Below are positions 1 through 52,496 of a stretch of DNA of 52,496 nt, one piece after another. Numbering within the stretch: the stretch's first letter is position 1; each line of letters opens with the position of its first letter. Position numbers and translations under genes: made by a program. Source of the DNA: Burkholderiales bacterium (lineage in GTDB: Bacteria > Pseudomonadota > Gammaproteobacteria > Burkholderiales > Burkholderiaceae_C); the NCBI GenBank assembly GCA_028872015.1, contig JAGWLO010000018.1:1-52496 (forward strand), given 5' to 3'. The notes under the pieces were generated by a model that was not told the DNA's origin, made no database searches, and saw nothing but the letters and a program-made list of their open reading frames with translations.

Positions 1-624
1 GACCCGCCGCCAGCCAACGCCAACTACGCCTGGCTGCAGCACATGCTGCACCACCTGAAGCCCGGCGGCCGCGCCGGCATCGTGCTGGCCAACGGCAGCA
101 TGAGCAGCAGCCAGAACAGCGAAGGCCAGATCCGCGCCGCGATGGTGGACGCCGACGTGGTGGAGGTGATGATCGCGCTGCCCGGGCAGCTGTTCTTCAA
201 CACGCAGATCCCGGCCTGCCTGTGGTTCCTGGTCAAGGACAAGCGAGTGCGGCGCGGCGAGGTGCTGTTCATCGACGCACGCAAGCTGGCCACGATGATC
301 AGCCGGGTGCAGTGCGAGCTAACCGACGAGGTGATCGACCGCATCGCCGGCACCGTGGCCGCGTGGCGCGGCGATGCCGGCGCGGGCGAGTACGCCGACG
401 TGGCAGGCTACTGCCGCAGCGTGAAGCTGCCCGAGATCGCCGAGCACGGGCATGTGCTGACGCCAGGGCGCTACGTGGGCGCCGAGGCGGTCGAAGACGA
501 CGACGCAGGCTTCGAGGCCAAGATGCAGGCGCTGACCGAGAAGTTGGGCGAGCAGATGGCGAAGGGGGCAGAGCTGGACTTGGTGATCCGACAGACGCTC
601 GGAGGGCTGGGGTATGAGTTCTGA
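1..624 (+). CDS. hsdM: Type I restriction-modification methyltransferase subunit HsdM, C-terminal part (5' end outside window)
   Basis: The first 207 residues visible are the C-terminal part of an N6-adenine DNA methyltransferase that works with HsdS and HsdR. The frame is open from base 1. It begins with [15 protein letters not shown] and continues [20 protein letters not shown], which matches the segment just after the catalytic NPPF motif in HsdM proteins. The rest ([19 protein letters not shown], then a helical tail) is also typical. The stop overlaps the hsdS start by 11 nt, so the two are translationally coupled. The catalytic NPPF motif and SAM-binding site must lie upstream of the window. 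Confidence 0.93.
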
Positions 625-1966
625 GACGCTGACACCGCCGATTTCGTGCCCCCCTGATTGGCCTCTCGTCCGACTTCATGAGATTGCACGCAAGATTGGC
701 TCCGGTGCGACACCAACTGGCGGACAAGCCGCGTATCAGCCCTTGCGCACAGGGTTCGCATTGATCCGAAGTCAGAACGTCTTCGACAGGACCTTCTCGA
801 ATGCTGGGCTCGCCTTCATTTCCGAAGCCCAGGCTCATGGTCTGAGAGGAGTCCAACTTGAGTTGCACGATCTGCTGCTCAACATCACCGGTGATGGGGT
901 GACCTTTGGCCGTGCGTGCATGGTTCCAGGCGAGGTGCTTCCGGCCTGCGTGAATCAGCATGTCTCGATTATTCGGCTGGACTCGGAGCGAGCGGATCCT
1001 GGCTACGTGCTGAGCTACCTCACCCACCCAACCATCAAGGAGTACATCGAGGCATTCAATGCTGGGGGCTCGCGGCGTGCAATCACTAAAGCCCATATCG
1101 AGTCGTTCGTCGTGCCACTTCCGCCCCTGACTGTCCAAAGAGAAATCTCACAGGTGCTTGGTGCACTTGACGATCGCATCGCCCTCCTGCGTGAAACCAA
1201 CGCCACCCTCGAAGCCATCGCGCAGGCGCTGTTCAAGTCGTGGTTCGTCGACTTCGATCCCGTTCGTGCCAAGAGCCAAGGCCTCGCGCCGGCTGGCATG
1301 GACGAAGCTACCGCGGCCTTGTTTCCGGACAGCTTCGAGGAGTCGGCCCTCGGAGCGCTGCCGACCGGTTGGAGCGCCGCGACACTGGCCGAAGTCTTCG
1401 AGATTAATCCAGTGCGCACGCTCAAGAAGGGCGCAGTCGCGCCCTACCTGGACATGGCCAGTGTGGGCACGATTGGACAGTGCGTTGAGCGACCGGTCCT
1501 GCGCGAGTTCGGATCCGGCACCAAGTTTCGCAATGGCGACACACTGCTCGCTCGCATCACGCCGTGTCTTGAGAATGGCAAATCGGCATTCGTGGACTTC
1601 CTCGACTCAGACCATGTTGGTTGGGGGTCGACTGAATTCATCGTGCTGCGGCCCAAGGCGCCGTTCCCCGAGTACATGGGATACCTGTTGTGTCGGCACA
1701 TGCCGTTCAGGGAGTACGCGATACGCAGCATGTCAGGGACCAGCGGACGCCAGCGCGTGCAGAACGATGTTCTCGGTCGGTATCCGCTGGCGGTGCCGAC
1801 GCATGCGGTCGCTGCCGCCTTCGCAGAGCTGGTGAACCCGCTACAGCAGGCCATCGCCAGCAATCATGCGCGGGCCCAAACGCTCGCCACCCTCCTCGAC
1901 ACCCTGCTCCCCCGCCTGATCTCCGGCCAAATCCGCCTGCCTGAAGCCGAGGAAGCCCTGGCATGA
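614..1966 (+). CDS. hsdS: Type I restriction-modification specificity subunit HsdS
   Basis: This 450-residue protein sets the DNA sequence recognised by the HsdM/HsdR complex. It has the two-repeat HsdS layout. The first target-recognition domain (about residues 10-185) ends in a conserved segment with [20 protein letters not shown] and a coiled helix carrying [16 protein letters not shown] second recognition domain starts near [14 protein letters not shown], and a second helix ends [21 protein letters not shown]. It overlaps hsdM by 11 nt and its stop overlaps the fic start by 4 nt (ATGA). The first recognition-domain DNA (about 640-1100) is visibly less GC-rich than its neighbours, as expected for domains that are exchanged between strains. 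The target sequence cannot be predicted. Confidence 0.93.
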
Positions 1967-3126
1967 GTGACGCCCTCGCCCCGCCCCCGCCGCTGCACTT
2001 CGAAGGCTTCGCCCCGGGCGTCTGGCTGCAGCAATACAAGTACAAGAGCTTTTCGCCCGTTCCGGTGAACCGCGCCTGGCTGTGGCAAGACCCGCGCATC
2101 AACACGCTGCTGGAGCAGGCCACACGGGCGTTGGGCGAGTTGAACGCCTTCTCGCTGATCGTGCCCGACGTGGACCTGTTCGTCGAAATGCACATCGCCA
2201 AGGAAGCCAACCAGTCCAGCCGCATCGAGGGCACGCAGACGGCGATGGACGAGGCGCTGATGAGCGAGGAACTGATCGCCCCCGAGCGGCGCGACGACTG
2301 GCGCGAGGTGCACAACTACATCGACGCCATGAACACGGCGATGGCCGAGCTGAAGAACCTGCCGCTGTCCAACCGGCTGCTGCGCCAGACCCACGCCATC
2401 CTGATGCGCGGGGTGCGCGGCGAGCACAAGATGCCGGGCGAGTTCCGCACCTCGCAGAACTGGATCGGCGGCTCGGGCCTGGGTGATGCCGCCTTCGTGC
2501 CGCCGCACCCGAACGAAGTGCCCGAGCTGATGGGCGACCTGGAGAAGTTCTGGCACAACGAGGCGGTGGAGGTGCCCGACCTGGTGCGCATCGCCATCAG
2601 CCACTACCAGTTCGAGACCATCCACCCCTTCTGCGACGGCAACGGGCGCATCGGGCGGCTGCTGATCACCCTGTACCTGGTGAGCAAGGGCCTGCTGCAC
2701 AAGCCGGCGCTGTACCTGTCGGACTTTTTCGAGCGCAACCGCGCCAGCTACTACGACGCGCTGATGGCCGTGCGGCTGTCGGGCGACCTGAGCCACTGGG
2801 TGCGCTTCTTCCTCACCGGCATGGCCGAGACGGCCGCCAACGGGCGCGACACCTTCCAGAAGGTGCTGGTGCTGCGCACCGAGAGCGAGGCCCGCATGCA
2901 CGAGCTGGGGCGGCGCGGCAAGTCGGGCCTGGCCCTGCTGCGCCTGCTGTACCGCAAGCCCGTGGTCACGGTGGCCCAGGTGAGCGAGGCGCTGCAGGTC
3001 AGCGCACCCACGGCCAACGCCCTGGTGGCAGAGTTCGAGCGGTTTGGCTTGCTGAAGGAGCAGACGGGCTATGCGCGGAACAGGCTGTTCGCCTTCGAAG
3101 CTTACCTACGCCTGTTTCTTGTTTAA
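1963..3126 (+). CDS. Fic-domain protein (probable AMP transferase, class II) with C-terminal winged helix
   Basis: This is a 387-residue Fic protein inside the restriction operon. Fic enzymes usually transfer AMP to a hydroxyl of a target protein. The core motif is complete: H221 starts HPFCDGNGRIGR, with catalytic His, Asp, Asn and both Arg present. Residues 85-90 (SSRIEG) fit the inhibitory motif (S/T)xxxE(G/N) placed N-terminal to the Fic core, i.e. class II. The C-terminus (about 320-375; VTVAQVSEALQVSAPTANAL, then EFERFGLL) looks like a winged helix-turn-helix, so DNA binding is plausible. The start overlaps the hsdS stop (ATGA). Fic or DOC genes are known passengers of type I restriction loci. 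Target and role here are unknown. Confidence 0.92.
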   Translation: MSDALAPPPPLHFEGFAPGVWLQQYKYKSFSPVPVNRAWLWQDPRINTLLEQATRALGELNAFSLIVPDVDLFVEMHIAKEANQSSRIEGTQTAMDEALMSEELIAPERRDDWREVHNYIDAMNTAMAELKNLPLSNRLLRQTHAILMRGVRGEHKMPGEFRTSQNWIGGSGLGDAAFVPPHPNEVPELMGDLEKFWHNEAVEVPDLVRIAISHYQFETIHPFCDGNGRIGRLLITLYLVSKGLLHKPALYLSDFFERNRASYYDALMAVRLSGDLSHWVRFFLTGMAETAANGRDTFQKVLVLRTESEARMHELGRRGKSGLALLRLLYRKPVVTVAQVSEALQVSAPTANALVAEFERFGLLKEQTGYARNRLFAFEAYLRLFLV

Positions 3127-3151
3127 GATTAATACCTAAACCTTAAACAAG
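3118..3151. repeat. Perfect 10-bp inverted repeat spanning the fic stop codon, upstream of hsdR
   Basis: The arms CTTGTTTAAG (3118-3127) and CTTAAACAAG (3142-3151) are exact reverse complements, separated by 14 nt. The whole element is strikingly AT-rich for this window. The fic stop TAA (3124-3126) lies in the left arm. It could be an operator for the Fic winged helix or another regulator, or a weak RNA hairpin between fic and hsdR. There is no T-run after it, so a normal terminator is unlikely. Confidence 0.75.
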
Positions 3152-3207
3152 CATGGCCGCTATGCAAGATTGCTTGAGCAGCCACCGGCCTGGGGGCTGA
3201 GGCGGCC

Positions 3208-6200
3208 ATGACCGAAGACCAACTCGAACAGGAGTGCTTGAGCTGGCTGGCCGACGTGGGCTACACGCGGCGGTTCGGGCCCGACATCGCGCCCGACGGC
3301 CCGGCGCCCGAGCGTGCCAGCTATCGCGAGGTGGTGCTGAAGCAGCGGCTGCACCAGGCCGTGGCGGCGCTGAACCCCCATGTGCCGCCCGCCGCGCGCG
3401 ACGATGCGGTGAAGCAGGTGCTGGACCTCGGCACGCCGGTGCTGCTGGCCACCAACCGCCACTTCCACCGGCTGCTGGTGGCGGGTGTGCCGGTGCAATA
3501 CCAACAGGACGGCGAGACGCGGGGCGACTTCGTGCGCCTGGTGGACTGGGCGGAGCCGGCGCGCAACGAGTGGCTGGCCGTCAACCAGTTCAGCATCAAG
3601 GGCCCGCACCATGTGCGCCGGCCCGACATCGTGCTGTTCGTCAACGGCCTGCCGCTGGTGCTGGTGGAGCTGAAGAACCCGGCCGACGTGAACGCCGACG
3701 TGTGGAAGGCCTTCCACCAGATCGAGACCTACAAGGCGCAGATCGCCGACCTGTTCCAGTACAACGAGGTGCTGGTGATTTCGGACGGCACCGATGCGCT
3801 GCTGGGCTCGCTTTCGGCGGACACAGAGCGCTACATGGCCTGGCGCACCATCGACGGCGTGACGCTGGACCCGCTGGGGCCGTTCAACGAGCTGCAGACC
3901 CTGGTGCGCGGCGTGCTGGCGCCGGCCTACCTGCTGGACTACCTGCGCTGCTTCGTGCTGTTCGAGGACGACGGGCGGCTCGTCAAGAAGATCGCCGGCT
4001 ACCACCAGTTCCACGCCGTGCGCGCCGCCATCGCGCAGGTGGTGGCCGCGTCGCGCCCCGACGGCGCGCCCAGCGTGCGCGGCAAGGGCGGCGTGGTCTG
4101 GCACACCCAGGGCAGCGGCAAGAGCATCACGATGACCTGCTTCGCCGCGCGCGTGATGCAAGAGCCGCTGATGGCCAACCCGACCATCGTCGTCATCACC
4201 GACCGCAACGACCTGGACGGGCAGCTGTTCGGCGTGTTCTCGCTGGCGCAGGACCTGCTGCGCGAGCCGCCGGTGCAGGCCACCACGCGGCAGGAGCTGC
4301 GCCGCCTGCTGGGCAACCGGCCTTCGGGCGGCATCGTGTTCGCCACCATCCAGAAGTTCATGCCGGGCGAGGACGAGGACGCCTTCCCGCTGCTGAGCGA
4401 CCGCAGCAACATCGTCGTCATCGCCGACGAGGCGCACCGCACGCAGTACGGCTTCGAGGCCAGGCTGAAGACCGTGAAGCAGCGTCCGCTCTCCACCACC
4501 GTGAGCACCGGCGACGGCTCGCCGGCACCCCACCGCGCCGAGTTCGTGCCGACGGTGGATCGCTACCAGGTGGGCTATGCCCAGCACTTGCGCGACGCGC
4601 TGCCCAACGCCACCTTCGTGGCCTTCACCGGCACGCCCGTGTCGGGCGAAGACCGCGATACGCGCGCCGTGTTCGGTGACTACATCAGCGTCTACGACAT
4701 GCAGCAGGCCAGGGAAGATGGCGCCACGGTGGCCATCTACTACGAGAGCCGGCTGGCCAAGCTGGGGCTGAAGGCGGAAGAGCTGGCCACCATCGACGGC
4801 GAGGTGGAGGAGCTGACCGAGGACGAGGAAGAAGAAGCGCAGCGCGAACGGCTGAAGAGCCGCTGGGCGGCGCTGGAAAAGGTGGTGGGCGCCCGGCCGC
4901 GCGTGGCGCGGGTGGCGGCCGACTTGGTGGCGCACTTCGAGGAGCGCAGCAAGGCGCAGACCGGCAAGGCGATGGTGGTGGCGATGAGCCGCGACATCTG
5001 CGTGCACCTGTACGACGAGATCGTGAAGCTGCGGCCCGACTGGCACAGCGACGACCCCGAGCGCGGCGTCATCAAGATCGTGATGACGGGCTCGGCCAGC
5101 GACCGCGCGCTGCTGCGGCCGCACATCCACAGCGCCCAGGTGAAGAAGCGGCTGGAGAAGCGCTTCAAGGACCCGGCCGACCCGCTGCGCCTGGTGATCG
5201 TGCGCGACATGTGGCTGACCGGCTTCGACGCACCCTGCGTGCACACCCTGTACATCGACAAGCCGATGAAGGGCCACAACCTGATGCAGGCCATCGCCCG
5301 CGTGAACCGCGTGTTCAAGGACAAGCAGGGCGGGCTGGTGGTGGACTACATCGGCATCGCCAACGAGCTGAAGTCGGCGCTGAAGGAATACACCGCCAGC
5401 AGGGGCCGCGGCCGGCCGACCGTGGACGTGCACGAGGCCTACAGCCTGCTCGCCGAGAAGCTGGATGCGCTGCGCGCGATGGTGCACGGTTACGACTACA
5501 GCGGCTTCCTCGGCGGCGGGCACAAGACCCTGGCCGGTGCCGCCAGCCATGTGCTGGGCCTGAAGGACGGCAAGCGGCGCTTCGCCGACACCGCCCTGGC
5601 CATGAGCAAGGCGTTCACGCTGTGCTGCACGCTGGACGAGGCCAAGGCCGTGCGCGAGGAGGTGGCCTTCTTCCAGGGCGTGAAGGTGCTGCTGACCAAG
5701 CGCGACATCGCCACGCAGAAGCAGGCCGACGAGGCGCGCGAGCTGGCCATCCGCCAGATCATCGACTCGGCCGTGGTGTCTGAAGAGGTGGTCGACATCT
5801 TCGACGCGGTGGGTCTGGACAAGCCGAACATCGGCATCCTCGACGACGCTTTCCTGGCCGAGGTGCGCAACCTGCCCGAACGCAACCTGGCCGTGGAGCT
5901 GCTGGAGCGGCTGCTGGAAGGCGAGATCAAGTCACGCTTTGCCGGCAACCTGGTGCAGCACAAGAAGTTCTCGGACATGCTGACCGACGTGGTGCAGCGC
6001 TACCAGAACCGATCCATCGAGGCCGCGCAGGTGATGGACGAGCTGGTGCAGATGGCCAAGAAGTTCCAGGCCGCGGCGGCGCGCGGCGAGCGGCTGGGGT
6101 TGACCGAGGACGAGGTGCGCTTCTACGACGCGCTGGCCGACAACGAATCGGCCGTGCGCGAGCTGAGCGACGAAACGCTGAAGCGGATCGCCCACGAGCT

Positions 6201-6381
6201 GGCCGAGAACCTGCGGCAGAACCTGACGGTGGACTGGTCCCAGCGCGAGAGCGTGCAGGCCAAGCTGCGTCTGATGGTCAAGCGCATCCTGCGCAAGTAC
6301 AAGTACCCGCCGGACCAGCAGGAGACGGCGGTGGAGTTGGTATTGCAGCAGGCGAGGGCGCTGGGGGAAGCGTGGGCTTAG
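3208..6381 (+). CDS. hsdR: Type I restriction endonuclease subunit HsdR
   Basis: This 1057-residue motor and nuclease subunit translocates and cleaves unmodified DNA in complex with HsdM and HsdS. The N-terminal nuclease motif is visible: D140 (RPDIVLF) and E154-L-K156 (LVELKNP), a PD-(D/E)XK pattern. The SF2 motor follows with Walker A GSGKS at residues 302-306, a DEAH box at 407-410 ([11 protein letters not shown]), FAFTGTP-like motif III ([14 protein letters not shown]), and [20 protein letters not shown] with [10 protein letters not shown] as late motor motifs. The C-terminal helical region completes a normal length. The ATG is preceded by GAGGCGG at about 5 nt. It is separated from fic by 81 bp. 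Confidence 0.95.
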
Positions 6382-6422
6382 GTCGCAGCGATAGCCGGCA
6401 ACGCACGGGTGCCTCGCCCCCG

Positions 6423-8375
6423 ATGCAGTACTCGCTGGAAGGCGCAGCCCAGCCGGTGGCGCCCGGGCCGCAGCACCTGGTTGGCCTGTTGCGCCGGGTC
6501 GCCTTCGCCGTGCTGCTGCTCGACCTGGTGGTGATCGCGCTGCTGCTGGCGCCCGGCGTGGTGCCCAACGGCTGGCGTCAGACCTTGCGGCTGCTCGACG
6601 CCGGCCTCATGTTGGCGCTGGCGCTGATAGTCCTGCTGCTCTTGCGCCGACTGGGCCGGCTGCTGGCAGAGCGCAAGCAGGTGGAGGTGCAGCAGCAGAT
6701 GCTGTTCGACGCGATGCCCGTCGGGCTCGTGGTCTGGAGCGCCGACGATCGCCTGCAGGTCACGAACGCCGACTTCCGGCGGCTGTACGCGCCGTTGCAA
6801 GACCTGCTGGTGCCCGGCGCGCCTTTCAAGGACTTGATGCAGGCTTTGGTGCGACGGGGCCTCGTTCCTGAGGCGCAAGGCCGCGAGGAGGCGTGGGTCG
6901 AGGAACGGCTGGCGCAGCACCGAGACCCCGGACCGCCCATGCTGCGCCGCATGGCGGATGGCCGCTGGCGCCGCATCGTCGAGCAGCGGCTGGCGGATGG
7001 GCGCGTGCTGGGTCACAGCATCGACATCACCGACATGCAGCAAGCGCGCGCCGACGCAGAGCGTGCCCGGCAGCTCCTGCGCGGCGCGGTGGACGCGCTG
7101 CCCGCCGCCTTCGAGCTCTACGACGCCGACGATCGCCTCGTGCTGCACAACGAGGCGCTACGCCAGACCTATCCGGACATCGCGGCGCACCTCGACCGCG
7201 GGCTCACCTTCGCCGAACTGGCGCGCCTGAACATCGCCAGCGGCGGCCATCCCGATGCCGTCGCAGACCCCGAGGCCTGGATCGCCGTGCGCCAGCGGCA
7301 GCGATCTCGACCGGGGCCCGCAGCGGCCGTCGACCTGCCGGCGCCCGACGGCCGACGGCTGCGCCTGTACGAGCATCGTCTGGCGGACGGGAGCCTGGTG
7401 GCGATCCGGGTCGATGTGACCGAGCTCGAACAGGCCCGCGCCGCCGAGGCCCGCGCCACCGAGAGGCTGCAGGATGCGATCGAGGCGCTGCCGGCCGGGT
7501 TCGAGCTCTACGACGCCGACGACCGCATGGTGCTCGTCAACAGCACGATGAAGCGCATGTACCCGGCAGTGGCCCACCTGCTCGACCAGGGCCGGAGCTT
7601 CGCCGAGCTGGTCCGCGCCAACTGGGAACTGGGCAGCCTCGTCGTGCCGGACGGCGAGATCGAGGGCTGGATCAGGGACCGTCTGGCGCAGCGGCGCGCC
7701 GGCGGCCCGCCCCGCGTGCATCAGCTGCGCAGCGGCCTGTGGGTGCGCACCTACGAACGCCGCACGCGCGAGGGCGGCCTCGTTGGCGTGCGGATCGACG
7801 TCACCGAGCTGGTGCAGCGTGACCGTGAGCTGGCGCAGGTGGTGGCCGAGCTCGACCTGGCCAATGCCGAACTGCGGCGCCAGGCCGAGACCGATCCGCT
7901 GACCGGCGTCGGGAACCGTCGCCGATTCGAACGCGAACTCGCGGCCGCAGGCGAGTCTGGCCGGCCGGTGGCTTTGCTGCTGTTTGACATCGACTACTTC
8001 AAGCGTTTCAACGACCACCACGGCCACCCGGCAGGCGACGCCTGTCTGCGACGGGTGGCAGCGGTACTGACCGCCTCGCTGCGCGGCCCGGGCGACCTCG
8101 CGGCGCGCATCGGCGGCGAGGAATTCACGGTGCTGTTGCCCGGCGAGGGCGCCGAGGGCGCCTGCGCAGTGGCTCAACGCTGCGCCGAATTGCTGGCCGA
8201 TGCCGGCATCACCCATGGCGACTCCCCGCTGGGCCCGCATGTGACCTTCAGCATCGGCGTCGCGGTGGACGGCGGCCGCGCAGCAGCCGCCTCATTGATC
8301 GAACGCGCCGATGCGGCACTGTACGAAGCCAAGCGCCGGGGACGTGCCCGTTGGCAGCTGCACGCCGCGCAATGA
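6423..8375 (+). CDS. Membrane-anchored PAS/GGDEF diguanylate cyclase
   Basis: This is a 650-residue predicted c-di-GMP synthase. Two hydrophobic segments (near residues 22-44 and 55-75) anchor it in the membrane. A short coiled segment follows, then three PAS-like domains with recurring cores (DAMPVGLVVWSADDRL, DALPAAFELYDADDRL, EALPAGFELYDADDRM). The C-terminal GGDEF domain begins TDPLTGVGNRRRF, has FDIDYFKRFNDHHGHPAGD and the active loop GGEEF at residues 564-568. The usual RxxD product-inhibition site five residues before the loop is absent; the sequence is RGPGDLAARI. I chose ATG 6423; an in-frame GTG at 6372 would overlap hsdR. No EAL domain is present. Signal sensed is unknown. Confidence 0.9.
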   Translation: MQYSLEGAAQPVAPGPQHLVGLLRRVAFAVLLLDLVVIALLLAPGVVPNGWRQTLRLLDAGLMLALALIVLLLLRRLGRLLAERKQVEVQQQMLFDAMPVGLVVWSADDRLQVTNADFRRLYAPLQDLLVPGAPFKDLMQALVRRGLVPEAQGREEAWVEERLAQHRDPGPPMLRRMADGRWRRIVEQRLADGRVLGHSIDITDMQQARADAERARQLLRGAVDALPAAFELYDADDRLVLHNEALRQTYPDIAAHLDRGLTFAELARLNIASGGHPDAVADPEAWIAVRQRQRSRPGPAAAVDLPAPDGRRLRLYEHRLADGSLVAIRVDVTELEQARAAEARATERLQDAIEALPAGFELYDADDRMVLVNSTMKRMYPAVAHLLDQGRSFAELVRANWELGSLVVPDGEIEGWIRDRLAQRRAGGPPRVHQLRSGLWVRTYERRTREGGLVGVRIDVTELVQRDRELAQVVAELDLANAELRRQAETDPLTGVGNRRRFERELAAAGESGRPVALLLFDIDYFKRFNDHHGHPAGDACLRRVAAVLTASLRGPGDLAARIGGEEFTVLLPGEGAEGACAVAQRCAELLADAGITHGDSPLGPHVTFSIGVAVDGGRAAAASLIERADAALYEAKRRGRARWQLHAAQ

Positions 8376-8538
8376 CCCAGGCCCGTCAGCTGCCCGCCCA
8401 CAGCGCTTCGTGCGCGCCAGGGTCCGGTGATCGGGTTGCCGATGCGTTGCGCCAGACCGCGCGGCGCGCGCCGCGATGTCCGCCGCAGGCAGGCGCCAGC
8501 CTAAGCCGACGCCTTGCACGACGGCTGACGCCGGGCCG

Positions 8539-9462
8539 CTATGGCGACAGCGCCCGCTCGGCGGCGGCATGGCGCCGCACCAGGGCCAGGAAGGTGGCCT
8601 TCGCCACCGGGTCGTCGTCGTCGCGGAAGGCCAGGGTGATCGGCGCCCGCAACGCGGGCTCGGCAGGCAGGCACCGGTAGGTCACCGAATGTGCCTGCGC
8701 GATCTGCATCGACGCCGGCACCACCGACAGGCCGGCGCCGGCGGACACCAGGTTGAGGTTGGTCATCATGCGGTCGACCTCGGCCTGCACGCGCACGCTC
8801 ACGCCCAGCCGCTCGAGCAGGCTCAGCAGCTCGCCGTACAGGCCCAGGGCGCCGGGGCGCCGCACCAGGATCAGCGGCTGCTCGTGCAGCGCCTGCCAGG
8901 GCACGGCCTGGTCGGGGCCGTAGCGTTCGGCCAGGGCGTGGTCGATGGGCAGCGCCAGCACCACCGGCTCGCTCAGCAGGGCCTCGAAGCTGAGGCCGGC
9001 CGGGCGGGCCACCGGCACGCGCAGGAAGGCGAAGTGCAGCCGGCCCGCGGCGACGGCGTCGGTGAGCTCGGCGGCATTGCTCTCGGCGATCTGCAGCTCG
9101 ATCTCGGGGTACTCACGGCGGCAGGCGCGCAGCACGCGCGGCGTGAAGGCGTGCGCTGCGGCCGAGCTCGTGAAGCCCACCGCCAGCAGCCCGAGCAGGC
9201 CCGCGGCCAGGCGTGTCATGCGCTGCTCCATGGCCCCCACGCCGTCCAGCACGCGCCGTGCCTCGGTCAGCATCTGCGCCCCGAGCACGGTGAGCGTCAT
9301 GCCCTTGGGGTGGCGCGTGAACAGCGGCGCGCCCAGGCGCTGCTCGAGCTGGCGGATCTGCTGGCTCAGCGGGGGCTGCTGCATGCCCAGGCGCTCCGCG
9401 GCGCGGGTCATGTGCCCGGCTTCGGCGACGGCGACGAAGTAGCGCAGGTGGCGAATCTCCAT
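8539..9462 (-). CDS. LysR-family transcriptional regulator
   Basis: This is a 307-residue LysR regulator. The N-terminal helix-turn-helix is typical: MEIRHLRYFVAVAEAGHMTR, then AERLGMQQPPLSQQIRQLE and LGAPLFTRHPKGMTLT. The effector-binding part carries the usual two-lobed pattern. The start at 9462 is chosen because the family motif begins directly there, although the frame stays open to 9519. The gene is divergent from an amino-acid ABC transporter and a lyase, the normal arrangement for a LysR protein controlling its neighbours. The effector is unknown. Confidence 0.92.
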   Translation of the reverse strand: MEIRHLRYFVAVAEAGHMTRAAERLGMQQPPLSQQIRQLEQRLGAPLFTRHPKGMTLTVLGAQMLTEARRVLDGVGAMEQRMTRLAAGLLGLLAVGFTSSAAAHAFTPRVLRACRREYPEIELQIAESNAAELTDAVAAGRLHFAFLRVPVARPAGLSFEALLSEPVVLALPIDHALAERYGPDQAVPWQALHEQPLILVRRPGALGLYGELLSLLERLGVSVRVQAEVDRMMTNLNLVSAGAGLSVVPASMQIAQAHSVTYRCLPAEPALRAPITLAFRDDDDPVAKATFLALVRRHAAAERALSP

Positions 9463-9487
9463 ACGCAAAAGATATCGCATCCCGCCG

Positions 9488-9508
9488 TCGAAGCTATTTG
9501 ATCTTCGA
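9488..9508. promoter_or_regulatory. Inverted repeat in the divergent LysR/transporter intergenic region
   Basis: TCGAAG (9488-9493) and CTTCGA (9503-9508) are exact reverse complements separated by 9 nt, 25 bp upstream of the LysR start codon and 176 bp from the transporter start. LysR proteins bind interrupted dyads in such regions, so this is a candidate operator. It does not fit the T-N11-A form strictly, so the assignment is inference. Confidence 0.4.
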
Positions 9509-9684
9509 GGCCGCGTCACTTAACTTCGCGTCCTGTCCATGCCAAGCCCGGGTGGAGACGCACTGGATCACCCAGCCCGACATCCATGCGCCCAGCAGCA
9601 CCCCCGTCGTCGACGCCTCGATCGACCCGAACTGCTGGCGCCTGCCGCCCTCGACATCGATAGCAGCGCAAGGAGACTAAGCGC

Positions 9685-10503
9685 ATGAACCGCATTCGAA
9701 GCCTCATCGTCCTGGGCCTGGCATTGGCCGCCGGCCTGATCGCGCCGGCGGTGCGCGCGGCGCCGCCGCTGGAGACCGGCACGCCCGGCGAGTTGCGGGT
9801 GGCCTACCGCACGGATGACAAGCCGATCTCGTTCCTGCAGGACGGCCAACCGGCCGGATTGCTGATCGACTTGACGAACTCGATCGCCGAGCGCCTGGGC
9901 CTGCACGTCACCTACGTCTCGACCACCTTCGCCGCGATGGTGCCGGCCGTGCGCAACCACTTGTACGACACCGCCGCCTTCGGCGTGCTCGTGACGCCCG
10001 AGCGCCAGGCGGTGGTGAACTTCACGAGCGCGATCGGCTACGGCCAGGCGCAGCTGGTCAGCCGCAAGAGCGCGTCCCTGGCCAAGCTCGAAGACGCCGC
10101 CGGCAAGACCGTGGCCGTGACCACGGGCAGTGCCTTGATCCCGCTGCTGCAGCAGATCGCGCCCAGGGTCACGGTCAAGCAGTTCCCGAACATCGCGTCG
10201 AGCATCAATGCGCTGGTGGCGGGGCAGATCGACGGCCTGTTCACCGGCCTCGCCACCGCCGAGCGCGTGGTCGAGCAGCACCCCGACCTGGTGGCCACGC
10301 AGACGGTGGAAAGCGGCGTCAATGCGCTGCCGGTGGCCAAGGACCGGCCCGGGCTGCTGGCCGCACTCGACCGCGCCATCGCCGCGGCGATGAAGGACGG
10401 CACCTACACGCGGCTGTTCACGAAGTGGAATCCACCCACGATGGCGATCCCCGAGCGCCTGTTCAGCGACTACCCGGGCATGCCACGCCCGGCGGCACGC
10501 TGA
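9685..10503 (+). CDS. Periplasmic substrate-binding protein of a polar amino-acid ABC transporter
   Basis: This 272-residue protein has a signal peptide (MNRIRSLIVLGLALAAGLIAP, probable cleavage after AVRA) and the solute-binding family 3 fold used for amino acids and opines. Early motifs GELRVAYRTDDKPISFLQDG and QPAGLLIDLTNSIAERLGL match this family; later come GKTVAVTTGSALIPLLQQ and IDGLFTGLATAERVV. It heads an operon with a permease (16 bp downstream) and an ATPase. The ligand cannot be read from the sequence; the linked lyase suggests an amino-acid-like or carboxylated compound. Confidence 0.88.
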   Translation: MNRIRSLIVLGLALAAGLIAPAVRAAPPLETGTPGELRVAYRTDDKPISFLQDGQPAGLLIDLTNSIAERLGLHVTYVSTTFAAMVPAVRNHLYDTAAFGVLVTPERQAVVNFTSAIGYGQAQLVSRKSASLAKLEDAAGKTVAVTTGSALIPLLQQIAPRVTVKQFPNIASSINALVAGQIDGLFTGLATAERVVEQHPDLVATQTVESGVNALPVAKDRPGLLAALDRAIAAAMKDGTYTRLFTKWNPPTMAIPERLFSDYPGMPRPAAR

Positions 10504-10519
10504 AGCCCGGGGCGCCGCC

Positions 10520-11251
10520 ATGCCCGAGGGCCTGCACCGGATCTTCGCCACCTTCTTCGACCCCGTCCTGATCGTCAGGGCGCTGCCGGAGCTGCTGTCG
10601 GTGGGCCTGCCGAACACGCTGCTGCTGTCGGTGTTCGCCAGCGCCATCGGCATCACGCTGGGCCTGCTGGTGGCCGGCGGGCTGATGTCCGCGCAGGCCG
10701 CGATCCGCCTGCCGTGCCGCGGCTATGTCGACGTGCTGCGCGGCCTGCCGCACATCCTCACCGTCTACCTGATCGGCCAGGGCCTGCCGCTGGCCGGCCT
10801 GAGCCTGTTCGGCGACAACACCTACGGCTACGCGGCGCTGGCGATCGGCCTCATCGAGAGCGCCTACTTCGCCGAGATCTTCCGCGCCGGCTTCCAGAGC
10901 GTCGACCGCGGCCAGGTCGAGGCCGCGCGCAGCACCGGCATGACGCGGCGGCAGACCCTGCGCCACATCGTCGTGCCGCAGGGCATCCGGCGCGTGCTGC
11001 CGCCGCTGACGGGCCAGTTCATCCTCGTCATCAAGGCCACGTCGCTCGTCTACCTGCTGGGCCTGACGGCCTCGCAGCGCGAGATGTTCGCGATCGCGCA
11101 GGACGGCGCGATCAACAACGCCAACCTCAGCCCGCTCACGGCCGCCGGGCTGATCTATCTGGCGCTGACGATCCCCACCACCTATGCCGTGAACGCCTGG
11201 GATCGCCGGCTGCGCCGCGGGCACTCGTCGCGCCCGCTGGCGGTCGAATAG
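10520..11251 (+). CDS. Amino-acid ABC transporter permease
   Basis: This is a 243-residue inner-membrane permease of the His/Glu/Gln type. It has several hydrophobic segments and the cytoplasmic ATPase-contact loop EAARSTGMTRRQTLRHIVVPQGIRR, which corresponds to the EAA motif (E-A-A-x3-G). YVDVLRGLPHILTVYLIG also fits the family. Only one permease gene is present, so the transporter may work as a homodimer. The next gene, the ATPase, begins 1 nt after the stop. Confidence 0.9.
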   Translation: MPEGLHRIFATFFDPVLIVRALPELLSVGLPNTLLLSVFASAIGITLGLLVAGGLMSAQAAIRLPCRGYVDVLRGLPHILTVYLIGQGLPLAGLSLFGDNTYGYAALAIGLIESAYFAEIFRAGFQSVDRGQVEAARSTGMTRRQTLRHIVVPQGIRRVLPPLTGQFILVIKATSLVYLLGLTASQREMFAIAQDGAINNANLSPLTAAGLIYLALTIPTTYAVNAWDRRLRRGHSSRPLAVE

Positions 11252-11252
11252 C

Positions 11253-12014
11253 GTGGCGGCCCAGCGCATGCGCCCCAGGCCGGCCGGCACCCGCGTGCGC
11301 TTCGAGCAGGTCGGCAAGTCGTACGGCCGCGTGCCGGTGCTGCAAGGCATCGATCTCGAGGTGCCGGGCGGCAGCACCACCTGCATCGTCGGCCCTTCGG
11401 GCTCGGGCAAGTCGACCCTGCTGCGTTGCGCCAACCTGATGGAGCGCCCCGAGCGGGGGCACATCTGGCTCGGCGAGAGCGACATCACCGCCCCCGGCGT
11501 CGACGTCGACGCCGTGCGCCAGCGCGTGGGCATGGTGTTCCAGCACTCCCACCTCTACCCGCACCTCGGCGTGCTCGACAACGTGAGCCTGGCCCTGCGC
11601 CAGGTGCGCCGGATGGCACGCGAGCCGGCCGAAGCGCTGGCGCGCGAGCAGCTGCGTGCGGTCGGGCTCGAAGGCCTCGAAGGCCGCCGGCCGGCCGACC
11701 TCTCGGGCGGCCAGCAGCAGCGGGTGGCGATCGCGCGCGCGCTGGCGATGGCGCCCGAGGTGATGCTGTTCGACGAGGCGACCTCGGCCCTCGACCCCGA
11801 GCTGGTGAAAGGGGTGCTCGCCGTGATGCGCGAGCTGGCCCGCCGCGGCATGACGATGCTGGTGGTGACGCACGAGATGCACTTCGCGCGCGAGGTGGCC
11901 GGCCAGGTCGTGTTCGTCGACGCCGGCCGCGTGCTCGAGGTCGCGCCGCCGGACGAATTCTTCAGCCGGCCGAAGCATCCGCGGCTGCGCCACTTTCTCG
12001 ACCAGGTCCTTTGA
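11253..12014 (+). CDS. Amino-acid ABC transporter ATP-binding protein
   Basis: This 253-residue ATPase drives the transporter encoded just upstream. All nucleotide-binding motifs are present: Walker A GPSGSGKST, Q-loop VFQHSHLYPHLGVLDN, signature LSGGQQQR, Walker B VMLFDEATSALDPE and the H-loop VVTHEM. I used the GTG at 11253, one nt after the permease stop; ATG 11268 is an equally good alternative and removes five residues. The N-terminus MRPRPAGTRVRFEQVGKSYG resembles GlnQ/HisP-type proteins. Confidence 0.93.
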   Translation: MAAQRMRPRPAGTRVRFEQVGKSYGRVPVLQGIDLEVPGGSTTCIVGPSGSGKSTLLRCANLMERPERGHIWLGESDITAPGVDVDAVRQRVGMVFQHSHLYPHLGVLDNVSLALRQVRRMAREPAEALAREQLRAVGLEGLEGRRPADLSGGQQQRVAIARALAMAPEVMLFDEATSALDPELVKGVLAVMRELARRGMTMLVVTHEMHFAREVAGQVVFVDAGRVLEVAPPDEFFSRPKHPRLRHFLDQVL

Positions 12015-12027
12015 TGCCGAGCCGCCC

Positions 12028-13407
12028 ATGCCCATGCCCATGCCCAACACCACCCCGTCCCGACCCACGATCGCCGAGATCCGCGAGCTGTTCACACCGC
12101 GCAGCCAGTGGCAAGCCTGGCTCGAGATCGAGGCCACGCTGGCCGAGACGCAGGCCGAGCTGGGCATCATCCCGGCCGCGGCGGCGGCCGAGATCCGGCG
12201 CAAGGCGAACTTCGACCATGTCGACCCGCAGGCGCTGGCCGCCGACATCACGCGCACCCGGGCGCCCATCGTCTCGCTCGTGCGCGCGCTGGCGCGCGCC
12301 TGCGACGGCGACGCCGGCGGCTGGGTGCACTGGGGCGCGACGACGCAGAACGTGATGCAGACCGCGCGCAGCTGGCTCCTGCGGCGGGCGCATGAGGCCT
12401 TCATGGCCCGGCTCGGCGATCTGCTGGCGAAGCTGGCCGACCTGGCCGAGTCGAGTGCGGACATGCTGGTCGCGGGGCGCACCAACTTCCGCCAAGGCCT
12501 GCCCATCACCTTCGGCTTCAAGGCCGCGGCCTGGATCGAGGAATTCCTGCGCCATCGGCAGCGCTTCGAAGGTGCCGAGCCGCGCGTGTTCGCGGCGCTG
12601 TGGGGTGGCGCGCTGGGCGCGATGCACGCCTCGGGCGATCAGGGTGTGGCGCTGAACCGGCAGCTGTCGGCGCGGCTCGGCCTGACGCCGCTGGCCGTGC
12701 CCTCGCGGGCCGGCACCGACTACGTTGCCGAGTACGTGCTGCTGCTCGCGCTGCTCAGTGCCAGCTGCTCCAAGATCGCACGCGAGCTGTACACGCTGAT
12801 GGCCGACGAGATCGGCGAGGTGTACGAGGACCAGGACGACGAGGTCGTCGGTTCGAGCACGATGCCCAACAAGGTCAACCCCAAGGTGGCGGTGCAGGTG
12901 ATCGCGCTGGCGGCGCGGCTGCGCAGCCTGACGCCGCTGGCGCTGGAGGCGATGCAGCCCACGCACGAGGGCGACGGCGCGAACAACCAGATGCTCTACG
13001 CGCTGATCGACCAGGCCGGCCCGCTGGCCTACGAGCTGGTGTGCGCGATGGACGAGCTGCTGGGCTGCCTGCGACTCGTGCCCGAGAACATGCGTCGCAA
13101 CCTGGCCCTCAACGGCCCGGCCATGGCGGCCGAGAACGCGATGATGGCGCTCGCGCCGGCGCTCGGCCGCAGCCGCGCCTACGAGGTGGTCAAGCGCGCG
13201 CTGGCCGAGGCGGCGCGCAGCCAGAGCGAGCTGGTCGAGCTGCTGCTCGCCGACGAAGCGGTGAGCGGCGTGGTCGAACCCGGATTCGTGCGGGCGGCGC
13301 TCGACCCGGCCGCGTATACCGGCCGCAGCGCCGAGATGGCGCACGAGATGGCCCGTGAGGCGCGAGCGGCTGCGGTGGCGTTGACGACCCGCAGGCCCGG
13401 CGCCTGA
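12028..13407 (+). CDS. Fumarase/aspartase-superfamily lyase (adenylosuccinate lyase or cycloisomerase-like)
   Basis: This 459-residue enzyme belongs to the class II fumarase/aspartase superfamily, which cleaves C-N or C-O bonds with release of fumarate, or performs cycloisomerisation. The signature loop GSSTMPNKVNP is at residues 275-285, with the catalytic Ser in it. VHWGATTQNVMQT and MQPTHEGDGANNQ are further active-site segments. It resembles the adenylosuccinate lyase / 3-carboxymuconate cycloisomerase branch, but purB function is not implied. It follows the ABC transporter by 13 nt, suggesting catabolism of the imported compound. The start lies in a CCCATG tandem repeat, giving ATGs at 12028, 12034 and 12040. 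Confidence 0.85.
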   Translation: MPMPMPNTTPSRPTIAEIRELFTPRSQWQAWLEIEATLAETQAELGIIPAAAAAEIRRKANFDHVDPQALAADITRTRAPIVSLVRALARACDGDAGGWVHWGATTQNVMQTARSWLLRRAHEAFMARLGDLLAKLADLAESSADMLVAGRTNFRQGLPITFGFKAAAWIEEFLRHRQRFEGAEPRVFAALWGGALGAMHASGDQGVALNRQLSARLGLTPLAVPSRAGTDYVAEYVLLLALLSASCSKIARELYTLMADEIGEVYEDQDDEVVGSSTMPNKVNPKVAVQVIALAARLRSLTPLALEAMQPTHEGDGANNQMLYALIDQAGPLAYELVCAMDELLGCLRLVPENMRRNLALNGPAMAAENAMMALAPALGRSRAYEVVKRALAEAARSQSELVELLLADEAVSGVVEPGFVRAALDPAAYTGRSAEMAHEMAREARAAAVALTTRRPGA

Positions 13408-13864
13408 GCCCCAGGACGGGCGCCCTCAATGCCGCGGCGCGGCGCCGTTCAGCCCTGCATCGCGCTTCTTGACCGCCGGACGCTTACGCCTGGCGACGAT
13501 CCCGCCCTGGGCGGGATGGATGACTTACCGACGCAGGGGTACGGGCCCCCGTCGGCTACCAAGGGGTGCCAGGAAGCCGAGCTTCGGTACGCAGGTCCGG
13601 CCGGCCGGAGCCGGCTCGCGGCCACCACCAGGGAGGCGGGGTACCGGCCGACGCGTCACTGGATCCGTCAACCCTTGCGGGCGCGATGGGCCACCTGCCG
13701 GGTGCGGCAGGTGTACGCTGCCCTGCGTTCGCCGCGGCCGCAAGGACCCGCATCGCGCCGCGCCCGCCGTCTCCCAGGCGTGATGCTGACCGTGTACGCG
13801 GGCACGCAGAAGCGACCGCCGCCACGATCTCGCGGCGCCAAGGCCTGTGGCGCAGGAAGCAGAC
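13408..13864. other. Gene-free 457-bp region with several strong hairpins
   Basis: No credible protein was seen in either strand; open frames here are short and compositionally odd. Exact stems are visible: ATCCCGCC/GGCGGGAT (13499-13506 with 13510-13517), CCGACG/CGTCGG (13528-13533 with 13550-13555, enclosing a GGGG/CCCC stem), CCGA/TCGG (13577-13580 with 13584-13587), and CACCTGCC/GGCAGGTG (13692-13699 with 13706-13713). It lies between convergent genes, so it is not a 5' leader. It may be a free-standing or 3' RNA, a repeat element or decayed DNA. Confidence 0.55.
13692..13713. terminator. Strong hairpin between convergent genes (possible transcription end, no T-run)
   Basis: CACCTGCC and GGCAGGTG form an exact 8-bp stem with a 6-nt loop. 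It sits between the lyase and the SDR gene, which converge. Neither side has a run of T, so intrinsic termination is uncertain; it may instead be part of the larger structured region. Confidence 0.3.
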
Positions 13865-14677
13865 TCACACCATGAGCATGCCGCCGTCCAGCAGGATGGA
13901 CTGGCCGGTCATGCCGTCGCTCTCGGCCGAGCCCAGGTAGACCGCCAGGTGCGCGATCTCCTGCGGCTGCAGGAACCGCCGCAGCGGCACACGGGCTTTG
14001 CCGTTGGCCAGGATCTGCTCGAAGCTCAGGCCCGTGATGGCCGCGTGCGCGCTGAACGACTGCAGCATGTCGGTCTCGACGAAGCCGGGGCAGATCGCGT
14101 TGATGCAGATGCCCAGCGGCCCCAGTTCCTGCGCCGCGCAGCGCGTCAGCCCCACCAGCGCGTGCTTGCTGGCGTTGTAGGCGCTCTGGTTCATCGAGCC
14201 GGCCTTGCCGGCCGTGCTGGCGATATTGACCACCTTGCCGGCGCCCTGGGCGCGCATCTGGCGCAGGCTGAGCTGCAGCACGTGGAAGGCACCGTACAGG
14301 TTCACCTGCATCACGCGGTCGAAGTCCTCGGGCGCCGTGTCCAGCAGGCTGGCGGCGTGGTACACGCCGGCGTTGTTGACGAGCACGTCGATGCCGCCCA
14401 GGCCCGCCACCGCCGCATCCACCAGGCCCTGCACGGCAGCGCGGTCCGCCACGTCCACCGCTTGCGCCAGCACGCGGGCGCCGCGCGCCTCGGCCTGCGC
14501 CTGCGTCTCGGCCAGGCCGGCCAGCGTGGTGGCGGCCAGGTACAAGCTTGCGCCTTCCTCGGCATAGCGCAAGGCGATGGCCTGGCCGATGCCGCGGCTG
14601 GCACCTGTGATGAGGACGCGGCGGCCGGCCAGCCTGCCGGGGCGGGCGGACGGTGTCGCAGAGGTCCGTGCAGTCAT
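13865..14677 (-). CDS. SDR-family oxidoreductase
   Basis: This 270-residue classical short-chain dehydrogenase/reductase has the cofactor motif TGASRGIG (residues 24-31), NNAG (101-104), and catalytic Ser154, Tyr167 and Lys171 (SAYNASK). The C-terminus GMTGQSILLDGGMLMV is typical. Classical SDRs oxidise alcohols or reduce ketones with NAD(P)(H). The sequence resembles the 3-oxoacyl-ACP reductase and acetoin/diol dehydrogenase group, but the substrate cannot be assigned. ATG 14677 is used. It is probably a single gene, as the next minus-strand gene upstream is 169 bp away. Confidence 0.9.
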   Translation of the reverse strand: MTARTSATPSARPGRLAGRRVLITGASRGIGQAIALRYAEEGASLYLAATTLAGLAETQAQAEARGARVLAQAVDVADRAAVQGLVDAAVAGLGGIDVLVNNAGVYHAASLLDTAPEDFDRVMQVNLYGAFHVLQLSLRQMRAQGAGKVVNIASTAGKAGSMNQSAYNASKHALVGLTRCAAQELGPLGICINAICPGFVETDMLQSFSAHAAITGLSFEQILANGKARVPLRRFLQPQEIAHLAVYLGSAESDGMTGQSILLDGGMLMV

Positions 14678-14846
14678 CGGTGCGATCCTGTGAACATGGG
14701 CGAGCCAGCCTCATGCGGCTTGGTGACGACCGCCGAAGCGTCGCCACCAGGGCGCGTCCCCGGCGGGATGAATCCGGAGAAAGTGGGAGTGCCGGCGGGG
14801 CGATCGCCCATCGCAGACAGGCCCTGGCTGGATCCCGCCGTACCCC

Positions 14847-15941
14847 TTACCTTGCCGTCGGCGCCATCACCAGCAGGCGGAAGCTGCCCGGCTTGATGGC
14901 TGGCCGCCCGTGTGCGGCCCCGGCCGGCGCTTCCTCGAAGTCGGCCGTCACCAGGTAGACGTCGTGGCTCACCGGGTTGAGCGCCATCGTCCTGGCGCCG
15001 CGCCGGGTGGGGGCATCCTGCACCACGCGGTAGCGGTCGCCACCTTCGGCCCGCACCACGGTCAGCGTGCCGTCGCCCTGCGAGCTGAAGGCCAGGTGCG
15101 CGGCCGCATCGTAGGCGTCGGCGTCGACGCCCTGGCCGATCGGCAGCGTGCTCACGACGGCGCCGTTGTCGGCATCGACGACCACCATCTGGCGGTTGTG
15201 GCAGCCGGCGAAGAGCCGGTGCGCGGCGGCGTCGATGGCCAGCGCCGACGGGTCGTCGCAGCCCTTCAGCGGCCAGGTGGCGACCACGCGGCCGCTGGCC
15301 GTGTCGATGGCGGTGAGCTCGCTCTTGTTCTCGATGTTGACGTAGATCCGGCCGCGGCCGTCGACGGCCGCGGCCTCGGGCTTGCCGTCGAGCGCGATCG
15401 TGCCCACCACGCGGTCGGTGGTGGCGTCGATGATGGTGGCATTGCTGCTGCGCCCGTTGAACGTGAAGACACGGTGCGATCCGCGGTCGTAGGCGATGAA
15501 GTCGGGGTTCTCGCCCGTGGTCTTGAGCTTGGTCTTCACCTGCAGCGTCTTCAGGTCGAACACGGAGACGGTGTTCTCCTGGCCGTTGCTGGTGTAGCCC
15601 TTGCCCAGGTCGTCGGCCAGGGCCACGCCGTGGACGCCGGGCGTGTCGCCGATCTCGCCCGTGACGCGGCCGGTGGTGGGGTCGACCACCTGCACGTGGG
15701 TGGCATGGGCGATGAAGAGCCGGTTCGACGCCGCGTCGTAGGCCAGGTAGTCCCACCAGCCGTCGCCCGCGATCGGGTAGCTGGCCTTCAGGGCGTACCG
15801 GACCGCAGGGGCTGCAGGTGCTGCGGGTGCCGCAGAGGCAGCCGGCGCCGCCGCAGGGGCTGCCAGCGGGGCCGCAGCCAGCGCGGCCAGGGCAAGCAGG
15901 GCGGGAAGCCGGGCCGCTGCGCGTTTGGACGTCATGGGCAC
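14847..15941 (-). CDS. Secreted YncE/YVTN-type beta-propeller protein
   Basis: This 364-residue protein has a signal peptide (about residues 5-28) followed by an Ala/Pro-rich stretch (about 29-46). Repeats of about 40 residues follow, of the kind RLFIAHATHVQVVDPTTGRV, TVSVFDLKTLQVKTKLKT, NATIIDATTDRVVGTIALDG, ELTAIDTASGRVVATWPLKG and QMVVVDADNGAVVSTLPIGQ. These are YVTN/YncE-type beta-propeller blades. Such proteins are periplasmic or secreted and often bind ligands or nucleic acid; no catalytic residues can be named. Function unknown. The start could also be the ATG two codons later (15935). Confidence 0.82.
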   Translation of the reverse strand: MPMTSKRAAARLPALLALAALAAAPLAAPAAAPAASAAPAAPAAPAVRYALKASYPIAGDGWWDYLAYDAASNRLFIAHATHVQVVDPTTGRVTGEIGDTPGVHGVALADDLGKGYTSNGQENTVSVFDLKTLQVKTKLKTTGENPDFIAYDRGSHRVFTFNGRSSNATIIDATTDRVVGTIALDGKPEAAAVDGRGRIYVNIENKSELTAIDTASGRVVATWPLKGCDDPSALAIDAAAHRLFAGCHNRQMVVVDADNGAVVSTLPIGQGVDADAYDAAAHLAFSSQGDGTLTVVRAEGGDRYRVVQDAPTRRGARTMALNPVSHDVYLVTADFEEAPAGAAHGRPAIKPGSFRLLVMAPTAR

Positions 15942-16207
15942 TCCAGGAAATCGAGTCGAGGTGGGATGACTGTAGCGTGGGGCTCGCCGGCCTCGGCGGA
16001 CGCGGACCCATCGGCCAACAGGGCCACCGCTGGTTCAAGGCTAGGATCGTCTACAGCCCGTCCCGGGGCGGGGGTCCGCCGGGCCTTGGCCGCGGCGAGC
16101 CCAGGGCGGGGCCGGCAGGGCATGGAAGTACGCATCCGGCACGCGGTCGGGCTTACGATCCGGCGCGAATGCGGCGTCAGGCCGCGGCCATCGCCAGAGA
16201 GCCTCCG

Positions 16208-17023
16208 ATGCTGTCACGCACCTACCTTTTCGTGCCCGGCAACCGGCCCGAGCGTTTCGCCAAGGCGCTGGCCAGCGGTGCCGATGCGGTGATCCTGGAC
16301 CTGGAGGATGCGGTGGCCCCCGAGGCCAAGCCGGCGGCGCGCGACGCCATCGCCGGCTGGGTCGCCAGTGCCGAGGCGGGCGACCTCGCCCGCATCGTCG
16401 TGCGCATCAACGAGGCGGCGTCGGCGGACTTCGCCGAAGACCTGCGCCTGCTGGCCGATGCCGGCCTGTCTCAGGCATTGCTGGCCAAGGCCGAGGCGCC
16501 CGAGGCGGTGCAGGCGTTGCGCGCGCGGGTGCCCGGCACGCAGGTGCTGGCCCTGATCGAATCGGCGCGCGGCCTGGCGCAGGTGGAGGCCGTGGCGGCT
16601 TGCGAGGGCATGCAGCGTCTGGTCTTCGGCACGCTGGACTACGCGCTCGACCTCGACCTCGACATTGCCGAGCACGCCGACGGACTGGCCTACGCCGCCA
16701 GCCGCATCGCGCTGGCCTCGCGCCTGGCCGGCCTGCCGGCGCCCGTGGCCGGCGTCACGCCACAGCTGGACGACGAGGCGCGGCTGCTGGCCGACCTGGC
16801 TGAATCACGACGCCATGGCTTCGGTGCCAAGCTGTGCATCCATCCGCGCCAGGTGGCGCCGATCCACGCCGCGCTGGCGCCCAGTGCGCAGGCGCTGGAC
16901 TGGGCGCGGCGCGTGCTGGCCGCCGATGCGGCGTCGCCTGGCGCTGCGCGACTGGACGGCCGGATGATCGACCGCCCGGTGGTGCTGCAGGCCCGGCGCA
17001 CGCTGGCGCGCGCCGGGCGCTGA
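16208..17023 (+). CDS. CoA ester lyase, CitE-like (HpcH/HpaI aldolase family)
   Basis: This 271-residue protein belongs to the HpcH/HpaI aldolase / citrate lyase beta-subunit family, which cleaves or forms C-C bonds of carboxylic CoA esters using Mg2+. Family segments are visible: LFVPGNRPERFAKAL near the start, ADAVILDLEDAVAPEAK, VRINEAAS, ALIESARGLAQVEAV and FGTLDYALDLD, with Glu and Asp metal ligands. It is a stand-alone gene without citrate lyase alpha and gamma subunits, so citrate fermentation is unlikely. The stop lies 2 bp from the convergent hppA stop. ATG 16208 fits the family N-terminus. Confidence 0.87.
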   Translation: MLSRTYLFVPGNRPERFAKALASGADAVILDLEDAVAPEAKPAARDAIAGWVASAEAGDLARIVVRINEAASADFAEDLRLLADAGLSQALLAKAEAPEAVQALRARVPGTQVLALIESARGLAQVEAVAACEGMQRLVFGTLDYALDLDLDIAEHADGLAYAASRIALASRLAGLPAPVAGVTPQLDDEARLLADLAESRRHGFGAKLCIHPRQVAPIHAALAPSAQALDWARRVLAADAASPGAARLDGRMIDRPVVLQARRTLARAGR

Positions 17024-17025
17024 AC

Positions 17026-19215
17026 TCAGCTGGATGCCGCCGATGCGGGCGCAGCCGGCGCGGCGGCGGGCGCCACGTCCGGCATCGCGGCAGGCGCTGC
17101 GGCGGAGGCCGCGGCCGTCGCCGCCGCAGGGGCGGACTCGGTGGCCACGGTCGCCGCCGACACCGGCAGGAGCGGCACGATCAGCAGCGCCACGATGTTG
17201 ATGATCTTGATCAGCGGGTTGACGGCCGGGCCGGCGGTGTCCTTGTAGGGGTCGCCCACGGTGTCGCCGGTGACGGCGGCCTTGTGCGCCTCGCTGCCCT
17301 TGCGGTGCACCTGGCCGTCGGCGGCGGTGAAGCCTTCCTCGATCAGCTTCTTGGCGTTGTCCCAGGCGCCGCCGCCCGTGCACATGCTGATGCCCACGAA
17401 CAGGCCGGTGACGATGGTGCCCATCAGCAGGCCGCCCAACGCGGCCGGGCCGAGCAGCAGGCCGACCAGGATCGGCGCCACCACCGGCAGCAGCGAGGGC
17501 ACCACCATCTCCTTGATGGCGGCGGTGGTGAGCATGTCGACCGCGGCGCTGTAGTCGGGCTTCTTCTTACCGGCCATGATCTCGCCGCCCTGGAACTGGC
17601 GCCGCACCTCGACCACCACCGCGCCGGCGGCGCGGCCCACCGCTTCCATCGCCATTGCGCCGAAGAGATAGGGGATGAGGCCGCCGATGAACAGGCCGAC
17701 GATGACCTTGTGGTCCGACAGGTCGAAGCTCAGGTGCATGCCGCGCGCTTCGAGGGCGTGCGTGTAGTCGGCGAACAGCACCAGCGCGGCCAGGCCGGCC
17801 GAGCCGATGGCGTAGCCCTTGGTCACCGCCTTGGTGGTGTTGCCCACCGCGTCCAGCGGGTCGGTGATGTCGCGCACGCTGGCCGGCAACTCGGCCATCT
17901 CGGCGATGCCGCCGGCGTTGTCGGTGATCGGGCCGTAGGCGTCCAGCGCCACGACGATGCCGGCCATGCTCAGCATCGAGGTGGCGGCGATGGCGATGCC
18001 GTACAGGCCGGCGAGCGCGAAGGCGACCCAGATCGCGACGCAGATGAACAGCACCGGGAAGGCGGTGCTCTTCATGCTCACGCCCAGGCCGGCGATGATG
18101 TTGGTGCCGTGGCCGGTGGTGGAGGCCTGCGCGATGTGCTTGACCGGGCCGTACTGGGTGCCGGTGTAGAACTCGGTGATCCAGACCATGGCCGCGGTGA
18201 GCACCAGGCCGACGACGCAGGCACCGAACAGGCGCAGCTGGCTGCCCGCACCCAGCGCGTCGTCGGGGACGATGGCGCGGGTGACGAAGAAGAAGGCCAC
18301 CAGCGAGATCAGGCCGGCGACGACCAGGCCCTTGTACAGGGCCGGCATCACGTTCTTCATGCCGGGACTGGCCTTGACGAAGCTGCAGCCGATGATGGAC
18401 GCGATGATCGACACCCCCGCCAGCAGCAGCGGGTAGATGACGGCGGCCACCGGGGCCGCGGGCACCACCAGCGTGCCCAGCGCCATCGCCGCGATCAAGG
18501 TGACGGCGTAGGTCTCGAACAGGTCGGCCGCCATGCCGGCGCAGTCGCCGACGTTGTCGCCCACGTTGTCGGCGATCACGGCCGGGTTGCGCGGGTCGTC
18601 CTCCGGAATGCCGGCCTCGACCTTGCCCACCAGGTCGGCGCCGACATCGGCGCCCTTGGTGAAGATGCCGCCGCCCAGCCGCGCGAAGATCGAGATGAGC
18701 GACGAGCCGAAGGCCAGCCCGAGCAGCGGCTTGAGCGTGGCCGAGTCGACATGCACGCCGCCGCCGGTGAGCACGTAGAAGAAGATGCCCACCCCCAGCA
18801 GCCCCAGGCCGACCACCAGCATGCCGGTGATGGCGCCGCCCTTGAAGGCCACGTTCAGCGCCGGCCCGATGCCCAGCGTGGCCGCCTGCGCGGTGCGCAC
18901 ATTGGCCTTGACCGAGACGTTCATGCCGATGAAGCCGCAGGCGCCCGAGAGCACGGCGCCCAGCACGAAGCCCGCCGCCGTGAGCTGGCCGAGAAAGAAG
19001 AAGATGAGCGCCGCGAGGATCACGCCGACGAGGGCGATCGTCTTGTACTGCCGCGCCAGGTAGGCCGCGGCGCCCTGCTGGATGGCGCCGGAGATCTCTT
19101 GCATGCGCGCGTTGCCGGCGGGCTGCGCCAGGATCCAGCTGCGCTGCAGGAAGCCGTAGAGCACAGCGGCAAGGCCGCAGGCCAGGGCCACGGTCAGTGC
19201 CATCGAGGTCGTCAT
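17026..19215 (-). CDS. hppA: Membrane proton-translocating pyrophosphatase, K+-independent type
   Basis: This 729-residue integral membrane enzyme hydrolyses PPi and pumps H+ across the inner membrane. The PPi site is intact: [20 protein letters not shown], then [18 protein letters not shown], and [15 protein letters not shown] near the end. Around 15 hydrophobic helices are visible. The K+-dependence determinant reads GNTTKA with Lys462; Lys here marks the K+-independent subfamily (Ala in K+-dependent enzymes). The last roughly 45 residues form an Ala/Pro/Ser-rich tail not needed in other family members. It is divergent from the soluble pyrophosphatase gene. Confidence 0.96.
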
Positions 19216-19393
19216 GGAGAGAGCTCCTTCTTCGTTCGAATCGCGGGAGGGTTGCCTGATGGCGGGCCGCGCGGCTCAGCGCCGACGGCGTGGAATTCAA
19301 GCGCGCGGGGATGCTAAGTGATGACCTCGCGGGGCCGGCATGGGGTTTGCCATCGGTGCGGCGGGGCCACCCGGGCGGGCCCGGCCGGCGCCC

Positions 19394-19399
19394 TAGAAT
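19394..19399 (+). promoter_or_regulatory. Candidate -10 element for ppa
   Basis: TAGAAT lies 40 bp upstream of the ppa start codon and resembles a sigma-70 -10 box; no good -35 hexamer is obvious in this GC-rich DNA. The assignment is by position only. Confidence 0.35.
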
Positions 19400-19439
19400 C
19401 GACGACCGATCCAGTGTAGTTGACGCCCCCGACCCGCCC

Positions 19440-19976
19440 ATGAGCCTGCACAACGTGACCCCCGGCGCCAAGGCGCCCGAAGAGTTCAACGTCATCATCG
19501 AGATTCCGATGAACGCCGACCCGATCAAGTACGAGGTCGACCACGACACCGGCGCCCTGTTCGTCGACCGCTTCATGAGCACGGCGATGCACTACCCGTG
19601 CAATTACGGGTACATCCCGAACACGCTGTCCGACGACGGCGACCCGGTCGACGTGCTGGTGATCACGCCGGTGCCGCTGATCCCGGGCGTGGTGGTCACC
19701 TGCCGCCCGCTGGGCCTGCTGAAGATGGAAGACGAGGCCGGCGGCGACAACAAGCTGCTGGCGGTTCCGATCGACAAGATCCTGTCCATCTACACCCAGT
19801 GGCAGAAGCCCGAGGACCTGAACCCGCTGCGGCTGAAGACGATCCAGCACTTCTTCGAGCACTACAAGGATCTCGAAGTGGGCAAGTGGGTCAAGGTCAC
19901 GGGCTGGGAAGGACGCGACAGCGCACTGGCCGAGGTGCGCGCCGGCATTGCCAACTACGCCCGCGCGCGGGCGTGA
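19440..19976 (+). CDS. ppa: Soluble inorganic pyrophosphatase, family I
   Basis: This 178-residue cytoplasmic enzyme hydrolyses pyrophosphate to phosphate with Mg2+, pulling biosynthetic reactions forward. The family I signature DGDPVD is present in [19 protein letters not shown], preceded by the conserved [14 protein letters not shown] and [13 protein letters not shown]. Length is normal. ATG 19440 is chosen because the family N-terminus MSLHNVTPG begins there. It is divergent from hppA, so both cytosolic and membrane PPi-consuming enzymes sit side by side. Confidence 0.97.
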
Positions 19977-21164
19977 TCAGTCCCCGCCCGCGTCGTCCTT
20001 GAACGGGCTGCGCTCGCGCAGCTCGTCCACGTACTGCCCGATGCCGGCGCCTTCGCCGGCCAGGAAGTCGGCCACCGCGGCCGCGAAGCGCTCGTCGCGC
20101 AGCCAGTGCGCCGAACTCGTGGCCACCGGCAGCAGGCCGCGCGCCATCTTGTGCTCGCCCTGCGCGCCGCCCTCGAAGCGCAGGTAGCCCTGGGCCAGGC
20201 ACCAGGCCAGCGGCTGGTAATAGCAGGCCTCGAAGTGCAGGCAGCTGACCGATTCGGTGCAGCCCCAGTAGCGGCCCCAGGCGGCGCGGCGCTCGGGATC
20301 GACGGCGATCAGCGATGCGGCGATGGGCGCTTCGCCGCGGCGGGCGACGAACATCACCCAGTGCTGCGGCATCGTCGCGGCCATCGCGGCGAAGAACTCG
20401 CGCGTGAGGTACGGCGTGCTGTGATGCGCCGCATAGGTGAGCGTGTAGCAGCGGTAGAAGAAGTCCCACAGCGGCTCGTCGATGGCCGTGCCGGCATGCA
20501 CCGTGAAGTGCACGCCCTGGTCGGCGACGCGACGACGCTCCTGCTGGATCTTCTTGCGCTTGTCACGCTGCATCCGGGCCAACAGGTCGGTGAAGTCGGC
20601 GACCGGCCGGGCCGCGTCCTGCGTCCAGTGGAATTGCACGCTGTGGCGGATCATCCAGCCCGCCTGCTCGAAGGCGGCGCGATCGTCGTCGGCGATGAAC
20701 AGCACATGGGCCGACGACAGCCGGCCTTCGCGCGCGATACGGCCGATCGCTTCCACCAGGCACTGGCGCCAGGCGGGGCTGCGCGCCAGCAAGCGCGTGC
20801 CGGGCACGGGCGTGAAAGGCGCCGCCCCCAGCAGCTTGGGGTAGTAGCGCAGGCCGTGGCGGCGGTAGGCGTCGGCCCAGGCCCAGTCGAACACGTACTC
20901 GCCGTAGGAGTGGCTCTTGAGGTACAGCGCGGCCGCGGCCTGCAGCGTGCCGCCGGTTTCCAGCGTCACGAACTGCGGCGCCCAGCCGGTGGCGGGCACG
21001 GCGCTGCCCGAGCGGTGCAGCGCGGCCAGGTAGGCGTGGCGCAGGAAGGGCGTGGGCGCCGACTGCTCGGCCAGCAGCTGGTCCCAGGCCTGGGCGTCGA
21101 GCGCGTCGGGCTCGGCATGAACCCGGATGACATAATCTTTTTCGATGGTCTGGGTCCGCGACAT
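19977..21164 (-). CDS. DUF482 / GNAT-superfamily acyltransferase-like protein
   Basis: This 395-residue protein matches the DUF482 (peptidogalycan/FemAB-like GNAT) family from memory of its conserved segments: TPFLRHAYLAALHRSGSA, YGEYVFDWAWADAYRRHGLR, YYPKLLGAAPFTPVPGTRLL, RDKRKKIQQERRRV, and the C-terminal FEACYYQPLAWCLAQGYLRF followed by GAQGEHKMARG. Members are predicted acyl- or aminoacyl-transferases; the substrate is unknown. Cytoplasmic, no signal peptide. Start ATG 21164 lies only 28 bp from the divergent nadE start. The stop directly abuts the ppa stop (19976/19977), so those two genes converge. Confidence 0.82.
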   Translation of the reverse strand: MSRTQTIEKDYVIRVHAEPDALDAQAWDQLLAEQSAPTPFLRHAYLAALHRSGSAVPATGWAPQFVTLETGGTLQAAAALYLKSHSYGEYVFDWAWADAYRRHGLRYYPKLLGAAPFTPVPGTRLLARSPAWRQCLVEAIGRIAREGRLSSAHVLFIADDDRAAFEQAGWMIRHSVQFHWTQDAARPVADFTDLLARMQRDKRKKIQQERRRVADQGVHFTVHAGTAIDEPLWDFFYRCYTLTYAAHHSTPYLTREFFAAMAATMPQHWVMFVARRGEAPIAASLIAVDPERRAAWGRYWGCTESVSCLHFEACYYQPLAWCLAQGYLRFEGGAQGEHKMARGLLPVATSSAHWLRDERFAAAVADFLAGEGAGIGQYVDELRERSPFKDDAGGD

Positions 21165-21192
21165 TCGGGGTTCTTGAGATGGCTGCACCGGC

Positions 21193-22875
21193 ATGAAAGC
21201 GGCCCTGCTGCAGATCAACGCGACGGTGGGCGACCTGGCCGGCAACGCGCGCCTGATCGCCCAGGGTGCGCGCCGGGCCCACGCGCAGGGCGCCCGCCTC
21301 GTCGTCGCCCCCGAGCTCGCGCTCACCGGCTACCCGCCCGAAGATCTCCTGCTGCGGCCGGCCTTCATGCAGGCCTGCGCCGAGACGCTGGCGGCACTGG
21401 CCGCCGAGCTGGCCGACTGCGCCGGGCTGCATCTGGTGGTCGGCCATCCGCATCAGTTCGGCGCTCGCGGTGATGTTAGGTCGAAGTCGATGGCCGTGCA
21501 GCAGCGCTTCAACGCGGCCTCGGTGCTGGCCGGCGGCGCGGTGCTGGGCACCTACTGCAAGCGGGAGCTGCCCAACTACCAGGTGTTCGACGAGCGGCGC
21601 TACTTCGCCTCGGGACGCGATGCCGGGCTGGCGCCGCTCGTGTTCACGGTCGAAGGCCTGCGCGTGGGCCTGCTGATCTGCGAGGACGCCTGGTTCGACG
21701 AGCCTGCGCAGGCCGCCTGCGCGGCCGGCGCGCAATTGCTGTGCGTGCTCAACGCCTCGCCGTTCCATCTGGACAAGGCGGGCGAGCGCGAGGCCCGGAT
21801 GGCCGCGCGCGCCCGCGCCGTCGCCCGGCCGCTGCTGTATGCGCACCTGGTGGGCGGGCAGGACGAGGTGGTGTTCGACGGCGCGTCCTTCGCCCTCGAT
21901 GCCGCGGGTAGCGTCACCGCGCGCGCGCCCGCCTTCGACGACGCGGTGCTGCTGCTCGAGCTGGCTGCCGACGGCACGCCGCGCGGGCCGATCGCGCCCG
22001 TGCCGGCGCTGGAGGCGCAGGCCTGGTCGGCGCTGGTCGTGGGCGTGCGCGACTACATCGGCAAGAACGGGTTTCCGGGCGCGCTGATCGGCTTGTCGGG
22101 CGGCATCGATTCGGCCCTGGTGCTGGCGATCGCGGTGGATGCGCTCGGTGCCGACCGCGTCCGAGCGGTCATGATGCCCTCGCCTTACACGGCCGATATT
22201 TCCTGGATCGACGCCCGCGAGATGGCGTCCAGGCTGGGCGTGCGCTACGACGAGATCGCCATCGAGCCCATGTTCGAGGCATTCCGCACCAGCCTGGCGC
22301 CGCTGTTCGCAGGCCGGGCCGAGGACACCACCGAAGAGAACCTGCAGGCGCGCATCCGCGGCACGCTGCTGATGGCGCTGTCGAACAAGCTGGGCTCGAT
22401 CGTGCTGACCACCGGCAACAAGAGCGAAATGGCGACCGGCTACTGCACGCTGTACGGCGACATGGCGGGCGGCTTCGCGGTGATCAAGGACGTGGCCAAG
22501 ACGCTGGTCTACCGGCTGGCGCGCTGGAAGAACGAGCAGCCGAGCCGGCGTGCCGACGGCAGCCTGGGGCCGGTGATCCCCGATCGCATCATCAGCCGGC
22601 CACCCTCGGCCGAGCTGCGGCCCGGTCAGACCGACCAGGACAGCCTGCCGCCTTACGAGGTGCTCGACGCGATCCTGGCCCGCTACATGGAGGAAGACCA
22701 GGGCATCGAGGAGATCGTCGCCGCGGGCTACCCGCGCACCGATGTGGAGCGCGTGACGCGCCTGATCAAGCTCAACGAGTACAAGCGGCGCCAGGCGCCG
22801 GTGGGCATCCGCATCACCCACCGTGGCTTCGGGCGTGACTGGCGCTACCCCATCACGTCGGGGTTCCGTGCTTAA
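21193..22875 (+). CDS. nadE: Glutamine-dependent NAD(+) synthetase
   Basis: This 560-residue enzyme makes NAD from nicotinate adenine dinucleotide, ATP and glutamine. The N-terminal nitrilase-type glutaminase domain carries the catalytic triad Glu41 (PELALTGYPPED), Lys123 (YCKRELPNY) and Cys163 (LLICEDAWF). The C-terminal synthetase domain has the ATP pyrophosphatase loop SGGIDS at 302-307, then TTGNKSEMATGYCTLYGDMA and IISRPPSAELRPGQTDQDSLP. The PII gene follows after 36 bp, most likely in the same operon; PII control of glutamine-dependent NadE has been reported in Azospirillum. Confidence 0.96.
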   Translation: MKAALLQINATVGDLAGNARLIAQGARRAHAQGARLVVAPELALTGYPPEDLLLRPAFMQACAETLAALAAELADCAGLHLVVGHPHQFGARGDVRSKSMAVQQRFNAASVLAGGAVLGTYCKRELPNYQVFDERRYFASGRDAGLAPLVFTVEGLRVGLLICEDAWFDEPAQAACAAGAQLLCVLNASPFHLDKAGEREARMAARARAVARPLLYAHLVGGQDEVVFDGASFALDAAGSVTARAPAFDDAVLLLELAADGTPRGPIAPVPALEAQAWSALVVGVRDYIGKNGFPGALIGLSGGIDSALVLAIAVDALGADRVRAVMMPSPYTADISWIDAREMASRLGVRYDEIAIEPMFEAFRTSLAPLFAGRAEDTTEENLQARIRGTLLMALSNKLGSIVLTTGNKSEMATGYCTLYGDMAGGFAVIKDVAKTLVYRLARWKNEQPSRRADGSLGPVIPDRIISRPPSAELRPGQTDQDSLPPYEVLDAILARYMEEDQGIEEIVAAGYPRTDVERVTRLIKLNEYKRRQAPVGIRITHRGFGRDWRYPITSGFRA

Positions 22876-23250
<375 letters not shown>

Positions 23251-23268
23251 GCCGCACGCGCCGGTCGC

Positions 23269-23886
23269 TCAGGCGCGCGAAAGATCCGGCGCCGGTGCCC
23301 GGGGGCCGTCGGCCCGGGCCCGGGCTGCCAGTGCGGTGAGCAGTGCGTCGACCTCGGTGCCCACCTGCAGTGCCGCGTGCTGCCCGATCGAGAGAAAGCC
23401 CTCCCGCACCGTGCCTTGCATGAAGCGCAGCAGGTCATCGTAGTAGCCGTCCACGTTCAGCAGGCCCACGGGTTTGACGTGGTAGCCCAACTGGTGCCAG
23501 GTCCAAACCTCGTACAGCTCCTCCAGCGTGCCGATGCCGCCGGGCAGGGCAACGAAGGCGTCGGCGCGCTGGGCCATCAGCTGCTTGCGCAGGTGCATGG
23601 TGGGCACCACGTGCAGTTCGTGCAGCCCGCGGTGGCCGACCTCGCGTTGCTGCAGGGTCTCGGGGATGACGCCCACGACACGGCCGCCGGCCGCGAGCGC
23701 GGCGTCGGCCACCTCGCCCATCAGGCCGACCTTGCCGCCGCCGTACACCAGCTGCCAGCCGCGCTGGCCGATGGCGCGGCCCAGGGCCTGCGCCGCCGCC
23801 GTATAGGCCGGCCGTGCGCCGTGCCGCGAGCCGCAGTACACGCACACGCTGAAGGCGCCGGCGGGGGAAGGTGTCGACGACGTCAT
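23269..23886 (-). CDS. LOG-family protein (cytokinin-riboside monophosphate phosphoribohydrolase-like)
   Basis: This 205-residue Rossmann-fold protein has the LOG signature PGGIGTLEE (residues 115-123), preceded by [18 protein letters not shown], and the N-terminal [19 protein letters not shown] with [13 protein letters not shown] enzymes release a free base from a nucleoside 5'-monophosphate; they are often misnamed lysine decarboxylases. It is the last gene of a five-gene minus-strand cluster and its ATG overlaps the stop of the RDD gene by 4 nt. A role linked to the sigma factor at the head of the cluster is possible but unproven. Confidence 0.9.
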
Positions 23887-24437
23887 GGGCCGGGCGGGGC
23901 GGCGGGTGCCCCCTGGGCGGGCCGGGGCGGCCGCGCGGGCATGTTGACCAGGCGCGTGCCGCAAGCGGCGTCGTGCCAGTACTGGCGATCGGGGCGCAGG
24001 CGGCCGAGGGCCGCGTAGACCAGCACGCCGGCGGCCATTGCGGCGAAGGTGGCGCTGGCGTTCTCGAGCCCCGAGAAATGCACCGCGGCCAGCGCCGGCA
24101 CGAACCACAGCCAAGCCAGCACGTAGCGCGCCGAGGCCCGCGCCACCGACACCGGGCCGCCGTCGCGGTCCACCAGCTTGATGTGCCAGATCTGCATCGG
24201 CAAGGTCTGGCCGACGCTGGCCCAGAAGCCCACGAAGTAGGCCCCGAGCACGATGAACAGGGTGACCTGCAACCCGGTCTTGCCCACCAGCGCATTGCGC
24301 TGCTGCGTGATGCCGGCGTAGATGAGGCCGGTGACCATGACCACGCCGAAGAGCAGCACGCCTTCGTACAGGAAGCAGACCAGGCGGCGGCGCAGGCCGG
24401 GCGCCTTCATCGTCGCCACCGGCGCGGCCGCACTCAC
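23883..24437 (-). CDS. RDD-family inner-membrane protein
   Basis: This is a 184-residue predicted membrane protein with three to four hydrophobic helices ([52 protein letters not shown] and others). It has RDD-domain features: the Arg pair in [23 protein letters not shown], and the late D-x-x-x-x-T segment [11 protein letters not shown]. In the first motif the usual Asp is replaced by Glu. I use GTG 24437, because this overlaps the upstream stop by 4 nt (GTGA) like its neighbours; ATG 24410 is an alternative. RDD function is mostly unknown; some transport solutes or ions. Confidence 0.83.
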
Positions 24438-25156
24438 GGCCTTGCCGGCGCGCTGGCCGGCGCACTGCCTGGCGCGCTGGGCAGCGGCGCCGGGCGGCGC
24501 CGCATGGGCAGCAAGGTGTCGGGGTCGACCTGGCCGGGCGTGGCCACGATGCGCGCCGGCCCGGGCGCGTGCCGGTGCAGCGCCGGCGGATGCGGGGTGA
24601 GGGTGGTGGTGGTGGCGCCGGGGGCGGCCTGCACGACGATGGGCGACACGGGTCGCATCTGGGTCGGCCGCTCGACACCGGGGCGCCGGGCGGGCTCGGC
24701 GCGGCCATGGGTCGAGCCCGACGCGGCGCCGCCGCCATGGGCGGCCGGATGCGCGCGCTGCGCCAACTGCTGGCGCTGCTCGGCGCTGAGCGCCTGGTAG
24801 GCCTGCCACTTGGCCTTGCGCTCGCTGGCGGTGAGCTCACGCGATTCCTGGAACTGCAGCCGCGCCCGGGTGCGCTCGGCCGGTGTCATGTGCGCCCACT
24901 CGGCCATCCGCCCCTGCACGCGCTGGCGCTCAGCCGGCACCATGCGCGGAAAGCGGCCCGCCACCTCCAGCCATTTCTGCTTCTGCACCGAATCGATGGT
25001 GGCCCAGTCGCGCTGCAGTGGCGCCAACGCCGACTGCTGCGCCTTGTTCAAAGACGCCCAGGCCGGCCCGGATTCGGCCCGCACGGCGGTCTGCGCCAGC
25101 GCCAGCATCAGCAGCAGGGCCAGGAGCGAGGCGAGGCGGGCCGGGCGCGACGTCAC
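24434..25156 (-). CDS. DUF3106 secreted protein with helical repeats
   Basis: This 240-residue protein has a signal peptide ([20 protein letters not shown], cleavage likely after AVRA). Its mature N-terminal half is a run of amphipathic helices with 17-20-residue repeats: [46 protein letters not shown]. This pattern is reminiscent of CpxP/CnrX-type periplasmic sensors, by pattern only. The C-terminal half (about 135-240) is Pro/Ala/His/Arg-rich and probably disordered. It starts with GTG 25156, overlapping the DUF3619 stop. Periplasmic location is inferred. Confidence 0.82.
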
Positions 25157-25581
25157 GGCGAGGGGGATTTCAGGTACTCGGCGAAACCGGGGTCGGTGTA
25201 CGCAGCGGGCGGCAGGTCGTCGGCCAGAAGTTGTGTGTCGAAGTTGGCGGTCGCAAGCACCTGCTCGCGCGACGTCCAGTGGTCGATCATCACCAGCCCG
25301 GCCACTAGCGCCAACAGCGGCAGCACCGAGACGGCGCGCAGCCAGGCCGGCACGAAAGCGCGACCCAGCGCCGCCACCCCGCCCGGGGCCACCGACACGA
25401 CCGCCGCCGCCGGCTGTCGCGCCTGGGCGGCGCGGGCCAGCGCCCGCTCGCGCGCAAAGCGAAGGCGGCTCGTCACGTCGTGCGGCAGGGTCTCGGCGCG
25501 CAGCGTCAGGCCGCCGGCCACGGTGGCCGCCAGGCGCGCTTCGAGCGTGTGTCCTGCATGTGATCCGGTGCGCGTGTTCAT
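25153..25581 (-). CDS. DUF3619 single-pass membrane protein, possible anti-sigma factor
   Basis: This 142-residue protein has a cytoplasm-like N-terminal part (about 1-80, with RLRFARERALARAAQAR), one transmembrane helix (about 82-102, RAVSVLPLLALVAGLVMIDHW) and a 40-residue C-terminus ending [13 protein letters not shown]. It directly follows an ECF-like sigma factor with a 4-nt overlap. This topology and position are those of anti-sigma factors, but no ZAS zinc motif (HxxxCxxC) is present, so that role is inference. Its stop overlaps the DUF3106 start. Confidence 0.82.
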   Translation of the reverse strand: MNTRTGSHAGHTLEARLAATVAGGLTLRAETLPHDVTSRLRFARERALARAAQARQPAAAVVSVAPGGVAALGRAFVPAWLRAVSVLPLLALVAGLVMIDHWTSREQVLATANFDTQLLADDLPPAAYTDPGFAEYLKSPSP

Positions 25582-26144
25582 GGCGTGATTCCCTTGGCCC
25601 GAAGCGCCTTGGCCAGCGCGTGCACCGCCCGGGAGCAGTGCGTCTTGACGCTGCCCTCCGAGCAACCCATCACGTCGGCGGTCTCGGCCACGTCGAATTC
25701 CTCCCAGTAACGGAGCAGGAAAGCTTCCCGTTGACGTGCCGGCAACGCAGCCACCGCGGTATCGATGAGCCGCAGGATCTGTGCCCGCGAGACGGCGTCC
25801 GAGGCGCTCTCGGTGCCCAGCGTGTCTTCCAGTGCGTGCAGGGTCTCCAGCAGGTCGAAGTCGCCATCGCCGTCCCCCGGGTCGAAATCCGACAGGTTCT
25901 GCATCACCGCGCCGCGGACCTTCTCGCGCCGGAACCAGTCCATGGTGGCGTTGGACAGGATGCGCTGGAACACCAATGGCAGCTCGGCCGCCGGTCGATC
26001 GGCATATTTCTCGGCCAGCCGGATCATCGCGTCCTGCACGATGTCGAGGGCGGCGTCGTCGCTGCGGACCGCATAGACCGTGCGCTTGAAGGCGCGCTTC
26101 TCGACGCTCTTGAGAAAGTCGGAGAGTTCTTTGTCGGTGGCCAA
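25578..26144 (-). CDS. ECF-like RNA polymerase sigma factor
   Basis: This 188-residue sigma-70-family protein has region 2 ([20 protein letters not shown] through [11 protein letters not shown]) and region 4 with a helix-turn-helix ([40 protein letters not shown]). Between them lies an acidic linker rich in D and G ([15 protein letters not shown]). No ATG fits the N-terminus; the best start is TTG 26144, giving [11 protein letters not shown], while the frame stays open to another TTG at 26198. It heads a five-gene cluster, so it probably controls those genes and others. It is divergent from ilvB. Confidence 0.88.
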
Positions 26145-26413
26145 CGAAACGGGGGGGCTGGAGCGCCCGGAGTGCGCCCGGAGTCGACGCCCCGGCAATT
26201 ATCACATCGGCCCCGCGGGCATCGGCAGGCCGCCGGCGGCGGGCGCGGAGTTGGCATAATCGCGGGCTCGATCACGTTCTTTTGGGTCAGGAAGCCGACC
26301 GTCACACCCCGACGCCGGCCCTTCGACCGCGCAGGTACCGAATCCGCCTCACGAGGGCGCGCAAGAGGTGCACCGACGGATTTTCGTCAGAGAAATTCTC
26401 AGAGGTTCTTCGC

Positions 26414-28189
26414 ATGGAAACGACTGCCGCGGAAGTCAAGCGCGCCGCCCTGGCGCACGCTGCTTCCTCCCCCGCCAGCGACCCGAACGGGTCCGAAATC
26501 CTGGTCCGCTGCCTCCAGGCCGAAGGGGTCAAGTACCTCTGGGGCTATCCGGGTGGCGCGGTCCTCTACATCTACGACGCCCTGTACAAGCAGGACAGCA
26601 TCCAGCACGTGCTGGTGCGTCACGAGCAGGCCGCCGTGCACGCAGCCGACGGCTATGCCCGCGCCACGGGCGACGTCGGCGTGGCGCTGGTGACCTCGGG
26701 CCCCGGCGTGACGAACGCGATCACCGGCATCGCGACCGCCTACATGGATTCGATCCCGATGGTGATCATCACCGGGCAGGTGCCGACGCCGGCGATCGGC
26801 CTGGACGCGTTCCAGGAATGCGACACCGTGGGCATCACGCGGCCGATCGTGAAGCACAACTTCCTCGTCAAGGACGTGCGCGACCTGGCGCTGACGATGA
26901 AGAAGGCCTTCCACATCGCCCGCACGGGCCGGCCCGGGCCGGTGGTGGTCGACGTGCCCAAGGACGTCTCGCTGAAGACCGCGCCCTTCCACTATCCCGA
27001 GACGGTGGAGATGCGCTCGTACAACCCGGTGAAGAAGGGCCACGGCGGGCAGATCCGCAAGGCCGTGCAGCTGCTGCTGCAGGCGCGGCGGCCTTACATC
27101 TACACCGGCGGCGGTGTGATCCTGGGCAACGCCTCGGCCGAGCTGCGGGCGCTGGCCGACCTGCTCGGCTTCCCGTGCACCAACACGCTGATGGGCCTGG
27201 GCGCCACGGCGGCCTCGGACCCCAAGTTCCTGGGCATGCTGGGCATGCACGGGACCTACGAGGCCAACATGACGATGCAGAACTGCGACGTCCTGCTGGC
27301 CGTGGGGGCGCGCTTCGACGACCGCGTGATCGGCAACCCCAAGCACTTCGCCTCGGTCGAGCGCAAGATCATCCACATCGACATCGATCCCTCGTCGATC
27401 TCGAAGCGGGTGAAGGTCGACATCCCGATCGTCGGCGACGTGAAGGAGGTGCTGCTCGAGCTGACGGCGCAGATCCGCGAGGCCCAGGCGCGGCCCGACG
27501 CCGCGGCGCTGAACGCCTGGTGGGGCCAGATCAACGAGTGGCGCAAGCGCGAGTGCCTGGCCTACAAACCGAGCACCGAGGTGATCAAGCCGCAGATGGT
27601 GGTCGAGAAGCTCTGGCAGCTGACGAAGGATCGCGACGCGTACATCACCAGCGACGTCGGCCAGCACCAGATGTGGGCGGCCCAGTTCTACCGCTTCGAG
27701 CAGCCGCGGCGCTGGATCAACAGCGGCGGCCTGGGGACGATGGGCGTGGGCCTGCCGTACGCGATGGGCATCAAGCTGGCCAAGCCCGAGAGCGATGTCT
27801 TCTGCATCACCGGCGAGGGCTCGATCCAGATGTGCATCCAGGAGCTCAGCACCTGCCTGCAGTACAAGACGCCGGTCAAGATCGTCTCGCTGAACAACCG
27901 CTATCTCGGCATGGTGCGGCAGTGGCAGGAGCTCGACTACGAGGGCCGCTATTCGCACAGCTACATGGACGCGCTGCCCGACTTCGTCAAGCTCGCCGAG
28001 GCCTACGGCCATGTCGGGCTGAAGGTCGAGAAGCCCTCCGACGTCGAGGGCGCGTTGAAGGAGGCGATCCGCCTGAAGGACCGCACCGTCTTCCTCGACG
28101 TGCGCACCGATCCGACCGAAAACGTCTGGCCGATGGTGCAGGCGGGCAAGGGCATCTCCGAGATGCTGCTCGGCTCGGAAGACCTCTGA
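26414..28189 (+). CDS. ilvB: Acetolactate synthase, large catalytic subunit
   Basis: This 591-residue ThDP/FAD enzyme makes acetolactate or acetohydroxybutyrate, the first common step of Val, Leu and Ile synthesis. N-terminal [20 protein letters not shown] and the catalytic Glu in [19 protein letters not shown] are present, as is the ThDP motif [19 protein letters not shown] ending in SLNN. ATG 26414 has AGAGG 8 nt upstream. Candidate -10 CATAAT lies at 26255-26260. The regulatory subunit gene follows after 111 bp. It could equally be named ilvI; only one large subunit gene is in this window. Confidence 0.96.
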
Positions 28190-28198
28190 CCTGAAAGC

Positions 28199-28214
28199 GC
28201 CGGCTTCGGCCGGC
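28199..28214 (+). promoter_or_regulatory. UUCG-capped hairpin between ilvB and ilvN
   Basis: GCCGGC (28199-28204), loop TTCG (28205-28208) and GCCGGC (28209-28214) form a short, very stable stem just after the ilvB stop, followed by TTGTTCC. It may protect the upstream message from 3' exonucleases or partly terminate transcription, adjusting the large to small subunit ratio. Confidence 0.5.
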
Positions 28215-28300
28215 TTGTTCCTCAACCTCGCACCGCGTGGCCAAGGGCCCAGGGTTACCGCCCTGACGCTTGAAGAGCGCGCCTGGAAACGAGACCGTTC

Positions 28301-28792
28301 ATGAAACACATCATTGCCGTGCTGCTCGAGAACGAGCCCGGTGCCCTCTCGCGCGTGGTCGCCCTGTTCTCGGCCCGCGGCTACAACATCGAGAGCCTCA
28401 CGGTCGCGCCGACCGAGGATGCCAGCCTCTCGCGCATGACGATCGTGACCACCGGCAGCGACGAGGTGATCGAGCAGATCACCAAGCATCTCAACCGCCT
28501 GATCGAGGTCGTGAAGGTCGTCGACCTGACCGAAGGCAGCTTCACCGAGCGCGAACTGATGCTGATCAAGGTGCGCGCGGTGGGCAAGGAGCGCGACGAG
28601 ATGAAGCGCATGGCCGACATCTTCCGCGGCCGCATCATCGATGTCACCGAGAAAAGCTACACGATCGAGCTCACCGGCGACAGCGCCAAGCTCGACGCCT
28701 TTCTGCTCGCGATCGACCGCGCGGCGATCCTGGAGACGGTGCGCACAGGCGCCAGCGGCATCGGCCGCGGCGAGCGCATCCTGCGTGTTTGA
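28301..28792 (+). CDS. ilvN: Acetolactate synthase, small regulatory subunit
   Basis: This 163-residue regulatory subunit activates the catalytic subunit and confers feedback inhibition by valine. The N-terminal ACT domain is clear: MKHIIAVLLENEPGALSRVV, then FSARGYNIESLTVAPTED. The C-terminal part (EMKRMADIFRGRIIDVTEKS) is also conserved. The length is that of the IlvH/IlvN class. It lies between ilvB and ilvC in the same direction and is 24 bp upstream of ilvC. The symbol ilvH would be equally acceptable. Confidence 0.95.
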   Translation: MKHIIAVLLENEPGALSRVVALFSARGYNIESLTVAPTEDASLSRMTIVTTGSDEVIEQITKHLNRLIEVVKVVDLTEGSFTERELMLIKVRAVGKERDEMKRMADIFRGRIIDVTEKSYTIELTGDSAKLDAFLLAIDRAAILETVRTGASGIGRGERILRV

Positions 28793-29833
<1,041 letters not shown>

Positions 29834-29861
29834 GGCCGGCCCGCGGCGCTATGCTCGGCGC

Positions 29862-30695
29862 ATGAACGACGACTTGCGCGCCACGCCAGCCGACCGCGCG
29901 GAGCTGCACGACGCCCCGCGGCCGCGGCGCAAGGGCATCTACGTGCTGCCCAATGCCGTGACGCTGGCGGCACTGTTCGCCGGTTTCTACTCGATCGTGA
30001 TGGCCATGAACGCCCGCTTCGAGACGGCCGCGATCGCGATCTTCTGCGCCGCCGTGCTCGACAGCCTGGATGGGCGGATCGCGCGCATGACCAACTCGCA
30101 GAGCGCCTTCGGCGAGCAGATGGACAGCCTCTGCGACATGGTCAACTTCGGCGCCGCGCCAGCGCTCATCGTCTACGAGTGGGCGCTCAAGGGCCTGGGC
30201 AAGATGGGCTGGATCCCGGCCTTCGTCTACATCGCCGGCGCGGCACTGCGGCTGGCCCGCTTCAACACCAACATCGCCGTCGTCGACAAGCGCTTCTTCC
30301 AGGGCCTGCCCAGCCCGGCGGCGGCGGCGCTGGTGATGGGACTGATCTGGGTCATGGACGATGCCGGCTTCAAGGGCGTCTCGCACATCGAGTGGCTGTC
30401 GTGGGTGGCCTTCGGCGTCACGCTGTACGCGGGCCTGTCGATGGTGACCAACGCCCCCTTCTACAGCTTCAAGGTCGTCGGCGCCAAGCAGACCGTGCCT
30501 TTCGTCGTCATCGTCGCGATCGCGCTGGGCATCGTCCTCATCGGCCAGAACCCGCCGCTGGCCCTGTTCGGGCTGTTCTGTGCCTATGGCCTGTCGGGCT
30601 ACGGCGTGTACGCCTGGCGCAAGGCCAAGGGCCGGCCGACGAGCGTGATCGCGATCTCCACCGACGAGCCCGACGAGCAGGGGCTGCACCGGTGA
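29862..30695 (+). CDS. pssA: CDP-diacylglycerol-serine O-phosphatidyltransferase
   Basis: This 277-residue membrane enzyme makes phosphatidylserine, the precursor of phosphatidylethanolamine. The CDP-alcohol phosphotransferase motif D-G-x2-A-R-x8-G-x3-D-x3-D is exact (DGRIARMTNSQSAFGEQMDS, followed by LCD). It has multiple hydrophobic helices. The position between ilvC and leuA is common in betaproteobacteria. Start ATG 29862 is a short distance after the ilvC stop; translational coupling is possible but not shown. Confidence 0.95.
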   Translation: MNDDLRATPADRAELHDAPRPRRKGIYVLPNAVTLAALFAGFYSIVMAMNARFETAAIAIFCAAVLDSLDGRIARMTNSQSAFGEQMDSLCDMVNFGAAPALIVYEWALKGLGKMGWIPAFVYIAGAALRLARFNTNIAVVDKRFFQGLPSPAAAALVMGLIWVMDDAGFKGVSHIEWLSWVAFGVTLYAGLSMVTNAPFYSFKVVGAKQTVPFVVIVAIALGIVLIGQNPPLALFGLFCAYGLSGYGVYAWRKAKGRPTSVIAISTDEPDEQGLHR

Positions 30696-30712
30696 GGGCC
30701 AAGGTCGCGTGC

Positions 30713-30718
30713 TACATT
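30713..30718 (+). promoter_or_regulatory. Candidate -10 element directly before the leuA leader peptide
   Basis: TACATT ends 6 nt before the leader-peptide ATG at 30725. This would place transcription start at or near that ATG. No convincing -35 box is visible, so it may be only coincidence. Confidence 0.35.
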
Positions 30719-30724
30719 CCGAGC

Positions 30725-30796
30725 ATGGCGTCGATCGGTCAGCCCCTACTTTCCGCCCTGGCACTAGCCCGGCTAGGAGCCCTGCGGGTGCGCTGA
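30725..30796 (+). CDS. Leucine-rich leader peptide of leuA (attenuation control)
   Basis: This 23-codon frame starts MASIGQPLLSALAL and ends with TGA (30794-30796), 105 bp before leuA. Six of 23 residues are Leu, coded CTA, CTT, CTG, CTA, CTA and CTG. Three CTA codons are notable because leucine is otherwise almost always CTG or CTC here. A leader peptide rich in rare Leu codons just before a rho-independent terminator and leuA is the hallmark of attenuation by charged tRNA-Leu supply. No Shine-Dalgarno sequence is evident. Confidence 0.75.
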   Translation: MASIGQPLLSALALARLGALRVR

Positions 30797-30822
30797 TCGT
30801 CTTCGTCCCTTCTCCCGATCAA

Positions 30823-30860
30823 CGGCCCGCCAGCGCAATGCAGCGGGCCGCTTTTCTTTT
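30823..30860 (+). terminator. Attenuator (rho-independent terminator) upstream of leuA
   Basis: CGGCCCGC (30823-30830) and GCGGGCCG (30843-30850) form an exact 8-bp GC stem with a 12-nt loop, followed by CTTTTCTTTT (30851-30860). It lies after the leader-peptide stop and 41 bp before leuA. GCGGG at 30784-30788, inside the leader peptide, can pair with CCCGC at 30826-30830, which would break the terminator. That is the expected antiterminator. A further small stem TGATCG/CGATCA (30794-30799 with 30816-30821) lies between. Confidence 0.8.
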
Positions 30861-30901
30861 CCGACGCTGCTTGCGACCCCTCCACCGCAAAGGTACCGAC
30901 C

Positions 30902-32443
30902 ATGTCCGACAAGCTCATCATCTTCGACACCACCTTGCGCGACGGCGAGCAGTCGCCCGGCGCCTCGATGACGCGCGAGGAGAAGCTGCGCATCGCGCGC
31001 CAGCTCGAGCGGCTGCGCGTGGACGTGATCGAGGCCGGCTTCGCGGCCTCGAGCCACGGCGACTTCGAGGCCGTCAAGGCGATCGCCGCGGCGGTGCGCG
31101 AGTCGGTCATCTGTTCGCTCTCGCGGGCGAACGACCGCGACATCGCCCGCTCGGCCGAGGCGCTGAAAGGCGCGGCACGGGCGCGCATCCACACCTTCAT
31201 CGCGACCTCGCCCCTGCACATGGAGAAGAAGCTGCGCATGACGCCGCAGCAGGTGCATGAGCAGGCCCGGCAGGCCGTGCGGTATGCACGCAATCTGTGC
31301 GGCGACATCGAGTTCTCGCCCGAGGACGGCTACCGCAGCGAGCCCGATTTCCTGTGCCGCGTGCTCGAGACCGTGATCGACGAGGGCGCCACGACGATCA
31401 ACATCCCCGACACCGTGGGCTACGCGATCCCCGAGCTCTATGGCCAGTTCATCCTCGATCTGCGCCGGCGCGTGCCCAACAGCGACAAGGCGGTGTGGAG
31501 CGTGCATTGCCACAACGACCTGGGCATGGCGGTGGCGAACTCGTTGGCGGGCGTGATGATCGGCGGCGCGCGCCAGATCGAGTGCACGATCAACGGCCTG
31601 GGCGAGCGCGCCGGCAACTGCTCGCTCGAAGAGGTCGTGATGGCGGTGCGCACGCGGCGCGACTACTTCAAGCTCGAGCTGGGCATCGACGCGACGCAGA
31701 TCGTGCCGGCGTCCCGCATGGTCAGCCAGACCACCGGTTTCGTCGTGCAGCCGAACAAGGCCGTGGTGGGCGCCAACGCCTTCGCCCATGCCAGTGGCAT
31801 CCACCAGGACGGCGTGCTGAAGGCGCGCGACACCTACGAAATCATGCGCGCCGAAGACGTGGGCTGGGCCACGAACAAGATCGTGCTGGGCAAGCTCAGC
31901 GGCCGCAACGCCTTCAAGCAGCGCCTGCAGGAGCTGGGCATCGACCTCGACAGCGAGGGCGAGATCAACGCGGCCTTCGCCCGCTTCAAGGACCTGGCCG
32001 ACCGCAAGAGCGAGATCTTCGACGAGGACATCATCGCGCTGGTCAGCGATGAAAGCGTGACGCCGGAGCACGAGCATTACCGGCTGCTCTCGCTGGCCCA
32101 GCATTCCGAGACCGGCGAGCGGCCGCAGGCCCGCGTGTCGTTCGCCGCCGGCGCGCTCGAGCACCAGGTCGAGAGCGATGGCAACGGGCCGGTGGACGCC
32201 AGCCTGAAGGCGATCGAGTCGCGAGTGAAAAGTGGCGCGGAAATGGTGCTCTACTCGGTGAGCGCCATCACCTCGGGCAGCACAGAATCTCAAGGCGAGG
32301 TGACCGTCCGCCTGCAGCATGGTGGACGGGTCGTCAACGGCGTCGGCGCCGACCCCGACATCGTCGTGGCATCGGCCAAAGCCTATCTCTCGGCGTTGAA
32401 CAAGTTGCACAGCAAGGCCGAACGGGTGGCCGCCCAGGGCTGA
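30902..32443 (+). CDS. leuA: 2-isopropylmalate synthase
   Basis: This 513-residue enzyme condenses acetyl-CoA and 2-oxoisovalerate, the first committed step of leucine synthesis. The catalytic N-terminus [20 protein letters not shown] and the metal and substrate segments ([56 protein letters not shown]) are present. The C-terminal regulatory domain for leucine feedback follows from about residue 390. It is preceded by a leader peptide and terminator, implying leucine-responsive attenuation. Confidence 0.97.
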
Positions 32444-32475
32444 TTCCAGAGCGCTGCTTCCCGTTCAGTGAACGA

Positions 32476-32522
32476 GGCACTTGAGGAAGCGAGCGCAAGC
32501 GATTGATCTTGTGCCTGTTTTT
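32476..32522 (+). terminator. Possible terminator after leuA
   Basis: GGCAC (32476-32480) and GTGCC (32511-32515) can close a stem around an internal segment with further partial pairing, followed by TGTTTTT (32516-32522). It sits 33 bp after the leuA stop. The inner structure is irregular, so termination strength is uncertain. Confidence 0.4.
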
Positions 32523-32570
32523 CGGGTGCCATACACTTGAGAGACTGATCTGGGCATGGGGTAACGAGCG

Positions 32571-33674
32571 GTGAAGAACAAACGGCTTGGGTTGAAGGGC
32601 CTGCTCGCGGCAGTGCTGGTGATGGGGGCGACGGGTGTGTGCGTCGGCGTTGCGCAGGCCGCCGAGGCCAGCACCACCGAGGCGACGACCCCGGCGCCAG
32701 CGGCGGCCAAGCCCAAGCCCGAGGCCAAGCCGGCGCGGCACGCCGTGCGGCATGTTGCCAAGCGTGCGTCGCACGTGACCCCCAAGCGGCGCGTGCGGAC
32801 CGCCTCGACGCACCACATCAAGCGGCTGAAAACCGCCGCGGTGGCCGAGCCGGCCAGCGCGTCGATGGGCCATCTGTACGGCTTGCAGAAGACCGGTGAT
32901 GCGCTCGACCTCAAGTCCAGCGTCGCGCTGGTGGTGGACCAGGACACGAACGAGGTGCTGTTGAGCAAGAACCCGCAGGCGGTGCTGCCCATCGCGTCCA
33001 TCACCAAGCTCATGACGGCGCTGGTGGTCACGGAAGCTCACCTGCCGATGGACGAGCCGCTGACGGTCACCGAAGACGATGTGCGCGCCACCGCCGGCAA
33101 CCGTTCCCGCCTGAGCCTGGGCACGCGGCTGACGCGCGGCGAGATGCTGCATCTGGCCCTGATGTCTTCTGAGAACCGCGCCGCGCACGTGCTGGGGCGC
33201 ACCTACCCCGGCGGCATGGACGTGTTCGTCGAGAAGATGAACGCGAAGGCGCACCAGCTGGGCATGGAAGACACGCACTACGTCGAGCCCACCGGCCTGT
33301 CCAGCAGCAACCAATCGAGTGCCGAAGACCTGACCCGGCTCGTGCGCGCGGCCTACCAGCATCCCATCATCCGCGAGCTGTCCACCTCGACCGAGGCCGT
33401 GGTGCCGTTGGGCCGGCGGCAGGTCGAGTTCCACAGCACCAACGGCCTGCTGCGCGACCCGCAGTGGGACATCGGGCTGCAGAAGACCGGCTACATCTCG
33501 GCCGCCGGGCATTGCCTGATCATGCAGGCCAAGCTCGCCGGCCGCCACCTGATCATGGTGCTGCTCGACTCGGCCGGTCGCTATTCGCGCATCGGTGATG
33601 CCGAGCGCATCCGAAAGTGGCTGGATTCCTCGTCGGCCCTGCTGCCGACGGCGGCCGCGCACCAGGCGCAATAG
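32571..33674 (+). CDS. pbpG: D-alanyl-D-alanine endopeptidase, PBP7-like (S11 peptidase)
   Basis: This 367-residue periplasmic serine peptidase of family S11 cleaves peptidoglycan cross-links or D-Ala. All three catalytic motifs are visible: S143-I-T-K146, S200-E-N202 and K305-T-G307. A signal peptide (GLKGLLAAVLVMGATGVCVG, then VAQA) precedes a roughly 70-residue Ala/Pro/Lys/Arg linker (VAKRASHVTPKRRVR) that may bind the anionic cell wall. It starts with GTG at 32571. It is convergent with the IclR gene. A DacA-type carboxypeptidase role is possible, though the shortened C-terminus favours PBP7. Confidence 0.88.
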   Translation: MKNKRLGLKGLLAAVLVMGATGVCVGVAQAAEASTTEATTPAPAAAKPKPEAKPARHAVRHVAKRASHVTPKRRVRTASTHHIKRLKTAAVAEPASASMGHLYGLQKTGDALDLKSSVALVVDQDTNEVLLSKNPQAVLPIASITKLMTALVVTEAHLPMDEPLTVTEDDVRATAGNRSRLSLGTRLTRGEMLHLALMSSENRAAHVLGRTYPGGMDVFVEKMNAKAHQLGMEDTHYVEPTGLSSSNQSSAEDLTRLVRAAYQHPIIRELSTSTEAVVPLGRRQVEFHSTNGLLRDPQWDIGLQKTGYISAAGHCLIMQAKLAGRHLIMVLLDSAGRYSRIGDAERIRKWLDSSSALLPTAAAHQAQ

Positions 33675-33699
33675 CACCTGCGCACGCGCCCCGGGCCGC

Positions 33700-34500
33700 T
33701 CAGGTGCGGAAGCCGAGCGCGCCCGAGATCTGGGCGGCGGTCTGCTTGACCCGCTCCAGCCATCCCTCCTCCAGCCGGTCGGCGGGCGCCGACACCGACA
33801 GCCCCGCCAGCAGCTTGCCCTGGTCGTCGAAGATGCCGGCGGCCATGCAGCGCACGCCCAGTTCGAGTTCTTCGTCGTCGCGCGCAGAGCCCTGCTGCCG
33901 CACATGCGCCAGCTCGCGCTCGAGCCGCGCCAGATCGGTGATGCTGTTGCGGGTGTGGCCGGTGAGCCCCGTGCGGGTGGCGTAGCTGCGCACGCGGGCG
34001 GGGTCGTCGTGGGCGAGAAACAGCTTGCCCACCGAGGTCAGGTGCAGCGGCGCCCGGCCGCCGATGGCCCGCACGACCTGCATGCCCGAGCGCTCGCTGT
34101 ACGCACGTTCGATGTACACGATCTCGTCGCCCTGGCGCATCGACAGGCTCACCGGCTGGTGCGTGAGCTTGTGCAGTTCGCGCATCGGCGCCAGCGCGGC
34201 GTCACGCACGTCCAGCCGCGCCTTGACCAGGTTGCCCAGTTCCAGCAGCCGCATGCCCAGCCGGTAGCTGCCGGCCTGCGGGCGGTCGACGTAGCGGCCG
34301 ATGGCCAGGTCGTTGAGGATGCGGTGCGCGGTGGACGGGTGCAGCCCCGTGCGCTCGCTGATTTCCTTCAGCGACACCGGCTCGGGCTGCGCGGCCAGCA
34401 ACTCCAGCAACGCGAACGTGCGCTCGAGCACCTGGATCGTGGGGGCGCGCGGCACGGGGCGGGTCATGGGGGTGTCTGGAGACAAGCCCTCATTTTGCAT
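33700..34500 (-). CDS. IclR-family transcriptional regulator
   Basis: This 266-residue regulator has the N-terminal winged helix of the IclR family (VLERTFALLELLAAQPEPVS, then LKEISERTGLHPSTAHRILN), followed by the ligand-binding domain with GRAPLHLTSVGKLFLAHD and the C-terminal SVSAPADRLEEGWLERV. The start at 34500 overlaps the hpnE stop by 11 nt; ATG 34467 is an equally likely start. It lies downstream of the squalene genes on the same strand. The effector and target genes are unknown. Confidence 0.9.
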   Translation of the reverse strand: MQNEGLSPDTPMTRPVPRAPTIQVLERTFALLELLAAQPEPVSLKEISERTGLHPSTAHRILNDLAIGRYVDRPQAGSYRLGMRLLELGNLVKARLDVRDAALAPMRELHKLTHQPVSLSMRQGDEIVYIERAYSERSGMQVVRAIGGRAPLHLTSVGKLFLAHDDPARVRSYATRTGLTGHTRNSITDLARLERELAHVRQQGSARDDEELELGVRCMAAGIFDDQGKLLAGLSVSAPADRLEEGWLERVKQTAAQISGALGFRT

Positions 34501-35782
34501 CGCGGAAGCTTCCGCTGCATGCCGAAAGGGCGGCGGCCCGTTCGCCGGCGCGCACCGCGCCTTCCAGCGTCGCCGGGTAGGGGCCCGCCACGTAGTCGCC
34601 GGCGGCTGTGAGCCCGGGCCCGATCTCGGCCGGCGGCCGGTCCAGCCCGGGCACGCAGCGGAACGTGGCGCGCTTCTCGGCCAGGGCGCGCAGCACCGAC
34701 GGCGCAGCGGGCCAGGTGCCGGCGGGAAAGGCCACCACCGCCTGGTGCAGCACCGCCTGCGCGGTGGCGCCGAGGCCGGCGTCGACCCAGCGTTGCGCGC
34801 CGCTGACGACGAATGCGAAGACGCCGGGCGTGGCGCCCAGCGCGCCGTGGTCGAAGGCGAACTGCGCGGGCGCCTGCGGCCCCTCGATCAGGGCCGTCAT
34901 CGGCGCGGGCAGGCGTGCACCCGGGCCGCGCAGGTAGACCGTGACGATGGGCTCGTAGCGCAGGGCCTGGGCGCGTGCCGCCCAGGCCGGCGCCAGCGGC
35001 GCGGTCAGCCGCGCGGCCTCGGCCGCAGGACAGGCCAGGATCGCGCGGTCGAATCGCTCGCCATCGAGTTGCCAGCCCGTGCCGTCGCGGCGGAGCGCCA
35101 TGACCCGGCTCGACAGCCGCAACCCGACTCCCGCTGCGAGCAGCCAGCGCTGCGCCGGCAAGGGCAGCAAATCGGCCAGCGGGCGGCGCGGCAGCAGCAG
35201 GTCGGCTGCGCCGCGGCCACCGAACAGCGCGTCGCGCAGCACCCGCAGGAGCATGGCGGCGCTGGCGTCGCGGGCCGGCGTGTTCAGCGCCGCCACGCAC
35301 AGGGGCTCGATCAGCAGCGCGCGCACTGCAGGTGCCAGCCCGTGGCACAGGCGGTCCACCGTCCACGCCGGCGGGCAGCGAAAGCCGGCTGCGGCCCAGC
35401 CCGCCACGGCCCGCAGCAGCGAGGCCTTGTCGCGCAGCGTCCAGCCGCGGCAGCCCGCCACGCCGCGCGCGAACGCCAGCCAGGCCGGCCCCGCGGGCAG
35501 GCGCAACCCGCGTCCGTCGGGGTAGCCCAGGGACAGCGGCTGGCGCAGGAGCAGTCGCTCGGGCTCGGCGCCGACGGTGCGCATCAGCGCCAGCGTCCGC
35601 GTGTAGGCGCCGATGAGAATGTGCTGGCCGTTGTCGAGCGTCAGGCCGTCGACCTCGACCCCACGGGCACGGCCACCGAGTTGCGGCGCCATCTCGAACA
35701 GCGTCACGCGGCACCCCGCCTCGGTCGCGCGCACGGCGGCCGCCAGGCCGGCCCAGCCGCCACCGACGACGGCCAGCTTCAT
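34490..35782 (-). CDS. hpnE: Hydroxysqualene dehydroxylase
   Basis: This 430-residue FAD-dependent amine-oxidase-fold enzyme converts hydroxysqualene to squalene. The FAD-binding N-terminus MKLAVVGGGWAGLAAAVRAT and the second conserved segment LGGRARGVEVDGLTLDNGQH are present, and GPYPATLEGAVRAGERAAAL near the C-terminus fits the FAD fold. It follows hpnD with a 4-nt overlap (ATGA). With HpnC and HpnD it forms the three-step bacterial squalene route from farnesyl diphosphate. No squalene-hopene cyclase is in the window. Confidence 0.93.
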   Translation of the reverse strand: MKLAVVGGGWAGLAAAVRATEAGCRVTLFEMAPQLGGRARGVEVDGLTLDNGQHILIGAYTRTLALMRTVGAEPERLLLRQPLSLGYPDGRGLRLPAGPAWLAFARGVAGCRGWTLRDKASLLRAVAGWAAAGFRCPPAWTVDRLCHGLAPAVRALLIEPLCVAALNTPARDASAAMLLRVLRDALFGGRGAADLLLPRRPLADLLPLPAQRWLLAAGVGLRLSSRVMALRRDGTGWQLDGERFDRAILACPAAEAARLTAPLAPAWAARAQALRYEPIVTVYLRGPGARLPAPMTALIEGPQAPAQFAFDHGALGATPGVFAFVVSGAQRWVDAGLGATAQAVLHQAVVAFPAGTWPAAPSVLRALAEKRATFRCVPGLDRPPAEIGPGLTAAGDYVAGPYPATLEGAVRAGERAAALSACSGSFRDAK

Positions 35783-36630
35783 TGCCCGCGCAGATGCGTG
35801 CGGGTGGCGATCCACAGCTTGCGCAGGGGCGTCAGCGAAGTACGTTGATGCAGCACCTGGAAGCCCTGGCCCTCGATCTCGCGCAGCAGCGTGCGGTAGA
35901 TGTTGGCCATCATCAGGCCCGGCTTCTGCGCCGCGCGGTCGGCATCGGGCAGCGATCGCAGCGCCGCGTCGAACGTGGCGTGCGCGCGCTCGGCCTGGAA
36001 GCGCATCAGCGCATCGAAACGCGGGCTGTAGCCCCAGGGCGGCTCGCGCCGCAGCAGCTCCTGCGCCTTGACCTCGAAGCGTTGCAACTCCGACAGCGGC
36101 AGGTAGATGCGGCCCCGGCGCGCGTCGTCGCCGACGTCGCGAATGATGTTGGTGAGCTGCATCGCCAGGCCGAGCCGGTGCGCGTAGCCGACCGTGGCCT
36201 CGGCACTGCGGCCGAAGATGTTGGCGGCCACCTCGCCCACCACCCCGGCCACCAGGTGGCAGTAGCGCTGCAGCGCCGGGAAGTCGAGAAAGCGCGTCTG
36301 CTCCAGATCCGTCTGGCAACCCTCCACCACGGCCAGCAGGTGCTCGCGCCGGATGCCGAAGTCGGGCGCCAGAGGCAGCAGCGCCTGCATCACGGGATGG
36401 CTGGGCCGGCCATCGAAGGCCTGCGCGATCTCGCCCCGCCACCACGCCAGCTTGGTGGCCGCCACGCCGGGGTCGGACACCTCGTCCACCACGTCGTCGA
36501 CCTCGCGGCAGAAGGCGTAGAAGGCCGTGATCGCCGCGCGCCGCGCCGGCGGCAGGAACAGGAAGGCGTAGTAGAACGACGATCCGCTGCGCGCGGCCTT
36601 GTCCTGCACGTACTGCTGGGGGGTCATCAC
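35779..36630 (-). CDS. hpnD: Presqualene diphosphate synthase
   Basis: This 283-residue trans-prenyltransferase joins two farnesyl diphosphates to presqualene diphosphate. Both Asp-rich metal sites are visible: AFCREVDDVVDEVSDPG and LTNIIRDVGDDARRGRIYLP. FLFLPPARRAAITAFYAF is the usual N-terminal segment. It overlaps both neighbours by 4 nt (hpnC stop/hpnD start and hpnD stop/hpnE start). Of the two tandem synthase-like genes this one has the HpnD-type features; the assignment to HpnD rather than HpnC follows gene order and the N-terminus MTPQQYVQDKAARSGSSFYY. Confidence 0.93.
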   Translation of the reverse strand: MMTPQQYVQDKAARSGSSFYYAFLFLPPARRAAITAFYAFCREVDDVVDEVSDPGVAATKLAWWRGEIAQAFDGRPSHPVMQALLPLAPDFGIRREHLLAVVEGCQTDLEQTRFLDFPALQRYCHLVAGVVGEVAANIFGRSAEATVGYAHRLGLAMQLTNIIRDVGDDARRGRIYLPLSELQRFEVKAQELLRREPPWGYSPRFDALMRFQAERAHATFDAALRSLPDADRAAQKPGLMMANIYRTLLREIEGQGFQVLHQRTSLTPLRKLWIATRTHLRGQ

Positions 36631-37457
36631 GCTGCGCGCCGCATCCGCAGCGCCCGCACCAGCATCACCGGCCCGTCGACGGCGGCAAGGGTCGGGCGGT
36701 GCGTCAAGGCGGCGTGGTCCATGCGTTCGATTCTGTCAAGAATGCGCAGCCCGCCCTGCACGACGAGGCGCAGCTCCCAGCCGGCGCGGCCGGGGATGTG
36801 CAGCGCCAGCGGGGCGCCGCTGTCCATCAGGCCACGCGCCCAGTCGCACAGCGCCTGCACCAGCGCCCGCAGCGCCGGCGAGTCGGCGCCGGGGGCCAGG
36901 TCGGTGCGCTGCAGGCCGTGCGCCTGCAGATCGGCGTCCGGCACATAGTGGCGACCGCGCGCCAGGTCGGGCTGCAGGTCCTGCCAGAAGTTGATCAGCT
37001 GCAGCGCGCTGCAGATGGCGTCGGCACGTCGCAGCGACGCGTCGTCGTCGATGCCATACAGGTGCAGCAGCAGGCGGCCGACGGGGTTGGCCGAGCGGCG
37101 GCAGTAGTCGAGCAGGGCCGCGCGATCGCGGTAGACCGGATTGCGGGCGTCCTGCTCGAAGGCGTCGAGCAGGTCTTCCAGCAGCGGGCCGGGCAGCCGG
37201 TGGCGCGCGGCGGCCTCGCGCAGGGGATGGAAGACGGCGGCCCAGCGCGGGCCGGCAGCGCGGCCCTGCAGCACGGCCCGCAGGTCGGCGCGGTAGGCAG
37301 CCAGGTCGGCCAGCCGCTGCGCCGGCGACGCGGCGCCCTCGTCGGCGATGTCGTCGGCGGTGCGGGCGAAGTGGTAGATCGCCGCCACCGCGGGCCGCAA
37401 GGCCGGCGGACACAGCACCGAGGCGACCGGAAAGTTCTCGTAATGGCCCACGCTCAC
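36627..37457 (-). CDS. hpnC: Hydroxysqualene synthase
   Basis: This protein of about 276 residues converts presqualene diphosphate to hydroxysqualene. Asp-rich segments FARTADDIADEG and LQLINFWQDLQPDLARGRHYV are present, and the N-terminus GHYENFPVASVLCPPALRPA is typical of HpnC. No ATG is available; GTG 37457 is chosen, with GTG 37451 and GTG 37499 as alternatives. It is the first gene of hpnC-hpnD-hpnE and is divergent from tRNA-Leu. It probably supplies squalene for hopanoids or similar lipids. Confidence 0.92.
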   Translation of the reverse strand: MSVGHYENFPVASVLCPPALRPAVAAIYHFARTADDIADEGAASPAQRLADLAAYRADLRAVLQGRAAGPRWAAVFHPLREAAARHRLPGPLLEDLLDAFEQDARNPVYRDRAALLDYCRRSANPVGRLLLHLYGIDDDASLRRADAICSALQLINFWQDLQPDLARGRHYVPDADLQAHGLQRTDLAPGADSPALRALVQALCDWARGLMDSGAPLALHIPGRAGWELRLVVQGGLRILDRIERMDHAALTHRPTLAAVDGPVMLVRALRMRRAA

Positions 37458-37515
37458 GGCCGCGATTCTCGGCCAAGGCGGTGGCGGGGCCCGCGGCACG
37501 CGTTTGGCGGCAGGC

Positions 37516-37521
37516 TAAAAT
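37516..37521 (+). promoter_or_regulatory. Candidate -10 element of tRNA-Leu(UAG)
   Basis: TAAAAT lies 31 bp upstream of the mature tRNA 5' end, in the gap divergent from hpnC. No clear -35 box is seen at the usual spacing. Confidence 0.35.
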
Positions 37522-37552
37522 CGCGGGTTCGCCGTCGTCCGGCAAACCACCT

Positions 37553-37639
37553 GCGCGGGTGGCGAAATTGGTAGACGCACCAGGTTTAGGTCCTGACGCC
37601 TTCACCGGCGTGCCGGTTCGAGTCCGGCCCCGCGCACCA
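37553..37639 (+). tRNA. tRNA-Leu(UAG)
   Basis: An 87-nt class II tRNA with acceptor stem GCGCGGG (37553-37559) and CCCGCGC (37629-37635), discriminator A and encoded CCA (37637-37639). The anticodon loop TTTAGGT carries anticodon TAG, and GGTTCGAGTCC is the T-arm. The long variable arm fits leucine. This tRNA reads CTA, the rare codon used three times in the leuA leader peptide. Confidence 0.97.
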
Positions 37640-37683
37640 GGCCCCCATTCCCGCTTTTGCATCCACCGCACCCAAGAGACATC

Positions 37684-38994
37684 ATGGCCGTCACCGTCGA
37701 AACCCTGGACAAGCTCGAGCGCCGCATCACCCTCACGCTGGCCGCCGAAACCATCAACGGCGAGGTCGAGTCGCGCCTGAAGCGGCTGTCGCGCACCGTC
37801 AAGGCCGACGGCTTCCGCCCCGGCAAGGTGCCGATGAGCGTGGTGGCGCAGCGCTACGGCTACTCGGTGCAGTACGAGGTGGTGAACGACCGCGTCGGCC
37901 AGGCCTTCAACGAGGCCACCAACGAAGCCAAGCTGCGCGTGGCCGGGGCACCGAAGATCACGCAGAAGGACGAGGCGCCGGCGGGCCAGATGGCCTTCGA
38001 TGCCACCTTCGAGGTGTACCCCGAGGTGACGCTGGGTGACCTGTCGGCCGCCGAGGTCGAGCGCGTGGGCACCGAGGTGACCGAGGCCGCGATCGACCGC
38101 ACGATCGAGATCCTGCGCAAGCAGCGCCGCACTTTCGGCTTGCGGGCCAAGGACGAGGGCGCGGTCGAAGGCGACCGCGTGACGATCGACTTCGAAGGCA
38201 AGATCGACGGCGAGCCGTTCGCCGGTGGCAAGGCGGAGGCCTTCCAGTTCATCATCGGCGAAGGCCAGATGCTCGAGCAGTTCGACCAGGCCGTGCGCGG
38301 CATGAAGGCGGGCCAGAGCAAGACCTTCCCGCTGCAGTTCCCGGCCGACTACAACGGCAAGGACGTGGCGGGCAAGGAAGCCGACTTCCTGGTGACCGTG
38401 AGCAAGATCGAGGTGCAGAACCTGCCGGCCGTGGACGATGTGCTGGCCAAGGCGCTGGGCATCGCGGAAGGCACGGTTGAGGCGCTGCGCGCCGACGTGA
38501 AGAAGAACCTCGAGCGCGAGGTCAAGTTCCGGGTCCAGGCGCGGAACAAGGCGGCGGTGATGGACGCCCTGAGCCGGGTGGCCGAGCTCGAGCTGCCGAA
38601 GGCGCTCGTGGCCAACGAGTCCGAGCGCCTGATCCAGAACGCGCGCGCCGACCTCAAGCAGCGCGGCGTGAAGGACGCCGAGTCGGTGTCGCTGCCGGCC
38701 GAGATCTTCCGGCCGCAGGCCGAGCGCCGCGTCCGCCTGGGCCTGGTGGTGGCCGAACTGGTGCGCACGCACGGCCTGCAGGCCCGGCCCGAGCAGCTGC
38801 AGGCGCACATCGAAGAGTTGAGCCAGAGCTACGAGAAGCCGGCCGAGGTGATGCGCTGGTACCTGGGCGACCGCCAGCGCATGGCCGACGTCGAAGCCGT
38901 GGTGATCGAGAACAACGTGACCGAGTTCGTGCTGAGCCGGGTCAAGGTCATCGACAAGATGCTACCGTTCGACGAACTGATGAGCGCGTCCTGA
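37684..38994 (+). CDS. tig: Trigger factor
   Basis: This 436-residue ribosome-bound chaperone and peptidyl-prolyl isomerase helps nascent proteins fold. The ribosome-docking loop [12 protein letters not shown] is near residues 43-54. The FKBP-type PPIase domain follows at about 150-245 ([40 protein letters not shown]), and the helical arms end [16 protein letters not shown] 37684 gives the family N-terminus [15 protein letters not shown]. It starts the usual tig-clpP-clpX-lon cluster. Confidence 0.97.
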
Positions 38995-39011
38995 TGCGCG
39001 AGGAGCCGGCG

Positions 39012-39620
39012 ATGAGTGTGCAGGAAACCGTGGGCCTGGGCATGGTGCCCATCGTCATCGAACAGTCGGGCCGCGGCGAGCGCGCCTACGACATCTACAG
39101 CCGGCTGCTGCGCGAGCGCATCGTGTTCCTGGTCGGCCCGGTGAACGATGCCACGGCCAACCTCGTGGTGGCGCAGATGCTGTTTCTCGAGAGCGAGAAC
39201 CCCGACAAGGACATCTTCCTCTACATCAACTCGCCCGGCGGCAGTGTCAGCGCCGGCCTGTCCATCTACGACACCATGCAGTTCATCAAGCCCGATGTCA
39301 GCACGCTGTGCATGGGCATGGCGGCCAGCATGGGCAGCTTCCTGCTGATGGCCGGGGCCAAGGGCAAGCGCTCGGCGCTGCCGAACTCGCGCGTGATGAT
39401 CCACCAGCCCTCGGGCGGTGCACAGGGGCAGGCCACCGACATCGAGATCCAGGCCCGCGAGATCATCAAGACGCGCGAGCAACTGAACAAGATCTACGCC
39501 GCGCGGACCGGCCAGCCGCTGGACCGCATCGTGGCCGACATGGAGCGCGACCTCTGGATGTCGCCCGCCGAGGCCAAGGACTACGGGCTGATCGACCAGG
39601 TCCTGGACAAGCGCGCTTGA
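39012..39620 (+). CDS. clpP: ATP-dependent Clp protease proteolytic subunit
   Basis: This 202-residue serine peptidase forms the barrel that degrades proteins fed by ClpX or ClpA. The catalytic Ser is in [12 protein letters not shown] and the catalytic His in [30 protein letters not shown] is the typical handle and oxyanion region. ATG 39012 is chosen because GAGGAG lies 6 nt upstream and [20 protein letters not shown] is the family start; an ATG at 38994 overlapping the tig stop would add six residues. clpX follows. Confidence 0.97.
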
Positions 39621-39742
39621 ATCGACGCGCCAGGCCGCCGAATCGGGCCCGTTCGGTGCTGCTGTTCGCCCCCTCGGGCCGGCGGGTACTTGATCTATGA
39701 TGAAGTCGCAATCCGCGAGCTACACCGCTGGCACACTGATCC

Positions 39743-41011
39743 ATGGCTGAAAAGAAGGGCGCTTCCGGCGAGAAGGTGCTGTACTGCTCGTTCTGCGGCA
39801 AGAGCCAGCACGAGGTGAAGAAGCTCATCGCAGGGCCGTCGGTCTTCATCTGCGACGAGTGCATCGAGCTGTGCAACGACATCATCCGCGACGAGGTGCC
39901 GGCCGAAAGCGCCACGGCCAAGGCCGGCAAGTCCGATCTGCCGATCCCGTCCGAGATCAAGGCCAGCCTCGATCAGTACGTGATCGGGCAGGACGTGGCC
40001 AAGCGCACGCTGTCGGTGGCGGTGTACAACCACTACAAGCGGCTGAAGCACATGGGTGCCGCAGCCAAGGACGAGGTCGAGCTGAGCAAGAGCAACATCC
40101 TGCTCATCGGCCCCACCGGCAGCGGCAAGACGCTGCTGGCGCAGACGCTGGCGCGGCTGCTGAACGTGCCGTTCGTCATCGCCGATGCGACCACGCTCAC
40201 CGAGGCCGGCTATGTGGGCGAGGACGTCGAGAACATCATCCAGAAGCTGCTGCAGAACTGCAGCTACGACGTCGAGCGCGCGCAGCGCGGCATCGTCTAC
40301 ATCGACGAGATCGACAAGATCAGCCGCAAGGCCGACAACCCCAGCATCACGCGCGATGTCTCCGGTGAAGGCGTGCAGCAGGCCTTGCTCAAGCTGGTGG
40401 AAGGCACGATGGCCAGCGTGCCGCCGCAGGGCGGGCGCAAGCACCCGAACCAGGACTTCCTGCAGATCGACACCACCAACATCCTGTTCATCTGCGGCGG
40501 TGCCTTCGACGGCCTCGAGAAGGTGATCCAGAGTCGCACCGAGAAGTCGGGCATCGGCTTCGCCGCCAGCGTGCACAGCAAGAACGAGAAGCGCGCCGCC
40601 GACCTGTTCCGCGAAGCCGAGCCCGAAGACCTGATCAAGTTCGGTCTCATCCCCGAGCTGGTGGGCCGCCTGCCGGTGGTCGCCACGCTGGGCGAGCTGA
40701 CCGAGGAGGCGATGGTGCAGATCCTCACGGAGCCCAAGAACGCGCTCGTCAAGCAGTACCAGAAGCTGTTCGCCATGGACGATGTCGAGCTCGAGGTTCG
40801 GCCCTCGGCGCTGACGGCGATCGCCCGCAAGGCGCTGGCCCGCAAGACCGGCGCCCGGGGGCTGCGCTCGATCCTGGAGCACTCGCTGATCGACACCATG
40901 TTCGAGCTGCCGACCCTGGACGGCGTGGCCAAGGTGGTCATCGACGATCACATCGTCGAGGAAGGCGCCAAGCCCCTGCTGGTCTACCGCGAGCACAAGG
41001 CCAGCGCCTGA
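39743..41011 (+). CDS. clpX: ATP-dependent Clp protease ATP-binding subunit ClpX
   Basis: This 422-residue AAA+ unfoldase delivers substrates to ClpP. The N-terminal zinc-binding domain has four cysteines (CSFCGKSQ then CDECIELC). Walker A is GPTGSGKT and Walker [25 protein letters not shown] and the sensor region [20 protein letters not shown] complete the family. A TATGAT hexamer at 39696-39701 may be a -10 element, suggesting clpX can be transcribed apart from clpP, but no clear -35 or heat-shock box is seen. Confidence 0.98.
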
Positions 41012-41020
41012 ACGCCCCAT

Positions 41021-41060
41021 GGCCCGGCCGGCCATCGGGCCGGCGGCCGGTGTCTTGTTT
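41021..41060 (+). terminator. Hairpin between clpX and lon, possible weak terminator
   Basis: GGCCCG (41021-41026) and CGGGCC (41036-41041) form a stem with a 9-nt loop, and a short T-rich run (TCTTGTTTT) follows after about 12 nt. The GC-rich region allows alternative folds. It may reduce read-through from clpX into lon. Confidence 0.35.
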
Positions 41061-41106
41061 TACCGCTCCCGGGCCTCACGTGCCGGGGAGAAAGTGAGGT
41101 CTCCCA

Positions 41107-43539
<2,433 letters not shown>

Positions 43540-43547
43540 ACTTGGTT

Positions 43548-43553
43548 TATAGT
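43548..43553 (+). promoter_or_regulatory. Candidate -10 element of tRNA-Gly
   Basis: TATAGT lies 40 bp upstream of the tRNA-Gly 5' end, with TGGACT at 43524-43529 as a weak -35 match 18 bp away. Confidence 0.4.
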
Positions 43554-43593
43554 GTGAGGCTCGACGCGAGGGCCAGCCCGGCGTCGGGGCCAT

Positions 43594-43669
<76 letters not shown>

Positions 43670-43682
43670 GTCAGCGCGATCG

Positions 43683-43709
43683 AAGGGAAGCCCCAGGGCT
43701 TCCCTTTCT
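43683..43709 (+). terminator. Rho-independent terminator between tRNA-Gly and tRNA-Cys
   Basis: AAGGGAAGCC (43683-43692) pairs exactly with GGCTTCCCTT (43697-43706) around a CCAG loop, and the tail continues TCTTGTT. It ends 57 bp before tRNA-Cys, so the tRNA-Gly transcript probably stops here. Confidence 0.7.
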
Positions 43710-43764
43710 TGTTGGTACCATCGTGCCTCGCTGGCGATCAGCGCGGATCACCTCGGTTCTGCAC

Positions 43765-43838
43765 GGCGCGATAGCAAAGCGGTTATGCAACGGATTGCAA
43801 ATCCGTCTAGCCCGGTTCGACTCCGGGTCGCGCCTCCA
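43765..43838 (+). tRNA. tRNA-Cys(GCA)
   Basis: A 74-nt tRNA with acceptor GGCGCGA (43765-43771) pairing with TCGCGCC, discriminator T and encoded CCA. The anticodon stem-loop CGGATTGCAAATCCG has anticodon GCA, and CCGGTTCGACTCCGG is the T-arm. Confidence 0.98.
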
Positions 43839-43867
43839 CCCACCAGCCGCCTGATCGCCCGGCGCCC

Positions 43868-43956
43868 GCCCGGATGGCGAAATCGGCAGACGCAGCGGAC
43901 TTAAAATCCGCGGCCCGTCACTGGGCATACGGGTTCGAGTCCCGTTCCGGGCACCA
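43868..43956 (+). tRNA. tRNA-Leu(UAA)
   Basis: An 89-nt class II tRNA with acceptor GCCCGGA (43868-43874) pairing with TCCGGGC, discriminator A and encoded CCA. The anticodon stem-loop GCGGACTTAAAATCCGC has anticodon TAA, the variable arm is long, and CGGGTTCGAGTCCCG is the T-arm. Confidence 0.98.
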
Positions 43957-44015
43957 GCGCCCGACACCCAGGTGTCTCCAGGTGCGAGACCCGCGTCAGC
44001 AAGACCTGCCGACAA

Positions 44016-44035
44016 AATAGTACGATCGTTCTATT
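44016..44035. promoter_or_regulatory. TetR-type palindromic operator candidate upstream of etfBA
   Basis: The 20-bp element has left half AATAGTACGA and right half TCGTTCTATT, whose reverse complement AATAGAACGA matches the left half at 9 of 10 positions. It is AT-rich at its flanks and lies 89 bp upstream of etfB. A -10-like TAGAAT is at 44074-44079. Comparative genomics places etf genes of betaproteobacteria under TetR-family fatty-acid regulators; which regulator binds here is not shown. Confidence 0.6.
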
Positions 44036-44073
44036 CCGTTCCGTCGAGCGGGTTCGCCGCAGGGTGCGGCGCC

Positions 44074-44079
44074 TAGAAT
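44074..44079 (+). promoter_or_regulatory. Candidate -10 element of etfBA
   Basis: TAGAAT lies 45 bp upstream of the etfB start and resembles the hexamer found upstream of ppa. No strong -35 hexamer is seen. Confidence 0.35.
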
Positions 44080-44124
44080 CCGCCGGGCCGAGCGAAGCCG
44101 AACTAGCGTGCAGGAGTGTCAACC

Positions 44125-44874
44125 ATGAAGGTGCTGGTCCCCGTCAAGCGGGTGGTCGACTACAACGTCAAGGTGCGTGTGAAGGGCGACGGCACGGGCG
44201 TCGACACGGCCAACGTCAAGATGAGCATGAACCCCTTCGACGAGATTGCCGTCGAGGAGGCTGTGCGGCTGAAGGAGAAGGGCGTGGTCAGCGAGATCGT
44301 GGCCGTCTCCTGCGGCGTCACCCAGTGCCAGGAGACGCTGCGCACGGCCATGGCCATCGGCGCCGACCGCGCAATCCTGGTGGAATGCGCCGAGGAGCTG
44401 CAGCCTCTGGCGGTCGCCAAGCTGCTGAAGGCGCTGGTGGACAAGGAGCAGCCGGGCCTGGTCATCCTGGGCAAGCAGGCCATCGACGACGACTGCAACC
44501 AGACCGGCCAGATGCTGGCGGCCCTGGCCGGCCTGCCGCAGGCCACCTTCGCGAGCAAGGTCGAGGTGGCGGATGGCCACGCCTGGGTCACGCGCGAGGT
44601 CGATGGCGGCCTGGAGACGCTCAAGCTCAGGCTGCCGGCGGTCGTCACCACCGACCTTCGCCTGAACGAGCCGCGCTACGTGACGCTGCCCAACATCATG
44701 AAGGCCAAGAAAAAGCCGCTCGACGTCTTCAAGCCCGGCGATCTGGGTGTGGATGTGACGCCGCGCATCAAGACGCTGAAGGTCAGCGAGCCGCCCAAGC
44801 GCGGCGCCGGCATCAAGGTGCCCGATGTCGCCACCCTGGTGGCCAAGCTCAAGAACGAAGCCAAGGTGATCTGA
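44125..44874 (+). CDS. etfB: Electron transfer flavoprotein, beta subunit
   Basis: This 249-residue subunit pairs with EtfA and carries electrons from acyl-CoA dehydrogenases to the ubiquinone pool. It has the family N-terminus [20 protein letters not shown], the segment [20 protein letters not shown], and the AMP-binding region [23 protein letters not shown] 44125 has CAGGAG 8 nt upstream. etfA starts with no gap. Confidence 0.97.
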
Positions 44875-45807
44875 ATGGCCAGCCTCGTCATTGCCGAACA
44901 CGACAACGCGACCGTCAAGGGCGCCACCCTGAACACCGTCACCGCGGCGCTGCAATGCGGCGGCGAAGTGCACGTGCTGATCGCGGGCACCGATGCGGCC
45001 GGCGCCGCCCGGGCCGCCGCGCAGATTGCTGGCGTGGCCAAGGTGCTGCACGCCGACGCGCCGGGCCTGAACCACGGCCTGGCCGAAAACCTCGCCGCCC
45101 AGGTGCTGGCCGTGGCCCCGCGCTACAGCCACCTGCTGTTTCCGGCCACGGCCGCGGGCAAGAACGTGGCGCCGCGCGTGGCCGCGCTGCTGGACGTGGC
45201 GCAGATCAGCGATGCCACCAAGGTGCTCTCGGCCGACACCTTCGAGCGGCCCATCTACGCCGGCAACGCCATCGCCACCGTGCAGAGCACCGATGCCATC
45301 AAGGTGATCACCGTGCGTACCACCGGCTTCGACCCCGCCGCGGCCACGGGCGGCCAGGCGGCCGTCGAGACGCTGCCGGCAGTCGCCGACAGTGGCGCCT
45401 CGACCTTCATGGGCAGCGAGATCGCCAAGAGCGACCGGCCCGAGCTGACGGCGGCCAAGATCATCGTCAGCGGCGGTCGCGCGATGGGCAGCAGCGACAA
45501 GTTCGATGCCGTGCTCACGCCGCTGGCCGACAAGCTCGGCGCGGCGCTCGGTGCCAGCCGCGCCGCGGTGGACGCCGGCTACGCGCCCAACGACTGGCAA
45601 GTGGGCCAGACCGGCAAGATCGTGGCGCCTCAGCTGTACATCGCCTGCGGCATCTCCGGGGCGATCCAGCACCTGGCGGGCATGAAGGACAGCAAGGTCA
45701 TCGTCGCCATCAACAAGGACCCCGAGGCCCCGATCTTCAGCGTCGCCGATTACGGGCTCGAAGCCGATCTGTTCGTCGCGGTGCCCGAGCTCGTCGAGAA
45801 ACTCTGA
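44875..45807 (+). CDS. etfA: Electron transfer flavoprotein, alpha subunit
   Basis: This 310-residue FAD-binding subunit of ETF begins directly after the etfB stop. The FAD domain is complete: [74 protein letters not shown] and [20 protein letters not shown] strong terminator follows 16 bp after the stop, separating it from the acyl-CoA dehydrogenase gene, though the two act together. Confidence 0.97.
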
Positions 45808-45823
45808 CCCCGCCACCCGAACA

Positions 45824-45851
45824 GGGCGCCCCTCGCGGCGCCCTTTTTGTT
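45824..45851 (+). terminator. Rho-independent terminator after etfA
   Basis: GGGCGCC (45824-45830) and GGCGCCC (45837-45843) form an exact 7-bp stem with a 6-nt loop, followed by TTTTTGTT. It lies 16 bp after etfA and ends 17 bp before the dehydrogenase start. Confidence 0.82.
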
Positions 45852-45868
45852 CCATCCGGAGACCCACC

Positions 45869-47644
45869 ATGAGCTATCGCGCCCCCGTCCAGGACCTGCT
45901 GTTCGTGATGAAGGAGCTGGCCGGCATCGACGCGGTGGCCGCGCTGCCCGGGCACGAGGACGCGGGCCTGGATACCGCTGCTGCCGTGCTGCAGGAGTGC
46001 GCCCGCTTCAACCAGGAGGTGGTGGCGCCGCTGAACTGGGCCGGCGACCAGAACCCCTCGTCGTTCAAGGCTGGTGTGGTGACGACCACGCCCGGCTTCA
46101 GGCAGGCCTTCCGCCAGTTTGCCGAAGGCGGCTGGCAGGGGCTGCAGCACCCCACGGCGTTCGGCGGCCAGGGCCTGCCCAAGCTGATCGGCGCCGCCTG
46201 CTGCGAGATGGTCAACAGCGCCAACATGAGCTTCGCGCTGTGCCCGCTGCTCACCGACGGCGCGATCGAGGCGCTGCTGACGGCCGGCACCGACGCCCAG
46301 CAGGTCGCCTACATCCCGAACATGATCAGCGGCCGCTGGACGGGCACCATGAACCTGACCGAACCGCAGGCCGGCAGCGACCTCAGCCTCGTGCGCACCC
46401 GCGCCGAGCCGCAGGCCGACGGCAGCTACAAGCTCTTCGGCACCAAGATCTACATCACCTACGGCGAGCACGACATGGCGGACAACATCGTCCACCTGGT
46501 GCTGGCCCGCGTGGTGGGCGCGCCCGAGGGCGTGAAGGGCATCTCGCTCTTCATCTGCCCCAAGATGCTGCCCGACGGCTCGCGCAACGACGTGCACTGC
46601 GTGAGCATCGAGCACAAGCTGGGCATCAAGGCCAGCCCGACCGCGGTGCTGCAGTACGGCGACCACGGCGGGGCGGTGGCGCACCTCGTCGGGCAGGAGA
46701 ACCGCGGCCTGGAGACCATGTTCATCATGATGAACGCGGCCCGCTTCCAGGTCGGCGTGCAAGGCGTCGCGCTGGCCGAGCGGGCCTACCAGAAAGCCGT
46801 GGCCTACGCGCGCGACCGGGTGCAGAGCCGGCCGGTGGACGGCTCGATCCAGGCCGCCGCGCCCATCATCCACCACCCCGACGTGCGCCGCATGCTGATG
46901 CGCATGCGGGCCCACACCGAGGCCTGCCGCGCGATGGCGCTGGTGGCCGCCAGCGCGTACGACGCCGCGCACGCCCACCCCGACGCGACCACGCGCCGGC
47001 AGAACCAGGCCTTCTACGAGTTCCTGGTGCCGCTGGTGAAGGGCCTGTCCACCGAGATGAGCCTGGAGGTGGCCAGCCTGGGCGTGCAGGTGCACGGCGG
47101 CATGGGCTTCATCGAGGAGACGGGTGCGGCGCAATACCTGCGCGACGCCAAGATCCTGACCATCTACGAAGGCACCACCGCGATCCAGGCGAACGACCTG
47201 GTGGGCCGCAAGACCGCCCGCGACGGTGGCCAGGTGGCGCGCGCGATCGCGCGCCGGATCGAGACCACGGTCGGCGAGCTCAACGCCCGCAGCAGCGCTG
47301 CGGGCCGCACGCTGGCCCGGCGGCTGGAGGCCGCGCGCAGCGCCTTCGTCGACGCCGTGGACTTCGTGGCCGGCCAGACCCAGGCGCAGCCCAACGCGGT
47401 GTTCGCCGGCAGCGTGCCCTACCTGATGCTTGCCGGCACCACGGTGGCGGGCTGGCAGATGGCGCGCGCGCTGATGGCGGCCGAAGACCGGCTTGCCGAA
47501 GGTGTCGACACCGAGTTCATGGCCGCCAAGATCGCCACCGCGCGCTTCTACGGCGACCACATCCTCAACCAGGTTCCGGCCCTGCGCGACAGCATCGTCG
47601 AAGGGGCCGAGGCCGTCACCGCCCTTGCGCTGGAGTCGTTCTGA
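45869..47644 (+). CDS. Acyl-CoA dehydrogenase (long, with C-terminal extension)
   Basis: This 591-residue FAD enzyme oxidises an acyl-CoA at C2-C3 and passes electrons to ETF, encoded just upstream. It belongs to the roughly 600-residue subgroup (similar to DmdC-like enzymes), with an N-terminal extension [20 protein letters not shown], the FAD/substrate core ([40 protein letters not shown]) and the catalytic-Glu segment [20 protein letters not shown]. An extra C-terminal domain follows from about residue 460. Substrate unknown. The stop overlaps the next start (TGATG). Confidence 0.94.
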
Positions 47645-48636
47645 TGGCCGTGCCCCCGAGCTCACCGCGTCCGCTGCCCAGCGCCCTGCAGCGCGTGCCG
47701 CTGCCCATCATCGGCGCGCCGCTGTTCATCATCAGCCACCCCAAGCTGGTGATCGCGCAATGCACCGCCGGCGTCGTGGGCAGCATGCCGGCGCTGAACG
47801 CGCGCCCGGCCTCGCAGCTGGACGAGTGGCTGGCCGAAATCACCGAGTCGCTCGCGGCCTGGGACCGCGCGCACCCCGAGCGCAAGGCGGCGCCGTTCGC
47901 CATCAACCAGATCGTGCACAAGAGCAACGACCGGCTCGAGCACGACCTGGAGGTCTGCGCCAAGTACAAGGTGCCCATCGTCATCACCTCGCTGGGCGCC
48001 CGCACCGACCTCAACCAAGCCGTCCACGCCTGGGGTGGCGTGGTGCTGCACGACATCATCAACAACGCCTTCGCCAGGAAGGCGATCGAGAAGGGCGCCG
48101 ACGGCCTGATCGCGGTGGCCGCCGGCGCCGGCGGGCATGCCGGCGTGAAGAGCCCGTTCGCGCTGGTCCAGGAGATCCGCCGCTGGTTCAGCGGCCCGCT
48201 GGCGCTCAGCGGTGCGATCGCCACCGGCGACGGCGTGCTCGCCGCGCTGGCCGCCGGTGCCGACTTCGCCTACATCGGCTCGGCCTTCATCGCCACCGAG
48301 GAGGCGCGCGCGGCCCAGGCCTACAAGCAGTGCATCGTCGACAGCAGCAGCGACGACATCGTCTACTCCAGCCTGTTCACGGGCGTCCACGGCAACTACC
48401 TCAAGCCCAGCATCCGCGCGGCCGGCCTGGATCCCGACCACCTGCCCGAGAGCGACCCCAGCCAGATGAACTTCGGCGGCGACGCGAAGAAGGCCTGGAA
48501 GGACATCTGGGGCTGCGGCCAGGGCATCGGCGCGGTCGACGCGATCGTGCCCGTGGCCGAGCTGGTGGCGCGGCTGGCGCGCGAGCTGCACGCGGCACAG
48601 GCCCGCACCGTGGCGCGGCTGACCCTGGCGGCCTGA
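47644..48636 (+). CDS. Nitronate monooxygenase-like flavoprotein (2-nitropropane dioxygenase family)
   Basis: This 330-residue protein has the FMN-binding TIM barrel of the nitronate monooxygenase family: LPIIGAPLFIISHPKLVIAQ, VVGSMPALNARP, AFARKAIEKGADGLIAVAAG, AGGHAGVKSPF and ALSGAIATGDGVLAALAAGA. The His in GAGGHAG is the catalytic base in known members. Such enzymes detoxify nitronates, but the family also includes trans-2-enoyl-ACP reductases. It overlaps both neighbours by 1 nt (TGATG). Its placement beside a dehydrogenase suggests a lipid-linked role. Confidence 0.88.
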   Translation: MAVPPSSPRPLPSALQRVPLPIIGAPLFIISHPKLVIAQCTAGVVGSMPALNARPASQLDEWLAEITESLAAWDRAHPERKAAPFAINQIVHKSNDRLEHDLEVCAKYKVPIVITSLGARTDLNQAVHAWGGVVLHDIINNAFARKAIEKGADGLIAVAAGAGGHAGVKSPFALVQEIRRWFSGPLALSGAIATGDGVLAALAAGADFAYIGSAFIATEEARAAQAYKQCIVDSSSDDIVYSSLFTGVHGNYLKPSIRAAGLDPDHLPESDPSQMNFGGDAKKAWKDIWGCGQGIGAVDAIVPVAELVARLARELHAAQARTVARLTLAA

Positions 48637-49898
48637 TGTCCGGGACGGGCCTGGCGGCGCCGCTGCGGCAGGCGCTGGTCAACGCCACCGTGTTCGACAG
48701 CGTGCAGGGCGTGCTGCGGCCGCACTGCACGCTGGTGATCGAAGGCGAGCGCATCGCTGCGGTCACCGACGAGCCGCTGCAGGTGGACGACGCGCTGCGC
48801 ATCGACCTCGGCGGCCGGGTCGTCCTGCCCGGGCTCATCGACGCCCATGTGCACGTGGTCGCGGCCACGCACGACCTGGCGGGGCTGGCGCTGCAGCCGC
48901 CCTCGCTGGTGGGCGCGCAGAGCAGCCGCATCCTGCGCGAGATGCTGCACCGCGGCTTCACCACCGTGCGCGATGCCGCGGGGGCCGACGCGGGCCTGCA
49001 GGAAGCCGTGGCGCGCGGCCTGTACGAAGGCCCGCGGCTGTTCATCGCCGGCCAGTCCATCAGCCAGACCGGCGGCCACGCCGACCTGCGGCCGCGCGGC
49101 GTGCGCGGCGAGGGCCTGTTCTGCGCCTGCGCCGGCCTCGGCCTGGCGGGCGCCATCGCCGATGGCGTGGGGCCGGTACGACGTGCCGTGCGCGAGCAGG
49201 TGCGCCAGGGCGCCGACCACATCAAGATCATGGCCGGCGGCGGCATCAGCAGCCCCAGCGACCCGATCGACGGCACCCAGTTCTCGATCGACGAGCTGCG
49301 CGCGGCCGTCGAAGAGGCCGAGGCCGCCAACCTGTACGTGCTGGCCCATGCCTACTCGCCGCGTGCGGTGACGCGCGCGGTGCAGGCCGGCGTGCGCTCG
49401 ATCGAGCATGGCAACCTCATCGACGAGGCCACCGTGCGCGTGATGAAGGCGCACGGCGCCTTCCTGGTGCCCACCCTGGCCACCTATGCCGCGCTGGCCG
49501 ACGAGGGGCAGCGCCTGGGCTGGTCGGCGGCGATGCTGGACAAGCTGGCGGTGGTGCAGGCGCGTGGCATCGAGGCCGTGCGGCTGGCGCGTGCCGAAGG
49601 GGTGCCGGTGGCCTTCGGCACCGACCTGCTGGGCCACATGCACGGCCGGCAGAACACCGAGTTCGCGTTGCGCGGCCCGGCGCTTTCGGCGGTGCAGACG
49701 CTGCAGGGCGCCACCATCGTCGCGGCGCGGCTGATGCGGCAAGAAGGTCGCATCGGCGCGCTGGTGGCCGGCGCCTGGGCCGACCTGCTGGTCGTCGACG
49801 GCGACCCCACGCGCGAACTCACGATGCTGGCCGAGCCGGCCATGGGCATCCGGCTGCTGATGCAGGCCGGGCGCATCGTGCGCAGCAGCCTGGGCTGA
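48636..49898 (+). CDS. Metal-dependent amidohydrolase (imidazolonepropionase/prolidase-like)
   Basis: This 420-residue amidohydrolase-superfamily enzyme has the metal-binding motifs: His pair in LPGLIDAHVHVVAAT, Lys in ADHIKIMAGGGISSP, His in VLAHAYSPRAV and SIEHGNLIDE, and Asp in AFGTDLLGHMHGRQNTEF. The C-terminal beta-sandwich segment GRIGALVAGAWADLLVVDGD is usual. Members hydrolyse amide or peptide bonds, such as Xaa-Pro or Xaa-Arg dipeptides; the substrate here is unknown. It overlaps the upstream stop by 1 nt and is probably the operon's last gene. Confidence 0.9.
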   Translation: MSGTGLAAPLRQALVNATVFDSVQGVLRPHCTLVIEGERIAAVTDEPLQVDDALRIDLGGRVVLPGLIDAHVHVVAATHDLAGLALQPPSLVGAQSSRILREMLHRGFTTVRDAAGADAGLQEAVARGLYEGPRLFIAGQSISQTGGHADLRPRGVRGEGLFCACAGLGLAGAIADGVGPVRRAVREQVRQGADHIKIMAGGGISSPSDPIDGTQFSIDELRAAVEEAEAANLYVLAHAYSPRAVTRAVQAGVRSIEHGNLIDEATVRVMKAHGAFLVPTLATYAALADEGQRLGWSAAMLDKLAVVQARGIEAVRLARAEGVPVAFGTDLLGHMHGRQNTEFALRGPALSAVQTLQGATIVAARLMRQEGRIGALVAGAWADLLVVDGDPTRELTMLAEPAMGIRLLMQAGRIVRSSLG

Positions 49899-49962
49899 AA
49901 AGCGCTGTTCGACCGGTGCTGTTCCAACCCATGCGGCACGCGTGCGGCAGGGGTCCTGGTGA

Positions 49963-49968
49963 TAAAGT
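49963..49968 (+). promoter_or_regulatory. Candidate -10 element of sucA leader RNA
   Basis: TAAAGT (within GATAAAGT) lies 174 bp upstream of the sucA start, just before the structured leader. It fits a sigma-70 -10 box, without a clear -35. Confidence 0.35.
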
Positions 49969-49997
49969 GCCGCGGTTGTCCGCAGTGAAGAGTCCTT

Positions 49998-50130
49998 CCC
50001 GTCCCCTTGCGAATGCCCGTGATGACACGGGCGCAGCAAGGCGGGTCGCTAGTCCGCCAAACCGGTGCAGCCGGGGCCGCGGAAGGTTGATCAACCCATC
50101 GGAGTTCCGCAGACCGGAGCGAAAGGTGAG
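49998..50130 (+). ncRNA. Structured leader RNA upstream of sucA (sucA RNA motif-like)
   Basis: Nested exact stems are visible. CCTTGC (50005-50010) pairs with GCAAGG (50036-50041), enclosing GCCCGTG/CACGGGC (50015-50021 with 50026-50032). GGCGG/CCGCC (50040-50044 with 50054-50058) follows, slightly overlapping the first outer stem so that the two may compete. Then GCGGAA (50079-50084) pairs with TTCCGC (50105-50110) and encloses GGTT-GATC-AACC (50085-50096). A conserved sucA leader motif is known from Burkholderiales as a candidate metabolite-sensing RNA; the match is by context and layout, not by search. Confidence 0.65.
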
Positions 50131-50136
50131 CGAAAG

Positions 50137-52496
50137 ATGATGCAGCAGTACAGGTCCAATTCCTACCTGTTCGGGGGGAACGCGCCCTACGTGGAGGAGT
50201 TGTACGAGGCCTATCTCGACAACCCCGGCAGCGTGCCCGACGCCTGGCGCGACTACTTCGACAACCTGCAGCATGTGCCGGCGGCCAATGGCAGCGATGC
50301 GCGCGACGTGGCCCACGCGCCCATCGTCGAATCGTTCGCGCAGCGGGCCAAGGCCAATGCCTTCGCACTCAAGGCCAGCGAGGCCGACCTGGCCGTCGCG
50401 CGCAAGCAGGTCCATGTCCAGAGCCTGATCGCGGCCTACCGGTTCCTCGGCTCGCGCTGGGCCGACCTCGACCCCCTCAAGCGCACCGAGCGCCCCAAGA
50501 TCCCCGAGCTCGAGCCGGCGTTCTACGACCTGACCGAGTCCGACATGGACATCACGTTCTCGGCCACCAACACCTATTTCAGCAAGGCCGAGCACCAGAC
50601 CCTGCGCGAGATCGTGCAGGCCCTGCGCGAGACGTACTGCGGCACCGTCGGCGCCGAGTTCATGCACTGCACCGACCCGACCGAGAAGCGCTGGTGGCAG
50701 GAGCGCCTGGAGTCGCGCCGCAGCAAGCCCAGCTTCACGGCCGAGCAGAAGGTGCACATCCTCGACCGGCTCACGGCCTCGGAAGGCCTCGAGCGCTACC
50801 TGCACACCAAGTACGTCGGCCAGAAGCGCTTCAGCCTGGAAGGCGGCGAGAGCTTCATCGCCAGCATGGACGAACTCGTGCAGCGCGCCGGCGCCTCGGG
50901 CGTGCAGGAGATCGTCATCGGCATGGCGCACCGCGGGCGCCTGAACGTGCTCGTCAACACGCTGGGCAAGATGCCGCGCGACCTGTTCGCGGAGTTCGAC
51001 CACACGGCCCCCGAGGCGCTGCCCGCGGGCGACGTCAAGTACCACCAGGGCTTCAGCAGCGACATCACCACCCCCGGCGGCCCGGTGCACCTGAGCCTGG
51101 CCTTCAACCCCAGTCACCTCGAGATCGTCAACCCGGTGGTCGAGGGCTCGGTGAAGGCGCGCATGGACCGTCGCGGCGACAAGACCGGGGCCCAGGTGCT
51201 GCCGGTGCTGGTGCACGGCGACGCCGCCTTCGCCGGCCAGGGCGTGGTGATGGAGACGCTGGCGCTGGCCCAGACCCGCGGCTACTTCACCGGCGGCACG
51301 GTGCACCTGGTGATCAACAACCAGATCGGCTTCACCACCAGCGACCCGCGCGATTCGCGCAGCACGCTGTACTGCAGCGATGTCGTCAAGATGATCGAGG
51401 CGCCGGTGCTGCACGTGAACGGCGACGACCCCGAGGCCGTGGTCTGGTGCACCCAGCTCGCCATGGACTACCGCCAGCAGTTCCGCAAGGACGTGGTGGT
51501 CGACATCATCTGCTTCCGCAAGCTCGGCCACAACGAGCAGGACACGCCCAGCCTGACGCAGCCGCTGATGTACAAGAAGATCGCGGCGCATCCCGGCACG
51601 CGCAAGCTCTACGGCGACAAGCTGGTGGCGCAGGGTGTGCTGGCGGCCGACGGCCCGGACCAGATGGTGAAGGACTTCCGCGCCGCGATGGACGCCGGCA
51701 AGCACACCCAGGACCCGGTGCTGACCAACTTCAAGAGCAAGTACGCGGTCGATTGGGCGCCGTTCCTGGGCAAGAAGTGGACGGATGCCGCCGACACCGC
51801 GCTGCCGCTGGCCGAGGTGACGCGGCTGTCGGAGCGCGTCACCACCATCCCCGGCAATTTCAAGGTGCACCCGCTGGTCGAGAAGGTGCTGGCCGACCGC
51901 GCCGCGATGGGCCGCGGCGAGATCAACGTCGACTGGGGCATGGGCGAGACGCTGGCCTATGCCTCGCTGGTGGCCAGCGGCTACGGCGTGCGCCTGTCGG
52001 GCGAGGATTCGGGGCGCGGCACCTTCACGCACCGCCACGCCGTGCTGCACGACCAGAACCGCGAACGCTGGGACACCGGCATCTACGTGCCGCTGCAGAA
52101 CGTGGCCGACGGCCAGGCGCCCTTCGTCGTCATCGATTCGCTGCTGTCGGAAGAGGCGGTGCTGGGTTTCGAGTACGGCTACGCCAGTGCCGAGCCCAAC
52201 ACGCTGACGATCTGGGAGGCGCAGTTCGGTGACTTCGCCAACGGCGCCCAGGTCGTGATCGACCAGTTCATCGCCAGCGGCGAGGTCAAGTGGGGCCGCG
52301 TCAACGGGCTCACGCTGTTTCTTCCGCACGGCTACGAGGGCCAGGGCCCCGAGCACAGCTCGGCGCGCCTGGAGCGCTTCATGCAGCTGGCCGCCGACAA
52401 CAACATGCAGGTGGTGCAGCCCACCAGCGCGAGCCAGATCTTCCACCTGCTGCGGCGGCAGATGGTGCGCCAGTTCCGCAAGCCGCTGATCGTGTT
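50137..52496 (+). CDS. sucA: 2-oxoglutarate dehydrogenase E1 component (3' end outside window)
   Basis: The visible 786 codons cover most of the ThDP-dependent E1 subunit that decarboxylates 2-oxoglutarate in the TCA cycle. N-terminus MMQQYRSNSYLFGGNAPYVE, the active-site segments EIVIGMAHRGRLNVLVNTLG, KYHQGFSSDITTPGGPVHLS and the ThDP motif starting VHGDAAFAGQGVVMETLALA and ending INNQIGF are clear. The transketolase-like second half (SGEDSGRGTFTHRHAVLHDQ, HGYEGQGPEHSSARLERF) is present. The frame is open to the window end. ATG 50137 or 50140 may be used. It is preceded by a structured RNA leader. Confidence 0.97.
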   Translation, partial: MMQQYRSNSYLFGGNAPYVEELYEAYLDNPGSVPDAWRDYFDNLQHVPAANGSDARDVAHAPIVESFAQRAKANAFALKASEADLAVARKQVHVQSLIAAYRFLGSRWADLDPLKRTERPKIPELEPAFYDLTESDMDITFSATNTYFSKAEHQTLREIVQALRETYCGTVGAEFMHCTDPTEKRWWQERLESRRSKPSFTAEQKVHILDRLTASEGLERYLHTKYVGQKRFSLEGGESFIASMDELVQRAGASGVQEIVIGMAHRGRLNVLVNTLGKMPRDLFAEFDHTAPEALPAGDVKYHQGFSSDITTPGGPVHLSLAFNPSHLEIVNPVVEGSVKARMDRRGDKTGAQVLPVLVHGDAAFAGQGVVMETLALAQTRGYFTGGTVHLVINNQIGFTTSDPRDSRSTLYCSDVVKMIEAPVLHVNGDDPEAVVWCTQLAMDYRQQFRKDVVVDIICFRKLGHNEQDTPSLTQPLMYKKIAAHPGTRKLYGDKLVAQGVLAADGPDQMVKDFRAAMDAGKHTQDPVLTNFKSKYAVDWAPFLGKKWTDAADTALPLAEVTRLSERVTTIPGNFKVHPLVEKVLADRAAMGRGEINVDWGMGETLAYASLVASGYGVRLSGEDSGRGTFTHRHAVLHDQNRERWDTGIYVPLQNVADGQAPFVVIDSLLSEEAVLGFEYGYASAEPNTLTIWEAQFGDFANGAQVVIDQFIASGEVKWGRVNGLTLFLPHGYEGQGPEHSSARLERFMQLAADNNMQVVQPTSASQIFHLLRRQMVRQFRKPLIV

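Follow-up and report, generated by a model that had tools for sequence, protein, structure and literature searches.

Positions 30710–30860 of the 52,496-nucleotide stretch of Burkholderiales DNA that we analysed, here called the window, likely work as a ribosome-mediated leucine attenuator. The mRNA from which its leader peptide is translated would be leaderless, and to this combined reading we assign a probability of a little under 0.9. By nearly every sequence test the region behaves as a leucine attenuator, and the leader, with its predicted leaderless start, would be a new element. Leucine attenuation had been claimed in an earlier note on this DNA, and comparison with related loci supports that claim, through CTA enrichment, frame bias and the co-occurrence of the reading frame with a terminator. 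The note had overlooked a −10 box six bases before the ATG, as well as the breadth of the leader's distribution. The features discussed below are collected in Table 1.

Table 1. Features of the predicted attenuator and its surroundings, in window coordinates.
Feature	Position	Strand	Basis and remarks
pssA-like CDP-alcohol phosphatidyltransferase gene, upstream	29862..30695	+	Pfam CDP-OH_P_transf, E 6.6e-21
Extended −10 promoter-like box TGCTACATT	30710..30718	+	Box-to-start spacing, column profile; ends 6 nt before leader ATG
Leucine leader ORF MASIGQPLLSALALARLGALRVR*	30725..30796	+	Reading frame; CTA enrichment and in-frame bias over 75 leaders
CTA, leucine codon 8	30746..30748	+	Sequence
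CTA, leucine codon 14, predicted stall site	30764..30766	+	Sequence; modelled geometry
CTA, leucine codon 17	30773..30775	+	Sequence; a stall here with a 14-nt footprint would already mask part of the antiterminator
Predicted antiterminator 5′ strand (GCGGGU, CG, UGAUCG)	30784..30799	+	Predicted fold without terminator 3′ arm; overlaps last leader codons and stop
Predicted antiterminator 3′ strand (CGAUCA, CGGCCCGC)	30816..30830	+	Predicted fold, slid-column control; shares terminator 5′ arm
Terminator 5′ arm CGGCCCGC	30823..30830	+	Folding; pattern match
Terminator 3′ arm GCGGGCCG	30843..30850	+	Folding; terminator covariation
T-rich tail CTTTTCTTTT	30851..30860	+	Sequence
leuA, 2-isopropylmalate synthase, presumed regulated gene	30902..32443	+	Pfam HMGL-like and LeuA_dimer
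tRNA-Leu(UAG), decoder of CTA	37553..37639	+	Also downstream of leuA in 8 of 8 same-genus relatives

The leader frame and its conservation

The leader frame comprises 23 codons, from an ATG at 30725 to a TGA at 30794–30796, and includes six leucine codons (CTA 30746, CTT 30749, CTG 30758, CTA 30764, CTA 30773 and CTG 30782), so that the 23-codon peptide with six leucines, three of them encoded by CTA, is borne out by the sequence. Pfam likewise supports both neighbours between which this peptide had been placed, pssA and leuA. None of the 202 leucines in six adjoining genes of the window (ilvB, ilvH, ilvC, pssA, leuA and the next gene, named from reading of the sequence, with three checked) is encoded by CTA, and the occurrence of at least three CTA among six leucine codons has p ~4e-6 at the rate seen in the leuA genes of relatives (16/2802).

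The comparison was extended to 75 non-redundant leaders, picked by an extended TGNTANNNT box, a start codon 5–9 nt downstream and at least three leucine codons; because these features were used in the selection, box, spacing and leucine count are partly preset in this set, whereas CTA share and frame are not. CTA makes up 166 of the 354 leucine codons of these leaders, versus 16 of 2802 in leuA of the same loci (Fisher p 1e-154), and 166 of their 168 CTA triplets lie in frame (166/2/0 by frame). Every leader has at least one CTA and 68 of the 75 have at least two. Leucine amounts to 25% of leader residues versus 7% of LeuA, in a set for which at least three leucine codons had been required, and apart from its leucine codons the leader peptide is poorly conserved. 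Rare regulatory CUA codons and a short leucine-rich ORF before a leucine gene, by which an attenuator of the leuL kind is recognised, are both found here.

Conservation was followed in 113 close leuA loci, namely 33 from genomes of the window's family (L001–L030 and L137–L139) and 80, out of a larger number of matches, from named records with LeuA identities of 81–90% (L051–L130). Among the matches listed, the named records include Rubrivivax (MAGs), Ideonella, Piscinibacter, Methylibium, Rivibacter, Roseateles, Hydrogenophaga, Acidovorax, Limnohabitans, Polaromonas and Variovorax, and carriers of the leader include Rubrivivax, Methylibium, Rivibacter, Roseateles, Hydrogenophaga, Acidovorax, Limnohabitans and Polaromonas. 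By motif, 24 of the 113 loci have another LeuA-like gene directly 5′ of leuA, and reading of the sequence places such a gene in L090, L138 and L139 as well. A reading as cimA of the gene lying between pssA and leuA in some genomes was rejected; it is a LeuA-family paralog, with ~30% identity.

Eighty-nine loci were not flagged by the motif, of which 86 entered a test blind to the −10 box. These include two duplicate pairs and L075, which is cut inside the leader; L137–L139 were left out, and L137 has the leader with a box-to-start spacing of 7. The terminator motif was found in 81 of the 86 loci, and in 80 of them together with a CTA-containing frame ahead of it, the single miss being L126, whose contig ends inside the gap. 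The comparison of pssA–leuA gaps across relatives, as proposed in the earlier note, thus gives retention of both peptide and terminator in these 80 loci, and there is no clear instance, among the 86, of the case named there as a refutation, namely a terminator kept where the peptide frame has been lost. The strict terminator motif is absent from five loci. In L094 the leader is present and the hairpin has a variant stem, and L090 misses the strict motif in a paralog context; by eye, L080, L101 and L115 have neither leader nor terminator, though they keep a pssA-like gene before leuA. Where the paralog is present, a CTA leader and a terminator precede it in all five regions that reach that far (L131–L135, with spacings of 7, 7, 10, 7 and 7; L136 is too short), and the leader stands before both paralog and leuA.

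Promoter-like box and predicted start of the leader

In the same blind set of 80 loci, TGNTANNNT lies 6–7 nt before an in-frame ATG or GTG in 73 and 8–9 nt before it in three, relative to a background at random positions of 3.5% per in-frame slot. No box–start pair was found in L075, where the contig ends, nor in L089, L093 and L130, the last of which retains ORF and terminator. Spacing outliers are L016 with 9 nt and L133 with 10 nt. The window's own copy is the sole match to TGNTANNNT-N6-RTG in 52 kb (0.28 expected; one present in 24 of 100 shuffles). Beyond the TG and TA...T that the pattern requires, the hexamer favours A at position 4 (97%) and T at position 5 (85%). No −35 conservation was seen, since only the bases adjoining the box are conserved among the 34 positions 5′ of it.

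The leader also has no Shine-Dalgarno sequence: over the 75 leaders the median anti-Shine-Dalgarno duplex is +0.6 kcal/mol, versus −6.4 at leuA, and the values for the window itself are +0.6 at the leader and −3.9 kcal/mol at leuA. Transcription usually starts 6–7 nt after a −10 box. Both sequence marks of a leaderless mRNA, a −10-like box 6–7 nt before the start codon and the lack of a Shine-Dalgarno, are found at this leader, from which we predict that it is translated from a leaderless mRNA. Such mRNAs are documented, in the excerpts of the two papers that we draw on, in Burkholderia cenocepacia and Cupriavidus metallidurans (PMC4603805, PMC7563307), and this mode of translation is therefore available in Burkholderiales.

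Terminator, predicted antiterminator and rival readings

The leader ORF and leuA are separated by a predicted intrinsic terminator, an exact 8-bp stem with a 12-nt loop followed by CTTTTCTTTT; the exact GC stem and T-run described in the earlier note 3′ of the peptide are thus present, at 30823–30860. The window has a single match to the stem-loop pattern (0.00 expected), which is also the only one in the whole genome. A default terminator scan of the window, which accepts loops of 3–8 only, did not list this hairpin. In one alignment of 39 sequences the terminator columns are paired in 99.7% of cells, with 21 two-sided changes, and in another of 35 sequences (35 of 36, L029 having been left out) in 98.9% of cells, with 3 two-sided changes. 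Folding of the whole leader is only mildly unusual (z −1.81, with 8 of 200 shuffles folding as well), and we excluded it from the evidence.

Folding without the terminator 3′ arm predicts an antiterminator, in which GCGGGU-G-CG-C-UGAUCG (30784–30799) pairs with CGAUCA-A-CGGCCCGC (30816–30830). The pairing of GCGGG with the first terminator arm, as originally claimed, is possible at 30784–30788, and the predicted helix is longer. Its counterparts are paired in 97.0% of cells in one clade, versus 6–49% when the columns are slid, and in 83.5% in the other, versus 13–47%. Covariation of these columns within clades is not above that of shuffles, the pairs hardly varying inside a clade, and the consensus fold of the Comamonadaceae-type alignment has the terminator and another weak pairing, without picking the antiterminator. 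At least five leader-to-arm pairs form in 71 of 75 real folds, the four with fewer being L061, L069, L085 and L096, versus 41–57 of 75 in codon shuffles; base composition contributes to this count, as codon-shuffled leaders reach at least five pairs in 66% of cases. Of the 75 leaders, 64 contain a [CT]GGG able to match the terminator arm and 11 do not. Because this motif is found in all three reading frames (31/30/3, with one or two perhaps owed to chance, for example in L083), it seems to be kept as RNA and not as protein. The case for the predicted antiterminator rests on the slid controls, the retention across frames and the second family described below.

The position at which a ribosome would stall was explored with a geometry model in which the ribosome is assumed to cover 14 nt past its A site. 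In this model, 30784–30799 are free when CTA14 occupies the A site; with CTA17 there, the outer antiterminator helix is blocked and cannot form; and with the stop codon there, all of 30784–30799 is covered. A leader stalled at CTA14, in the absence of the terminator 3′ arm, is predicted to adopt the antiterminator fold, at −23.0 kcal/mol, and in an untranslated leader an upstream hairpin is predicted to sequester 30784–30799. For the complete RNA at equilibrium the terminator is preferred even with the CTA14 stall (P 0.98). Since the terminator wins at equilibrium once its 3′ arm is present, the switch must be kinetic.

We propose that RNA polymerase would start at or next to the ATG at 30725, and that a 70S ribosome would initiate on the resulting 5′-terminal AUG without a Shine-Dalgarno. 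With ample charged tRNA-Leu(UAG), the ribosome would reach the stop codon at 30794 and mask 30784–30799; the terminator at 30823–30850 would form, and leuA would consequently not be transcribed. Under leucine shortage, the ribosome would stall at the CTA codons, mainly at 30764 in our model, and the free segment 30784–30799 may then pair with 30816–30830 before the terminator 3′ arm is made. Once this antiterminator had formed, transcription would proceed into leuA.

Four other readings were weighed against this proposal. The same leucine attenuator might not be leaderless: its transcript could originate further 5′, within pssA or the ilv operon, and ribosomes could either initiate at the ATG with no Shine-Dalgarno or reach it through translational coupling to pssA. 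Transcripts that read through from pssA, whose stop at 30695 is 30 bases upstream of the ATG, would include the leader, and both the absence of −35 conservation and the persistence of ORF and terminator without the box in L130 speak for this origin. Nevertheless, 73 of the 80 loci keep the 6–7 nt between box and in-frame start, the leader has no Shine-Dalgarno, and the spacing is alike in other families, for which reasons we regard an upstream start as unlikely, though worth bearing in mind. Far harder to sustain is the notion that the hairpin simply ends ilvBHC-pssA transcripts, that the ORF is there by chance and that another promoter serves leuA. The hairpin does come after pssA, and the distance from T-run to leuA could fit a promoter, but CTA enrichment, frame bias and the co-occurrence of ORF and hairpin oppose this reading, as does the fact that L080, L101 and L115, which are without the leader, are also without the terminator; we consider it very improbable.

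The remaining two readings concern what the leader RNA does. Termination would release a small mRNA of ~135 nt, and it or the free peptide could also act in trans, an arrangement reported for trpL of Sinorhizobium meliloti (rnTrpL/peTrpL; PMC7298713, in excerpt). However, since the peptide is poorly conserved beyond its leucine codons and the frame of [CT]GGG differs between clades, a conserved function of the peptide is unlikely for leaders of the window's type, and we see only a small chance of action in trans. A T-box, that is, a tRNA-binding leader, or a metabolite-binding one might instead control leuA, with the ORF secondary. Nothing beyond the location before a biosynthetic gene favours this; in-frame CTA enrichment indicates translation, and no Rfam family scores at or above its gathering threshold in the leader region, where two weaker matches (E 0.17 and 3.3) lie far below it, which makes such a leader hardly credible. 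The ribosome-mediated attenuator with a leaderless start is retained as the preferred reading.

Described leaders and the wider order

The leucine leader of enteric bacteria, leuL, is led by a Shine-Dalgarno sequence. The enteric leuL of Salmonella and E. coli resembles the window in its short leader with leucine codons that include CUA, and in its terminator before leuA; it also has an antiterminator, for which the window has a predicted counterpart. The two differ in that the window has a −10 box six bases before the ATG, with no Shine-Dalgarno found, and in that its leuA follows pssA, whereas the enteric leuA heads leuABCD. This principle is classical for the leu operon of Salmonella, in which replacement of three CUA codons by CUG lowered sensitivity (Carter et al., as cited in an excerpt of PMC1183508). 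The isoacceptor-charging theory of regulatory codons (PMC1183508) could be put to a natural test by the use of CUA so far from the enterics.

Other described leaders, known to us from excerpts of the papers cited, share one or another of these traits. LeuL of Campylobacter jejuni, a 28-amino-acid leader before leuABCD with the rare leucine codons CUA, CUC and CUG (PMC3847290) and with Ribo-seq support (PMC11955535), is alike in placing rare leucine codons before leu genes, in a different bacterial class; since the search that identified it looked for ORFs preceded by a ribosome-binding site, it is not leaderless. The trpL attenuator RNA of S. meliloti begins at the ATG of its leader ORF (PMC7298713), and differs in that it responds to tryptophan instead of leucine and in that its 5′ end is stated as known, whereas ours is predicted from spacing. 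Mycobacteria, a genus with many leaderless mRNAs, have conserved, cysteine-rich small upstream ORFs with codons clustered for the amino acid of the downstream genes, whose regulatory role is termed speculative (PMC4633059); they and the window have small ORFs with cognate codon clusters, for cysteine there and leucine here. The LEU element of Actinobacteria is a leader ORF with a run of leucine codons before leuA, accompanied by a pseudoknot and by a stem in which the leucine codons pair with the leuA Shine-Dalgarno (PMC1262725). In the window the corresponding elements are an intrinsic terminator and, competing for the 5′ arm of its stem, a predicted antiterminator.

Upstream of branched-chain genes, putative leader peptides are stated to occur across various Gram-negative species (PMC6123439, in excerpt, citing Vitreschak et al. 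2004). Among the literature matches listed we found no Burkholderiales leucine leader, although the 2004 survey could hold a prior mention, and no report that combines leucine, a leaderless start and Burkholderiales. NCBIfam gave no match for the window's peptide and five other leader peptides. Our reading predicts how leucine synthesis is controlled in a large bacterial group without a described leu leader among those matches, and it would join attenuation and leaderless translation, two ideas mostly studied apart. If the leader begins at base 1, ribosome loading would be tied directly to the start of transcription, without any 5′ leader that could be tuned, and attenuation kinetics and the strength of leaderless initiation could then be measured in one small RNA.

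A similar box-to-start spacing is seen again in other families. The layout of the window returns in two members of a second family, L144 and L148: CTA codons, a TANNNT box that precedes the ATG by six bases, and a different terminator stem, GCCCCAGC/GCTGGGG, with a matching leader segment GGGGC; a third genome of this family, L146, has CTA codons and no apparent terminator. The order-wide set consisted of 121 non-redundant loci from 46 other families, obtained from 126 matching genomes of which five were left out (rows among L032–L048 and L140–L235). A TANNNT box 6–9 nt before an ATG, together with a leucine-rich ORF of 20–40 codons, was found in 62 of the 121 loci and 27 of the 46 families, a pattern that was partly selected for, by leucine count, an L-R near the end and a spacing of 5–9. 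These ORFs, which are likewise predicted to be leaderless, often end in LLLR(P/L/R)AR, with a C-rich stretch often 3′ of the stop.

The other-family leaders favour CTG (261 of 437 leucine codons, with CTA at 31), and a GC hairpin with T-run is present in only five of the 62; leaders of the window's type, judged by identical criteria, have one in 69 of 75. Their CTGCTGCGC...GCGCGC-stop end folds into a hairpin with a mean of −7.4 kcal/mol, versus −4.9 in codon shuffles. An alignment of leaders with this CTGCTGCGC...GCGCGC ending gave no supported consensus fold overall, and no Rfam model reached its gathering score in any of the 14 other-family (type B) loci searched. These leaders are possibly a separate class of leucine leader. 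It is tempting to speculate, at somewhat short of even odds, that one ancestral leaderless, leucine-sensing leader ORF stood before leuA across much of Burkholderiales, and that lineages swapped its output: an intrinsic terminator and CTA codons in the window's family and part of the second. In other lineages that output would be an RNA element of another kind, whose hairpin end CTG-CTG-CTG-CGC is conserved and which usually lacks a terminator. If so, this element would be a new class of leucine-responsive leader, and the order-wide set a test bed for an attenuator that changes its output while the sensor stays.

Further from the leader, the tRNA-Leu(UAG) that had been reported 7 kb away was found 6.7 kb after the leuA start. 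It lies downstream of leuA, on the same strand and 6.7–12.8 kb from its start, in all eight relatives scanned; because these belong to the same genus, synteny alone explains the linkage, which is probably all that it reflects. By eye, no leader was apparent before ilvB in 26150–26460. Elsewhere in the window, 50046–50132 match the Rfam sucA RNA motif with 57.3 bits, relative to a gathering score of 40.
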